Notes under the pieces: model-generated | Database searches by the model: none | What the model was told of the DNA's origin: nothing | What the model saw: the letters and a program-made list of their open reading frames with translations, nothing else | Assembly: GCA_014898415.1 (NCBI GenBank) | Contig: RCTD01000021.1 | Coordinates: 1-64,000 of the forward strand | DNA from: Stromatinia cepivora | Taxonomy: Eukaryota > Ascomycota > Leotiomycetes > Helotiales > Sclerotiniaceae | Length of the DNA: 64,000 nucleotides | Direction of reading: 5' to 3' | Part shown: piece by piece, positions 1 through 64,000 of the stretch | Position numbering within the stretch: position 1 is the first letter of the stretch | How the letters are laid out: each line of letters begins with the position of its first letter | Made by a program: the position numbers and the translations under genes

Positions 1-331
1 CAAAAAGGGTTGAGAGCTCACGGGTCTTTGCTCATGCAATTTCTAGAAAAGTTGGAGGTGAAGAATGTGGCGTTTTTGACGGGTCCATGGGCAAGATTTG
101 AAAGTGTTGAATGATATGATATTGAGTAAGCAAATTATTGCCAGGCTACAAGATACCCGCGATGATTCTCCGAAGGAAATATTGATTTAACAATTTGCTA
201 AAACTATCTATCAATGGTTACAACCCGATCACTGGATGGATAGAAGGTTAAGAGAACCACCGAGGTGAAATGTACAAAAAGGCTTTTGAGAGTCCTGTAC
301 TCAATAGGGGAACTAAAAGTCTAATCAGATA
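1..331. other. Left edge, no gene seen
   Basis: AT-rich non-coding sequence downstream of the first minus-strand gene. I see no reading frame, RNA gene or repeat in it. It may hold the 3' untranslated region of that gene. Confidence 0.5.
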
Positions 332-1749
332 CTAGTGATCAACCAATTGGTGCCCGAAAAGCTCATTAGTGGTAAAGACACGGCTCAATTCTTCTTCTTC
401 ATGATGGTCCAGTCCTTCAATCAATGGATCTAACCTGTAACGGCCAGGAACCTTCGTATCTATGGGGTTGTTTAGTGACAGCATATTTCTTCTCCACGAT
501 GCAGTTTTACTCCGAGGATAATCTTTCATTTTAGATAAGAACCTCTCTTGATTTTCGTCGAACTCCGGGATTTCAGAAGCTGGCAAATTTCTAAAAAGAC
601 TATTCTTCGGTCCAATAAAAGGCGTGGATATTACTGGTGGAGGTCGCGCCCTCCTAATCTTCTTTTTCTGAATTGGCGTTTTCGTGCGTGTTGCAATCGA
701 CAGCTTCTTCTGAACAACCTGGCCTTCCGCAGGTTTTTGTACAGTTTGGCTATTAGACTTCTTTGTGGCATCATCCACTCTTGGGAGAGCTGGGTATTTC
801 GATTTGGGAAAAGTATGATCTTCCAATTCATGTGGGAATTGCATAAAGCTGCTGAGCTGCAAAATAACGGCTTGGTCCCTTATGACGGCAGAAATTCGAT
901 CAGCAAATGCTTGTCTGTGAAAGCCGATATCTGGAATTGGTTCGTTTATCGGCAGCCGATCATGCGTTAAGCATACGATGTTCAGGACTGTCATAATCCC
1001 ACGTGATGTAGAATCGTTCTGCTGGTGGCATTTGTGTAAAATGATGCGAGGTCTTTTGGGTAATCCGAAACCTTCTGACACGCCAGTCCTAGTAGCGCGA
1101 CTTCCGGTAGTATATGCTCATTGAGTGATTCCAGAGAGTTATATATCGATAAATACGACCTGTCAACGTGGCGAGCAAACTCCACGGTAAACCAGTGAGA
1201 AGCCAGCAACATAGCACCGACGTATCTGTTTGTCTTTGCCAATGTATTCGGTAAATCTCCGATGGGCAAGTTCTCTTTGACAACATGTAAGATCCAATTA
1301 AAAAAACATGGCCCTACCAAGGACAACTTCCTCTGCGCGACACTTGACTCGAGACAAATTATAGCTCTTAAAACAGAGTCACCCAAACACTCATCTTTTC
1401 GTAACTCCTCAGTAATAGTCGAATCATCCGGCCTATCTATGCCAAATTGTACAAATGGGTCTGCATCAAATAATTGAGGATGATTCACGTGAAGATGATC
1501 AGAGGTCGATGGGTGAACAGTTTGGCTGTAGGTCAGTGAGTTGCCAGCGGGTGGGGGACAATTTTCTCCTGTAAATGATGTGACAGATGCTAATGAGACA
1601 GTATCTCCTGGTGTAGAGTCTAGAGGTGAGTGTAGAGATGAGTTATATCCTGTATTTTGAGAACGGTCACAGGACAGTAACAACCCCCGAGGCAGTGCCT
1701 GACCTTCCACGATCGACGCGGGCGAGGAAAATTGTCCATCATCTTCCAT
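332..1749 (-). CDS. Hypothetical protein, two exons
   Basis: I do not recognise this protein. Two overlapping minus-strand frames join through a short intron with donor GTTTCG, right after ...LGLACQK (about 1076), and acceptor CCACCAG (about 1027). The phase-0 join gives ...ACQK-QNDSTSRG... and a protein of about 450 residues. The start at 1749 (MEDDGQFSS) sits in a good context (aacaATGG). The first half has a low-complexity Ser/Thr/Pro region and then a predicted helical segment (FFNWILHVVKENL, LAKTNRYVGAMLLASHWF). The second half is basic, with KKKIRRARPPP, which could be a nuclear localisation signal. The helical part vaguely recalls a cyclin-like fold, but I would not call it one. It is probably a lineage-restricted fungal gene. 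Confidence 0.6.
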
Positions 1750-2356
1750 TGTTTAATGAGAGTGAGAATACATAATAGATATAATAAAGATATGGTGATT
1801 AAAATATTCCAACGCACATTAAGAGAATTGTAAAATTATGATTTTGGTGAACAACGACATGGTAAAGAGTAATAGAAAATAAGATTGTGTGCGATGCCAT
1901 TCTCAAAAAGGAATGGGCTCTTAACAGGCTCCTTCCCCAACAGTATCTAAATACCTGATTTCTCACAGAAATCCCCTTATTTCTATGAGATATCACCTTT
2001 GCATTCCCCATAGAACTAGCTGGAAATCATATTGAGATGATGAACTTGATATTGAAAAGCTCTTTTAGAAACTTCAGAAGATGGTTTCATGAAAGTTTGG
2101 ATCACTTGTAACTTGTACTAGGTATTCACTTCAAATTGACTAGCGTTACCCCGTACTTTGACCAACATCATCACTCCCAAATATTCCTAAAAAAAAAAAA
2201 CTTATAACATCTCATCGACCTGCCAGAGACTACGAGGATCCTTCTTCAATCTTATCTTCAAATCCAGTCTTTTGGAATATAAGCAGTAAGGAATTTCCGG
2301 TTAACGAGTCTGGAAAGCAGAGGCTAATTTATTGAAATCTCTCAGCAGCGGGCAAA
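1750..2356. other. Divergent intergenic region
   Basis: This stretch lies between two genes transcribed away from each other, so it should hold both promoters. It contains an A-run near 2190. I see no RNA gene or repeat. Confidence 0.4.
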
Positions 2357-3181
2357 ATGTCTGACACTTCTCACCTTCTATGGGATAATACAGCACCACA
2401 CCCAAACAAACCTCCAAGATCCAATGCCACTACTCCCGGGGGAAAACCTGACAAAAGTGCGCAGCAAATTAACGCCAGCAAAATTCCCTTGTCCAGAGAA
2501 GTTACGACTAGAACAGGGCAAACTCTTGCTCGTGATCCGGCATTCTTGAAGGCTGTGAAAGAATTTAACTCGAGATAAGCACGAGGAGAGATAATTACGG
2601 TCCTGGAAGGCTTATACGATGCTGACGGAGGAGATGCACCAGATGCGTGTCCTGCAGCAAATATGCCGCAGAAGCCAACGAAGGCGAATATGATGACAAA
2701 GGCGAAAAAGGTGACGGCGGCGAAGACCACAAAAAGTCCCTCGGATGCTAAGAACACGAGAGATAAGGCGATGATTCCATATAGCGACAGTTCCGAGGAT
2801 TCCGACGAGGGAGATACACCAGATGCGCCTCCAACAAAGAAGCCAAAAAAGCCAACGAATGTGAAGAGGGTGACGAATGCGAAGACTACAAAAGGTCCCT
2901 CGAATGCTAAGGACACGAGAGATAAGGTGATGATTGCATATGAAAAAATGCACTTGCGTGTTATTGACATCGGGGTCAAGTCCATTGAGCAGTCTGTAAG
3001 AGCCTTACAAAAGACTAATCCGGATGTTTTGGTGAAGGTCCCCCAGTCAAAAAGCATGTTTGGATCACCGAAAGTATTCAACGAAGATCATGCAACCTCG
3101 TCGACGGTCACTATTTGTGTTTTGATTCTCAAGTATCGCTTGATTTCCAAAGTTCTATTAGAGTATTACATACAACCATAG
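2357..3181 (+). pseudogene. Lys-rich repeat protein frame broken by an in-frame stop
   Basis: The ATG at 2357 (gcaaaATGTCTG) opens a 73-codon frame that ends in TAA at 2576-2578. The same frame then stays open from 2579 to the stop at 3181. The part after the stop holds two imperfect tandem copies of a basic module of about 45-50 residues (GDAPDA..., KPTKAN..., TTKSPSDAKNTRDKAMIPY, then GDTPDA..., KPTNVK..., TTKGPSNAKDTRDKVMIAY). A short helical tail follows. The likeliest reading is a gene with a nonsense codon. Alternatives are a real 73-residue protein followed by relic sequence, or a weak in-frame intron (donor GTGATC at 2532, acceptors near 2642 or 2657) that would remove the stop. I recognise no domain. 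An antisense frame over the same bases is Phe/Val-rich only because Lys/Glu codons are read backwards. Confidence 0.45.
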
Positions 3182-3272
3182 AGAACCAAAGACTTCAGAT
3201 AAGGTTAAAAATAATATATTCCTTTTCTCTGCTATATATCGTTGCATATACCATGCTATCATTATCACCTAT

Positions 3273-4863
3273 TTACACTCTCCGTAAAACCCACAACCCC
3301 TTTGTAGCCCTCTTCACACTCTCCGTCCTCGTCATCTGCCTCCTCACCGGCGGGTCATCACCCTCCTCAGAACTCTCTCTTTCCCCCTCTCTCCTCGCCT
3401 CATCATCATCCCTTATTTCCTTCTCCCTATCACCTTCCCTCAAACTATCCAATTCCTTGATTTTCCAAGCCCTGACACCCCACATACACATCGCAGCTCC
3501 TATATACATACATCCTGCGTAGACCTGTGCGTGTAGATATATATCCCCAGATGAAGCTCTCAACTTTAATCCAATTGCCTCTGAAAATGTGCAAGGTATC
3601 ACTAGAATTAGCCAAGTTATAGACAGAGCCGAAGGAAGAACTTTTAAACCAACTACTTCTGCGCCTACTGGGGCGATAGTAGCCCAAAATGTGCCCGATA
3701 CAGTTCCAACGATAATAGCGAAGAAGATGAGAACGCCGTAGGATTTAGCAAAGATCCAAATGACGAGGCAGAAAAATCCTGCAAGGAAAGTACATGTGCC
3801 AGCCATATTGATACGCCCGGTTGCATCCGAGAAGCCCCCTACGAATGGTCGACCAAGACCTTGTCCGAGATTTAGGAGAGCACCAATAACAGAACCTTGC
3901 TTGGCTGAGAGACCTATACTCCTCGCGTAATTTGGCAAGGAGAAGAGAAGAACAATGTATGCAAGCATACTAAAGAATCCCCATCCAAGTAGGAGGAGAA
4001 ATTCAGGCCTCTTGAACAATTGTGTGTCAAAAGCTTTTTGAACAGATCCAACAGCTTTGTTCCGATCCCTAACCAAAATTGTGCAAATGGTATTCACTCC
4101 AAAAGCCAAAATAGCCAATATTCGAAAAGCCCAGCCTAATCCAATGGATTGAATCATTGCATTTGTCCCCAAGGAATATATTAACCCTCCAAGTCCACTT
4201 CCAGCTGCTGAAATGCCATTGGCTAAAGATCGGCGCTTCGAGAACCACTGTGGGACAACTCCAACACTACCTACGAAGAGAAAACCCATACCGAACCCAA
4301 AAGCGACACCTTGTGATAGAAACAGATGCCATATCTCATATGCAAAAGAAGCTCCCAGAAGTCCCGCTGTTTCGAATAAGATACCGATGGCTAGAGTGAT
4401 TTGTGTCCCAAATTTGCGCGTACAGATCGTAGCTACTGGTGCCGTAAACAGAGCTAAAGAAATCGATAGACCGCCAACGAATGCATATTCAAGTGAAGTT
4501 GCGCCAGGAAAAGTATTATTCGCGAGGTAGTGAGCGAGAAAGACTCCATAGGACTGACAGCCTCATTAGCATTAGGAAAGTATACAAAGCTTTCTCACTA
4601 ACACTGTTCACTCCCCAAGTATGCCCATTGATTAAGAATACGCATGCGACACAAACCCAGCCATATCCGCCATCCGGAGGTACATCAATCGGCTTCGAGA
4701 CCTCTATTCTTTCGGGGTCATCGGTGTAGTGTCCTTGGTCTTCCACTGAATGGGTCTTATCTAATGGGCCCCTTATATCGTCCACGTTCCCCACCACATT
4801 CGCATCATTGATTTCGTTGTTGTCATCCCGTATTCCTGACCGCTCATCTTTTATGGCACTCAT
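3273..4863 (-). CDS. MFS transporter, monocarboxylate permease type
   Basis: A plasma-membrane or organellar transporter of the major facilitator superfamily, monocarboxylate porter group (fungal Mch-like). Exons are 4863-4603 and 4553-3273. The 49-base intron has donor GTTAGT, branch GCTAAT and acceptor GTCAG, and gives 513 residues. The family signature before the first membrane helix is visible as VPPDGGYGW at residues 61-69, after a hydrophilic acidic N-terminus. The joined exon reads ...GVNS-SYGVFLAHYL..., which fits the first transmembrane segment. About twelve hydrophobic segments follow. The C-terminus is cytosolic-looking, with Arg/Glu/Asp-rich stretches. Yeast Mch proteins are not proven monocarboxylate importers, so the substrate is open. 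The upstream flank is about 1.75 kb without a gene. Confidence 0.9.
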
Positions 4864-5480
4864 CTCATATAGAGGGGAGAATCCTTGGTTGTTTAATACA
4901 GAAGGAAAATATATGAGATGGAGAAAGTATAGATAATATATACTTGAAGAGAGGAAGAAAATGGTAAAAATTAAAGAAGGAAATCCATAGAGATAAGTAA
5001 GCTCAATAGCAATCTTCTACTCACCGTAACCGGCGCATGTATTGATGTGATGGCGAAGGGCGCGAAAATTTTAGTCATGAAATGCTTTTTCTTTACCTGA
5101 GCTGCCTTCCCCGCAAAGTTAATACCCTCGAGTTATTCACTTATGGTGTCTGTAGAATCGCTATAAACTCGGGAATAAGAATCCTGCAGCAAGAATAGTT
5201 AATAGTTAATTGGAGCCGAAGATCCGATTACTATCCTTCACCACCAATCATTTTGCTTGGTGAGATGGACATTTGTGGATACCAATGTATTCAAGTATGG
5301 TTGACGTTGATACACTGAAGAAGGTGAAGAAAATGAAGATGAAGAAGGCGTGAGATTCTTATGGTGTGGAGATCTTGGTGGGCTGTGATGGAAGAGGTGA
5401 AGAAGGAGATGGAGAAGAGGAAAGGAACAAAAGGATCTATTGCTCTGTTGCACCTTACCTACAGAGGTACAAGGCGGTAA

Positions 5481-5679
5481 ATATTGTTACACCGCCTTTA
5501 TCACAGGGATAAATAATAGAACGAGAGAATCAGCTCAGTTTTAAGATTATTGTCATAATAAATCTTCAACCATAACCTAACAAATATTAATTATAACATC
5601 AAAATATCAGGAAATTCAATAGAATCCATCCATGATATAAAGGATGATTTGCCGGCAGGAAAAGGCGGTGTAACAATAT
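5481..5679. mobile_element. MITE-like element with 19-base terminal inverted repeats
   Basis: Perfect 19-base inverted repeats (ATATTGTTACACCGCCTTT at 5481-5499 and its reverse complement at 5661-5679) enclose 161 AT-rich bases without a reading frame. If the terminal repeat starts at TTGTTACACC, a TA dinucleotide lies on both sides, as for Tc1/mariner-type insertions; because the arms are symmetric this is only suggestive. An extra copy of the GGCGGT core at 5473-5478 forms a small palindrome with the left arm. Known: short non-autonomous elements of this shape are common in fungal intergenic DNA. Inferred: this is one of them. Confidence 0.55.
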
Positions 5680-6276
5680 GTATATAACAATATATAGTCC
5701 GTAACTTCCCTTATATAATCTATCATTTTACATATGTGTGGGGGTTCTTGATGGGTTGTATTAGAAGGAATAGAAATTGTAGAGAGGAACAAAAATCATT
5801 ATTACTAATCAAGCCTTGTATTCGGAGTACGGCGTATTCGCTGTTCTGGATGCGTTTGCACCTTATGCAGCTACCATCACAAAATCTCCATTAACTGGAT
5901 CCAAAAAATGCAGATAAAAAAAAAGGAAGAAATCAATGGAACCTTCAGAAGCTTTGAGAATCTTTGCGATTTATGAGAAATCAAAGTTTTATATGGTTTT
6001 TAATTACGGAAATAATACCTTCACAATTTCTATGATACATGAATGAATGAATACATTTCGTTGGTACTTTGTTGTTGCTGCGACGACTGTTTTAGCCTCA
6101 GCCAATTGTTGACTTCGGCGCGATAAACGATAAAGCAAAATAGAAACATTGTCAATTTGGATAGAAAACAGCGAGAAGAGAACTTAAAAGGTTAAAAGTA
6201 CAAAGTGATACAATACATATTTGACTCACTTCCTGTTACTATCAAATTCATAATATCTCAGACCTATAGCAAGTAT

Positions 6277-6277
6277 A

Positions 6278-6306
<29 letters not shown>
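6277..6306. repeat. (ATT)n microsatellite
   Basis: About nine ATT units in a row upstream of the LIM-domain gene, in non-coding sequence. Confidence 0.9.
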
Positions 6307-6308
<2 letters not shown>

Positions 6309-6619
6309 TGGCACTCTTTACAATCTCATTGGTTGGTAAACATTGTTTTCCTTTTACTTTCTTTCCCCTCTATAATTTCTTCATTTTCTCTCCCTCCCTC
6401 ACCATCCTCAATATCCCAAATTAACACCCCACGAATCATACCTCGAATACTGCTATCACAGATACTTGGAACTTTCACATTGGATACAACCTCTGACGCA
6501 ACACACACCGCCAACGAATCCACCTACCTAACGCTGTCTACTATACTTAAAGCTTCTTTGCCTTAACTAAAATTGTTTGTTTGGAATAGAACCAACTTTT
6601 TTAACTTCTAGTATTCACC

Positions 6620-9289
6620 ATGTTACTGAGAGAAAAATCCAAAGACCAAACCGACCGTAAAGTCTCTCCTCCTGGACCATCATATATGTCAAATGATCAA
6701 TTTGGTGAGCTCGATTTTATTTTTCTTGTTTACAGCTACATGAGAAATTCAAGAGGCTAGAAAATGGTCTTGCCTCTTTACTAACAACCAGCAGCGGACT
6801 ACTTAGCAGATTTAAGAAATAATCGTGTTGCACGCCCGAGTGGTGCAAGACCTGCCCCTCCAAGTAAACGCAGGCAATCGAATTCAGTATCGTCGATATT
6901 ACCAGCGAGCACCCCGCAGGCCAATGCCCCACCAGAGATCCCAGCTTCTGTCGATCTTTCACCGCGACCCGAAAGTTCCTTTTTGCGCAGACCAGCTCGA
7001 AATTCCCTCGGATCATATTCCTCAGTCAGCTCTAGAGCAGGTCGCTCACTCGTTCAGCCACCATCTCAAGAGCCTCCTCTCAAACCCTCTGAAGTTGTAC
7101 CTAGTGCTACATATATAGAACGGGGTTTGAGATGGATGGAAAAGGAGGAGGCAGCATCTCTACGAGAGGCTATGGAGGACATGGATATGAAAGGAGAGCA
7201 CGACGACGAACTGCGAATTCACAATGCCGCGCAAGAGGAAGCATCCGAGTTAGTCTATGCGCACCAGTTTGGGGAAAAATTCAAGAACCCTGACGCGCCG
7301 TATCGATATAAAGACCACTTGAGGAAGAACAGTTATGCACACGCGAGGACTCAAAGCGCTGGTCGAAATGGAGGTCTCGTTATGGCTACAGGACTTGCTA
7401 GGGATACAGTTCCAAGGACAAACTCAACCGGTAGCGATGACGAAGGACAAAAGAACTCCGGAATTTCAAGGCCTTCCTCCCCAATCAAGGCTGGCGTTAC
7501 TCCAGAACCAACGTTACGTGGATCTCTAGATACTGGTCGAGATGCAATGGCTCAACAAGCGGCTACCAAGACTTACGGTGGTGTTGGCCGAGTACAAAAC
7601 GGAAGAAAAATGAGCGGTGGTGGTAAGAGAAATATTAGCGGTGAGGTCAAAGGCAGCTTTACCGGTGAACAGATCTGGGAGGAGCCAGAACGAGAAACCA
7701 CGAGCGACTCCGATCGTGGTCGACCTTTAGATGGTCGCCCTGCCTCTGCTCTACAAATCAAACCCCGAAATCCCCTCAATCGCGTCCAATTTTCGGGCGA
7801 TGTTCAACGATCGAATAGTACCCCTCCTGAAATCACCAAGAAGCTTTCCAGTACCGAGATCTATAAAAATCCGCCAACGCAATCAAGGAATCCTGTATAT
7901 ACTGCAAATCCGTCCCCAGCGAACGAACCTGAAGCCGAGAAGGAAGATATCCCAAAAAAGAACGGTGTTGAGATCAGAGGTGATGATATACGTCAAGCGA
8001 CAAGTATGCGTCTTAGTGACCGCAGTCCAAAACTCCCCACACCCACTGCTGTCAGTGATAAACCTGGCCGACCTATTGTAAGCTTTGATAAAGATTGGAA
8101 GCCGCAAGAGGCTGATGACAAGCCAGAAGTGCGAAGAAGATCGCCGTTCGATCGCCGCCCAAATAGCCAAAAGCAAAGCCTACCTGCTCGACCAGGCCCG
8201 ACGCCTATCGCATCAAACAAGGATTTTAGTGCACCGCCCCAAGTGAACGTTCCGATGCCCAGTATAAATATCTCAGGATCAACCCCGTCAGTCCCTACCA
8301 TAAACTTTCCTGATTCCCCTAAAATTTCTGTTTCGGCTCCTAGTGTTCCAACGATCATTGAACCAGGTTCAAGCCCAACCAAATCAGCACCAGCTGTACC
8401 AACGATAAACATTCCAACCATCAACGAGCCAGTATCTCAGTCCACGCCTCAGATTCCCACAATTTCAGAGCCTGGATCGTCACAATCAAAAGCAAGGCCC
8501 CTTCCAGATCCGAAGACTGCCTCAAAACGCCCCAACCCACGACAAGCCCCTGCGCCTGTTCCTCGAGGCCACTGGTCTCCTGCGGTAGGTAGTCGAGCCA
8601 CTGCAACTTGTCACCAGTGTCAACTGCCAATTGAGGGAAAAGTAGTGGCCCTTCGCGGTATACCCGAGCGGTTCCATCCGGAATGCTTCATATGTTTTAC
8701 ATGTGGTACCGCTCTTCAAGACCTCGAAATCAGCCCAGAACCCGCCGTCTCCCGCGCAGCGCGTCTCGATCGTATCAAGCGTCGTGCCCAGGGAGAAACG
8801 ATCCCCGATACTGAAGGTGAAACAGAAGCCGAAGACGGAGATGCTAGACTACGATTCTATTGCCATCTCGACTGGCACGAACTTTATGCCCCTCGCTGTA
8901 AACATTGCAAAACCCCCATCATCGGTGAACATGCCGTTGCACTTGGAGAGCACTGGCACTATGGTCATTTCTTTTGCGCCGAGTGTGGAGATCCTTTCGA
9001 ACAAGGAATGACGCATATCGAAAAAGATGGATATGCCTGGTGTCTTTCATGCCAGACCAAACGCACGGAACGCAAAGCCCCGAAATGTAAAAAATGCAAG
9101 AAAGCCGTTCTAGGCCAGTACGTACAAGCGTTAGGCGGCGAATGGCATGATGAATGCTTTAGATGCGGGCATTGCGCGGGTGGATTTGATGATGGACAAA
9201 TTTTCCCTTGTCAGAGAGGAAATAAGGGGGAGGGTGGTGAAATTATTGTGCTTTGTACGGGATGCATGGAGAAGGAATTGAAGCAATGA
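6620..9289 (+). CDS. LIM-domain protein, paxillin-like
   Basis: A predicted cytoskeletal or Rho-signalling adaptor related to fungal Pxl1-type proteins. Exons are 6620-6704 and 6795-9289. The join ...SNDQF-ADYLADLRNNRVARP... keeps frame and gives 859 residues; the start context is attcaccATGTTAC. The long middle part is Ser/Pro/Lys-rich and probably disordered. At about residues 525-590 it repeats a VPTI[NIS]xP-type motif at least five times. The C-terminal 225 residues hold three LIM double zinc fingers: the first from CHQC..., the second from CKHCKTPI..., the third from CKKCKKAV..., each with the usual Cys/His spacing. The first LIM domain has a long acidic insert (about 45 residues) between its two fingers. 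In yeast, Pxl1 acts at sites of polarised growth and the cytokinetic ring; a similar role here is inference. Confidence 0.9.
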
Positions 9290-10814
9290 AGGCTTGTATG
9301 ACTTATGCGTCTATGTTTTCCATCTGTATTTCTTGTCTTTCGTTTTGCACTGTAGGGTAGGGTAGGGCTTGGATTGGGATGGGCGGTTCTTGGTTGGTTT
9401 CAGCATTGAATCGTCCTTTTGTGAGCATGAGAGCGAGCGCGTTGGGAACATAACAAGCAAGCAAGCATTTTTCTTATGTGCATACATTTCTTTTTGGGGG
9501 GGGGGGGGGGCGAAGAGTGGTAGTAAGGAAATGGAATGAATAAATTGATATTTGTAATGTGCAATCAATGGAAGAGTAATGTGTGTAACTGTTCTGTTGG
9601 TTCTCAAGACTGACTATGCCATACCAAACCATACCACTCTTGAGTTTAACACCAATAGATTACCCGATCGGATGGTATCTTGCTAAACATTTTTGGGATT
9701 TTGTTGTATGTCTAGAATGTTTAGTGCTGTTATTAATTTGATATCTATCGATTGGGGTTAGCAACTAGCAGTTGGCTGGGTGGATGGTAGGATTAGATGG
9801 TAATGGGATGAAATGGTTGGTAAGTTTTTCATGAGTATGGATGGATGAATGGATGGTTTTCCTTGGGGGCAGGATGAGTTTAGAGGGGATGTTCATTGTA
9901 TAATTTGTATTTTTGTATGGAATATGAGGTTCGTTTATCTTAGTGGCGGCGCTTTTGTCATGTGTTGTATATTTATTACTAACTGGCAGCAACTCGATGG
10001 TAATTATAGATTAGCTCGGGTTGGAGGTAATACTTCTACGTGATTACCTAGTATGTACTCAGATAATCAGATTAGATTAGATTGGAGGTGTTATGAAAAC
10101 GTTAAGTTGTTTGTACTAAGACTGACAAACGCAATCACATGTAAATAATTAAGGATTACCTAATTGATTCTAGTGCGGGAATGTACCTTCCCGATTGTTG
10201 AGATTATGCGGAATGTTCCTGGGCCTAAGCGGGAATAATTGTAAGGGTCTTCCTGGAAAAGCACGAGACCCTATTTGGAAAATAACAGGAAATTCACAAT
10301 CCCCTCATCTTATCTTACATTCATCTTCTCCCTTATTCACACCATTTTATTTTGTCTCTTTCACTTAAAACATTATCCATTTCAAGCACATTGAAAGATT
10401 GGGTAGAGAAGTTTTCAACCCTCAATTACATTGCATTACTCAAAACTACAGAAGAAACAACTTTAAGAAGGACAAACAATATTCTTTAGAAATACCCCTA
10501 TTCCTCTTCGTTCAGCTACGATATTTGGAGATATTAATATAATCGGAAGTGTTAGTAAAGCTGGGGCATCAACTCTCTGCCATCTGCAGAAACTCAACAG
10601 TCATTTTTCTGACGTTATCGCTGGGTCAATCGTGTAGGAGCATTATTAAGTCTTTAAAGCTTCAGAGTCTTATCATCTAAAACAAACCCTGATTCAGTAG
10701 GTCAGACATCTCATCCTGTCATTTGCAGATTATTAATAGCTTTGAAACAGAAAGTCTACGTTGATTCTGCATCCTTTCGCTTGCGGCCGGTTTCCTTTCG
10801 TAAAACAAAACACA
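9290..10814. other. Intergenic, with a poly-G tract
   Basis: Non-coding stretch between two same-strand genes. A run of about 16 G lies near 9495-9511 in the 3' flank of the LIM gene. The 10300-10800 part is CT-rich and looks like promoter and leader of the kinase gene. No gene or RNA seen. Confidence 0.5.
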
Positions 10815-12210
10815 ATGGCCACAACATCAACTCCAAATGCTTCCACTGGCAAGATCCGTTTCATCCCCCTCTCTTACAACTCCGCCGAGTCGCAAACATC
10901 AGCCCTACGTCTAATCCTGACCCTGCGCCCCGATTGGGGACGAACTGATGGGAAGATAGAATTTATACGATTTACGGATGGCATAACAAACACCTTGTTG
11001 AAGGTCATCAACAAGAGACCTGGGCTTTCCGCGGAAGAGATTGATAATGAGGCAGTTCTGCTGCGGGCTTATGGTCAAGGAACCGATTTAATTATCGACC
11101 GAGAGCGCGAGACTCAAAATCACGAATTACTTACGCAGTTCAATTTAGCACCAGCATTGCTTGCCCGATTTAAGAATGGAATGCTATATCGATTCATTAG
11201 AGGGGCTGTCACCAGTCCTGCAGACCTCAGAGAGAAAAGGATTTGGCGTGGAGTAGCTAGACGATTGGCAGAGTGGCATGCGGTTGTTCCGTGTCTTTCA
11301 GCGGATCGTGAGGCCCGACCCACAGAAATAAATGGTAGTGAACATTTTGCTTTTCCAGCTACATCAAGCAAAATGGATCCTGCTCTCCAAACTGCTATTG
11401 ACAACATCGCTCCTGGCAAGCCAGCCCCTAATGTTTGGACGGTGATGCAAAAATGGATATATGCACTTCCAGTGGGATCAGAGGTAGAAAAGACTCGACA
11501 GGCAACTTTGCAAAAGGAACTAACCCGTCTGGTTGCTGAGCTCAGCAATCGACCGGGTCTTGGTGAAAATAGTGTGAGTGATCTTCGTGAAACCCGATGC
11601 GACCATAGTTGTCTCTGCACGCAATGTAGTGCTACCATAACAATGCATCTCCCACTGCCTCCTTGCCGCCAAGAATCGTGCTAACATTCTCCAGCTCGTG
11701 TTTGCCCACTGCGACCTTCTAAGTGGTAATGTTATTGTGCAACCTCAACCTACTGGTATTACTACCCCGCCTGCCATAGAGACAGTCAGTTTCATCGATT
11801 ACGAATATGCAACCCCTTCTCCAGCAGCCTTTGATATTGCCAATCATTTTGCGGAGTGGGGAGGATTTGATTGCGAATATCAATATTTGCCCACACGCGC
11901 AGTAAGACTCGATTTTGTTCGCGAATACATCCGAAGTTACTTTGCTCATATGAAGCAAACTTGTGAAGAAGAAGCAGAGGTTCAGAAAATGTTCACCGAA
12001 GTGGATATATTTCGGGCGGTTCCCGGGTTCTACTGGGGAATTTGGGCCTTGATCCAGGCCACGATATCTCAAATCGATTTTGATTATGCTGCATACGCAG
12101 AAATCAGACTGGGAGAATATTGGGCTTGGAGGGAGGAGAATGACGGAAGTCGAGCGGCTTCCGGTAAGGAAATGCCCTTGAGAGAGCGAAGATGGGCGCA
12201 GGACGCATAA
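10815..12210 (+). CDS. EKI1: Ethanolamine kinase
   Basis: Phosphorylates ethanolamine with ATP, the first step of the CDP-ethanolamine (Kennedy) route to phosphatidylethanolamine; a cytosolic enzyme. Exons are 10815-11573 and 11695-12210, with a 121-base intron (donor GTGAGT, acceptor TCCAG); 424 residues. The start is the ATG in acacaATGGCC; an upstream non-ATG extension was ignored. Near the N-terminus EFIRFTDGITNTLLKV matches the nucleotide-binding loop of choline/ethanolamine kinases. The catalytic Brenner motif is AHCDLLSGN (His258, Asp260, Asn265). FIDYEYA follows, with the magnesium-binding Asp288. The FTDGITN wording and overall style point to ethanolamine rather than choline kinase. 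The symbol is by analogy with yeast; some activity on choline is possible. Confidence 0.88.
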
Positions 12211-15200
12211 ATAACAAATTCTTTCTGATACAAAGAAACGTTTTGGAATTTGTTTAGAGCGACTTGCATATTCATTAGGCTTCAACGCCTAAAAGCGTGG
12301 CCCAGTAGGGGAAGACTGGAGTCTTCAACGACAAAAATTCGAGATACCTAATGAAGTTTTAAAAGTACATAGCTCGATTTTAATGGTAGAGAAAAAGCGA
12401 TGGTTTACATTATATATCTTTACAAGTAGATAGCGTGTTATCACTGCACCCTTTTTTAAGAATGAAAATTCCTAAAAGACTACGAAGAGATATGAAAGCA
12501 GCAGATTTTTTTTGATCAAGGTGAAAACAAGGTCATATCAATGGCTTGGAAATATGGGATAAATCCGATAGGTAGATGGGGTGGGCATGATGCCAGTACA
12601 GTAGGTCTGTAGCTTCAAGAAAGGCTCCGATGTCCAAATGTAGTATGATACGTAAATAGGATGGGATGGCTTGTAATATTGGAATTGGGAGGTGTATGGG
12701 CATGTCCTCTGCACGGATCTGTTTGTTGTGTTATATGTGTCATGTTATATATGTATTTCTTGCATTGCTTGCTTGCTTTGCTTGCTTGCCGGGGCTATGG
12801 GCCGTTCTTGTAATTGTGGTTGTAGCTGGAGATAGAGATAGAGATATAAAGTCGGATATGCCCTACATTAGGATTATAAAGGCTAATTTTTCTATATCTA
12901 GCTAGGTATCGTTTTGCTTGGCGACTCATGATCAATTTTGAGGATTCATTGGGTTTGGAACCTGAAAATCTTCGGTTTATTTGGAGTGTGTTGATTTGGG
13001 AGGATGTATTAGGTACTCGAGCGGTTGCACAAATGTTCCAGAAAGCAATTTACGTAGCTAAGATGACCCGGTTTGGATATTTGTAGCGAATCTTTGGAGG
13101 ACAAGATTGCTCGAGTTTGTAGTTGGTATTTGTTTCGGTGATATTATAGGATTAGCATAGCAGTATCGTTAGAGATCCAATAGTAGATAACTCGTAGCTG
13201 TAGTTCCAATGAGCGCACGTCACTTGTACATCCATGGCTATGATTGTAAAGACTTAAGATCCATGGAGCTGGAGTGAAGGTCAATAATAGTAGTTTCGCA
13301 TCGTGCCTACTATTTTGCGATTAGTATCATCTACTAAAATCTTTGATCTACAACCAGGTGATGGGCCGTGTATCTAGGTGCTCGCGTACGGCGTCTCGAG
13401 CGTTACGCCGATTCTACCCAGTAGATGTTGCATGGACAAAATAAACTTTTCATGACAATCAAGCAGTTAAAGGGTTGCCTAGTGACGCTAACCAAATCAA
13501 TGCCATGCACCAAGCGGGTTCTCAAGTAGGTACAGTACCAAGTAATCATACCGCAAGCGAAGCATAGTAAAGTTGTAAAGTTAACATTTGAGGATGAAAA
13601 ACGTTGAGGTTCTCAGCCCGAAAAATAGCAGAGATTAAAATCCTATTTTGGGTTCTGACCTCAGAATGTGTTTCAAAACATTTACGCGTACAAGTATCAT
13701 GTTTGTGTGACCTTTTAGATTATACGATACGTACTGCGTAGTAGGTACTTGTCGTTGAATCTTATGTGATGTGTAAGCTGCATGCGCATGCTTATACCAG
13801 CACTTCGGAACGATCTTCTCGAAATCTTAATCATGGGCGGTCGTGGCGATCTGACCATAGATCCATTTCATCTTGTACTACTCCGTACAATCTCACTCAC
13901 TCACTAGTTAAACCTATTTGATACCCTCAATTATAGAACTCAATTACCCCACATCTTTCATTATCACACTCTCCTACTGGCGTCAAGGCAAGGCTGACAG
14001 CCCATTGCGCCCCTAAGCCAGTCTTAGATTTTCGTCGCTCGGTGACTTTGTGGGACAACTTCTCTTGGTCTTGTATTATCTTTACTGACTCGACTCATCA
14101 ATGCTAACTACTCTCTCTGTACGGAGTACATCTCTGATTGTCTACCTAAGCACTTGAAGATTGAAAATTGAGACTGAGATTGAGATTGAGATTGAGATCG
14201 AGATCGAAGATTGGATTGCTGGATACACGAATAGGATTTCTGCAGTGACGACTCCTAACGATAGCATCTACTAGGTAGGGTATAATTAGGGTATAGATAG
14301 GGTATAGGTAAGGTAGTAGTGAGGTAAATTCAGGTCCAAATTCCAGGAGCCAGGAACAATTTGGCGAAATATCTAAAAATACCCGATGCAACATATAAAA
14401 TCCTATTTGCTGGGTTTACGACTTTATGTGGCGACAACGTTAATTCGACGTCAATATCACCCATCATTTATACCAGCAAGAACAATTATAAGTCGGCAAA
14501 TTTGGTTCGATACATCGCTACCTAGGTACCTTCAATTGAAAATACCGACGGGTATGGAACGGCCCCAGTAAAATACTAACAACGAATATAGACTCTCGTA
14601 AGAATATAGGCTCGGATATACAAGGAACTTGATGCTTATCCTAGTCACTCTTACTTTTCTCTAGCCATCAAAACCAGCGGGATGCCATACCAAGATTTTT
14701 GCTTTCCGATTTTTGACATTGACTTTAAATTAGCTTCCCTTCAAACCTTTGTGTAAATTTATTAGTGTATTAAAACAATGTTATTATTGGCTGTATCGTT
14801 TTAAAACTTTCAAAGCTCTTGCAAAGCTGAAGCCGTTTCAACAAATCATTTCGAAGGATCATCATACTTCTACCCTTACAGAGGTTAGCACATCACCGTA
14901 CAAATGTCTATCCTCAATGCTAAGCCTAGGATCAACATCAGTGTATGAAAATAGCACTACCTGAGCCTCCGGATTTGCAGGATAGGTAGCTATCATCAGC
15001 TATGGGCAGTGCTATACTATAATCCCAAGATGTCACAGTGAGTGTGTTTCATATCAGATGATCATGTACTACTCCTTAGAAAAAAAAAAGAAAGATTTAC
15101 ACAAAGTTGTGTTGGTACTACCAAAGTAAATAGTGATTAATAGTATCTCGGGACAACCTTTGTGACCAAACCTAAAGTTGACATTGGAAAGCTAAAGCAA

Positions 15201-15753
15201 GCAGGAAAAGCATTACACCAGTACACGAGTTCTTTAAATGAGTACAAAATGATACTGAATGATACTGAATGATCCTGAATGATCCGAACTGAATGGAGCC
15301 AATGGCTTAGTAAGTAACTTCCGTTTAGGTTCCTCCAACGAACCATATGGAGAAACTTTTGAGTTTCTGACTTTCTCGTTTATATTTTAATCCTAGTCAA
15401 GTCAAATCTCAACCGCATGGCATCCATACATAGTATTATTACACACCCCCCTAATCACTATTGACGGGTGGAGTTAGTTGTTGAAGCGGTCGGGACACCC
15501 CACCTCTGGAACATCAGGGATAGTCCTAGCGATTCAAGGCTGAGGATTAGCACGATGCCATGCCCCATTCCTGAATTGGTTATCATCCATGCGCCCGCCT
15601 AGAAGACATATTTGGTAGGATGAAAATGCTAGTGATCAAGGATATAATGATCTCACTGGACTGCGGACCTGAAGGAACAACCGGTATAACTCAGTATCCT
15701 TCCCCATCAAAACGTTTTTGTTATATATCATCTAGGCATCACCCAACATAACC
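12211..15753. other. Gene-poor stretch (3.5 kb)
   Basis: No reading frame here looks like a gene; all are short, start poorly or are low in complexity. Visible are a GCTT-rich run (about 12755-12790), a GAGATT/GAGATC tandem (about 14168-14205), a TAGGGTATA tandem (about 14275-14320), two copies of the decamer GTACGGAGTA (13879-13888 reversed, 14119-14128) and GAATGATCCT/ACTGAATGAT repeats near 15250-15285. No transfer RNA seen. Confidence 0.5.
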
Positions 15754-17086
15754 ATGACCACTACATTCACATCCGCAATTTACAACTCCGGACAGTGCTT
15801 TTACACAACATCAATGGATTCATCAGCGGATAAAGAAGAACGCAAGCGCGAGGTACGTTACTCTCTATTAGGCAACTACAATACAGAGACTGATAAAAAC
15901 TCACAGTACAATCGTCTTGCACAAAGAGAATTCCGTATGCACTTTGAAATCCACATTACGAGTGATAGAACTAATGATGAATTTACCAGGCCGAAGAAGG
16001 AAGGAGCACCTTAAGAACCTCGAGCAAGCTCAAAAAGAACAGAACTCTGAGCAATCTGAAGAGATTGAACGTTTAAGATATCAAAATGATGAACTCAGAA
16101 GAGAGAACGAAACTCTCCGAGCACAAATTTACGGTTCAACGTCACAAGGTCTCCTACTCCAACCATTAGGACAGATTTCTTCTGATCATCGACAATACTC
16201 TTTATCCCCATCTATTTCTGGCGCCTCTATTTCAAATGCTGGTAGCCCTCCAGCGCCTTTGAGCTCAGACATGATGTCTATGGGCTCAATGCCAATGACG
16301 TCTGCGATGATTTCACCATCTACGTATGCATATACCGATTCAGCTGCTCTATCTTCTCAGCCATATAATATGGTACATCAATCCGGCCTCCGTCCACATA
16401 ACTCACAAAGCTCACCTGATATATCAGGGTACTCACCCCGATCCGCAATGGGGCCTTCCAATTTTCAACACCCATCTCTAAATATTCCTCAAGCCGGCGG
16501 ACGTGGCAACGTCACTGACCAACAATTGAGGACATCTTCTTCAGGACAAAAGTCAGTACGCCCTATGGACGACGCAGCTTATTCGTGGTATTAACGCGTC
16601 TGAAGTATCTCGATGGCCGTGATGCCTTACGATCGTAAGGAGAGTCGCACTCGAATTCGCGAACTTTTTCGTCCGCTCCTTTCCGATCCCTCGATTTTGA
16701 ATGGCGCTTCCCCAGACCATCATCTCGCCCTTCTTCACTCCATGACCGATATCCTCCCTCCAACCCTCAAGCCCAACAAATCGCAACTCGAAACTGCTCA
16801 CTACTATGCTATCGATATGATCGCTTCTCCTTCATTACGCGATCGTCTCATGACTTTATCGCGAGATGTGGCGCAAAGCTTTATTCGGGACTTTGGGAGT
16901 TGTATCGGGGAGGCTGATGATATAGGACAAATCATCATCTGGGGAGAAGATCCTTACAACGAAATAGCCTGGGAAATATCACAACCCTTGTTAGAGAGAT
17001 GGGGTTGGTTACTCGGTCGAGATTTTGTAGACAGAAGCAACGCATGGAGGGTACAGAGAGGTGCTCCTCCCTTACCTGAGTGGTAG
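15754..17086 (+). CDS. bZIP transcription factor with DUF3425 C-terminus
   Basis: A predicted nuclear DNA-binding regulator. Four exons: 15754-15852, 15907-15934, 15990-16551 and 16606-17086, total 389 residues. The 28-base second exon encodes the core of the basic region (YNRLAQREF), and its join to exon 3 gives KEERKREYNRLAQREFRRRR, a typical fungal bZIP basic region. A leucine-zipper-like heptad stretch follows (NLEQAQKEQ..., IERLRYQNDELRREN...). The middle is Ser/Pro/Met-rich. The last intron (donor GTCAGT, branch TTAAC, acceptor CTGAAG) removes two in-frame stops and links to a DUF3425-type domain (TAHYYAIDMIAS..., IIIWGEDPYNEIAWEISQPLLERWGWLLG). The start could also be the internal Met at MDSSADKEERKR. 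The last join is the least certain; without it the protein would end after 243 residues. Confidence 0.82.
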
Positions 17087-20000
17087 ATAATGATTGATTT
17101 TTTTATTTTGGCGTTGGTTGGATGAGTGGGGTTCGGATTTTTCACGCACTCGCGGCTACGGCGAAGTAAGGAAGGATCCTTACGGTATGGACTGACAACA
17201 CAACATCTCACGGCATAGCGAATGGCGTTCAGCATTTTAAAATCTTTCGCACGTGTATTATGAAGAAGTATTCATTGGATTAGAAACTTACGTACGGAGT
17301 ATAGAGACCATTGTTTGGCACGATCGAACGAAGCGAATATCGCGTTTGAAATCACACATACAAATTTATCTTTAAACAAAACTTACCATTGCGAGAAAAC
17401 TATCTCTAAAGTGATGTCGAAGCTTGAATACACCATACATGTGATGAGAAGGAGAATTATGGGACGATACGATGCTGCAACTAAGGGTCCCTAAACTAAA
17501 GAGTTGGTGCGTACTGTACTACTATGTCGCAAGCGAAGAACCGGTAAACTTTACTAGGTAGTTGTAGGGAGTTTGAAAGGTGCTGGCTGTAACCCTTTTC
17601 GGGGCTAGGGCAAAGAGGCAACTTTGACGATGTTGCGACTATTGAGCTATTGAGCTATTGAGCTATCATTATCAACCTTTTCTACCCCGCCCTGTACGTA
17701 CATATGCACTAGATCCAAAACCTCAACGATCAGACGCCAATATAGACTTTTCCACCGCTGCCATCTGTTAATGTACAAAATGTCCCGCTTATTCTTCTCG
17801 CAGCAGATATGGCGGGGAGAATACTCAAATTCAACCCTCAAGTTCATGGATAGCACATAACGTAAAGTTATCAACAGAGCTATCTAATATCCTTTAAGCT
17901 TAAGATAGCTAGGGTGACATGCATACAAGCTACGTTGGAGCATCGATTGTACCTTTCCAAATTTGGTTTTCTGTACCGATCACTTAGTACGCTAGAGATA
18001 TCAAACTTGGGTCAGATATTGATCAAAAGATTAAGCTTAAAGATTTAAACCTTTACTGTACTGCATTTCACAGATACAGGTGAGTTTATTTGATTATTCA
18101 CGTGTGAGTATTCTCCTATTTTCAGAGCGGGTAGAATGGGATGAAATGAATGGGGTGAACCATGAAATATGATATTCCTTCCGACGGACGGATAATGGTG
18201 GATAAGGTGGCTTAGCCACGCCGTTGCTGGATTAGATGGAATGATACTTCCTAAGTTTCAAGATCACCAAACTTCGATTGCAGATCTCGCCCTTCGGCCT
18301 TTCGAGTTAGCGTGCACCAATGAATGAATGAACAATGATAAACATCTCGGCAACCAAAATCATAAAAATCGCTCATTTCATAAGATGGTCGGTCACATAC
18401 ATTCTACATTCTATTACCGTTTGAGAGCACCGGTATTTTCCACCCTTGGTATATTTAAAACTTTCTTCAATTGGTTAACGCTTCTTACCATATATATCCA
18501 GGGGGATGGCGCTATGCACTATGCACTATGCACTGTAACACATCACATCACTCATTTCTTGGGTCTCGAAAGCAACATTTTTCATTTTCCCCGCGACTAT
18601 CCACCCACCACTCATACAAAGATTTTAAATTACACGTTGTTGATATTAAGGTTACATTCTATGGAATCAACAAATTCGCTTCCACAGTCACCAAAGCGAG
18701 ATTTTCAGAACAGGCCAACAACAGGGTTCCTCGTACAAATCTCGCCCTTCGGGATTATAATAGCAGAGAATGCCTTACCGCCATACGGCACGGGGGGATG
18801 CAGGATCGTTTATCTATCCCCTGTTATTCCATGGGTGGGTTCATTTTCATGGGTTCAGTACCTAGTGAACAGTGAAGAAACATTCAAAGCCTCTTCCCGC
18901 GAGCGCTAAGCGAGCTTAGAAGGGACAGGGATAGGGATTAAGGTTAATCCTCATTTATGGAACAGTACTCCGTGTACCTACGGTAAGCGGGCTTTGGAAC
19001 CATCCTTTTTATGCAAAAGTTTTTGATTGGTTTGCTCGTTTGGGGTTTGGGAGCACCCGTTAGAACGTTCGGTTCTGATTTCTTGTGGGGTTGGGGGCTG
19101 GATTTTGTTCGGTAGGTTAGGTACGGAGTATGCACCGTTTGATCTTTTTCGTGTCGCGCTAACCTAACTGATTGGTGTTTTAACGGGTGTGAGGTGTGCA
19201 TCTAAGTAGGTATTCCCGGAGCAAAAGTGGGAGGACTGTTAAGTGAGAAAGCTAAATGGGAGATACCATTAAATGGGCATACGGATAGATGTTTCTTCCC
19301 CAAATCCTTATTTGGCCTGCGATCGCTTCTTGCGAATCTCAACATCTCAACTGGATTGATTATTCTATTCAGCTCATCCGTGCAGAAATTCGTGCAGAAA
19401 ATACATCTGCTATCAAGATAGTATCGAGTGTTCGAAGTCGAAAGAACACAGTCATACGTCAGTTTAATACCAAACACCAAGAGTCTCCCAATTAAATAAC
19501 CTTAATGCACATCCCAAGGCCATGTCAGCGTCCCTCTACAGAGTCGTGGATCAGCACAAGGAAAGAAAAGTCTAAGAAGATCTGACAGCAGCATACAGGT
19601 TGGCGTGCTAACATGCAGCAGCCACGTTGAGTGAGATGAGCTAGCCCCCAAATAATCAATCTTTGAGTGAAGGATGATACGTCTGATGATAAGCTTGAGA
19701 TGGATTAACTTGACGCTTGAGGAAGAAAACTTTTCACGAACACAGTAAGGTAAGCCATTTATTCGAGACAAAATAAATGATGTGGATGCGGGGATGAGGC
19801 GTAGGGCTATGTAGGCTTGAAGAAGTTCGGTGCTGTGATGTCGTAGTTTTGTGGCTCACATCAGCTGTGCTGTTGTAGAATCATCTACTGTGTAGATGGC
19901 TGAGGGATCTACGCTTTTTTATCCTAGATCAAGTTGCAAGACCTGATGAACATCAAGGGAGCTATACCGAGATATCTAATTTTCGGTGTGCAAATGCAAT

Positions 20001-21212
20001 CAGGAACTTGCTTATCTCTCACGCTTCAAGCAAATCTATCATCTTATTCGATGACATACGATTTTCAAATTTTGATCCTCGGTATATGCAAGCGGCGCGT
20101 TGTGTCGTAATGGATGCATAAAGTGAAGGGCGATAATGATCTAATATCTGCAAGGCTGAATTTGAGGATCAGCAGTACAATGACGTTGATATGATTGGTG
20201 AGTTTGTACGAGGTGCATATGTACATCTCAGATACTTCTCGGCAGCAGACTGCTGTAGTTAGCATCTGCAATAGATATATACATGTACGAGCTGGATTGT
20301 GAACGGGCATAGATGTTAAAATGAAGTGAGAATTGAATCGACGAGGATAGAAGGTTGTTTTGCGATGCGTGATGTATATTCGCAAAGTATGAATATCCGC
20401 AAGATACAAGGAGATGGAAAATTCAACATAGATGCTGACGCTGATGTTTTTGGGCTTGAACAGTGTATCGAATTGAATTGCTTGTGGATACAGATGCGCG
20501 GGAATCTTGGCAAATGCATAGCAACCCAGCGGTGGCGGGATAATCTCACAATATCGTTTCTACTGCACTTTTTACCCCCAAAGGAAGTTCTTCGTGGGTT
20601 TGATGATGGTATCTGTTGTGTGAGGGTGGAATGCAGTGAGAAATGGAGATGCTATATTATCTCCGTGGTTAAAGTAGATGGGAGGTTGATACTTAGCTGT
20701 TATATGGTGCATACGTATTATAGTCCTATGTGATTCTGTGATTCAGGAGATGCGTACCAATAGTATCATCTAGAACAGAAATTAAGAGTGCATACCTAGC
20801 GAAACTTTTCTCAGTATATATCTGAGGTGAGATACCTGCAAATGTGGAGCCACATCTTCAACTGAGAATGGGGCACAGAATAGATTTTTTATCGACATGA
20901 GCGTTATCCCACCGGTTCATTGAATATAGAGTATAGAATCATTCGCGTTTTCATTTATACTCTGTGATATTCCCCTATCAATACGATGTGTGGGTAATCA
21001 AAGCGATTTCTCGATCCACAGATATCATCCAAAGCAATACCAATTTCCTTTCCAAAAACATCTGAAACTGGATTCATATTCGTGCGTCCTGTTTATGGAT
21101 ATCGGTCTCTCAATAAATAGGTAGTAAGACTTAAAAAGTTTGAATTTATTTTATATATTGAATGTAGCTACCTATGATTTAACACATGTATTTGGACATT
21201 TGAATTAATCAG

Positions 21213-21289
21213 AACATGGAGTTCATTAGTAGTAGTAGTAAATTCACAATCGATTTGATCTAACTATAGCTAAACATGGAGTTCATTAG
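21213..21289. repeat. 17-base direct repeat, 60 bases apart
   Basis: AACATGGAGTTCATTAG occurs at 21213-21229 and again at 21273-21289 in non-coding DNA, with AGTAGTAGTAG just after the first copy. It could be the trace of a small duplication or insertion. Confidence 0.7.
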
Positions 21290-21822
21290 AGATATTGAAT
21301 TTGTGTTATTTAATGAATCTAGATGAGTTATTATCTCCCGGAAATAGCGAACCCCAGCCAGTATTATCCTCTCCCCACCCACCCCCCCTAAAATAAAACA
21401 CTCAGTACCTACCTACCAACGAGTGCTGCCAGTCTGTAAGTATACAACACGCGACAGCAGGGCCGCCATATGATGAACCCCCAGGAAAACAATCCATCCA
21501 TCCATCCATCCCTTCTCCCTCCTCATAAATAACGTGCCGACTATTTCGTCCCTCTACCTTTCTATAATACAATCCTATCAAATATCACCTTGAAAAATGA
21601 TCGGATGAGCGCATAATCTATCAGACAAGACTCTAAACACTTTTTATCGAGAAATATAGAGAATCATGGATTAATTTACAGTACTCCGTACACGGGAGTG
21701 ATATTTCTACCGATTCATTTCATCATATTCAACAAACATCAAGGTAGTCGGTCTAGCGAGAGAAAAGGAAAGAGAAATAAGTCTAATCAATATTCAAATA
21801 TTAGCTATTCACCTATTCACCC

Positions 21823-21865
21823 ATCACATCCATCACATCCATCACATCCATCACATCCATTCCAA
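21823..21865. repeat. 10-base tandem repeat
   Basis: Four near-perfect copies of CATCCATCA plus one base in non-coding sequence. Frames over it on both strands (Pro/His/Ser or Met-Asp-Val repeats) are products of the repeat. Confidence 0.8.
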
Positions 21866-22450
21866 GTCCCTCCCAATTCCTCCCCCATCCAATAAACCAA
21901 GAAAAACCCCCCGGCATTGGAGGTTGTTGATGGGTGTTCATTTCTCTATGCCTGCCCGAAAGTGTATTAGGGTAGAGTAGAGGGTTTTGAGATAAATGAG
22001 TAATGAGTAGCAAAAGTGTTTAGTGTGTCTCTGTGAAATCAGTCATAGTGGCTGATGCAGATATAGCAATTAGTAGATGGGGAGGCTTGAGGGGGCGAGT
22101 ATTATTGAGAGCTTCGCACTCACGAGCAATGTGCACCCACCGAAGGCCGACGCTTTCGTTTGGGTCTTTAGGAAGGATTGCTGTTTACAGGAAGTCTCAA
22201 AGTACTAGGAATCTCTAATCCATTGCTACATAAACCTATATTCCAGCCAAAAACAAATGATAATTATGGTACATTTAACACATTGGATATAATCCATCGC
22301 ATAGGCAAACTGTCGAAAGGAAAAACCACGCCCAGCCGGTTTTAGCCCAAACTATTATAGTACAGCCCATATCAATTTCCTTGTCCCTGTCGAAAACTTT
22401 CCCATGAATCCGAACCCACATACCCAACCCAGATCATTGACCATATCTCG

Positions 22451-24221
22451 TTATTCATCTTCCATATCATCATCCTCTTTACCATTGATTGTTCCCTCTG
22501 CCTTAGCTTTAACTTTCTTCCTCTCCAAGCTCCTCAAACAACTGACAAAGAGATGCCTAGATTTCTTTCCTATGGCCTTCGCCCATATATCCAATGTTTC
22601 TGTTACCCACATCAACAATTTGCTGAAGAAAAACAAGCAGACAAATGACGCCGATACCACCACCGCAAACCCGACCCAGTAATCATACAGCGAATACTTG
22701 TTCTCTATATCGCTAAGCTGAGTAGAGAAATAAGATGTCATAAGTGATACGGGAAGGAAAAGTACCGACAGTTTGGCGAGTAGGGTAGCCGAGCGATTGA
22801 GACGTGCCGTTGCTTGCGAGTCTTTTTGAGAATTGATGCTGAAATACTTGAAATTTGTTAGCTTCTTCAAGACTCAATAGGTGGATGAAGAAATTTCTTA
22901 CGGTGTTACTGAGCGCATCTTTCTCGGCCAGAAATTCACCAGTTTCGCTCAAAATTAACAATTGCAAACGGTCGCCAAGTCTTTCAAATCTCTGACTTGC
23001 GGATGCCGCTAGTTTAACTCCACTTCTCCCATTTTGAGTCATGAAAGAGCTATCGGGTGTGCCGGCTTCCCACGTACTAAAGGGTTTAGGTTCCAAAATC
23101 CTGGTTATGAGGTTATGATAGCCTTTGTACAGATGCTGCATCTGACGAATTCTCTTGCTGAGGAAATGGAGATGAGGAATAATATTTATATCAGGACCTT
23201 TGTTGGACTTTCTTCTCATGTCTTCAAATATTGAGTTCTCTAACTGTTGCAAACTTGCCCTGAAAAAAGCCACCGTTTTGTAGACAGCTCGCCAGTCATC
23301 GAATAGATAGTAAAAAAGGTTACTTGCTCCTTCGATACCATTATTCGGGTGAGCTGTGTTCAAATCAAGGACTTGGCGGACAGTCTGCATGGATATTGGA
23401 TCTGCTGTCTCATGTCCCGACTTAGACAGTTGGCTCAAGACACTCAAAGTGTTTCCACGCAGTGATTTGAGATCCTTCTTCGTCTTCGCGACTGGTATGG
23501 TATCTTCATGTACAGCTATGACTGTATTATCATCGCAAAGTATAAGCCATGACCAGAGCCTACACTGGGCTTTATCTCCGAATAAGTTCTGAATCGCTGT
23601 ATTACCGGTTTCCTTCATTGGTGGCGGATCAATCTCATGCATCCAGTTTGCACCAACACACATGAAGCGTGCCCCGACATCGACGGATTGATAGTTGATC
23701 ATTTGCTTAGCAATGGTGTAATGGCTTGTAGTTCCTGGAGGCGCAAGATGTGCTCTGGGCACATTCATACTCGCCCTGCCTGTTTCGATATCATCTTTTT
23801 CGAACAATTTCTCCTTGTAACTAACTCGATGATCCTTGTGGCTCGAGTTATTGATTGGTGGCAGAGTTTTGATGATAGCTAAAAGCCTCGGGGAGAAGCC
23901 ATATCGACGTGCAAGAACATCGATTATATCAGTCTGTCGGTTTGGGCCCCAGATATTGCTATCGCATGTTAGCAAGCACTCTCCAACATTTGACATCACC
24001 ACTTACATCCACCGCACAGGAGGTCGTTCGCGCTCGGCTGGCGTGGAAGGTTTATCTAGCAGCCTTTCCACTTGATCTGCGTTCAAATCAAAGGCTATCT
24101 GAGCCTCAAGTTTACCGAACTCGACAACGAAATTGCGACTTTTTTCGTTTCCCGCTCGATCGAGGCTGGCTTCATATGTAGCCTGGTCATCAAAGTCCGC
24201 GAAGATTCCGTCCTTTTCCAT
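22451..24221 (-). CDS. CorA-like divalent cation transporter
   Basis: A predicted membrane protein of the fungal CorA-like (magnesium/zinc channel) group. Exons are 24221-24007, 23958-22902 and 22846-22451; introns have donors GTAAGT and GTAAGA, the second with branch GCTAAC; 555 residues. The start is the ATG in acatcATGGAAAAG. The long N-terminal part is soluble. The C-terminus has a typical CorA arrangement: a long helical stretch (GVKLAASASQRFERLGDRLQ..., YFSINSQKDSQATARLNRSA...) leads into membrane helix 1 (about residues 445-465) and helix 2 (about 480-502), with a charged tail rich in Lys and Asp/Glu. The GMN motif normally at the end of helix 1 is absent: the sequence there reads SLMTSYFS, as in many fungal relatives. 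Substrate and transport activity are therefore open. Confidence 0.8.
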
Positions 24222-24789
24222 GATGTAAAAGCTCCACACGCATAATATGCGTAAAAATGAAGATTGAAATCATGATGGGCAAACTCAAGAGCTTATATGT
24301 ATAGGCTGTGCTGTGCTGTGCTGCGCTTTGAATGATGCCGGTGGGCGGCGCACAAGGCTGATTTTGGAGCTGTGAAACAAGAGGGGTACCTGGTTCGTGG
24401 TGGTATTCTGATGTTTTCTGGTAGAATGACTGGTTGTCGTTTAGCAAAGAATTTTGGTGTTCTCGCCCCTGCTGGCGCTTATCTATTATCAGCTTCAGCA
24501 TTTGATTCTCAACCAGTCACGCGAGAGCATCAGCAGGGGTAACATTCACCTAACACACCTTTTTTGTTGGTGTTTCTCTTCAAGAATTATTCTTCAATCT
24601 AAACTTTATTATAGGTTACCAAGAGAGTGGTTCGGGGAAGCGCAAACGCTTTTGCTGAAGTTTGTGGTGTCATTGTACCACTAATTTGATGCAACGTTCT
24701 TCTCGGCGCCAAGTATCTATCAACCATAGTAAACGGACTTACTATGCGCTCTAACTTTAAGCTTCGTGTACGTACCTCAAGACACCAAA
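24222..24789. other. Divergent intergenic region
   Basis: Shared upstream region of the CorA-like gene (-) and the acetyltransferase gene (+). A short GCTGT run lies near 24306-24322. No gene seen. Confidence 0.4.
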
Positions 24790-25368
24790 ATGACTTTCGA
24801 GATCATACACATATCGAGTGAAGACCTTGTGCGCTCTTATGTCGGGAAGTACAAGGATTTTAGGCTTCTATCACTGCAAGTCGCACCCGAAGCTTTTGCG
24901 TCCAACTACTCAAGAGAAGCTGCATTTTCATATGAAGTATGGTACGAACGTCTTGCAAATCCACACGCAGCAACTTTTTTTGCTCTTCAAGATTCTAAAA
25001 TTGTCGGTACTATTTCAGTCCTTGGCCCATTACTTTATGGCCCAGAAGAGATGACTGCCCTTGGAAATCCATGGCAAGCGATTGGTGATGAGACACCCAA
25101 CAGAAAAACAACGGGCCATTATCGAATCAATGGTGTGTTTACTCTACCAGAGGTTCGTGGGCGAGGAGTTGGGAAAACGCTTATTGAAACGGCCTTAAGA
25201 TGTGCGGGAGGTGAAGCAGCCTTACAGGGCAGGGCATTTGTATGCAGTATTGTGGTAGAGTCCGACAATGCTGGAGCTCGGAGATTATATGAGAGGTGTG
25301 GTTTTGTGGTCATAAAAGAGGTGCCGAATGGACATGCGACAGTCATTCTCATGAAAACACCAGGCTAG
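24790..25368 (+). CDS. GNAT-family N-acetyltransferase
   Basis: A single-exon protein of 192 residues with a GNAT fold that should transfer an acetyl group from acetyl-CoA to an amine. The start is the ATG in accaaaATGACT; a longer non-ATG frame was rejected. The acetyl-CoA pyrophosphate-binding motif is visible as VRGRGVGKTLIETAL, after the strand INGVFTLPE. The C-terminal motif is VVESDNAGARRLYERCGFVVIKE, the usual N-x-x-A-x-x-L-Y-x-x-x-G-F pattern. The substrate (small molecule or protein) cannot be told. It could derive from a horizontally acquired bacterial-type acetyltransferase, as many single-exon fungal GNATs resemble those, but nothing here proves it. Confidence 0.88.
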   Translation: MTFEIIHISSEDLVRSYVGKYKDFRLLSLQVAPEAFASNYSREAAFSYEVWYERLANPHAATFFALQDSKIVGTISVLGPLLYGPEEMTALGNPWQAIGDETPNRKTTGHYRINGVFTLPEVRGRGVGKTLIETALRCAGGEAALQGRAFVCSIVVESDNAGARRLYERCGFVVIKEVPNGHATVILMKTPG

Positions 25369-26253
25369 AGTGCACAAATTGAACATTCGGCATGCATTCT
25401 TATCTCTTTCAATACAGGCGTCTTCAAGTAGCCGACAGGCATTGAATATGATAATGGACCAGTGCCATGTCTCGTGTGCCGAATTCTTGGGTATGCCATG
25501 GGATGGAATTCTTGAGACTTCAAATTAAAATTGGTAGTACCTACTAGGTAAGCTTATAGAAGCGTGATGGGGCTAAGATGGAATGAGGTAGAATTTTTCA
25601 GCAAGCTGTCCAAAGGAAGTTACAAATACTAGTGTGCTATGTTGCATCTCAAACACCAGCCCAGCATCGCGATCGAGCATCACTACGGGTCTCGAGAATA
25701 TGCGGAAGCAAACTACACAAACTGCGGCCGATGAAAACAGATTTGCCTACGCAGATAGATTCACTTTGTCCCAATTAGAGCGACTAAATGATGCACTATG
25801 AAGACGAATATCAATACTCGAGTCGACACTTCTGATACCACAAAGTCTCGAAAAGTTTGCTTGATAGAGCTGCAGTGCAGTATGCGGGTGGTGCTTCAGA
25901 TCAAGAATTAGTATGTGTATTCCGGGCCCGGTTCAAGGATATAGCTAGAAATGATGAGTGGATTCGATATCTTGAGTAAGAGTGGATATCCCAAACAAGG
26001 TGAATGTCCAAACAAGGTGAATGTCTAAACACGGAATGAATACCCAAAACAGATTCAACACACAAAATGAATTCAGTTCGTTAAATATTATCATGTTCTA
26101 GTGTACAAAAGATGAGGTATCATATTTCCGAGGGAATCATGCCCATACATCCTCCAACGCCTAAAACCAAAAGCAGAGATCCGCCATACTATGTCGCTAA
26201 AATCATTTTTCATAACCCATTATGCATATGTCAACCGTCATCTACCCAATAAT
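25369..26253. other. Convergent intergenic region
   Basis: 3' flanks of two convergent genes. It contains an imperfect tandem repeat near 25990-26040 (unit about CCAAACAAGGTGAATGT) but no gene or RNA. Confidence 0.5.
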
Positions 26254-28936
26254 TTACACTTCCACGGGCCCCTCGCTTTCGACGTCTAAGCCATTGCCTT
26301 CAGCATTAATCTTCACCACCGCCGTTTCGCCAGTCTTCAATTCTCCCCTGATGATTTTATCGGCCAATCCATTACCGATCTCCTTGGAAATGAGTCTGTT
26401 CAGCGGGCGCGCTCCAAATTTCGGATCATATCCTCTGTCGGCAAGCCATTGGCGAACCTCTTGATCTACTTCAAGTACTATTCGTCGATCGTCTAGTCTC
26501 TTCTGAAGTTCTCGGAGCCGGATATCGACGATATCTCGGAGAGCTTCGTTAGAAAGGCGTTTGAATATTATGAATTCGTCAATACGGTTGAGAAACTCAG
26601 GTGCATCTATTATTACTGTTAGTGATATGTGGAAGAGAGTGGTGGCACTGGGGACTAAGTGAACTTACAATTGTGTTGAACAACATCCATTACGGCGTTG
26701 CGGACAGAAGGTGCAATATCACCATTTGGCTCCTCTTTGTATGGATGCAAAGGGTTGAGACCAACAAGGATGTCTGCGCCAAGATTGGATGTGAAAACAA
26801 TCAAAGTGTTGCGGAAATCTACTTTGTGGCCTTGGCTGTCTGTCAAGAAACCTTCGTCTAATACTTGCAAAAGCAGAGCAGAGATATCTCTATGTGCTTT
26901 CTCAAATTCGTCGAACAGGAGAACTGCATAGGGCTTTCTTCTGACGGCCTCAGTGAGTTGCCCGGCATCATCGTACCCAACATATCCAGCGGGACTACCT
27001 ATCAACCGAGAAATTGTGTGCTTTTCTTGGAATTCGCTCATGTCGAACCGAACAACAGCTGATTCGGTTGAGAACAAAAAGTTTGCCATCTTCTTGCAAA
27101 GTTCAGTCTTTCCCACACCCGTCGGACCGAGAAAGAAAAACGATGCAAGGGGTCTGTTCTCGCCGTTTAAGCCTGCTCGTTGCATTCGAACCGCGTTTGC
27201 GACCGATCTAAGGGCCTCATCTTGACCACGGACAGATTCTCGCAAAGTATCTTCCATATGAATAAGCTTCTCGGCATGCCCAGAAGTTAGTTTCGTGACA
27301 GGAATGCCGGTGACACGTGATACAACAGCTGCAATATCGTCAGCTGTTACAGCATCATGGATCAAAGAGCCTTCGGGAGAAACGCCTGTCTCTCCATCTT
27401 TCGGTAACTTTGCTTCCAATAATGGAATTGTAGAATATCGCAGCTCTCCTGCGCGACCAAAATTATTTTCACGCTGTGCTTGATCCAGTTCAACACGAGC
27501 TTTCTCGAGATCCTCCTTTGTCTTTTTGATGGCATCGATTTCGGACCTTTCTGCCTCCCACTTTTCTGTTAATACTTTGGCTTCTTCTTGACATTTTTTG
27601 AGATCATTTTCGAGCTTTTCGCGCCGTTCCTTACTAGCGATATCTGTTTCCTTTCTTAGACTCTCAAGCTCGATTTGAAGCGTCATGATCTTTTGGTCGA
27701 GCTGCATAATATCGTCCGGTTTGCTTTCTTGTTGTAACCTCAGGCCACTTGCAGCTTCATCCATGAGGTCTATTGCCTTGTCGGGCAAGAAGCGATCTGT
27801 AATGTATCGATTGCTGTAGGTAGCGGCAGCAACAAGGGCTCCGTCTGTAATACGAACTCCATGGTGCACCTCATACTTTTCCTTAATACCCCTCAAGATA
27901 CTAATTGTGTCTTGAATCGTGGGCTCGTTGACTTGGATAGGCTGAAAGCGTCTTGCCAGGGCGACATCCTTCTCAATTTGCCGATATTCATTGAGCGTGG
28001 TTGCTCCGCAGCACTGCAGTTCACCCCGAGATAGTGCAGGTTTCAAAAGATTGCTTGCATCAATACTTCCTTCAGCCTTTCCCAGTCCCAGCAAAGTGTG
28101 TAGTTCATCTACGAATAGAATCACGCCACCATGAGCTTCTTGAACCTAAGGAGTGTTAGAACAAATTAAGACAATTACAAATTTCAAGCGAAAGATGGTA
28201 GCTCTTGAAGCAGGTATAATTTTAGTTCGGAAGGTGTAACCTTGTAAGCAGATCTAACTATGAAGCCTACATCGCTAGTTTGTATGTGTCTCAAGTGTAC
28301 CACTTGGTTGTGCGTGCTTGAGAAATAAACATATCAAGGCATATCCACCGCCAAGATGCCACCGCAAAGAAAATGAATACCCACCTCTTTCAAAACCGAC
28401 TTCAATCTTTCCTCAAAGTCACCACGGAACTTTGCTCCAGCAATAAGTTGTCCAAGATCCAGCGATATCACTCTTTTGTTTTTCACACTCTCTGGCACAT
28501 CGCCTCTGACTATTCGTTGTGCCAGACCCTCCAATATAGCCGTCTTTCCTGTTCCTGCACTTCCGATCAATACCGGATTATTCTTCGTTCGCCGCGATAG
28601 TACTTGAATAGTCCTATTTATTTCCCCATCTCTGCCAATGACTGGATCTAATTTTCCCTCCTTTGCTCGCGCAGTCAAATCGACACCATATTGTTCGAGG
28701 GCGGACTTTTGTTCTCCACCACTCATATCCATGCGATGTGTACCACCCGGAGGATGTGGGCGTCCATTTGCATATGTGCGAAGCGCAGTAAGAGGTGCAA
28801 GATTTCTGTAAGTAAATGCATGACTGCTGCGTGAAGCTAAATTAGTCAATGTTCGTCCGGCTCGAACTTGTAGAGGAGCTCCTCTTAAAAGACGAGAGGA
28901 ACTCTCAATTTGTCGCAATACTTTCATATTCCTCAT
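26254..28936 (-). CDS. HSP78: Mitochondrial Hsp78 (ClpB-type AAA+ disaggregase)
   Basis: A mitochondrial matrix chaperone that uses ATP to dissolve protein aggregates together with matrix Hsp70. Exons are 28936-28385, 28145-26669 and 26606-26254; introns of 239 and 62 bases; 793 residues. The N-terminus is a mitochondrial targeting type sequence (Arg/Ser/Leu-rich, few acids, about 55 residues). As in yeast Hsp78, the ClpB N-domain is missing. First AAA module: Walker A GSAGTGKT (residues 125-132) and Walker B VILFVDE. A coiled-coil M-domain follows ([14 protein letters not shown]..., [19 protein letters not shown]). Second module: Walker [13 protein letters not shown] and Walker B AVLLFDE. 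The last join gives [17 protein letters not shown], the sensor region. It shares a 537-base upstream region with the eEF1B gene. Confidence 0.95.
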
Positions 28937-29473
28937 TAATCTTATCGTGAATGTGAGCTTCGTAAGTGTAAAAGAAAGAAAAGATAAAAGTAAAAAGAGT
29001 AATTGTAATGAACATATCTTGAGTGAAAGGTTTAGGAAAACACGCTTAGTATATATATATATATATATGGGAAGGAACTCGATCTAGAATAATCTCGAGC
29101 ATTCTGAAGCTTTCAGATTCCCGAGGTTTCCCCCATTAGCCATTACCTTAGCTTAGGTAAGCAGTTCCATGTTGTGCCTTATAATCTAGCGGCAATCATT
29201 GGGCATCTGAGAACAGGCCCGCCCCGCCACTACCTATCTAATTTAATTTCACTTTAAGCGATTGTAGACAACACCTAAGCCAATCAAATTTTCACACTCT
29301 GGAAAATGGAAAGCAACCATTTCTGAAGTTCCATTCCCAAAATTTGACTCACCCCACCACTCCTCATCACAATCAACATCACCAATTTTTGTTTGATTTC
29401 CTCCTTTCTTAAAAGAAAAAAAAAAATCTTCACTTTTAAATATCAAGAAAAAAGACATCTTATATCATTCAAA
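28937..29473. promoter_or_regulatory. Shared upstream region of HSP78 and eEF1B-beta
   Basis: Both genes point away from this 537-base stretch, so it should hold both promoters. A (TA)n run lies at about 29050-29069, and an A-rich leader directly precedes the eEF1B start. I looked for heat-shock elements; the GAA/TTC blocks near 29080-29115 do not have the correct spacing, so none is called. Confidence 0.45.
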
Positions 29474-30605
29474 ATGGGATTCACAGACTTTGTCAATGAT
29501 GCTGGTCTTACCAGTAAGCTTCTTCCCCCGCCATGATAAACACAGTCTCGATCAAAGAATTTTGGAAACCGCAGAAATTGACATTACTTAGTGCTCAACA
29601 GTTGGTTGGAGACTCGTTCATACATCGTTGGGTATGTGTTTATATTCGTTCCGGATTTTTATCCATTTTTATTCCTGTCTGCGAGACAGTATCTGCGATG
29701 TGTCTATTTGCGCATCAGTACCCCTCCTCGAACAATTCCCAATATGATGAGCAACATTGGTCCGTGTTACTGAGCGGCCTCAAGAACCGCGTTATGGCGA
29801 TATACCAAGCACCTTGTGCATCTCTGATTTCTCTATTTTCACTACAATCAATTGTTTTTATATGATAGGAACAAAATTAACCAGAAATAATAGATACTCC
29901 CCAAGTCAAGCTGATGTCGCCGTCTTCAAGGCTCAGCCATCCGCCCCAGATGCCGCAAAATTCCCTCACGCTGCTAGATGGTACAAGCACATCAACACCT
30001 GGACCGAGGAATTTGCTACCCTTCCAGGTGATGCTTCCAAGGAATACACTACATACGGCCCAGAGAAGACTGAGGCTACCTTGAACCCAGCAAAGGCCCC
30101 AGCTGCCGAGGAAGAGGATGATGATGAGGTCGATCTTTTCGGAAGTGATGATGAGGAAGAAGATGCGGAGGCTATCAGAATCAGAGATGAGCGTTTGGCC
30201 GAGTACAAGAAGAAGAAGGAGGGCAAGACCAAGCCTGCTGCCAAGTCTGTTGTCACTATGGATGTCAAGCCATGGGGTGAGTCTGGAATTCGACTTAGGT
30301 GGTGAAAGCAATACTGACTAATCTACAGACGATGAGACCGACATGAAGGCATTGGAGGCTGCCGTTCGTAGTATTGAGAAGGACGGCCTCGTCTGGGGTG
30401 CTTCCAAACTTGTGGCTGTTGGTTTCGGTATCAAGAAGTTGCAGATCAACTTGGTCATTGAGGACGACAAGATTGGTCTTGATGACTTGCAAGAGGAGGT
30501 TGCAGAGTTCGAAGATTATGTCCAATCTTCCGATATTGTAAGCTGCTCTCTCTTGACTCTATTGATAATGGCTAATGAAAATAGGCTGCCATGCAAAAGC
30601 TATAA
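29474..30605 (+). CDS. EFB1: Translation elongation factor 1-beta (eEF1B alpha)
   Basis: The nucleotide-exchange factor that reloads eEF1A with GTP in cytosolic translation. Five exons: 29474-29513, 29592-29631, 29894-30276, 30329-30537 and 30585-30605; 230 residues. The N-terminus ([20 protein letters not shown]...[18 protein letters not shown]) is the eEF1A-complex/GST-like region. The middle is acidic ([23 protein letters not shown]), the usual phosphorylation-site region. The C-terminal exchange domain starts at [13 protein letters not shown] and ends [21 protein letters not shown]...SSDIAAMQKL, almost as in yeast. The last exon encodes just AAMQKL. The 262-base second intron is long for this genome and carries a box C/D snoRNA (see 29739-29832). 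The symbol is by analogy with yeast EFB1. Confidence 0.95.
29739..29832 (+). ncRNA. snR18: Box C/D snoRNA, snR18/U18-like, in an intron of eEF1B-beta
   Basis: Inside intron 2 of the eEF1B gene and on its sense strand. Box C is ATGATGA (29744-29750), D' is CTGA (29770-29773), a C'-like ATGGCGA lies at 29794-29800, and D is CTGA (29824-29827). One base upstream of D' is TTGGTCCGTGTT (29757-29768). It is complementary over 12 bases to the conserved 25S rRNA segment AACACGGACCAA; the fifth base upstream of D' pairs with the A that is 2'-O-methylated in yeast by snR18. No strong terminal stem adjoins the boxes, but an external stem ACAATT (29732-29737)/AATTGT (29850-29855) could bring them together. 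As I recall, yeast snR18 lies in the EFB1 intron, so host and guest are conserved together. Confidence 0.9.
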
Positions 30606-31015
30606 AGCGTCATTGCGACTAGGTTTTACTTTCGATTCGCGCTCCTTCCCTGTTCCTGAAATGATTTCACGCTGTCTATGGAGGTTTTGACTATGACCAG
30701 TCAATAGATTATTATGAGAAAAAAAGTTTTACGATATGATGATAATCATGGACTGGGATAGAATTGAATTACATAAATCTTAACAAGTACATAAATTTTA
30801 TATGCAGACTACTCTTGTGATTCATGAATGTGCTAAATTCATTGGTTTATATGATATTATTTTTCGATAAGTTTCCTTGTAAAAGATAAACCCGATTGCC
30901 CACTACTAGTTCTATCGCGCTTACTATTCCTAAGGAGCCGCACCTTATTAATGAGGGACAGCTGGAACCTTGGACAACCCACGACCATTAACTAAAAACA
31001 CTGCATTCCCCAAAG
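30606..31015. other. Intergenic, nothing seen
   Basis: 3' flank of eEF1B-beta and promoter of the EMC5 gene. No reading frame or repeat of note. Confidence 0.4.
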
Positions 31016-31516
31016 ATGACTTGGATATCTAAATCAATTACGGGCCTTGGCTTGCTGTTTCTCACACATGCGTATGTATGCCGAAATTCAAATGATGTTG
31101 CAATGACTGACAAATTTTACTCCTTCAGTTGTTATTCTGCCCACGAACACTCAGCTCTGCAATCTACTGGAACTGCCCATCTATCCTCCATCTCCTCTCA
31201 CGCCGCGACCACTGTTTCTCTACCAATCGACATATCTATTGAAACCATAGTATCGGTTTTCATTATTTGCCTGGGCTTGGTATTAGGCACACCTGAATTA
31301 CGACCTATACAATGGCGCGTCTGGGCAGGTAAAATTGAGCGGGAGGGAGCGAAAGGTTTCATGAATGCTGATGGCGAGGTGGATAAAGATTTTGTTGGAA
31401 ACCCTTTCAAAGTTCTTGAGAGTCGACCAAGCTTTATAGACATTAGAAGGCAAAGATATGAATTTGCGGAGTGGGTTAGAGAAGGAGGGGAACAAACACC
31501 AGCACGGGAGTCATAG
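31016..31516 (+). CDS. EMC5: ER membrane protein complex subunit 5 (EMC5/Kre27)
   Basis: A small subunit of the ER membrane complex, which inserts tail-anchored and multi-pass proteins into the ER membrane. Exons are 31016-31071 and 31129-31516, intron of 57 bases (donor GTATGT, acceptor TTCAG), 147 residues, the usual family length. The first membrane segment is at the N-terminus (ITGLGLLFLTHA), followed after the join by CYSAHEHSALQS. The second segment is TIVSVFIICLGLVLG, followed by the family motif ELRPIQWRVWAGKIEREG. The C-terminal half is charged and cytosolic (FKVLESRPSFIDIRRQRYEF). The match to the Membrane-magnesium-transporter/EMC5 family is clear. Confidence 0.92.
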   Translation: MTWISKSITGLGLLFLTHAYVCRNSNDVAMTDKFYSFSCYSAHEHSALQSTGTAHLSSISSHAATTVSLPIDISIETIVSVFIICLGLVLGTPELRPIQWRVWAGKIEREGAKGFMNADGEVDKDFVGNPFKVLESRPSFIDIRRQRYEFAEWVREGGEQTPARES

Positions 31517-31970
31517 ATGCGAGGAACATGGTCGGAATACTGTATGATGCTGTTGCTGTGGACGTTGTGAATTACATGATCTTGGTCGGGGGCCATGTTG
31601 CACGTAGTTGAAGGGTATGTGTTTTGAGTTGCGAATAAATATTACGAAGTGGCCCAAAAGTCCATATATCATGCCATTCAAGCAAAACAATTCCGAATTT
31701 TCTAGTACTCGTACTCAACATATCTATCGCTTTTGTCTATTTCAATCTTCTCTAGCTAGCTGTTTGTGCTGCCTAAGGTACGTTAAGTAAAGCTGTACAA
31801 ATGAGGGAGGAACACTTTTCGCTTGGCAAATCAATTCTGAAATGCTCACCTTTCACTTTTTAATTCTTATCTTCACTTGTTCTGAGAATTGTTCACCATC
31901 TCGATTATATCCTTCTATTCCTCCTCTTCATTTCGCCATAGCACCTGAAATTGTAGGAGAAGAATCAAAT
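31517..31970. other. Intergenic, nothing seen
   Basis: Upstream region of the MSH5 gene. A frame upstream of and in line with the MSH5 start lacks an ATG context as good as the one chosen. Confidence 0.4.
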
Positions 31971-34900
31971 ATGCCATCCTTTAAGCGTCGGCGAATTGGC
32001 TCTGCTGGGGGTTCTAATCGTCAGCATTCCGCCAGAGGACAATTGACAAGGTTTCGGTCAAGCTCATCAAGAACGAGCTCCGTTCCCCAAAGCGAGGACC
32101 GCCCGTCTTCAATGCAATCCCCTCCTGTTCCATTCAAAAATAGGATATCGATAAAATCAGCATCGTCAGATGTCACTGCACCGCCATCAGTGCAAGATGA
32201 GGGCAGTAATCTTGAAGGTGGAGAGAATGAGTCGGATATTCAAGAACGGGAATATGAGGATTCAATGGACGAAATTGTCATGGCTGTTGAATTGAAAGAG
32301 CGTGGCACCATTGGGTGTGCATATTATATCGCAAGAGAAGAGAGATTATGTATGATGACTGACATAAGTATGGCTGGACTTGACATGATTGACACTCTAA
32401 AAATTCATGTAGCGCCTACTGGTAGGGTCCCATGAGAGGCCTAGGTATCATTAATGCTAATATGCTATAGTGATTTTAATAAGCACTCGGTGCGAAGAGG
32501 CCCTAGAGGAGCATCTCCAGAAAGATGCCAAGGGTATTGACAGAGGAGATGCAAGTAGGTCTTTTTAAAAGGAATCACTTGCGCTGAGCTGATCTTCCAG
32601 ATGAAATATTTGGCTCATATATCCTCGATTCTCGACCGGCTGCGGAGTTTTATTATGAGGCAGCGAAGAATAAATTGGCCAGCTTGGATACCGGAGGCAT
32701 GAGAGACGCGGGCATGATGTTTGTCACTCCTGGTGACGACTTCGCTGGAGATCGCAATCATGGCCAGGCAGATTTAGGTGGCGCGAGTTGCCAAGGAAAA
32801 TTAATGAGACTCGCTGGCTGGATCGACTTGGAGAGCAAAATCTCGGTAAGTTATACAACCTGATTTCTTTTCCCAATGGCATTCATCGGGAATCCAAACA
32901 AATGGATGAAACTGACCTACTATGACCATTGGAATGAAAACTCTTAGTCACATATTAAAACAACATCGCACAGCTTTACTAACGAGCATATTTCTAGGTT
33001 GGCTGTGCCGGTGCAGTACTTAACTACCTTGGACGACGACGAAGTGTAGATTACTTACCTAATGACGAGGCTGCATTGATTGCATTCAGGATCCGCAACA
33101 TTGAGATGTTTTCATTGACGGATATGATGTTCGTAAACGCAGATACATTATCATCGCTTCAAATTATCCAGTCCGAGTCTCATCCGAACTCCCATATGCA
33201 AGGTCCGAATAAGTCAACTTCGGGATCAAAAGAGAGCTTATCCGTCTTTGGTCTATTCTATCATTTGGCTAGCACACCACAGGGTAAGCAAATGCTTCGG
33301 AAGATGTTTTTGAGACCAAGTATAGATATGTCGGTAATCGAGGAAAGACTCAGGACAATAGGTACTTTTCTAATTCCCGAGAATCGACCACTAATACAGG
33401 AAATCCAGAAGAGTTTAAAGAGTATCAAAGATATCAGAACTGTGGTAATACATCTTCAGAAAGGTGTAAGTGGAGGTTCTGGTAAAGCAATAGCGGTCAA
33501 AAGTGGTATTTGGGGTAGCATTCTCTCATTCTCCTTCCATTCGCTCAAGATACTTGAAGCATTGCGAGGGTTGGCAGGCGATAAGACAGTTATCGCTGGC
33601 AAGGTGAGAATACCTGCAACTTCCAAATTAATTCTTACAAAAGCTGACCCAAGAGCCTAGCTCCTCAACGAAGCTCGCCCTAATGACTTTCTTGGCATTG
33701 GCCAAATCATTACCGAGACGATAGACTTTGAGAGATCGGCCGAGCAACATCGTATCACGGTTAGACAAGGCGTAGACCCCGAGCTGGACGAAATGAAAAG
33801 GACGTACGATGGCATAGAGAGTTTTCTTGCGGAAGTCCAAAGGAAAATGACTGATGATATACCTGAATGGGCCCGCCAATATGTCGAAAATTGCATATAC
33901 TTTCCGCAGCTTGGCTTTTTGACGGTCGTACAGCTCGATCCCGATACAGGCGAAGGAAAATACAAAGGCGAGGGGACGGAGGAAGATGAATGGGCGCAGA
34001 CTTTTGTCAGCGATGAGAAAGTCTATTACAAGAACAGGCGTATGAGGGAGATGGACGAGTATATTGGTGATATGTATAGTACGATCGCAGGTAAGTTGTT
34101 GCTTAAGCATTGTTGTAGAGCACGTACCAATTACTCCTGATTCGCTAGGCAGGGAGATCGAGATCATACATGGACTTACTGTGCGTGTACTGGAGCAAGA
34201 AAAGCTTCTCATCACGGTGTCAGATCGATGTGGTGAACTTGATAGCCTCGTTGCACTTGCTCTTGGGGCTATCAAATATCGTTTCAACCCTCCAACTATC
34301 ACGCAAGCCAACGTAATCGATATTAAAGGCGGACGACATCCACTTCAAGAGCTTACAGTCCCATCCTACGTCGCAAATGACTGTTATCTAGCAGGTGGAT
34401 CAGGAAATGGCATTGGCATTGATCAACAGTCTGCTTCAGATACCACCCAAGAGTCAGAAGATATCGGATGTCCGAGTATGCTCCTTATGACCGGCCCAAA
34501 CTATTCCGGAAAGAGTGTCTATCTCAAGCAAACCGCTCTGATTGTTTACTTGGTCCACATTGGCAGTTATGTCCCCGCTGATAGAGCATCTATAGGTCTT
34601 ACGGATAAGATCTTAACGCGGATCACCACTCGCGAAAGTGTTTCCCGAAACCAGAGCGCCTTCATGATTGACCTGCAACAGATAGCTCTCTGTACAACAC
34701 TTGCAACTCACCGTAGCCTTGTGGTTATCGATGAGTTTGGTAAAGGTACCAATTCAACAGATGGGGCAGGCCTTGCTTGCGGCGTTTTCGAATATTTCCT
34801 TGGGCTCGATTCCCATCGTCCAAAAGTACTCGGAGCAACCCATTTCCATGAAATTTTTGAGAATGGATTCTTGTCCCCAAGACCTGAATTGTCGTTTGGA

Positions 34901-35269
34901 CATATGGAGGTTCACGTCGACAAAGAAGCTGACCTAGCTGAAGATCAAGTCACATACCTATACAATTTTGTGTTGGGTAGAAGCACGTCAAGCTTTGGTA
35001 CCTCTTGTGCTGCAATGAATGGAATTGATTCTACTATCGTCGAAAGAGCCGAAGATTTAATATTATTAGCGGCTCGAGGAGAGGATCTAACGGAAGCTCT
35101 TGCGGCAAATATATCGAACAAGGACGCTCAAGACCTAGAGGATGCAGAAAATATTGGGAGACGCTTTTTCGAACAAAGCCTCCCTACGTCAGGAGGTGAT
35201 ACTACCGCCATCGACGTCCGAAGTATTCTTCGAAACATCCTAGATGTCGAGGGTGAGATTGAGGCGTGA
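31971..35269 (+). CDS. MSH5: Meiotic MutS homologue MSH5
   Basis: Partner of MSH4 in the MutS-gamma complex that stabilises meiotic recombination intermediates and promotes crossovers. Six exons: 31971-32421, 32471-32554, 32601-32845, 32998-33603, 33661-34090 and 34149-35269; 978 residues. The N-terminal 100 residues are Ser-rich and basic. The MutS connector/lever part contains VGCAGAVLNYLGRRRS and DMMFVNADTLSSLQI...SLSVFGLF, followed by the core domain. The ATPase domain has Walker A TGPNYSGKS (about residue 720) and Walker B VVIDEFGKGT (about residue 797), with the MSH5-type wording YSGKSVYLKQTALIVYLVHIGSYVPAD split over that region. There is no N-terminal mismatch-recognition motif (F-x-E), as expected for MSH4/5. 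All six exons join in frame with GT-AG introns of 46-152 bases. Confidence 0.93.
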
Positions 35270-36632
35270 AACAAGGTTTCGAAAATTCGGGTGTGCAGGA
35301 CCCATGTTGATCTTTCTCACTAATGTTCGAGATTATGTTGATCAAGTCGATCCCTCCAAATATAGCTCAAAAATACGCAATTGTCGCTTTAGTCCCAACT
35401 AAATCACTAAGCCCCGCAGAGAGATACAATTTTTGTCTGATAGATGCAAGTTATGATTCAACCTTCAGATTGATTTTGAGACATAAAAATCTAGAATTTC
35501 AAACTTCAAAGATGTATGGAGTGAGGCATGGTGGGTATCTGTTAAAACTCTTCAAGCCCACTTGCTGCTCTGGTAGGGCTGAAATGAAGCATTTGTCTTG
35601 GTCTGTCATTTACTCTAGTACAAGGAGAAAATTCTATTAATGCCTGGGTCACCTTCATTCGAATAAACATTCGATTAATTGAGTTCAGAAATTATGACTA
35701 TATATTCTTTAAAACAAGCTAGTCAACCGCCACAACCATGATACTCGTCTAGTTTCAGAACTGGCTACTATGCCAGTGATACTGATACTCTGTATCGTTT
35801 TCATCTATCTGAATGATTTTGAACGCGAGCCCCGCTAAAAAAACGGATTTATGATGCATAATCCTGCAAATAAAGTCAGCAGAGACGAAGTCGTCCTTCT
35901 TCTTTTCAATGGGACATAGTTGAGACTACGCGAATACATTAATTGTTCACGCAGGGTTCGAGGGATTAAGATTCACATCTCCCTTTGGATATTGCAAAAA
36001 TAGGATGAGGACAAAATATTCTTTAGATAGGATTTATGAAATGCAAAACTTGTTGTCCGAAGAATAAGAGTTAGGTTTGGCTGCATTGTAGAGTCTGAGG
36101 GTAAAGGTACTCCTCATCGCGACTTGATCAGACCGTCTGTGCGAGATGTCAAGTAACGGCATCTATGACTAGCCGCAGCGCTATTACTCCCATCGTCTAT
36201 TATTCTTTAAATAGTTGCTAGCAGGGAAGCTTGATGGATATGCATAAATCTTCGCCTACAGCTCCGTTTTCTCTCGTTGCGTTGACCTCTAAGAATAGAA
36301 CATTTAATTAATTTCAATATGGACGTGTGAGGAGAGGAAAAGTAGTCGCATTGAATCAGATGTATCCAGCTGATCAATGCTGTACGTTGCGAATTATGTG
36401 GACATCTTCTGGTGGACATTTGAAGTGTATGCTCTTTTTGGCATAATGAAGTTGCCGTTGCCGAGAACTTTGACAAGTTATAAGGCTGACCGTCGTCACT
36501 ATTGTTCCAATCCATTCTCATCATCTATCATCTTCCAGTCAATTCCCAATCCAAAGCAGGTCTTCCAGTCCAAATAATCATCCTCGTCATACCCCATCTT
36601 CCTCAAGTTCAATATCGATATCTAACTTCGCG
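35270..36632. other. Intergenic, nothing convincing
   Basis: 1.36 kb between MSH5 and the secreted-protein gene. The frame at 35323-35640 has no domain and no good start. The last 130 bases are CT-rich and look like the promoter and leader of the next gene. Confidence 0.45.
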
Positions 36633-37319
36633 ATGCAACTATCGAGCGCTTTCTTCTTGGCTCTTGCTGCCGCCACCGTCTCTGGCTCAGCCGTAAGTTC
36701 TCTCTTCCTATATCTCACCCAATCCCCATTTCATCTAATATATCCCAGGGTATCTCAGAAAGCAAAACCGCTTTAGGAGCTGCCAAGCCCAGAGGAATCG
36801 GAGCCGCCAGCGGAACAGATGCAACTCCCGGCTTACATGCACGCTTTGTACACGGTCCATACCGCCGCAATAATTCCTACGAGTCGAGATATTCAGAAGG
36901 AACGGGGGCTGCTAACGCTACTGGCGGAGCAAATTCTGGTGAAGGTTACAGTTCTGGCAACGGTTCAGCCCAGCCCAGTGGATCGGGAGGGGAGGCAGCG
37001 GCTGGGAGTGGTGTGGCTTCACCCTCGGGATGGACAGGAGGATTTGGAGGAAACGCTACTACAACAGCAGAAGCTAGCTCTGCTACGGCGACTAGAACTA
37101 GAGAAACTAGCAACGGAGTCACTTCTGCTTCGGGGGCTAGTGTTGCTTCTGCTACTTCCATTTCTCCAGGTTTGTTCTCCCCTGTCTCGAAATATTAGTA
37201 TCTATCTCGCTAACTCGGATGCATTAGCTATTCCCACTGGTGGCGCCGCATCTCTATCTAATAACGGAGGCACAGTCGCAGCTGCTGGTCTCTGTATCGC
37301 ATTTGCTGTTTTTATGTAA
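36633..37319 (+). CDS. Small Ser/Gly-rich secreted protein, probably GPI-anchored
   Basis: I do not recognise a family. Exons are 36633-36692, 36749-37169 and 37228-37319; 190 residues. The first exon encodes a signal peptide (MQLSSAFFLALAAATVSGSA). The mature part is low in complexity: Gly/Ser/Ala/Thr-rich with N-glycosylation-type sites (NNS, NAT, NGS, NAT). A dibasic spot (YRRNN) could be a Kex2-type cleavage site. The C-terminus (GGTVAAAGLCIAFAVFM after small residues SLSNNGG) has the form of a GPI-attachment signal. It is probably a cell-wall or surface protein. Such proteins evolve fast, so lack of recognition is not surprising. A MITE lies 260 bases downstream. Confidence 0.78.
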
Positions 37320-37580
37320 AGGACTTGAACTCCGGCAGTGGTGTGACCTTGTATGAAATCAAGCCGGGCGTTGATATGGATAGAGCTGTATTGGGTGGTT
37401 TGGGTATACTTTCCTGATATATATAGGGCGGCGTATCGGACATTCTTTGGGCAAGTAGGTGGTTTTGGTATTTTGTGGCTTGAGCTGGTCTTTGGTGGTA
37501 GACGGAATAATCACTCGTTCTTACTTTTGAGGTATCAGAAGATTATACAATCGATTGTTTTATTGTATGATTGGAAGGAG

Positions 37581-37824
37581 TCCTAGGCTGCGCAACGGTT
37601 ACCCGCGGGGCGGATAATTGAAGAATCTGAATGGGTACCCGTGGATTATTTGCGGATTATCCATGGATAATCCATAGATACCTGTGGATAATCCACACAG
37701 GACAGATTATTTTAAAATCTCAATGGATAATCTGTGGGCCGGGTAGTAGTTCTGGTGGATAATCTATAGGGCGGATTATCCGCGGGTACCCATGGGTTGC
37801 GGATTATTTCTGCGCAGCCTAGGA
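37581..37824. mobile_element. hAT-like MITE (244 bases)
   Basis: Perfect 14-base terminal inverted repeats TCCTAGGCTGCGCA (37581-37594) and TGCGCAGCCTAGGA (37811-37824). Inside, subterminal motifs alternate on both strands: GGTACCCG/CGGGTACC and GGATAATCC, repeated many times, so the whole unit can fold back on itself. There is no reading frame. The flanks GGAAGGAG (37573-37580) and GGAAGGAC (overlapping the right end, from 37822) resemble an imperfect 8-base target duplication of hAT type, offset by a few bases. The composition (GC-rich ends, GGATAAT core) differs from the surrounding DNA. Confidence 0.75.
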
Positions 37825-38115
37825 AGGACCTGTTTTGGTATGAAAATCCAGAAATGTTTGACTGTGAGTAGCAAGTTTGATCTGTAGATGGATGCTGTCA
37901 TCGCTCGCCATTCTTGTTGAGAGAGTGTTTGGGACTGACGATTTGTTCTGTGTTTTGTTTTATTGAAGAAAGTAGTGTGGTTTCTTGCCTTTCACTTGTT
38001 GGGAACCTGGCAAAAGTGATAGAATGAGATACTCATTTCTGGGGGGACGGGGTGTCCAAAAGCTCCGCTCATAATTCATTAGAGGAGGCTCTTGGATCTA
38101 TTGGAATTTGTGTTA

Positions 38116-38259
38116 ATTTCGAACATTGTATTTATTTCAAATATCAAATTCATTTCGAATATCAAACCCATTTCAAATATCAAACCCATTTCAAATATTA
38201 AGCCTATTTCAAACATTAAATCCATTTCGAATATCAAATCCACTTCAAATCTCGACTAA
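38116..38259. repeat. 18-base minisatellite, eight units
   Basis: About eight diverged copies of ATTTCAAATATCAAACCC in a row, in non-coding DNA. Units differ mostly by C/T or A/G changes (TTCGAA/TTCAAA, ATCAAA/ATTAAA), which would fit transition-biased decay. Confidence 0.85.
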
Positions 38260-40426
38260 GTTTCAAAGTATTTGAAATGTTGAGTCTGAATTGAACCCTT
38301 AGATACACCGTCCGAGGATTGAAATACCCAGGAAAATATGACGGGTACAATACTTTACATTGCGGTTTTGGCATTCCATTCATTTCTTTACCTCGCAGCC
38401 CGAATTTTATCCAAATGCTCAAGCTAGTCAGCAGCAAAATATTCCTCATATCAAACTGTATTTGACCACTGTGCAGATTAGAAAGAATGGAAAAAGTTAC
38501 AAGTCCGGAAAGAATAGGAGCGATCTGTAAATAATCTGAGGTAGAAGGGAAGGAGACCTCTGGATATCGAAAAGTAAGGTTGAAAATGACTTGAGAATGG
38601 ATCCCACATTGGGAAGACAAATAGAGTCAAGACGTTGAATCTTCACCAGTCAAATAGTCATTGGACTTCATGTCGTTGAGTATGCATTCCCTTGCAATGT
38701 AAATGCACTGAGTTTTACTTTGAGAAAAAACAAGAGATATTATTGAGAGTTTTCCTGTGAGGGACAATGAGAGATATTGAAAGTTTTCCTTGGCATAATC
38801 ATTTCGGCCGAAATTTTGTACAGGGAACTTTAGACTTCCTTCGGCGAGCATACCGGCAATGCATAATGACATTGAACACTTGTGTTGACGTGCGCTGAGA
38901 TAAGGACTTTAGCCTCTGACATTTTATAAAATTGAAATGGCTACTGTATCTCCAAAAGAAACCATGGTCAACAGAATACGTGATCAGTGAGGGAATTTGT
39001 TGCGTTGCAGTGGATAGGTTTATATGTTGCATTTCTCATCAACCGTTAACCCGCAACATCCGCCGTGCAATGTGGGGAGATGATAAAGCAAAGTTGGAAA
39101 AATGAAGAGTTCAGAAACGAACCTGAGGTTGTTATAAGATTTTTCATATCCACTTATGAAATGAAGGGGGCCGGGTAGATGGTTTCGGCTAGCTAAACCT
39201 AGCGTTAGCATATCCGGGTCTTCGCTTAAAAGCCGAATTCGGAATTAGGGATTTAGGTTTAGGCTACTAGGTAGATAGCGACCGAGAGAACAGTTGACGT
39301 TCTTTCTTACCTTGATGACATTTCCAAGGATGAAAAGACTGAATGAGTGACTCCCACTCGATCGGGCTAATTCCCTCAGCCAATAATCTGATAAAAAAAC
39401 AAATGCAGATTTCTGATTTCTAATCTCATGCAGATCTTCAGGGCAAAGGCAAGGTTGCTACAAAGAGAAGATAAGGATAATCTTAGATGGAATCTCCGCT
39501 TGAGGATTGTTCGCTCACTAACTCCGTCTTAGTTCCTTTAAGGTTATCACCGTCACCGCTTTCATCTCCCAACAAACGAGCGAGCTCCTTTTTTTTCCAT
39601 ACTAGCTTGACTAGTGGCTAGTTGCCCACTAGAAAACGGGAACTCTTTCATCATACACCGGCAACTATCGTCATCGCTCACGCCGCCAACTTCATTCATT
39701 AATACCATGCGCTCAGCCTTCATTTTGAATCCACTCTTTCCATTTCTGAATGAGTTAGTCCACGATTTTGCCTATTCAGTTATTCTCGTACAGAGTAGAA
39801 TTCACACAAGCGTAGCAAGGGTTCTTGATTTTAGGGAAATATTTGAATGTCTGACATTCCAGTCAAAATTTCTAGATTGTACTGTATTTCCAGTCGACAA
39901 GGTTCCAAATAACCCAGTTAAAAGCACCTGCACTCTCATTGACCTCAACATTAAGCATCCCTGCCATTATTGTTCAGATGAATAAGGTAGGTTCTGTGGG
40001 TATAAAATCCATCGACCCGGGTTACAATCTTTGTTATTTCTTTGATTGATAAGCTAGGTAAAGTTCAGAAGCAAAAAATGATGGATCTGATACTGCCCCC
40101 GCTGATCTCATTCCACGGCAACTCTACCGTTCTCCTTAAATCAGAACGTGGAGACTAAGCATGCATGAGCCCCCGCTTGAAGAGTACCCCTAATTACTAT
40201 CCTCAAATATTTTTGATTCGTCGATTTGTAATCCTTCTCAATATCTAAAGCTAATGGTGGACGCTTCACTAATACTAGATCCCTAAAATACTTCCACATG
40301 TATTTCTAAGCGTCCTTCTTTTTTAGTATATATTCTCAGTCTGTTTATCTTTCAATTTTTGTTTTGTAAACTTTCCACTTCATCGCCCATATTAGTCACG
40401 GCAATTTGCGTGCAACCACTCTCAAA

Positions 40427-43400
40427 ATGTTTGACACATATGCTGAGCGGATGTACGCAGAAAGAGCTACGGATGGTCGTGAAGGAGCTCAAATTCCATT
40501 GCATTCGGATAATTACCGCGGAGAACTCGCTCCACCAGGAGATCGCTCGTCCTCCGAGGGTGAGAGAAACAATGATGGAACATGGGGAGAACATGACCAA
40601 GGCGGACCAGTCGATCGCTCGGCCGCCATGCAAGACTACGAACAACTGCGTCAGCAACTCACACATTTGTCGAGAACTCGTTCACAAAAGAGTGTGGGTA
40701 CTGCCCAAAGACCTTCGGCGCTAAAGAAGATCGTGACTAACGCTAGTCGCCGCTCACGAACGACTGCCGGTGAGGATATAGAGGCGCAAGAAGAGGAAGA
40801 AAAGCTTGAAGAAAACGAAGACACTGCGGCTGAGGATGAGGATGAGGATGAGGATGAATTCGTACTAGGAGACTTCCTCAAAGATGGTCATTTTGAGAAG
40901 CGAAATACGAGAGGAAGTGCTAAAAAGGTTGGTGTGATATACAAGAACTTGACTGTACAGGGGGTTGGAGCAACTTCAACTTATGTCAAGACTCTCCCGT
41001 CTGCTATCATGGGTGTAAGTAATTGTCTGTTCCAAATTCACACAATGTTCCAGACTAATCTATACAATGTAGACTTTCGGACCCGACTTATACAAGCTGT
41101 TGGCGCGGTTCATCCCTGCACTCCCTAAACCTGGATCTCATGGCCAGAGACGCGATTTGATCCACGATTTTACCGGTTGTGTACGCGACGGAGAGATGCT
41201 TCTGGTTTTGGGCAGACCTGGTTCTGGATGCAGCACATTCCTTAAAGCTATTTCGAACAAGAGGGGTGATTATGCTGCTGTCACTGGAGAAGTCTCATAC
41301 GGAGGTATTTCTGCTGAAGAACAAGCAAAGCACTATCGAGGAGAGGTCAATTACAATGAGGAAGACGATCAGCACTTTCCGAGTCTTACGGTTGAACAAA
41401 CTTTGGATTTCTCACTTCTAAACAAGACGAAAAAGCATGAGAAGGGAGATATTCCCACGATAATTACAGCGCTACTGAAGATGTTTGGTATTTCTCACAC
41501 GCGTCACACCCTAGTTGGAGATGTGAGTTCTCGCCTCTTTCCGAATATGATTATAGGAAATAAGTTCTAACGCTTCTGTAGGCTTTCGTCCGAGGTGTTT
41601 CTGGTGGCGAGCGGAAGCGAGTTTCTATTGCGGAGACACTTGCTACTAAGAGCACAGTCGTTTCTTGGGACAACTCTACTCGTGGACTCGATGCGTCGAC
41701 TGCATTAGACTATGCTAATTCCCTAAGAGTAATGACCGATATCAGTAACAGAACAACTCTTGTCACCCTCTATCAAGCCGGAGAGCAAATATACGAGCTC
41801 ATGGATAAGGTACTAGTGATTGATGAGGGAAGAATGGTATATTCAGGACCAGCAAGTGACGCCAAGAACTACTTCGAGAGAATAGGATATTATTGCCCAC
41901 CGAGACAGACTACTGCAGATTTCCTGACGGCTTGCACGGATCCAGCCGAACGCCGGTTTCAAAAAGACTTTAGAGGTCCTATTCCAAAAGGCCCTATTGA
42001 GCTTGAGAAAGCATTCAGAGAAAGCGAAGATTACAAGCTACTTTTGGAAGATGTTGGGTCGTATGAAAGGATGCTACATGAGACCGACCACGCGGATGCA
42101 CGACAATTCAAGGCTTCCGTGGAAGAGACAAAATCCAAGACTGTTGGTTCCCGATCGCCTTACACAGTCTCTTTCTTTCGTCAAGTCCTTGCTTGCACAA
42201 AGCGCGAAATTCAATTGACTCTTGGAGACAAGACAACTCTATATACCAAATTCTTTATTATCATTTCCAACAGTTTAATTGTCGGTTCCTTATTTTACGG
42301 ACAAGCAGCCAACACACTCGGAAACTTCTCTCGGGGCGGTACTATCTTTTTCTCCATTGTCTTCCTGGGATGGCTTCAACTATCTGAACTGATGAAGGCT
42401 GTCGGTGGTAGACCTATCATTGCTAGACACAAAGATTATGCTTTCTATCGTCCATCAGCCGTTGTAATTGCTCGAGTCGTTCAGGATTTTCCGCTGCTAC
42501 TGCTACAGGTTGTCCCGTTTTCTATTGTAGTGGTAAGTATTTGGTCATTCGTAGCTGTGCGGAAATTATACTAACAATCATAGTATTTCATCACCGGACT
42601 TGACGTTGATGCTGGAAAATACTTCATCTATGTCTTGTTCATTTACCTTACGACGTTTTGCATCACCTCCTTATATCGCATGTTTGCCGCACTCTCGCCA
42701 TCGATTGATGATGCTGTTAGGTTTTCGGGTATTGGACTGAATCTTTTGATGTAAGTTGCACTCATGTCTGATCCGATTACCCCTATTGATAAATTACAGT
42801 ATTTTCACCGGATATGTAATTCCTAAACCACAATTAGTATCTGACTATATTTGGTTTGGATGGCTTTACTATGTCAATCCTCTATCATACTCATTCGAAG
42901 CCGTCATGTCAGACGAATTCTACAACAAAAATATCTCTTGTGCTCCGGAACAAACTGTTCCCAGTGGTCCAGGCTATACAAATTCAGAATTTCAGGGCTG
43001 TGCTTCTATCGGTGCTGAGGCTGGAAGCTTGAGTATATCAGGATCTAGATATCTCGAGGAAAGTTTCAATTACTCAAGATCGCATCTATGGAGAAACTTT
43101 GGTGTCGGTTAGTATTAGTAACCTTTCGTTTAATGTTCCGTACGTTCCGGTATCTAACGCGTCCCAGTTATTGCTTGGACTGTCCTCTATATCCTCGTCA
43201 CTGCTATTGCCGCTGAAGTGTTTGATTTCACTGCTGGTGGTGGTGGTGCACTCGAATTCAAGCGTTCTAAGGCTGCAAAGAACAAGGTCAAAGCTGAAAA
43301 TGCTACACCCGACGAAGAAAATTCCCCGGCTTCTGCCAGTCCAGTTCCAGCAAGTGGCGCCTCTTCCAGTGACACGCTAGAGCCAGCTCAAGAGGAAACA

Positions 43401-45457
43401 CTCAAAGACATCTCTGGCTCGGAAAGCGTATTTACATGGGAGAACGTTGAGTACACTGTACCATACCTTGGTGGCGAACGCAAGATTCTCAACAAAGTCA
43501 ATGGCTATGCAAAACCTGGGCTTATGGTGGCACTAATGGGAGCTAGTGGAGCGGGAAAAACTACGCTGCTGAACACTCTTTCTCAACGCCAGAAGACTGG
43601 TGTAGTGACTGGAGATATGTTGGTTGATGGACGACCATTGGGCACTGAATTTCAGAGAGGTACTGGATTTTGTGAGCAAATGGATCTTCATGATGGCACA
43701 GCTACCGTTCGAGAAGCTCTCGAATTCTCTGCTATACTTCGACAAGAACATACAGTTCCAAAAGCTGAGAAGATTGAATACGTAGATAAGATTATTGATC
43801 TCCTCGAATTACGGGATATGCAAGATGCTTTGGTCAGATCTTTGGGTGTGGAACAGAGAAAGAGAGTTACGATTGGCGTTGAACTAGCAGCAAAGCCTAA
43901 CCTTCTACTCTTTTTGGATGAGCCTACTTCTGGACTCGACTCCCAATCTGCTTATTCCATTGTTCGATTTCTGAAGAAACTTTCTGCAGCTGGTCAAGCT
44001 ATCGTCTGTACTATTCATCAGCCCTCCTCAGTCCTCATTCAAGAATTCGACATGATTTTGGCCTTGAATCCGGGCGGCAATACATTCTACTTCGGACCCG
44101 TTGGCGAAAATGGTTCTGCAGTGGTGAAGTACTTTGCTGATCGTGGCGTGCACTGCCCTCCTCAAAAGAACGTCGCAGAATTTATACTCGAAACTGCTGC
44201 CAAAGGTGGAAAGCGCCGTGATGGCAAGAGACTCAACTGGAACGAAGAATGGCTTAATTCCGAAGAAAATAAACATGTTATGCAGGAGATTCAGCGCATC
44301 AAGTCTGAACGTAGCAAAGTTCCAGTTCCAGAGGCTAGTTCCCAACGCGAATTCGCTTCTCCGGTTGCACTTCAAACAACTGAATTGACTAAACGTCTCT
44401 TTACTCAATATTGGCGCGATCCATCATATCTCTATGGAAAGCTCTTCACATCTGTCATCATTGGTATCTTCAACGGCTTCACATTTTGGCAGTTGGGTTA
44501 CGGTATCATTGATATGCAGAATCGAATGTTCTCTTCATTCTTGATCATAGTCATCCCACCCACTATCGTCAATGCTATTGTGCCTAAATTCTATCAGAAT
44601 CGCGCACTTTGGGAAGCCCGAGAACTCCCTTCAAGGATTTATGGTTGGGTTGCATTCTGCACTGCGAATATCGTCGCCGAGATACCAATTGCTATTGTCG
44701 GAGCGGTGATTTATTGGGCATTATGGTATTGGCCTACCGGTCTCCCAAGCGACTCTTCCACATCGGGTTATGTATTCCTCATGACACTACTTTTCGTAAG
44801 TTCCTCCCTTCTTATTCCATCCCTTTATCAAAGTTACTAACACCTTCTCAGTTCCTCTTCCAAGCCTCCTGGGGTCAATGGATCTGCGCCTTCGCACCCT
44901 CCTTCACCGTAATCTCCAATGTCCTCCCCTTCTTCTTCGTCATTTTCAGTCTCTTCAACGGTGTTGTCCGCCCTTACTCTCAAATGTCCGTCTTCTGGCG
45001 CTACTGGCTCTACTATCTTAATCCAGCCACATATTGGATCGGCGGTGTTATCTCTGCTACCCTCTCCAATGTCCCAGTCCAATGCGTCTCCAATGAAGCT
45101 GCTTATTTTAATCCTCCACCGGGCCAAACTTGTTCCTCTTATGCTAGTAACTTTGTTACTTCGGCCGGAAGAGGATATTTGACGAATCCGGGTGCCACGG
45201 CAAATTGTGGATATTGTCCATATGCCAGTGGAGAAGAATATATGGCGACATTAAATATTAGTCCGAGTGATAAATGGAGGTATTTTGGGATTTTCTTGGG
45301 ATTTTGTATCAGTAATTGGGCGTTGGTTTATTTCTTCATCTACACAGTGAGAATTCGAGGGTGGAGTTTTGGATTTGCAAGTTTGTTTGGAGGATTGGGG
45401 AAGATGATTGGGAAGGTTAAGAGTGCGTTTAGAGGGAAGGAAAAGAAGAGTGAGTGA
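40427..45457 (+). CDS. PDR-type ABC transporter (ABCG full-size)
   Basis: A plasma-membrane drug/xenobiotic efflux pump of the pleiotropic drug resistance group, with (NBD-TMD)x2 order. Seven exons: 40427-41014, 41073-41522, 41582-42532, 42584-42750, 42800-43107, 43168-44795 and 44852-45457; 1565 residues. NBD1 has the degenerate PDR Walker A GRPGSGCST (about residue 243), signature VSGGERKRVSIAE and WDNSTRGLDAS. NBD2 has canonical Walker A GASGAGKTT (about 945), the degenerate signature LGVEQRKRV and Walker B LLFLDEPTSGLDS. Such asymmetry is normal for the group. An Asp/Glu-rich stretch (about residues 125-145) precedes NBD1. Membrane segments follow each NBD, with Cys-containing extracellular loops (SCAPEQTVPSG..., CVSNEAAYFN...). 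It resembles fungicide/phytoalexin exporters in style; substrate unknown. The start is the first ATG in context. Confidence 0.93.
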
Positions 45458-46302
45458 TTCTGGGTAGGCAAATGATCGGTTATAGAGGGAGGAAAAGAGG
45501 CTTGATATACCAAAGAGACGTTAATATGATTTGATCGAATTGGATTTTGGGTTTAGCATTGGTTCGTATATCACGACACATAGAGGTTTATTAAAAATAG
45601 GCCCATATATGAATGTATTAGAGCGGCAACGTCCAAGGAGTATCATGATAGATAATGATTAGTTTAATAATGATGGAGGGATATATACTTCTAATAATAC
45701 GCATTTGTCTTCTATTTCGTTTCGAGATCCGAAACCACCAAATTTAACGATTGATTGTGATTGTTTTGTTCTCCGAAAACACACGATAATGGATGACCGC
45801 ATATATTGGACGAAGATTTGTTGGGTGCAGGATGCGAGATCTCTACTTCAGAGCTAAGGGTGGGTGGAATGAGTGCTTTTAAGATATAATATAGTAGGAA
45901 ATATACCTACAGAAGAGATCTATTCCGACCACCTGATTCCCTCTAACCCAAGCAGAGCCCATCCAAATATCTCATCCAAAAATCAACACAATAGCAAGCA
46001 CTCCCATATACATACTCCGCCTCCATCCAAACTTTTCACAATATTGAACTCTGAAATCTCATCTCACTCACTAGCTTGTAATCCCATCCAATCCCATCCC
46101 AATCCCGCCTAGCATCTACATCCGCACTCACAAACACTGGGCCAAAAAAAACAAAAACAAAACAGATCATCCATTCTTTAACCACCCATACCCCTTAACC
46201 ATACATCCCACCATCTCCCCTCCCCACAAAAACCCTAAAACCAGAATCCTTCCCCTCCCCACAAAAAAAACCAAAATATCAAAACATCAACGAAGGGAAT
46301 TG
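45458..46302. other. Intergenic, nothing seen
   Basis: 3' flank of the ABC transporter. AC-rich and A-rich runs near 46140-46290. No gene. Confidence 0.4.
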
Positions 46303-46375
46303 AGCCCAACGGGGGGGTCGAACCCCCAACCTTGTGATTAAGAGTCACACGCTCTACCGATTGAGCTAGCCGGGC
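46303..46375 (-). tRNA. tRNA-Lys (anticodon CTT)
   Basis: A 73-base cloverleaf on the minus strand without an intron. The acceptor stem GCCCGGC pairs with GTTGGGC (two G-T pairs), the D arm is GCTC-AATCGGTA-GAGC, the anticodon arm TGTGA-CTCTTAA-TCACA has CTT in the centre, and the T arm is GGGGG-TTCGACC-CCCCC. The A box (TAGCTCAATCGG) and B box (GGTTCGACCCC) are intact, so it is probably functional. Confidence 0.97.
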
Positions 46376-47073
46376 AGGCTATTATTATTGCTATTGATTT
46401 GATTGTTGAAGCTTATGTTTGTAATTGATAATATATAGCTAGTTAGGTATGGAGCGGGTAGAGAAAATTCTTTAAAGAGTTTTAGGCTAAGCGAGGGGGT
46501 TGTGGAGCTTGTTCGTGGGGGCTAGTTAAGCGGGCTAATAAGTATGTATCCATACTATGAGAAAAACGCCATTTGAAGAACATTGAAATGGCCATTAGAT
46601 GTTTTGATTGCAAGTACTGGGTGAGATAAGGTGGATTTCATGTATATAGGTATTCTATTCTATCAAGTTTCAACTGTAGTTCCCTCTCATTCCATTCATT
46701 CATCCCCACGAGGTATGAGGTATGAGGTGTGTGTATTACCCTTTCCACTGTCATTCAACCACCATTTCACGCATCACCTATCACCCAAGTATCCTGATTG
46801 AATGGATTTCCTTACTACCGTCTCATATTCCTCTCTTAACAACAAATACCAGCACCTCTCTTCCCGAAGAGAAATCATTATGCAATTGTTTTCGTTCATA
46901 AAACCATACTCATGCCGCTTGAACGCCACGCCTACCAGTAATGCCCTTATCCCAAGCAAGCAATCGCAGAAAAGAAGAAAGGAAGAAAAGAATCGAAAAG
47001 GGATTCAAAGTTCTTCAAAAACACTATTGAGCATTATTAAGCTTTTGTACTCGTATGTGACAGTATGCACAAA
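46376..47073. other. Intergenic, nothing seen
   Basis: Between the transfer RNA and the 3' end of the DUF3405 gene. The frame at 46802-47329 overlaps that gene antisense and has no domain. Confidence 0.4.
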
Positions 47074-49644
47074 TCAAGCCGTCGGGTCACTTTCCGGCAA
47101 CTGTTCCTCATTTAGACGATGTAATCCTTCCACGGGTATTTCTACACCCTTCACTGGATGTAATAACATGGGCGGTAAGCACATTCGGCCTTCTCCGCCT
47201 CTCATGTCATTGACATGTTGCCCATTTCTGCCTTCATTAACAGTTGTTTCAAATTCTTCACCTCCTTCATTATCAACCTTGAAACCGAGCCATCTTCGCC
47301 ATAGATTGGGTGCGAATCCAGTGTTGTAGAACCAAGTCATTCCGCGGAGGTTGTGTTCTCGGTCACCAAATACAGAGGTTCGTGCCCCACCGGTTGCGCC
47401 ATTTCTCCCTCCGTTCATAATGCTTGCAAGGTACTCGGTTGGCCATTCACGATCAACGAACATTGGATGAGGGACAGAGACTGCTTTGTAACCGTGATGT
47501 AAGGCGGTCGTTGGAGCCCACATTTCCGTAAAAGCATGATGCTTCATAAATGTGGTTTCACGATGCATAGTATTAAGTAGTTTGCGGGACATCCTCGCAG
47601 CTGCAATGATGGTCGCTCGGCGAGGTGGTAAACCTCCAGTGAGATTATAGCCTGTGATATCTTCTGCAAGAATCCAGGTAGTTCCATCCGGATCAAAAAG
47701 TGGGTTAAACACAACTAGGTCAGCATCTTCACCAACACCCCACGTATATTTGTCCTTGTCGTAGCTAGTAGGAGGCACGGGATCATTCTCAGTCTCAAAC
47801 CAGTCATCTAGATTTGAAGGACGCTCGGGTCCCCAAACTGGCTTCTCGCCTTTGCGCACCGGTCCGCTCTTCTCGCCCTTTTGACCGTTTATGCCCGACC
47901 ACATATTGTTTGGGTTGTCGGTCCCAATCTCGGTTTGGACACGAACCATTTGTTTGAAATCTTCCCATGTGCCATGAACCTCTGGGACATAGAATCTACT
48001 ATTACGCTCCCAAAGTCCTTTTCGGGGCTGCTCCTTTGTCCAGGCATCAATTTTCGAAAGGAAGTGATACCAGTGGCCAGTATATCGAATATCAACCTCC
48101 CATTCCCAGAAGAAATCGTATTCCTGATGATTATGAGCAAACCATTGCATTGCCATCTGAAGTCCCCGATAAGATCCATGAACCGGTAGACCACGAATAA
48201 AGGTGTCAAACAAGCCTTGGTAGAGCATAAGCATTTGAGTCTCACTCCAGAATGTCGCAATACCAACAAATTCTTCAGGTAGACAATCTTTCAAATGTTG
48301 TTGATATGTTTCTTCATCTGCGAATACAGGATGCACGGCAGAGTCCTTGACTTGAACCAAGAGATGGACATCATATTGGCCACCTGAACCAATAGAAACC
48401 TCGGATATCAACGCTCTCAGCGCCATAATGTCCTCCTCTCGCCACACATATTCATCCCAGAGTCGAATGACAAATGCAGTTCGTGGAAGGTATTTTTTGG
48501 GTGGTATTGCGACGACCCCAGAGGTGGTATCGACTGCGTTTGAAGTGGTGTTGGGAACGGATTCGACCAACTCATCCCTTTTTAGTAGAGCACTATCTTT
48601 CTGTTCGGTAAGAGTTGAAAAGGTCGTGGGCTTTTTAACGACCGGCTCGATTGGTTGAAACCGTGCCGCATTTCTTTGATGGCATCTCCTCTGAGCATCG
48701 GCCCAATCAACCTTTCTGTAGTCAACCTGACCAGAATGCATCTTCTCGGCGTTTGAATTATCTGCCCAGACAGCGTCTGAGCCTTCCATTTCTCCATGTT
48801 GGCCCGTTCCAGTACCCCCATATCTTAAACCATATCCATAACCGTAAGGTCCTAATCTGCCATATCGCTCGAAACAAATATCTTCTGGTAAGCCGAGAAC
48901 TTCGTAGGAACCCATGATATGGTTCGGGAACCCACTTGGTCTGCCTTCGTAATATTGTAGTCGTGGCGCACGCACAGTATTCTCGCGATCAAGGAAGCAC
49001 TCTTGAACGGGCGCATAGTCATCATTGAAAACGCCGGATGCTATGTCAGTATATGGCTGAAATGGTTTACTAGCCGGAAGACTGCGCGCAGGTGTAGCTG
49101 TATCCTCGATTGAGGCCTTATTCTGCAGAGGCAACTCATCCTCCTCACGAGGATACTCTGGTTTGTTCTCAGAAAGCGGGACCAATGTCCTTATTCCACC
49201 GTAGTATCGGGATAAAAATGGGAATGATTCCCAAAGCGGAGGAGGTGGTGGTGCTAATGCATGACCTTCTTGAACTTTTTGCGTTGATATATGGCTCATT
49301 CGCACCAAACTTAGCATAAATATAACAATGGTAGATATCATGGCTAAACATAGATATCTCATAACCTTAGGAGGTAATCTTCTTGGAGCTGGTCGTTGTG
49401 TGGCTGTATTTGCTCTTTTCCGCAGTATTGGAGCATTGGAATGGTATGAATTCGAAGTCTCTCTTGAGGAGGAAGGCGATGATGGATAGGAGGAATAGTC
49501 CGTATCCTCCTCGTCGGATTCGTCATGGTGCCCATACTTCTCAGTATCATAATCTCGAGACGGCTCTTCTTGGATAGGTATGCCTGAATATTGCGTATGT
49601 CGTTTGGTAGCCTTAAGGGGATTAAAGGAATTGAAGCCCGCCAT
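47074..49644 (-). CDS. DUF3405 type II membrane protein
   Basis: A single-exon protein of 856 residues that matches the fungal DUF3405 family, whose molecular function is not established; glycosyltransferase-like activity is often suspected. The start is the ATG at 49644 (ataATGGCGGGC), five codons inside a longer non-ATG frame. The N-terminal ~90 residues are polar and Ser/Asp/Glu-rich. A single membrane anchor follows (VMRYLCLAMISTIVIFMLSLV, about residues 94-115), implying Golgi or ER type II topology. The large lumenal part carries typical family blocks: TAFVIRLWDEYVWREEDI, YDVHLLVQVKDS, YDFFWEWEVDIRYTGHW, HHAFTEMWAPTTALHHGYKA and a C-terminal GMTWFYNTGFAPNLWRRWLG. The WEWEVDIRYTG block with paired acids resembles a metal/nucleotide-sugar site, but that is a guess. 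Confidence 0.88.
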   Translation of the reverse strand: MAGFNSFNPLKATKRHTQYSGIPIQEEPSRDYDTEKYGHHDESDEEDTDYSSYPSSPSSSRETSNSYHSNAPILRKRANTATQRPAPRRLPPKVMRYLCLAMISTIVIFMLSLVRMSHISTQKVQEGHALAPPPPPLWESFPFLSRYYGGIRTLVPLSENKPEYPREEDELPLQNKASIEDTATPARSLPASKPFQPYTDIASGVFNDDYAPVQECFLDRENTVRAPRLQYYEGRPSGFPNHIMGSYEVLGLPEDICFERYGRLGPYGYGYGLRYGGTGTGQHGEMEGSDAVWADNSNAEKMHSGQVDYRKVDWADAQRRCHQRNAARFQPIEPVVKKPTTFSTLTEQKDSALLKRDELVESVPNTTSNAVDTTSGVVAIPPKKYLPRTAFVIRLWDEYVWREEDIMALRALISEVSIGSGGQYDVHLLVQVKDSAVHPVFADEETYQQHLKDCLPEEFVGIATFWSETQMLMLYQGLFDTFIRGLPVHGSYRGLQMAMQWFAHNHQEYDFFWEWEVDIRYTGHWYHFLSKIDAWTKEQPRKGLWERNSRFYVPEVHGTWEDFKQMVRVQTEIGTDNPNNMWSGINGQKGEKSGPVRKGEKPVWGPERPSNLDDWFETENDPVPPTSYDKDKYTWGVGEDADLVVFNPLFDPDGTTWILAEDITGYNLTGGLPPRRATIIAAARMSRKLLNTMHRETTFMKHHAFTEMWAPTTALHHGYKAVSVPHPMFVDREWPTEYLASIMNGGRNGATGGARTSVFGDREHNLRGMTWFYNTGFAPNLWRRWLGFKVDNEGGEEFETTVNEGRNGQHVNDMRGGEGRMCLPPMLLHPVKGVEIPVEGLHRLNEEQLPESDPTA

Positions 49645-52600
49645 TATGGCTCTGGCCAATATTTACAATTGAAGAAACTCGATGGGATGTGTCTAACTTG
49701 TTATCGCGAAACCAAATATTATTTCTATCCAGCAGTATAATTGATCAGTAACATTTCATGCTTGTGTATGCTTGTCGGAAATATTTACTCACTCATTGAA
49801 GGTTAGCCCATGAGGCGATTGTGATAGGTTGAGATGTGCTTTTTCAGGAATCGACAAAAATAGAGAGGTTTAGTAACTTGAAGGGGTGGGTCGAAGTTGT
49901 ATGTATGATGTACCGTTGTATAAAGTAATGGTGGCGGTAACAAAATTCGAAAAAGTTCCGTTGCACGGCAACCAACTCCGATTACCCTCGCTAACATGAG
50001 ATATGGACAAAATCAAGAAAGCTTAACAGCCTTTTGCCTCAGCCTTGCCTCAGCCTTGCATTAGCTTAAATGGTAGTACAGATGATCAGAAAATCATTAG
50101 CGAATGAATGATTTGTCTCAAGGGTGTATAAATAACCAAATTCCCAACTTTCAAGGACTAAATGAAAGTTAGGTTTGCATCCAAAGGAACAATGAGTTCC
50201 TGAGTAGGGCCTGGCCTATATTCACTATGTAGTATTTATGAATCCAATCTTACTCTCTTCTTGATGTATATCGCCGTGGAATACTACGCCTCTTCAATTG
50301 AGCCTAAATCCACACGGCTTCCAACAATTATAAAGAGAAATTCATCGTTCCCCATGATTCTGTCTGTAGAACTCCAAGAAGACTCGAATGTAGAAGGAGC
50401 TTCTGAATATTTATAGTTAGGTCGCACATTTTTGGTAGACCTGGTTTCTATTTACTATCCACCCAACGGTGGATGAAACATTCGACCTCAAGACACGATT
50501 ATCATTGATGATACTAGAAGATTGCAATGACCGTTGGTTGATCTTTCGACCTCTACGGTAGTGCATCGGCCAAGATCTGGAGCTTTTGACTTTTCCCGAT
50601 TTACTGAGATAATGCTACCGGTGTAGTGGCGAGAACTGATACATAACGCTACGCTTACCCGTAAAAATGCGGCGATGATCAGACTAAAGATGGAGCCTAT
50701 GGTAAGAGCTTCTTCCAGATGCTTTCCTTTTTGGATGCTGAGCCTGTCCCTGTCTCGGTCATCTTTTCCATCGGATGGACACCTACTCCGCATATCTGCG
50801 AGAAGAAACAAATAGCGTCCAGAAGCAAGTATGCCGATAAGCTCGTACGATTTACTACTATCGTATATAAAATGAACATTTCTTCTGACGTGTCCATCTG
50901 TTCTCCGTAATTTATGTGCCCAAGGGTTGCGACGTGGAATTCTCGGCAACACACAAAAGGCCCGGTACGATGCTGCTGCTACCGTACAGACTTTCAACAT
51001 TAATGATAATTTTGAATTTGGGAATGGAAGCTGAGACGTGGGGTTTTATCTTTCTCTCAAAAGCCCTTTGGGATCATGGGTGTGCATTTTGACTTTTTGA
51101 GAATTCCCCACATGAATCTAGTCCCAACTCTTAGTAAATCGAGATTGAGGGGAAGGCCGGATGAGGGTCCTCTTCGCTACCCCTATAATCCAGACTTCTC
51201 AACTAGCCAGCCTCCCGGGTTCTGATTTCCATGCACTTTATCAACGATACCGGTCTGTAGGATGCAGCAAGCAGATATATCCACATGACTCTAAAATTCA
51301 GGGTCCAAAACACTTTGGATTGAGAAATCCCAAGTGAAACCGGGAAGATGGTTCCATTATTCCCACTGGCCATACAAAAATTAAACCTTCAATGTTCCTG
51401 ATGCAAGAACAACGCTGAGTCATGCAAGCCGTGCATAAGCGCATTCTTTATCTTGGGATTTGCTCAGCTGATTTACCAAAACTAAGCTCGGAAAATCTCC
51501 AAGGCATGAACAGCCACATAGATCCGGGGTAAGACTTACGCATTAAAGGGTTTTAGCTAAGAAATACACTAGCTAACTCTTACCGATCTTGTCTAATATG
51601 GCAAGCTGTAGTGGAAAGTTAAAGGGGGGACATTCCTCTTTCGTTTGCCGAAGATTCTACGGGCTTGTTTTTTGAAGAAGGTCGGGCCCGAGCTTTAACA
51701 ACTTTCCTCATCTTTTTGAAAATTTGCATCAACCCACCCACACGTTACACAACTTTGAAATTGAAGATTGGATTGTAATTTAATTGATAAATATTAAAAT
51801 ATTAAAAAATATTTTTTTATAAATAACTTTTGATATAGAAATATACTTTATTAAATCTTTAACTCTCTTCAAAAATAAATCAGAGTACGAAGTAAATGTA
51901 AAAAATAAAAGTTCTTTCTTATCGATTTGTATTTTTATATCCTATAGAAATAAAACTAGTTTTCTTTTAAAAGAGTATAATGAATTAATATAATATTGAA
52001 AATCTTATTCTCGATTAGTTCGATAATTGAAGTCGATCATAAATACTAATAATAGTATAAGTAATAACTAATAATATATTCTCAAATCGATTATTGATCT
52101 GATATTAAAATTCAGCACCATTTATCACTGAATATACTAAATGGGTAATGATGTGATAAGCGAAACTATCCGACTATAGAACCACTCATTTGTCTTCGCT
52201 AGCTTATTTCTTAACTAAAAACCTAATGCCTCTTCAGAAAAGATTCAGACCACAAAGCCAAAATAAGATTACACGAGACAAAACGGCACCAATTCTACAT
52301 GATCCGATTCAAAGGCCTTTTATCTAACCTGTGGCGAATGTTTCCCCATGGCACACACTGAAGCAACCATTCAGGGAGTGCATAAGGTAAGGGAACTCCG
52401 TTCCACGTCAACTGATATGATGATCTTGGTGTTCCAATCAAATCATGTCTGTGTTACAAGCTCGTGACAAGCATCATCGCAGATGGCGGTCAATTTCAAT
52501 ATTTTGATGCAGGAACAACACTTATTCTCTGACTTCATATGAATTAATATTCGTTGGAGCTCCATCCAATTGCATCGAATCGCATCAATGAATAACATTT

Positions 52601-53647
52601 GCATGTTCTAATCAATGAGCTCATCTCAATTAAGGGTCGTGGCAATCCTTCTGGCACCTGCAATTACAACCACCTATATCAATGCAAAGAAACCGTTGTA
52701 TCAAAACCGGTACCGGTGCGTACTATTTCATTAGTTTTGACTCTTGAGGAGTTATCTCCAAGACAATGTGGGCCCCCAATAAATAAATCCATCTTTCAAC
52801 GTCAGCTCTTCTTGGTAGCCACTACTGCAATACATTCCATACCGCTACACCTACATTTTCTCATGATATTTATCTACCAGACACTTTCATACTTTTGCCC
52901 AAAGCTTTCAAGTTTAAATCAATCAAACTCTCCTTAGTGGGAAGCTACTATCCACTTTATGTCTCTTTCCGCTCTTATAATTATCAAACCTTTTCTCCTC
53001 CCCTTTATCCTTTCATATACCTAGTAATCAACCTGTCAAATATAGTTTTATTATTAACTCTACATAAAGTGTTGAAAATTACAATCCGCAATAAACCCAA
53101 GCCAAGGCTAAGATCAGGAGACCAGGAAGCAATGCAATGTTGATGCCGGTCTGACACTGATTGATAGGTCATTTGAAAGACCTGATATTGAACAAACAAG
53201 AACATTCCGAACTATAAATAAGAACTATATCACCACTTCAAAATCACCAAGTGATAGAATTCTTTCAATCCTCAATAACACTTCGAATCAAGAAACGCAC
53301 ACTCTTCATCAGCAGGTTGATAATTTCATTGAGCACTTCCACATTTCTCTTGAGATATCTAACAACAACCTTTCCGAACTCCTACTCATCGATTATCAAG
53401 ACGAATTCCCGCATCTTCAACTTCAATCCAACTATCCTCACGAGATCACCCACGGGATCACCCACGAGATCATTCACCTCATTTCTGCTGTTCCACACGT
53501 GATTATTAGATCACATCTCCTCTACTCTTATTACTTCCGCATAGCATTGCAGCTACTGTCTTTTAAACCCTACTCAAAACTTAGAAGTCACTTCCTGGTC
53601 AGTTCTTTCCTCACGATTACCATGTATTTACTAATGATCTTCAGACC
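49645..53647. other. Gene-poor stretch (4 kb)
   Basis: No supported gene. A 170-codon frame at 50488-51000 (-) starts with ATG but has no domain and ordinary non-coding composition. The segment 51760-52140 is extremely AT-rich (listed separately). 53430-53480 has a 15-base tandem around CACGAGATCACC. The 53150-53640 part is CT-rich and probably is promoter and leader of the next gene. Confidence 0.5.
51760..52140. repeat. AT-rich island, RIP-like relic
   Basis: About 380 bases that are over 80% A+T, full of TpA steps and A/T runs, sharply different from its flanks, with no reading frame on either strand. Known: repeat-induced point mutation turns transposon copies in such fungi into AT-rich TpA-loaded DNA. 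Inferred: this is such a relic. No terminal repeats are visible. Confidence 0.5.
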
Positions 53648-54622
53648 ATGAATGGCTCCGCCACAACCACTGAGGCCGCAGTAGCCATCCGAGAACGTCA
53701 TCCTACACACGATGTCCTAGAAATACCAATGGGTCTTACACAACAAGACATCATTCAGATCACTCTTACTGGACCAGGTCTCATCCTCACCATCCTAGGT
53801 ATCATCATCAGTATCAACCTTTTCCAGCCATCCCTAACCTGCACCATCATCGCCTTGGCACCAATACCATGGATCATCTACAACGATTACCACAACTTCA
53901 TATCCTTAGGTCCAGGAGGAACTCCCTCTACTCTACTTGGATATGTCAAAATCACATATCTCCGCATTTTCGCTCTTTCCGATCCGTACAGCCCGCCAAT
54001 TGTCTCCGATGATACATATCCTACCATCGGTTACATTCAACGCGCTCGTCCCCACCTTCCTATCCGCAGTGGCCCACGTCCCAAAGTCGCCGGTATCGCT
54101 CCCCAGAGACAAATAAGCCAGTACGGTTCTCGAGCCATGTATCAACTTCTCCGCATCAGCCTCAATAATCTCGCACACCGACACTCCGACAAATTGAAGA
54201 CGGACGTGTCATGTTTTGAAAAGAAAGGACTTGCACTCTTCTCCCTCGATCCCATCAACACCACCTGCAAGGGAGAAATCTGTCATGTGCATCATAGCGA
54301 CAATAGTTTCCACATGAACCTACACCCTAACGATGCCAAAGTTATTCTGGAAAAGGGTTGGGGAGAAAGACATCCAATGGCTGGTGCTTCTACACCAAGA
54401 ACCATTTCTAATTTCCTGTCCTATCTTCCAAAATCTCTATCCGCATGGTTCTCACCAAGAGTTGTCCCGGATCAATTCGTTCTGATATATGCACCGAGGA
54501 ATAGAGAGGAGCTACAAGTTGTATGCCACATTATCGAGGCGGCTACATTTTGGGTCAGTGGTGAGCAAGTGACACTTCCTATCGAGAGTGTCCCGTTGGC
54601 TGAGGAACCTGTTGGTGCTTAA
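53648..54622 (+). CDS. Luciferase-domain-like membrane protein
   Basis: A single-exon protein of 324 residues of a fungal family usually annotated as 'luciferase domain-containing'; the name is historical and gives no evidence for light production. Two hydrophobic segments near the N-terminus (GPGLILTILGIIISINLF, about residues 41-58, and CTIIALAPIPWIIY, about 66-80) anchor it in a membrane. The domain covers about residues 205-310, with ICHVHHSDNSFHMNLHPNDAK, then VILEKGWGERHPMAG, then PDQFVLIYAPRNREELQVV. The conserved His cluster (HVHHS, HMNLHP) and the GWGERHPMAG block are typical. Pro/Ile-rich linker between anchor and domain. The start ATG at 53648 is the first in the frame. Molecular function is unknown. 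Confidence 0.75.
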   Translation: MNGSATTTEAAVAIRERHPTHDVLEIPMGLTQQDIIQITLTGPGLILTILGIIISINLFQPSLTCTIIALAPIPWIIYNDYHNFISLGPGGTPSTLLGYVKITYLRIFALSDPYSPPIVSDDTYPTIGYIQRARPHLPIRSGPRPKVAGIAPQRQISQYGSRAMYQLLRISLNNLAHRHSDKLKTDVSCFEKKGLALFSLDPINTTCKGEICHVHHSDNSFHMNLHPNDAKVILEKGWGERHPMAGASTPRTISNFLSYLPKSLSAWFSPRVVPDQFVLIYAPRNREELQVVCHIIEAATFWVSGEQVTLPIESVPLAEEPVGA

Positions 54623-55157
54623 TACTTTTCACTTGAGAGTTGGTTGGAGAATGAAATTACGATTATGGTGGGAATAGGGTGGAGGGTAGATGAAATGAAG
54701 TGGCAGTGTGGTAGGAAATAATGATGGCTTACATGGAGTGCACGACATGAAATTGGTAGATTAACGCAGGAGTATGGGGTCAAAATCGCTGTTTTTGCAT
54801 ATATCAGGAAATACCCTTAAATTGCATTCCATCGCGTTGGTTTATAGCTTACTCTATTGCTATCAATGCATCATACTAGCTGCTAGCTCATCAAATTCAG
54901 AATGGTAATATATCAACATCGCGTGGTATCAATTTTCCTGTAAATCGGTGTTTCAATTTCTGGTATGTTATTTAAAATGGTATAAAAATTGTAAAGAAAT
55001 CCTAAACCCCAAATCCAATGCTTAAAGAGTGAGTGTATATCATCATCCATCTTTGCACAACTCACGCTCATGCTCCAAAACGCATCCACAAAAATCAATG
55101 GGCCCAATATGACAAAAGGAAAATAGGTACGCCAGTGGATAAGCAGGAGGTCCAAAT
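54623..55157. other. Convergent intergenic region
   Basis: 3' flanks of two convergent genes; nothing of note. A minus-strand frame at 54913-55155 is hydrophobic but without a family match. Confidence 0.4.
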
Positions 55158-56541
55158 CTAAGACCTCCTTGCATCACATTCTTCAAGGAACTTGTATATT
55201 CCTTCTAAGCCTTCATATTCCTCCGATACAGATGGATGTTCGGTGATCTTTGTAAAATATGCGGAACCGCTTTCGCTGATATCTTCTTCCATTGTTCCAT
55301 AATCTTCAATCCAGGGGTTTTCCGAGAATTCTTCGAGAATATCTTCATATTCATCTTGATCAGGAGAAGGGGAACTAGTTTGTAGACAGTGTGATGAAGG
55401 GCGTGAGAGCAATTCTGCTTCGGTAGTAGGCGCGAAAGGAAATAGAAGAGCCATCTGTGTTCCCACGGCAGAATCAAAATCGGCATCCTGATATACAATT
55501 CCACGTTGCACGCCGACTTCATCGCAGAGACGCTCTACAGATTCGGCATCACAGCCTGGAAACCTGACACGCAGTATGTGGTTGTTTTCGAGGGTTATGG
55601 GGAGATCGCCGAGAGAGGACAGCTTTTTGAGGTCGTTCATTGTTACTGCGAGATCTTTTAGAGCGCGGGAGAAATCGACGGAGAGAATGTCGAGGAAGCC
55701 GGATGTGTTGAGGGATGGGGCGGCCTGTGACATCTTTTGAGTTCCGAAGGGGAGGGCTCCGGCGAGAGGGGATAGAGCGGTGACAGTTGGGTTAACAGAG
55801 AAATCGATATAGGAGCCTGGGGCAACTTTGGAGACAGATTGGATCTTGCGGGCTGTTTCTTCTTGAAGGGAAGAGACCGCTCTGTAGCGTTTCTCGCCCA
55901 TAGGAGTCATACCATCGAATTGAGCTTTTTGGCCAGAAAGGAAGAATGCTCGGACAGCTTGTGAGACATTGTTAACCACTTGTGCTGGAGCAGCAGGTGT
56001 GTGGGAAAAGTATCGAGCACCTGCTCTTCCACCTCCTAAAGTATAACCTCCTGCTGTTCTAGGGAGAGCTCCACCAGTTAAGTTTGGTCGGAGAGTTGAG
56101 GCAAATGGAGCTCGTGCTGTGAGACGTGATACAGCGGTTGCGGTGTTTGATTTTGGGAATGAGGCACGGTCATATTTAACAGCTTGTCCGCTGGTGCTCA
56201 TAAAACGACGTACAGCGGTATTGACAGCACTCTGGGTTGTATACCATCGTCCCTTGTTTTGACGGAGGAGGGCCGCTGGATGAATGGGATGACGAGGTGA
56301 GCTTCTTACGAAAATTGGTTGAAGTTCTGCTGTGACAGGTTTGTTGGTAACATCTTTGATACGTAATTTAATGAGTTTCGTAGTTCGTTGAACTACATTC
56401 CTGTAATAGATATTAGAATACTATGTTACATTGACGGCAACGAGGACATTGGAATTTCCCGTGGAGAAAGTTGGATTTGGTAGTAACTTACTTTAGCATC
56501 CTCATGGCTATAGGTGCCCAGATGCCTCCGGACGACGCCAT
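55158..56541 (-). CDS. Conserved fungal protein, mitochondrial-looking N-terminus
   Basis: Exons are 56541-56492 and 56400-55158; the join MASSGGIWAPIAMRMLK-NVVQRTTKLIKLRIKD keeps frame; 430 residues. The first 130 residues are basic, Arg/Ser/Thr-rich and contain RYFSHTPAAPAQ, as in mitochondrial targeting regions. The middle part reads VSQAVRAFFLSGQKAQFDGMTPMGEKRYRAVSS and GSYIDFSVNPTVTALSPL. The C-terminal tail is strongly acidic (DQDEYEDILEEFSENPW...). I recall similar fungal proteins carrying the name 'casein kinase II beta 2 subunit', but no CK2-beta zinc finger (paired CxxC) is present, so I do not adopt that function. It shares its upstream region with the snoRNA host gene. Confidence 0.78.
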
Positions 56542-56890
56542 GATGAATACTGTTTTATGAAGTTATTTACTCTTTGATTGTAAATGGAAATGGAAATGGG
56601 TTCATACCTTGAAGTCAAGACGGATCTTATCGGGGAATGTTATCGCCACTGCCCAGCCACATTGTGCATTGCGTGGCTTAGAAGCTAACTATTTCCAGCT
56701 TTAGTGCCATTTGTGCGCTAGTGATTAGCGCGAAATAAAAATTTTGATTTTGAGCATTAAAACTTTTCTTCCTCTGTCTGTTTCTTCCAATTGCAACCAT
56801 CCAACATTTGCAACGACAACAATATCTTCACTTTTCTCATGATTTGATTTTATTTATTGGTAAGCGATCTCTTCTCCATGCCAGTTTCAA

Positions 56891-56973
56891 TTGCCTCAAT
56901 GATGAACACAAACACATATTGAACAATCCAACTCTTACACCACAATGGAGATTTGTATTTTCTATCTGAGCAA
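56891..56973 (+). ncRNA. Box C/D snoRNA candidate A (25S guide)
   Basis: In intron A. Box C ATGATGA (56899-56905), box D CTGA (56966-56969), ends able to pair as TTGC (56891-56894) with GCAA (56970-56973). Between the boxes, TGAACAATCCAAC (56920-56932) is complementary to 25S rRNA GUUGGAUUGUUCA just before the A-loop region. Pairing can extend to 19 bases (56920-56938) with one mismatch. The D' box is not clear, so the exact methylated base is not predicted. The second antisense stretch before D (TTGTATTTTCTAT) has no target that I recall. Confidence 0.7.
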
Positions 56974-57133
56974 TCTTGATTTACATCATCAATTCAAATG
57001 CGACGCAGTTGAGCAGACAGCTAACTTCTATCTTAGACAGCTTCAATTGCTATTTTAATTCTTCCCGCCATTCGCACAAATTTTAATTCAAAAGGTTCGT
57101 ACATTTTTCCTCGCTCTCTTTTTGTACGCACCG

Positions 57134-57230
57134 TTGGGGGTGATGATGAAAACACATTGGAAAGGCATTCCTCAATCCGAATTATACTGTCGAATCTTTG
57201 CATTTAAGTTTCAGCCTTGTCTGACCCATC
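57134..57230 (+). ncRNA. snR41: Box C/D snoRNA candidate B (18S guide, snR41-like)
   Basis: In intron B. Box C GTGATGA (57140-57146, overlapping ATGATGA 57143-57149), box D CTGA (57221-57224), with GGG before C and CCC after D as terminal stem. Directly before D, TTTAAGTTTCAGCCTTG (57203-57219) is complementary without mismatch over 17 bases to the universal 18S segment CAAGGCTGAAACTTAAA. The fifth base upstream of D pairs with the first G of AAGGCTG. From memory this is the yeast Gm1126 site, guided by snR41. The symbol marks that correspondence only. Confidence 0.85.
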
Positions 57231-57586
57231 GTCCATTACTATTTATCATTGAAACATCTTTTCTGTGCCAAAGCTAACCATACATTGGCAATAGGTACAT
57301 ACACTTCCCCTTACCATCAATTCACTCGCATTACATGACGAACTTTGAACGAACGGGCGGACAGACTGCGCACTCCTGCTCCTACCTCTCATTAAAGCAA
57401 GGCGTACAAACCTTGTGAGGGGTAGACAGCTAGGAAGTGCTTGTTGAGAACTCGTCAGCTGATCTAATGCTCAATTGCTTCTGGATCATTTTGATATGCC
57501 GCTTGAGATAGAAACATTGATGCTAACATACCTTTCTTCTAGGTAAATATTGCAATCTTCTCCCCTATCGTTACACAGGACCATTG

Positions 57587-57668
57587 CATTGAAATGATGA
57601 AACTTATTCACACTGTTTGAAGTGGACTATGTCCGCTACTGAACGCACTATAAAAATCTGATTTAATG
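57587..57668 (+). ncRNA. Box C/D snoRNA candidate C (25S guide, snR51/snR67-like)
   Basis: In intron D. Box C ATGATGA (57594-57600), box D CTGA (57658-57661), another CTGA at 57639-57642. CATTGAA (57587-57593) and TTTAATG (57662-57668) flank the boxes and form a 7-base terminal stem with one G-T pair. TATTCACACTG (57605-57615), followed by a D'-like TTGA (57617-57620), is complementary to the fungal 25S segment CAGUGUGAAUA. In yeast, snR51 and snR67 guide methylation of two uridines there, as far as I recall. Confidence 0.8.
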
Positions 57669-57890
57669 AGGTATGCTTTACTCTTGTATGACATATAAGA
57701 CCAATGCTAACAATACCCTAGCCTGACATTTGCTTATGGTTCCTTGCATTTTGACTCCATCGAAATGATATTCGACTTTAGATAGCAATTGCTGATAATT
57801 TCATCTCGAATATAGACACTCCATTATTCTGAAGCTGTCGATAAAGTTATCTATTAAAATGTAAGCTACTTCTTTTCATTACCTCTCCAC

Positions 57891-57983
57891 ACTATTTGCT
57901 CTGATGAACCCAAATATTCGCTGTGTTCTTTCCGAGTCAACCTTTGACGAAACACATATTTCACCTTGGAGAACTGAGATAGT
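57891..57983 (+). ncRNA. Box C/D snoRNA candidate D (25S guide)
   Basis: In intron E. Box C is CTGATGA (57901-57907; C instead of a purine at the first base), box D CTGA (57974-57977). ACTAT (57891-57895) and ATAGT (57979-57983) can form an outer stem. TTCACCTTGGAGA (57960-57972), one base before D, is complementary over 13 bases to 25S UCUCCAAGGUGAA. The predicted site is the C in GUCU-C-CAAGG, which I do not recall as a yeast methylation site. Confidence 0.72.
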
Positions 57984-59600
57984 ACTCATGTTATTCATTT
58001 TCAACCTTCTGTCGACGATAGTTAGGACATGAAGCTAACTTGCATAGATATTATGAAAATTGGGGGATGGAATTTAATTTGAGTTAAGGCAATGGAAGTT
58101 ATAGATAGACATATAAAAGATTCTCAGAACATTACCATCTCCTGACTTGTCCTACCATGTGAAAATCCTCCATCATCTTGTACTCAAAGGTCGCCTGTGT
58201 GTCCGCAATGCTCATTCCCATAACATTTCCCACCCAAATCACCTGAATTCAGGAGCGACCTCGCGTTCGTCTACTGGTCCCGCACCACTTGATGATCCCC
58301 TTTGAAGTAGCTTCATATTCGAAGACCACTCAATGGATTTATTATCAAAACCACCTCCCATCGAGGTACTCCGAGCCAAAACGGGTTTGCAAAGATGTGA
58401 AATACAGAGCTATAACGAGAGCCTGAGTCCAATATGTCCAAGACCTGGTAAAATCCCAGAAGCTGAATGGCTTCGTACCAAAAGCACAGCTAGGCGGATA
58501 CTTCTGAGTTAATAGCAAAGATATCGACGGCATGTCCAGAAGCCTGCTTTATCAATAAGCCACATTCCCTCCTCTTCTCTTTTCCACTCGTACATCTCCT
58601 TTAACCATCTCGAATTCTACTCCCTTTCTTGTGCTGTATCTGGCTGTGGACCCTCCATGCTGTCCATCTTATGACTAAATCGCTCCGGCTCTAAAGATAT
58701 GTCCTCTACCAAAAAAGCTGGAGAATATCTTCAAGCGGGTGTGTTTCTTCATCACCTTGGATCGTACTTGTGATTCCTCAATATGAAAAGGCACATCTGT
58801 CACATACTTGTGATTCCACTATGCAAATCATACTTAGTATCTTCCCCTATTTTTACTCTCCTCAAAACCTCATATACCTCACTGAATTCTGATCAACGAA
58901 TGCATCTTGTCTTGTGCTGATGCATCGATTTTATCTGATCGAACCGCTTGTTATATTCCAGTACAGTACTATCTATGATATGTTCACGAATACTCGGAGT
59001 TAGTACATTGATTAGTAGCTTGAATTTTACACAAATATATTTTCTTGAATTTGATCTCTAGCAGCTTCTGTCTCATAACATGGAACCGTGATGGGAATCC
59101 AAAGATCGGCATGGAGACTGTGTCCCATTCCGAACCAACGGAACAAACCGCTTTTGAAATTCATCCCTCCTCAAACACCTGCTGCACGCACCGTGCTAGT
59201 GGAATTCAGCTTCGGGATTTGGTGATATGCAGGGCTCGCTATTTGATGAACGCACTGTGTTTTTGCATGGTCCTCAAGTAACTTAGATGACAATGCAATA
59301 CAAAACACATACGATTCTTTTCTCCCTCCATAACCCTATATCCTCATATAAAAACCCTCCAAAAGATCCCTCCCACTCAAACTACCTCCCACTCAAACTA
59401 CCTCCCATCTCCCATCTTCCATCTTGCCTCTCCCATCACATTTGCCTAAAGAAAAGAAAGAAAGAGGGAAAGAAAAAAACCTTTCGGCCCTTTTTGTATT
59501 CCTTCTACTTACTTCCACTTCCAGTACCTAACTACCTACTTACATACATTACTCTACAACTTCACATACATTCTATTATACTCCATCCCACTCCCTTTGC

Positions 59601-59616
59601 CCCCCCCCCCCCCCCA
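59601..59616. repeat. Poly-C tract
   Basis: A run of about 16 C followed by A's in non-coding sequence, 100 bases before the (ATAC)n array. Confidence 0.85.
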
Positions 59617-59716
59617 AAAAACAAAACGCACAAAACGGGTGAAAGCAAGAAACAAAGCATCAAAGTATACCGGACAAAAGCGACAAAAAACAGAACAAAA
59701 TCATTATAAAAGCCAA

Positions 59717-59804
59717 ATACATACATACATACATACATACATACATACATACATACATACATACATACATACATACATACATACATACATACATACATAC
59801 ATAC
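59717..59804. repeat. (ATAC)n microsatellite
   Basis: About 22 uninterrupted ATAC units in non-coding DNA. Confidence 0.97.
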
Positions 59805-60057
59805 CCACCCAACCACCCACCTAATATACAAGAACCCTTTCAAAAACAAAAAACACCCAGTACTAGTAATCTATAATTTAATCTACAATTTAATTATAAG
59901 AGCTTCGGGCCGATCAATGTATGCCATGATGCCTGATGTAATCAATGTTCAATGTGCGAGTATGAAATGGGTGAAAGTGGATGAAGTGGGTGAAATGAAT
60001 AGCATGCTGTGGAACACTGGATGGAGGTTTATTTACACTAAATACATGTAATGTAGA

Positions 60058-60312
<255 letters not shown>

Positions 60313-61200
60313 GCCTAGGAAAGGATAGCAATTGAACTACCTAACTAATTATGAATTATGAAATAAATTACAATTACAGATTTAGATACCTAGTAGATTA
60401 TGGATATCCGAATCCAAATCCATATCACTTTCATTATGAAAGAAAGGCAAAATCACATATCATACAGTGCCAAAATACTATGTAAAAAATGTTCTTCATC
60501 TATTCAGCTGGTGATTGACATCTTGATAAAGAAGAAATGCATGATACCTAGTAGACTAAGAGACCAGTAGGTACATCACATAACATAATGAAGCTCTACG
60601 TCTTCTTCCTCTCCTCTTTCCCTTTCATGCTTTACAAATCCATTGTTTTGTCCAGTCCACTAGTGAACTCAACCTAGATCATGACCACACCTAATCATCA
60701 ATTCCTCCTAATCTCCATCTACTTGTTTATTTATCCTGTTCATAATGCAATGAAATCATTGGTTATTGAGAGATATCAGCAAGCAAAGAAGGGAGATCAG
60801 AGATGTGAAAGTTATATGAAAAAAAGGAAATACAATCTTGAAAAGTCCATCCCAATTTACCCATTGTTCCTAAGATTACATGCATGCATGGAGATAACCA
60901 CCAAGCAGTTCTTCGAGTACCTTGTTGTAGCAATCGATCTTTTTGAAAATTCTCCCACCAAACCCTTGCTGGATATTTTGTTTTTGATACCACAATCTTC
61001 AAATGTGTTGCCAGCCTGCCAAAAAAAGAGAAAAGGCTACCATTGAGAATTTTCGCAAAATAATGGAAAAAAAAACCTGTCCATCCACTTTTAATGCATT
61101 TGATATCAATTGCAAAAATAACAGCAATGCTTCTGAGACGCCAGAAAAGTCAGAGAAAGTAAATTCGTTGAATAAAATTGTGTAGAGGAGGCGTGTTGAA

Positions 61201-63217
61201 TTATTTTGGGATAGGTACAAGAGGTGCTGGAGTTGTCCATGTGCGTGTAGCAAGCTCACACAATCTTCTAATAACATTTGTCGTTCCTGAACCACTTGCC
61301 TCATCTTGGACGAACTTCTTTGCAACAAGAAGCTTACTGCGATTGTCACTTTCATCAAAGTGGAGTGGTGTGTCGCTTGGTGTATATTCAGAAACACGTT
61401 GTCCAATAGCTCGAATGATGGCGATTGAGTACAAGACATCTCGATTCTCCCGGCCATCCAAGAGATTTCTCAAGGTAGAAAGAGTATCATCAACATCCTT
61501 GGCACAATTTGGGTCATCTTCTCGAAGGCATACAAAGTTTGCTAATGAGTACCAGAATTCCAGTTCCCTCAATCTGTGGTGATCTCCACTTCCTTGAACA
61601 GGAGCAGTGAGCTGATTACTTTCAGCAACTTTACCTGTCAAGAGACATTCAAAAACTGTCAAACGGTGATTGGCCTCAACTGCATCATCCTGGGCAGGGA
61701 GCACACTCTTAGATTCTGCCCTGGCTTCTTTCTCTTCCTCGGCACCAAGCTTGACCATACAGGCCAAAGCCCAAACAACTTTTGCTTCAACACTTGCAGT
61801 GTGTGCTATTGCGACAGGATCGGTCACAATGGTCTTCGAGAACTGCAGGAGAAGTGTTCCAAATTTTTCGAGTAATGGCTTATCGCTCATGAGTTTCGCA
61901 GCACCTTTGGCGCTGAACCACTTCGATTCGAGGAAACTCTCTAGACCTGGAGAATAAATGCTATAGTATAGGTGCTTTGCTTCTTCGAGTGCAGATGGGG
62001 ATTGTGAAACATCGGGAACTTGGCTGTCGACTGGTGCAGGGGGGTTACCGAATGCTAGAAGATCATCGATGGATCGTTGAGCTGGAAGAAAAGTCGTGTC
62101 AGCCGGTTCGTCCGCAAAAGATGTAACTGGGGGGAAAAAGGGGGAACCAGCGCCACCTCTGAGGTGGGTAATATCGGATACTTTAAAGGGATATGAAATT
62201 GCACTTTGCATGTTTTTTTGGTGGAGGCGGAAGTTGAGCATACCTGGTGGAGCAGAGTGAAAAGGGTTGATAACCGGAATTGGAGCAGATGCTTCCAAAT
62301 TTGGATCAATTGCAGATGAATAGTCATAATGTTGAGCAGCACTTGGTGCCGTAAGGGCAGGATCATATGACATTGTAGCTGGGACACCGTAACCAGTCTG
62401 CAGCATCTGCGGTTGGTTTCCGTAAGGATTCGCGGTCGCGATCGATGAAGCTTGCGAAGGTGCAGAGCTAGGTGCTGGTTGTATGGCAGCAGGGCCTGGT
62501 TGTTGCTTGAAGATGGGATCGTAACCTAAACATTCACGTTTTGACTTTTGGCAATTTCGGCAGGCAGGATGTTGTTCGTCGCACTGATGAATAAGGTTAG
62601 CAGAATTTTCAAAAGGATAGTGATGACGATGATGGTCGCGACAATGATGATTTTTATTGATCTGCCAACGAAAACAATGGTGAAAATTGATAATCTCGCT
62701 CTACTCGTGGGTCCCGGTATCAAGGTCGCTCGTCTCGCTCGCTCATGTGCCTTCGCCTACTTAGGTGATTCGCTTGCATATAGACGAAAAGATTGCCATC
62801 GCGAAGAAACTTAACCTCAACTTCAATCCATTCTTTCGATAATGCGACGAATTTAAAACATCAAGAACTGACCTTAATTCTTCTCTTTCTGCAGGTCAAA
62901 CAACCCGTCTTGGTCCTACGCTTGATCTCCTGATAGAAATAATATACGTTAGCAAGATGCGATACTCGAATGACGCGATGACACGATTAAATCGATAATA
63001 ACGATTATTTACGATATTACATACCTTTTTATGTCGACCTCCACTCATGACTCGAGAATCTACTGGAAGCGCGTATCGCATATTTGGATCAGATGTAACA
63101 TTTGGGTATTGGTGTTGATGTGACGGATGAGGGAGTTGATTTTGATAATAAGGTCCGCCCATTTGAGCGACAGGTGGAGGCAAAGGTGAACCCATATGCT
63201 GATGTTGTGCGGCTTGC

Positions 63218-63249
<32 letters not shown>

Positions 63250-63528
63250 AAGAGGATCTAAAGAACGCATACTTGGAAGAGATAATGATCCGTTGCTTCC
63301 AGTCGGACTGGCGCGATATGGCTCGTTCTGGCTACCTGGTGGCGGATAATTATATTGCGAAGTCGACAAAGAAGGCGATGGGTATGAAGTCGGACTTGGG
63401 TAATTAACTGGTTGCCGTTGTTGATTACCTTGTTGAGAACCAGACATCGATGGAGAAGAAGGCGCCGAACCGTTTTGTTGCAAATGATTTAGATGCGGAC
63501 TATTTCTATTATTGTGTTGCTGTGCCAT
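61201..63528 (-). CDS. Zn2Cys6 transcription factor
   Basis: A predicted nuclear regulator of the fungal binuclear zinc cluster type. Exons are 63528-63025, 62929-62873 and 62583-61201; 647 residues. The first exon encodes a Gln/Ser/Pro-rich region with a polyglutamine tract (about 12 Gln, CTG/CAG array near 63220-63248) and ends in GGRHKK. The zinc cluster is split over exons 2 and 3: C178-x2-C181-x6-C188-x6-C195-x2-C198-x6-C205, with basic linker RKRRIK and then LGYDPIFKQQPGPAAIQPAPS. The rest has a Ser/Pro-rich part and a helical C-terminal part (EAKHLYYSIYSPGLESFLESKWF..., RLRELEFWYSLANFVCLRED) that looks like a fungus-specific regulatory domain. The DNA-binding domain lies unusually far from the N-terminus. 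Intron 2 is 289 bases. Target genes are unknown. Confidence 0.9.
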
Positions 63529-64000
63529 ATTTAGGATTATGACACGGTCGCGCGGTGTTGATTATTTGATGTTTTTTTTTTGAAACCTTATCTAAGTCAA
63601 CCACGTTAAAGGGAACACGACGAAATTTTAATTGAATTGGAAATATTCAAAGTCTTTTCCAAATTCAATCGATCTGCAATTAATGATTCGATATATCCTC
63701 GGCTTGCCGTATAAAACTTAAGGAGTTCCTAGCGAAACTCGTTTACGGAACGAAAAGCGAGCTGTACCGGGTAGAAAACGAGTTAATCATTAATCTTTGG
63801 GAGAAGATAGAAAGTGTGGAAAGGTAAGGTAGAGTTTAGAAAAGTGGAAGGTTTTGGTTGTGGAGAAAAGAAATCGGAATGGGTTTTGAAAGGGAGCCAA
63901 AATTTAATATGATTTGTAGATTAGATTGTACCTTAGGGAAGGCTAAAGAAGGCTGGGTAACTTCGTATGTGGTCCAGATATAATAAGACGGGATATCTTA
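63529..64000. other. Upstream region of the Zn2Cys6 gene, right edge
   Basis: AT-rich non-coding DNA; a T run at 63571-63580. It should hold the promoter of the minus-strand regulator gene. Nothing else is seen. Confidence 0.4.

Follow-up and report, generated by a model that had tools for sequence, protein, structure and literature searches.

What does the plus-strand interval 56860–58047 encode, where intron signals follow one another without a reading frame to join? Coordinates refer throughout to the window, that is, the whole 64,000-nucleotide stretch of Stromatinia cepivora DNA that was analysed. We conclude with high confidence that this interval is the Euascomycete box C/D snoRNA gene cluster III as it occurs in S. 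cepivora, a host gene whose introns each carry one snoRNA. Its limits are the start of the first and the end of the last predicted intron, and the snoRNAs are ordered along the plus strand as CD17/U45-like, snR41, snR70, snR51 and Afu_294. A preliminary description of this DNA had proposed a non-coding host carrying four or more C/D snoRNAs in its introns. That proposal is supported here, and the cluster is known to be spliced in other filamentous ascomycetes, according to the available part of Luo 2013 (PMC3596301). The count holds as a minimum only, since we find five, snR70 probably being the one that was missed. In addition to this fifth snoRNA, which lies in intron II, our analysis adds two zero-length exons and a sixth intron. 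Since this biology has been published for other filamentous ascomycetes, the locus itself is no discovery.

The absence of a reading frame is confirmed. There is no ORF of at least 150 amino acids (ATG, GTG or TTG starts) within 56202–60998, the longest ATG ORF overlapping 56600–58300 has 56 amino acids, and the longest open stretch across the joined predicted exons has 62 codons. The exons thus lack a long reading frame, as those of a UHG-like non-coding snoRNA host do. The neighbouring minus-strand ORF at 55158–56201, divergent from the snoRNA host, is identical (100%, full length) to S. cepivora EAF04_008163 (Sclerotiniaceae, Leotiomycetes), and several sources name it a casein kinase II beta 2 subunit; the ORF has no Pfam match of its own, PF28298 being precomputed on its relatives. 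This ORF and the snoRNA host may share a promoter region. Further away, the window holds a tRNA-Lys (CTT) at 46302–46375 on the minus strand, called by ARAGORN and also by Rfam, and ordinary neighbours such as a MutS-type ORF (MutS_V, 34064–35269) and an ABC transporter ORF (ABC_tran and ABC2_membrane, 43218–44840).

How is the interval divided? All five of the GCTAAC plus YAG sets reported earlier are present, with CTAAC at 57021, 57274, 57523, 57707 and 58035, belonging in this order to introns A, I, II, B and C, each of which ends in TAG. Intron A (56860–57036, 177 nt, donor GTAAGC) is followed by the non-coding predicted exon 2 (57037–57098, 62 nt), then by intron I (57099–57294, 196 nt, donor GTACAT), intron II (57295–57542, 248 nt, donor GTACAT) and intron III (57543–57815, 273 nt, or 222 nt without intron B, donor GTAAAT, acceptor TAG at 57813–57815). 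The acceptor of intron III is the least certain boundary, as it rests on one weak branch site (CTGAT at 57792) and no CTAAC. A predicted exon of 45 nt (57816–57860) separates introns III and C (57861–58047, 187 nt, donor GTAAGC). The fourth branch/acceptor set, which had been counted as one of an ordinary series, belongs to intron B (57671–57721, 51 nt, donor GTATGC), which is nested in snR51; we rejected the idea that it closes an ordinary snoRNA intron, since it splits that snoRNA.

Introns I and II abut, as do introns II and III, leaving zero-length exons: the acceptor TAG of one directly adjoins the donor of the next at 57294/57295 (TAG/GTACAT) and 57542/57543 (TAG/GTAAAT). The window contains two instances of the corresponding pattern, GCTAAC-N4-18-YAGGTA, both of them at the host gene, against 0.12 expected, and 1 of 100 shuffles reached two. 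The geometry is regular. From the 5' splice site to box C, the five snoRNA introns measure, in order, 39, 41, 40, 51 and 40 nt, and from box D to CTAAC the four that have a CTAAC measure 52, 50, 61 and 58 nt. For Neurospora crassa, the available text of Liu 2009 (PMC2780460) gives mainly 41–60 nt between snoRNA and 5' splice site, compared with 39–51 nt to box C here.

We propose that the locus would give one transcript without coding sense, with one snoRNA per intron. Introns A and C would leave by ordinary splicing, and introns I–III by recursive splicing with zero-length exons: removal of intron I would bring the upstream exon to the donor of intron II, and removal of intron II would bring it to the donor of intron III, so that the three introns probably leave stepwise, 5' to 3'. 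Luo 2013, in its available part, lists 42 spliced EST products from relatives, of which 18 lack intron I, 14 lack I and II, 10 lack all three and none is out of order; stepwise removal of I, II and III was deduced from these ESTs, and the use of alternative acceptors was left open. If acceptors alternated, only the donor of intron I would work, picking the acceptor of I, II or III, and one lariat might carry two or three snoRNAs to be separated by nucleases. The published EST and RT-PCR products fit this scheme equally. We nevertheless regard it as improbable, because good donors directly adjoin the acceptors of introns I and II and because each of the introns is spaced like one that holds a single snoRNA, neither of which would need to be kept. 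A related system is known from the Candida parapsilosis group, where snoRNA cluster II is described as undergoing recursive and nested splicing (PMC5033589, as far as its available text goes) with a zero-length internal exon in the snoRNA host, as here; cluster III of that group, unlike ours, is spliced classically and has a one-base exon. Following stepwise splicing, the lariats would be debranched and trimmed to C/D snoRNPs guiding 2'-O-methylation. Five intronic snoRNAs tested in Fusarium graminearum need debranching, according to the part of that work available to us. For the present locus, transcription, splicing order, debranching and methylation are presumed by analogy with such relatives.

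The boxes, guides, splice signals, family matches and geometry, by comparison, are features of the locus itself. Boxes C and D are present in all five predicted snoRNA introns; box C departs from the RTGATGA norm in snR70 (ATGACGA, intron II) and Afu_294 (CTGATGA, intron C), and the CTGA box D of snR51 comes into register with its 18S guide only once intron B is removed. The search with Rfam C/D models that the preliminary description had suggested gave a divided outcome: two of the five snoRNAs score above the gathering threshold, their covariance models placing both beyond chance (E 3.6e-16 and 8.5e-9), but snR51 falls just below that threshold, and those of introns A and II go unmatched even when E values of up to 5 are allowed. 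At relaxed thresholds, snR41 and snoZ101 overlap the Afu_455 and Afu_294 matches. The snoRNAs of introns A and II are candidates, identified by boxes, terminal stems and guides.

Could such motifs arise by chance in a non-coding spacer? A naive scan for box C followed by a guide and box D, taken alone, is compatible with that view and is weak evidence, as 78 of 2000 shuffles reach one match and 5 of 2000 reach two; the real region gives two, one of them spurious (inside intron B), and one after removal of B, Afu_294 being left uncounted because its box C starts with C. Chance is contradicted by the two Rfam E values, by two abutting intron signals where 0.12 are expected, and by the agreement of the snoRNA order with a published cluster, and we give it practically no credence.

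Which rRNA sites would these snoRNAs address? Guides were compared with the rDNA of other eukaryotes (13 contigs), with Rfam consensus sequences and with a fragment of yeast 18S read back from a DNAzyme sequence in PMC3938493, any of which may differ from S. cepivora rRNA. The 13 contigs (L003–L015) come from one genome-contig scan and carry eukaryotic-type rDNA inside genomes filed as bacteria. Run on five of them as whole contigs, Rfam matched eukaryotic rRNA in every case, L007 and L008 carrying group I introns; for L004 it was run on part of the contig, and for L009 also in parts. Scans of viral contigs with rRNA patterns gave no match. Partners on this reference rRNA were found for most guides, the exceptions being the 25S guide of snR51 and, in intron A, the D guide. 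The predicted targets are 18S for snR41, snR70 and snR51, the LSU for the intron A snoRNA, the D' guide of snR51 and Afu_294, and 5.8S for the D' guide of Afu_294.

The best-supported members by family score are snR41 and Afu_294. snR41 (57136–57226, matching Rfam Afu_455 at 61 bits) has its box D at 57221–57224 and its 18S guide at 57203–57220; the 17/17 match to 18S noted earlier is this one, and 17 or 18 bases are exact in 5 of the 13 contigs. Afu_294 (57897–57980, 84.5 bits, box D 57974–57977) accounts for a 25S match first given as 13 bases extendable to 18/19: its LSU guide (57960–57972) is exact over 13 bases in one of the 13 contigs, L004, and 18 of 19 bases pair there, one G-U included. 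Its 5.8S guide (57917–57931) forms 15 or 16 pairs, two G-U among them, with a 5.8S stretch found in 7 of the 13 contigs. The 19-base pattern of guide plus box D also occurs in two viral contigs, neither of which has an Rfam match, and we took these hits as chance. A literature search under the names Afu-455 and Afu-294 found nothing.

The two candidates without family match are distinguished by their guides. In intron II, a snR70/U43-like snoRNA (57328–57470; box C 57335–57341, box D 57459–57462) is predicted from a six-base terminal stem, a long internal hairpin and an 18S guide (57353–57360) with an eight-base match to CCGCCCGT, present in 12 of the 13 contigs; taking CAGA as its D' box would place the mark on the fourth base of CCGCCCGT. 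Its guide and boxes are what suggest its identity as snR70. An ACA-like end near the 3' side had raised the alternative of intron II as an H/ACA host, which was dropped in view of the C/D boxes, the terminal stem and the U43-type guide. In intron A, the snoRNA at 56890–56974 (box C 56899–56905, box D 56966–56969, arms ATTGC/GCAAT) resembles CD17/U45 through one LSU guide (56920–56932), whose 13 bases match the Rfam LSU consensus at 2923–2935, as read by eye. The 13-base match to 25S described earlier thus stands on the consensus, but has one mismatch in 13 in L009 and L015, the two contigs with the site. N. crassa CD17 has a D' guide to 26S-Gm2875 and a D-side guide to 18S-Am154 (Liu 2009, available text), and the intron A site would correspond to 26S-Gm2875. 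Unlike CD17, the intron A snoRNA has no recognisable 18S-Am154 guide; its D guide (56950–56965) found no convincing rRNA partner among the 13 rDNA contigs and may be diverged or orphan.

The member split by intron B is snR51 (57590–57730; box C 57594–57600, 18S guide 57658–57670, box D 57723–57726). As unspliced DNA, it matches Rfam over 57590–57678 with 38.8 bits against a gathering score of 44. In the intact DNA the 18S guide is followed by GTATGC, and 52 nt separate it from the next CTGA, as opposed to 1 nt after removal of intron B. Excision of 57671–57721 joins CTGATTTAATGAG to CCTGA; the pairing with the A100 fragment of yeast 18S, 13 bases long before excision, then spans 15, and D+5 comes to lie on A100. 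Intron B contains an ATGA 17 nt beyond the guide, a form of box D that the available part of Luo 2013 also allows; it would put D+5 off A100 too. None of 20000 base shuffles of a 120-nt flank gave such an intron, in a test devised after the site had been seen. Among the 13 contigs, GGCTCATTA of the 18S site is found in four and the 11 bases spanning the junction in two. The 11-base 25S match noted earlier, which falls to snR51, found no confirmation on the reference rRNA of other eukaryotes: the 25S target was not found on the 13 rDNA contigs, and the single CAGTNTGAA match (in L003) lies in the first part of the LSU, away from the expected 25S site. The available text of Liu 2009 gives 11/0 for N. 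crassa CD6 at 26S-Um2687.

We suggest that the 51-base intron B would have to be excised from snR51 to join the 18S guide to box D. The same Liu 2009 text describes N. crassa CD6 as exon-encoded, so it is conceivable that intron III is retained here, that only intron B is removed and that snR51 is released from the host RNA after splicing. The weak branch site of intron III in S. cepivora fits such a course, as does its retention in 14 of the 42 EST products in Luo 2013 (available part); 10 of the 42, on the other hand, lacked all three introns, and donor GTAAAT and acceptor TAG of intron III are present here. We therefore place snR51 in intron III and consider an exonic snR51 possible but rather unlikely. 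Box D is in register with the 18S guide in the B-spliced snR51 only, and the rate of intron B relative to intron III splicing would then govern 18S Am100, whose base is 68% methylated in yeast, with snR51 limiting, according to a partly available source. That intron B splicing acts as a switch on this one ribosomal mark is speculative, and we hold it improbable. The literature found on stwintrons together with snoRNAs amounts to one passing mention.

How closely does the locus follow published clusters? In the available part of Luo 2013, whose species list includes S. sclerotiorum, a member of the family to which S. cepivora belongs, cluster III consists of snR41-snR70-snR51 with flanking snoRNA introns; two interior exons are missing in all Euascomycetes examined, introns A and C (with U45 and U55) were gained in nearly all, and intron B interrupts snR51 after its antisense element and before box D. 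Here snR41 begins at 57136, snR70 at 57328 and snR51 at 57590, all on the plus strand, and the locus shares with that cluster the order, the absence of exons between introns I, II and III, the position of intron B, the end snoRNA introns and the non-coding host, differing, as far as that text shows, in species only. Its terminal snoRNAs are called U45 and U55; here the first is U45-like and the last is Rfam Afu_294. In N. crassa, cluster III comprises CD9 (snR41), CD6 (snR51) and CD17 (U45) in a UHG-like host, with transcripts seen by RT-PCR (Liu 2009, in part). The two loci share a UHG-like non-coding host with an snR41, an snR51 and a U45-type snoRNA; the available text names only those three snoRNAs, compared with five here, and its exonic CD6 differs from our placement of snR51 in intron III. 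The same three central snoRNAs form a cluster in Saccharomyces cerevisiae, intronless according to the Luo 2013 text, where snR51 targets 18S-Am100 and 25S-Um2729, snR41 18S-Gm1126 and snR70 18S-Cm1639 (PMC3938493, PMC8307265, both available in part).

A further alternative is that the cluster has decayed, being silent, with its motifs as remnants. The weak D guide of intron A and the weak branch site of intron III would suit such an outcome. However, the locus retains its family scores together with all of its terminal stems, guides and splice signals, and the B-spliced snR51 is in exact D+5 register, so that decay appears very improbable.

Besides its 18S guide, snR41 has a second one (57162–57173, in a stretch extending to 57180), common to the Afu_455 consensus, which pairs with 18S GAGGAAT(G)CC. 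This site is present in 8 of the 13 contigs, the 11-base match of the second guide being exact in one of the eight, and it lies 64 nt before CCGCCCGT in six of them; in L007 and L008, with their group I introns, the distances are 509 and 525 nt. If the fourth base of CCGCCCGT is C1639, the snR70 site, then the G that opens GAGGAAT(G)CC is 1572, which is the yeast snR57 site. Pezizomycotina 18S carries a base that matches the second snR41 guide. The snR57 intron is reported as lost from cluster II in all Euascomycetes (Luo 2013, available part), and neither 'snR57' nor '1568' appears in the Liu 2009 text. We tentatively suggest, from guide complementarity, that snR41 may have taken over the 18S-1572 site from snR57, although we lean against it at present. 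The best-looking D' box (CCGA) puts the mark on the neighbouring A1573 and counts against this handover, as does the exact match in only one of the eight contigs, and the literature found for snR57 with Pezizomycotina, which was Candida work available in part, describes none. It is still likelier than the reading of intron B as a switch.

Taken as a whole, the locus is a clean case, from the Sclerotiniaceae, of a snoRNA host that has zero-length exons and in which a nested intron splits one snoRNA, and it lends itself to testing recursive splicing in fungi. Ordinary gene prediction easily leaves snoRNA hosts of this kind blank. Apart from the known features of the cluster, what stands out in S. 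cepivora is the second snR41 guide at 18S-1572, through which snR41 may have come to serve a site that belongs to snR57 in yeast.
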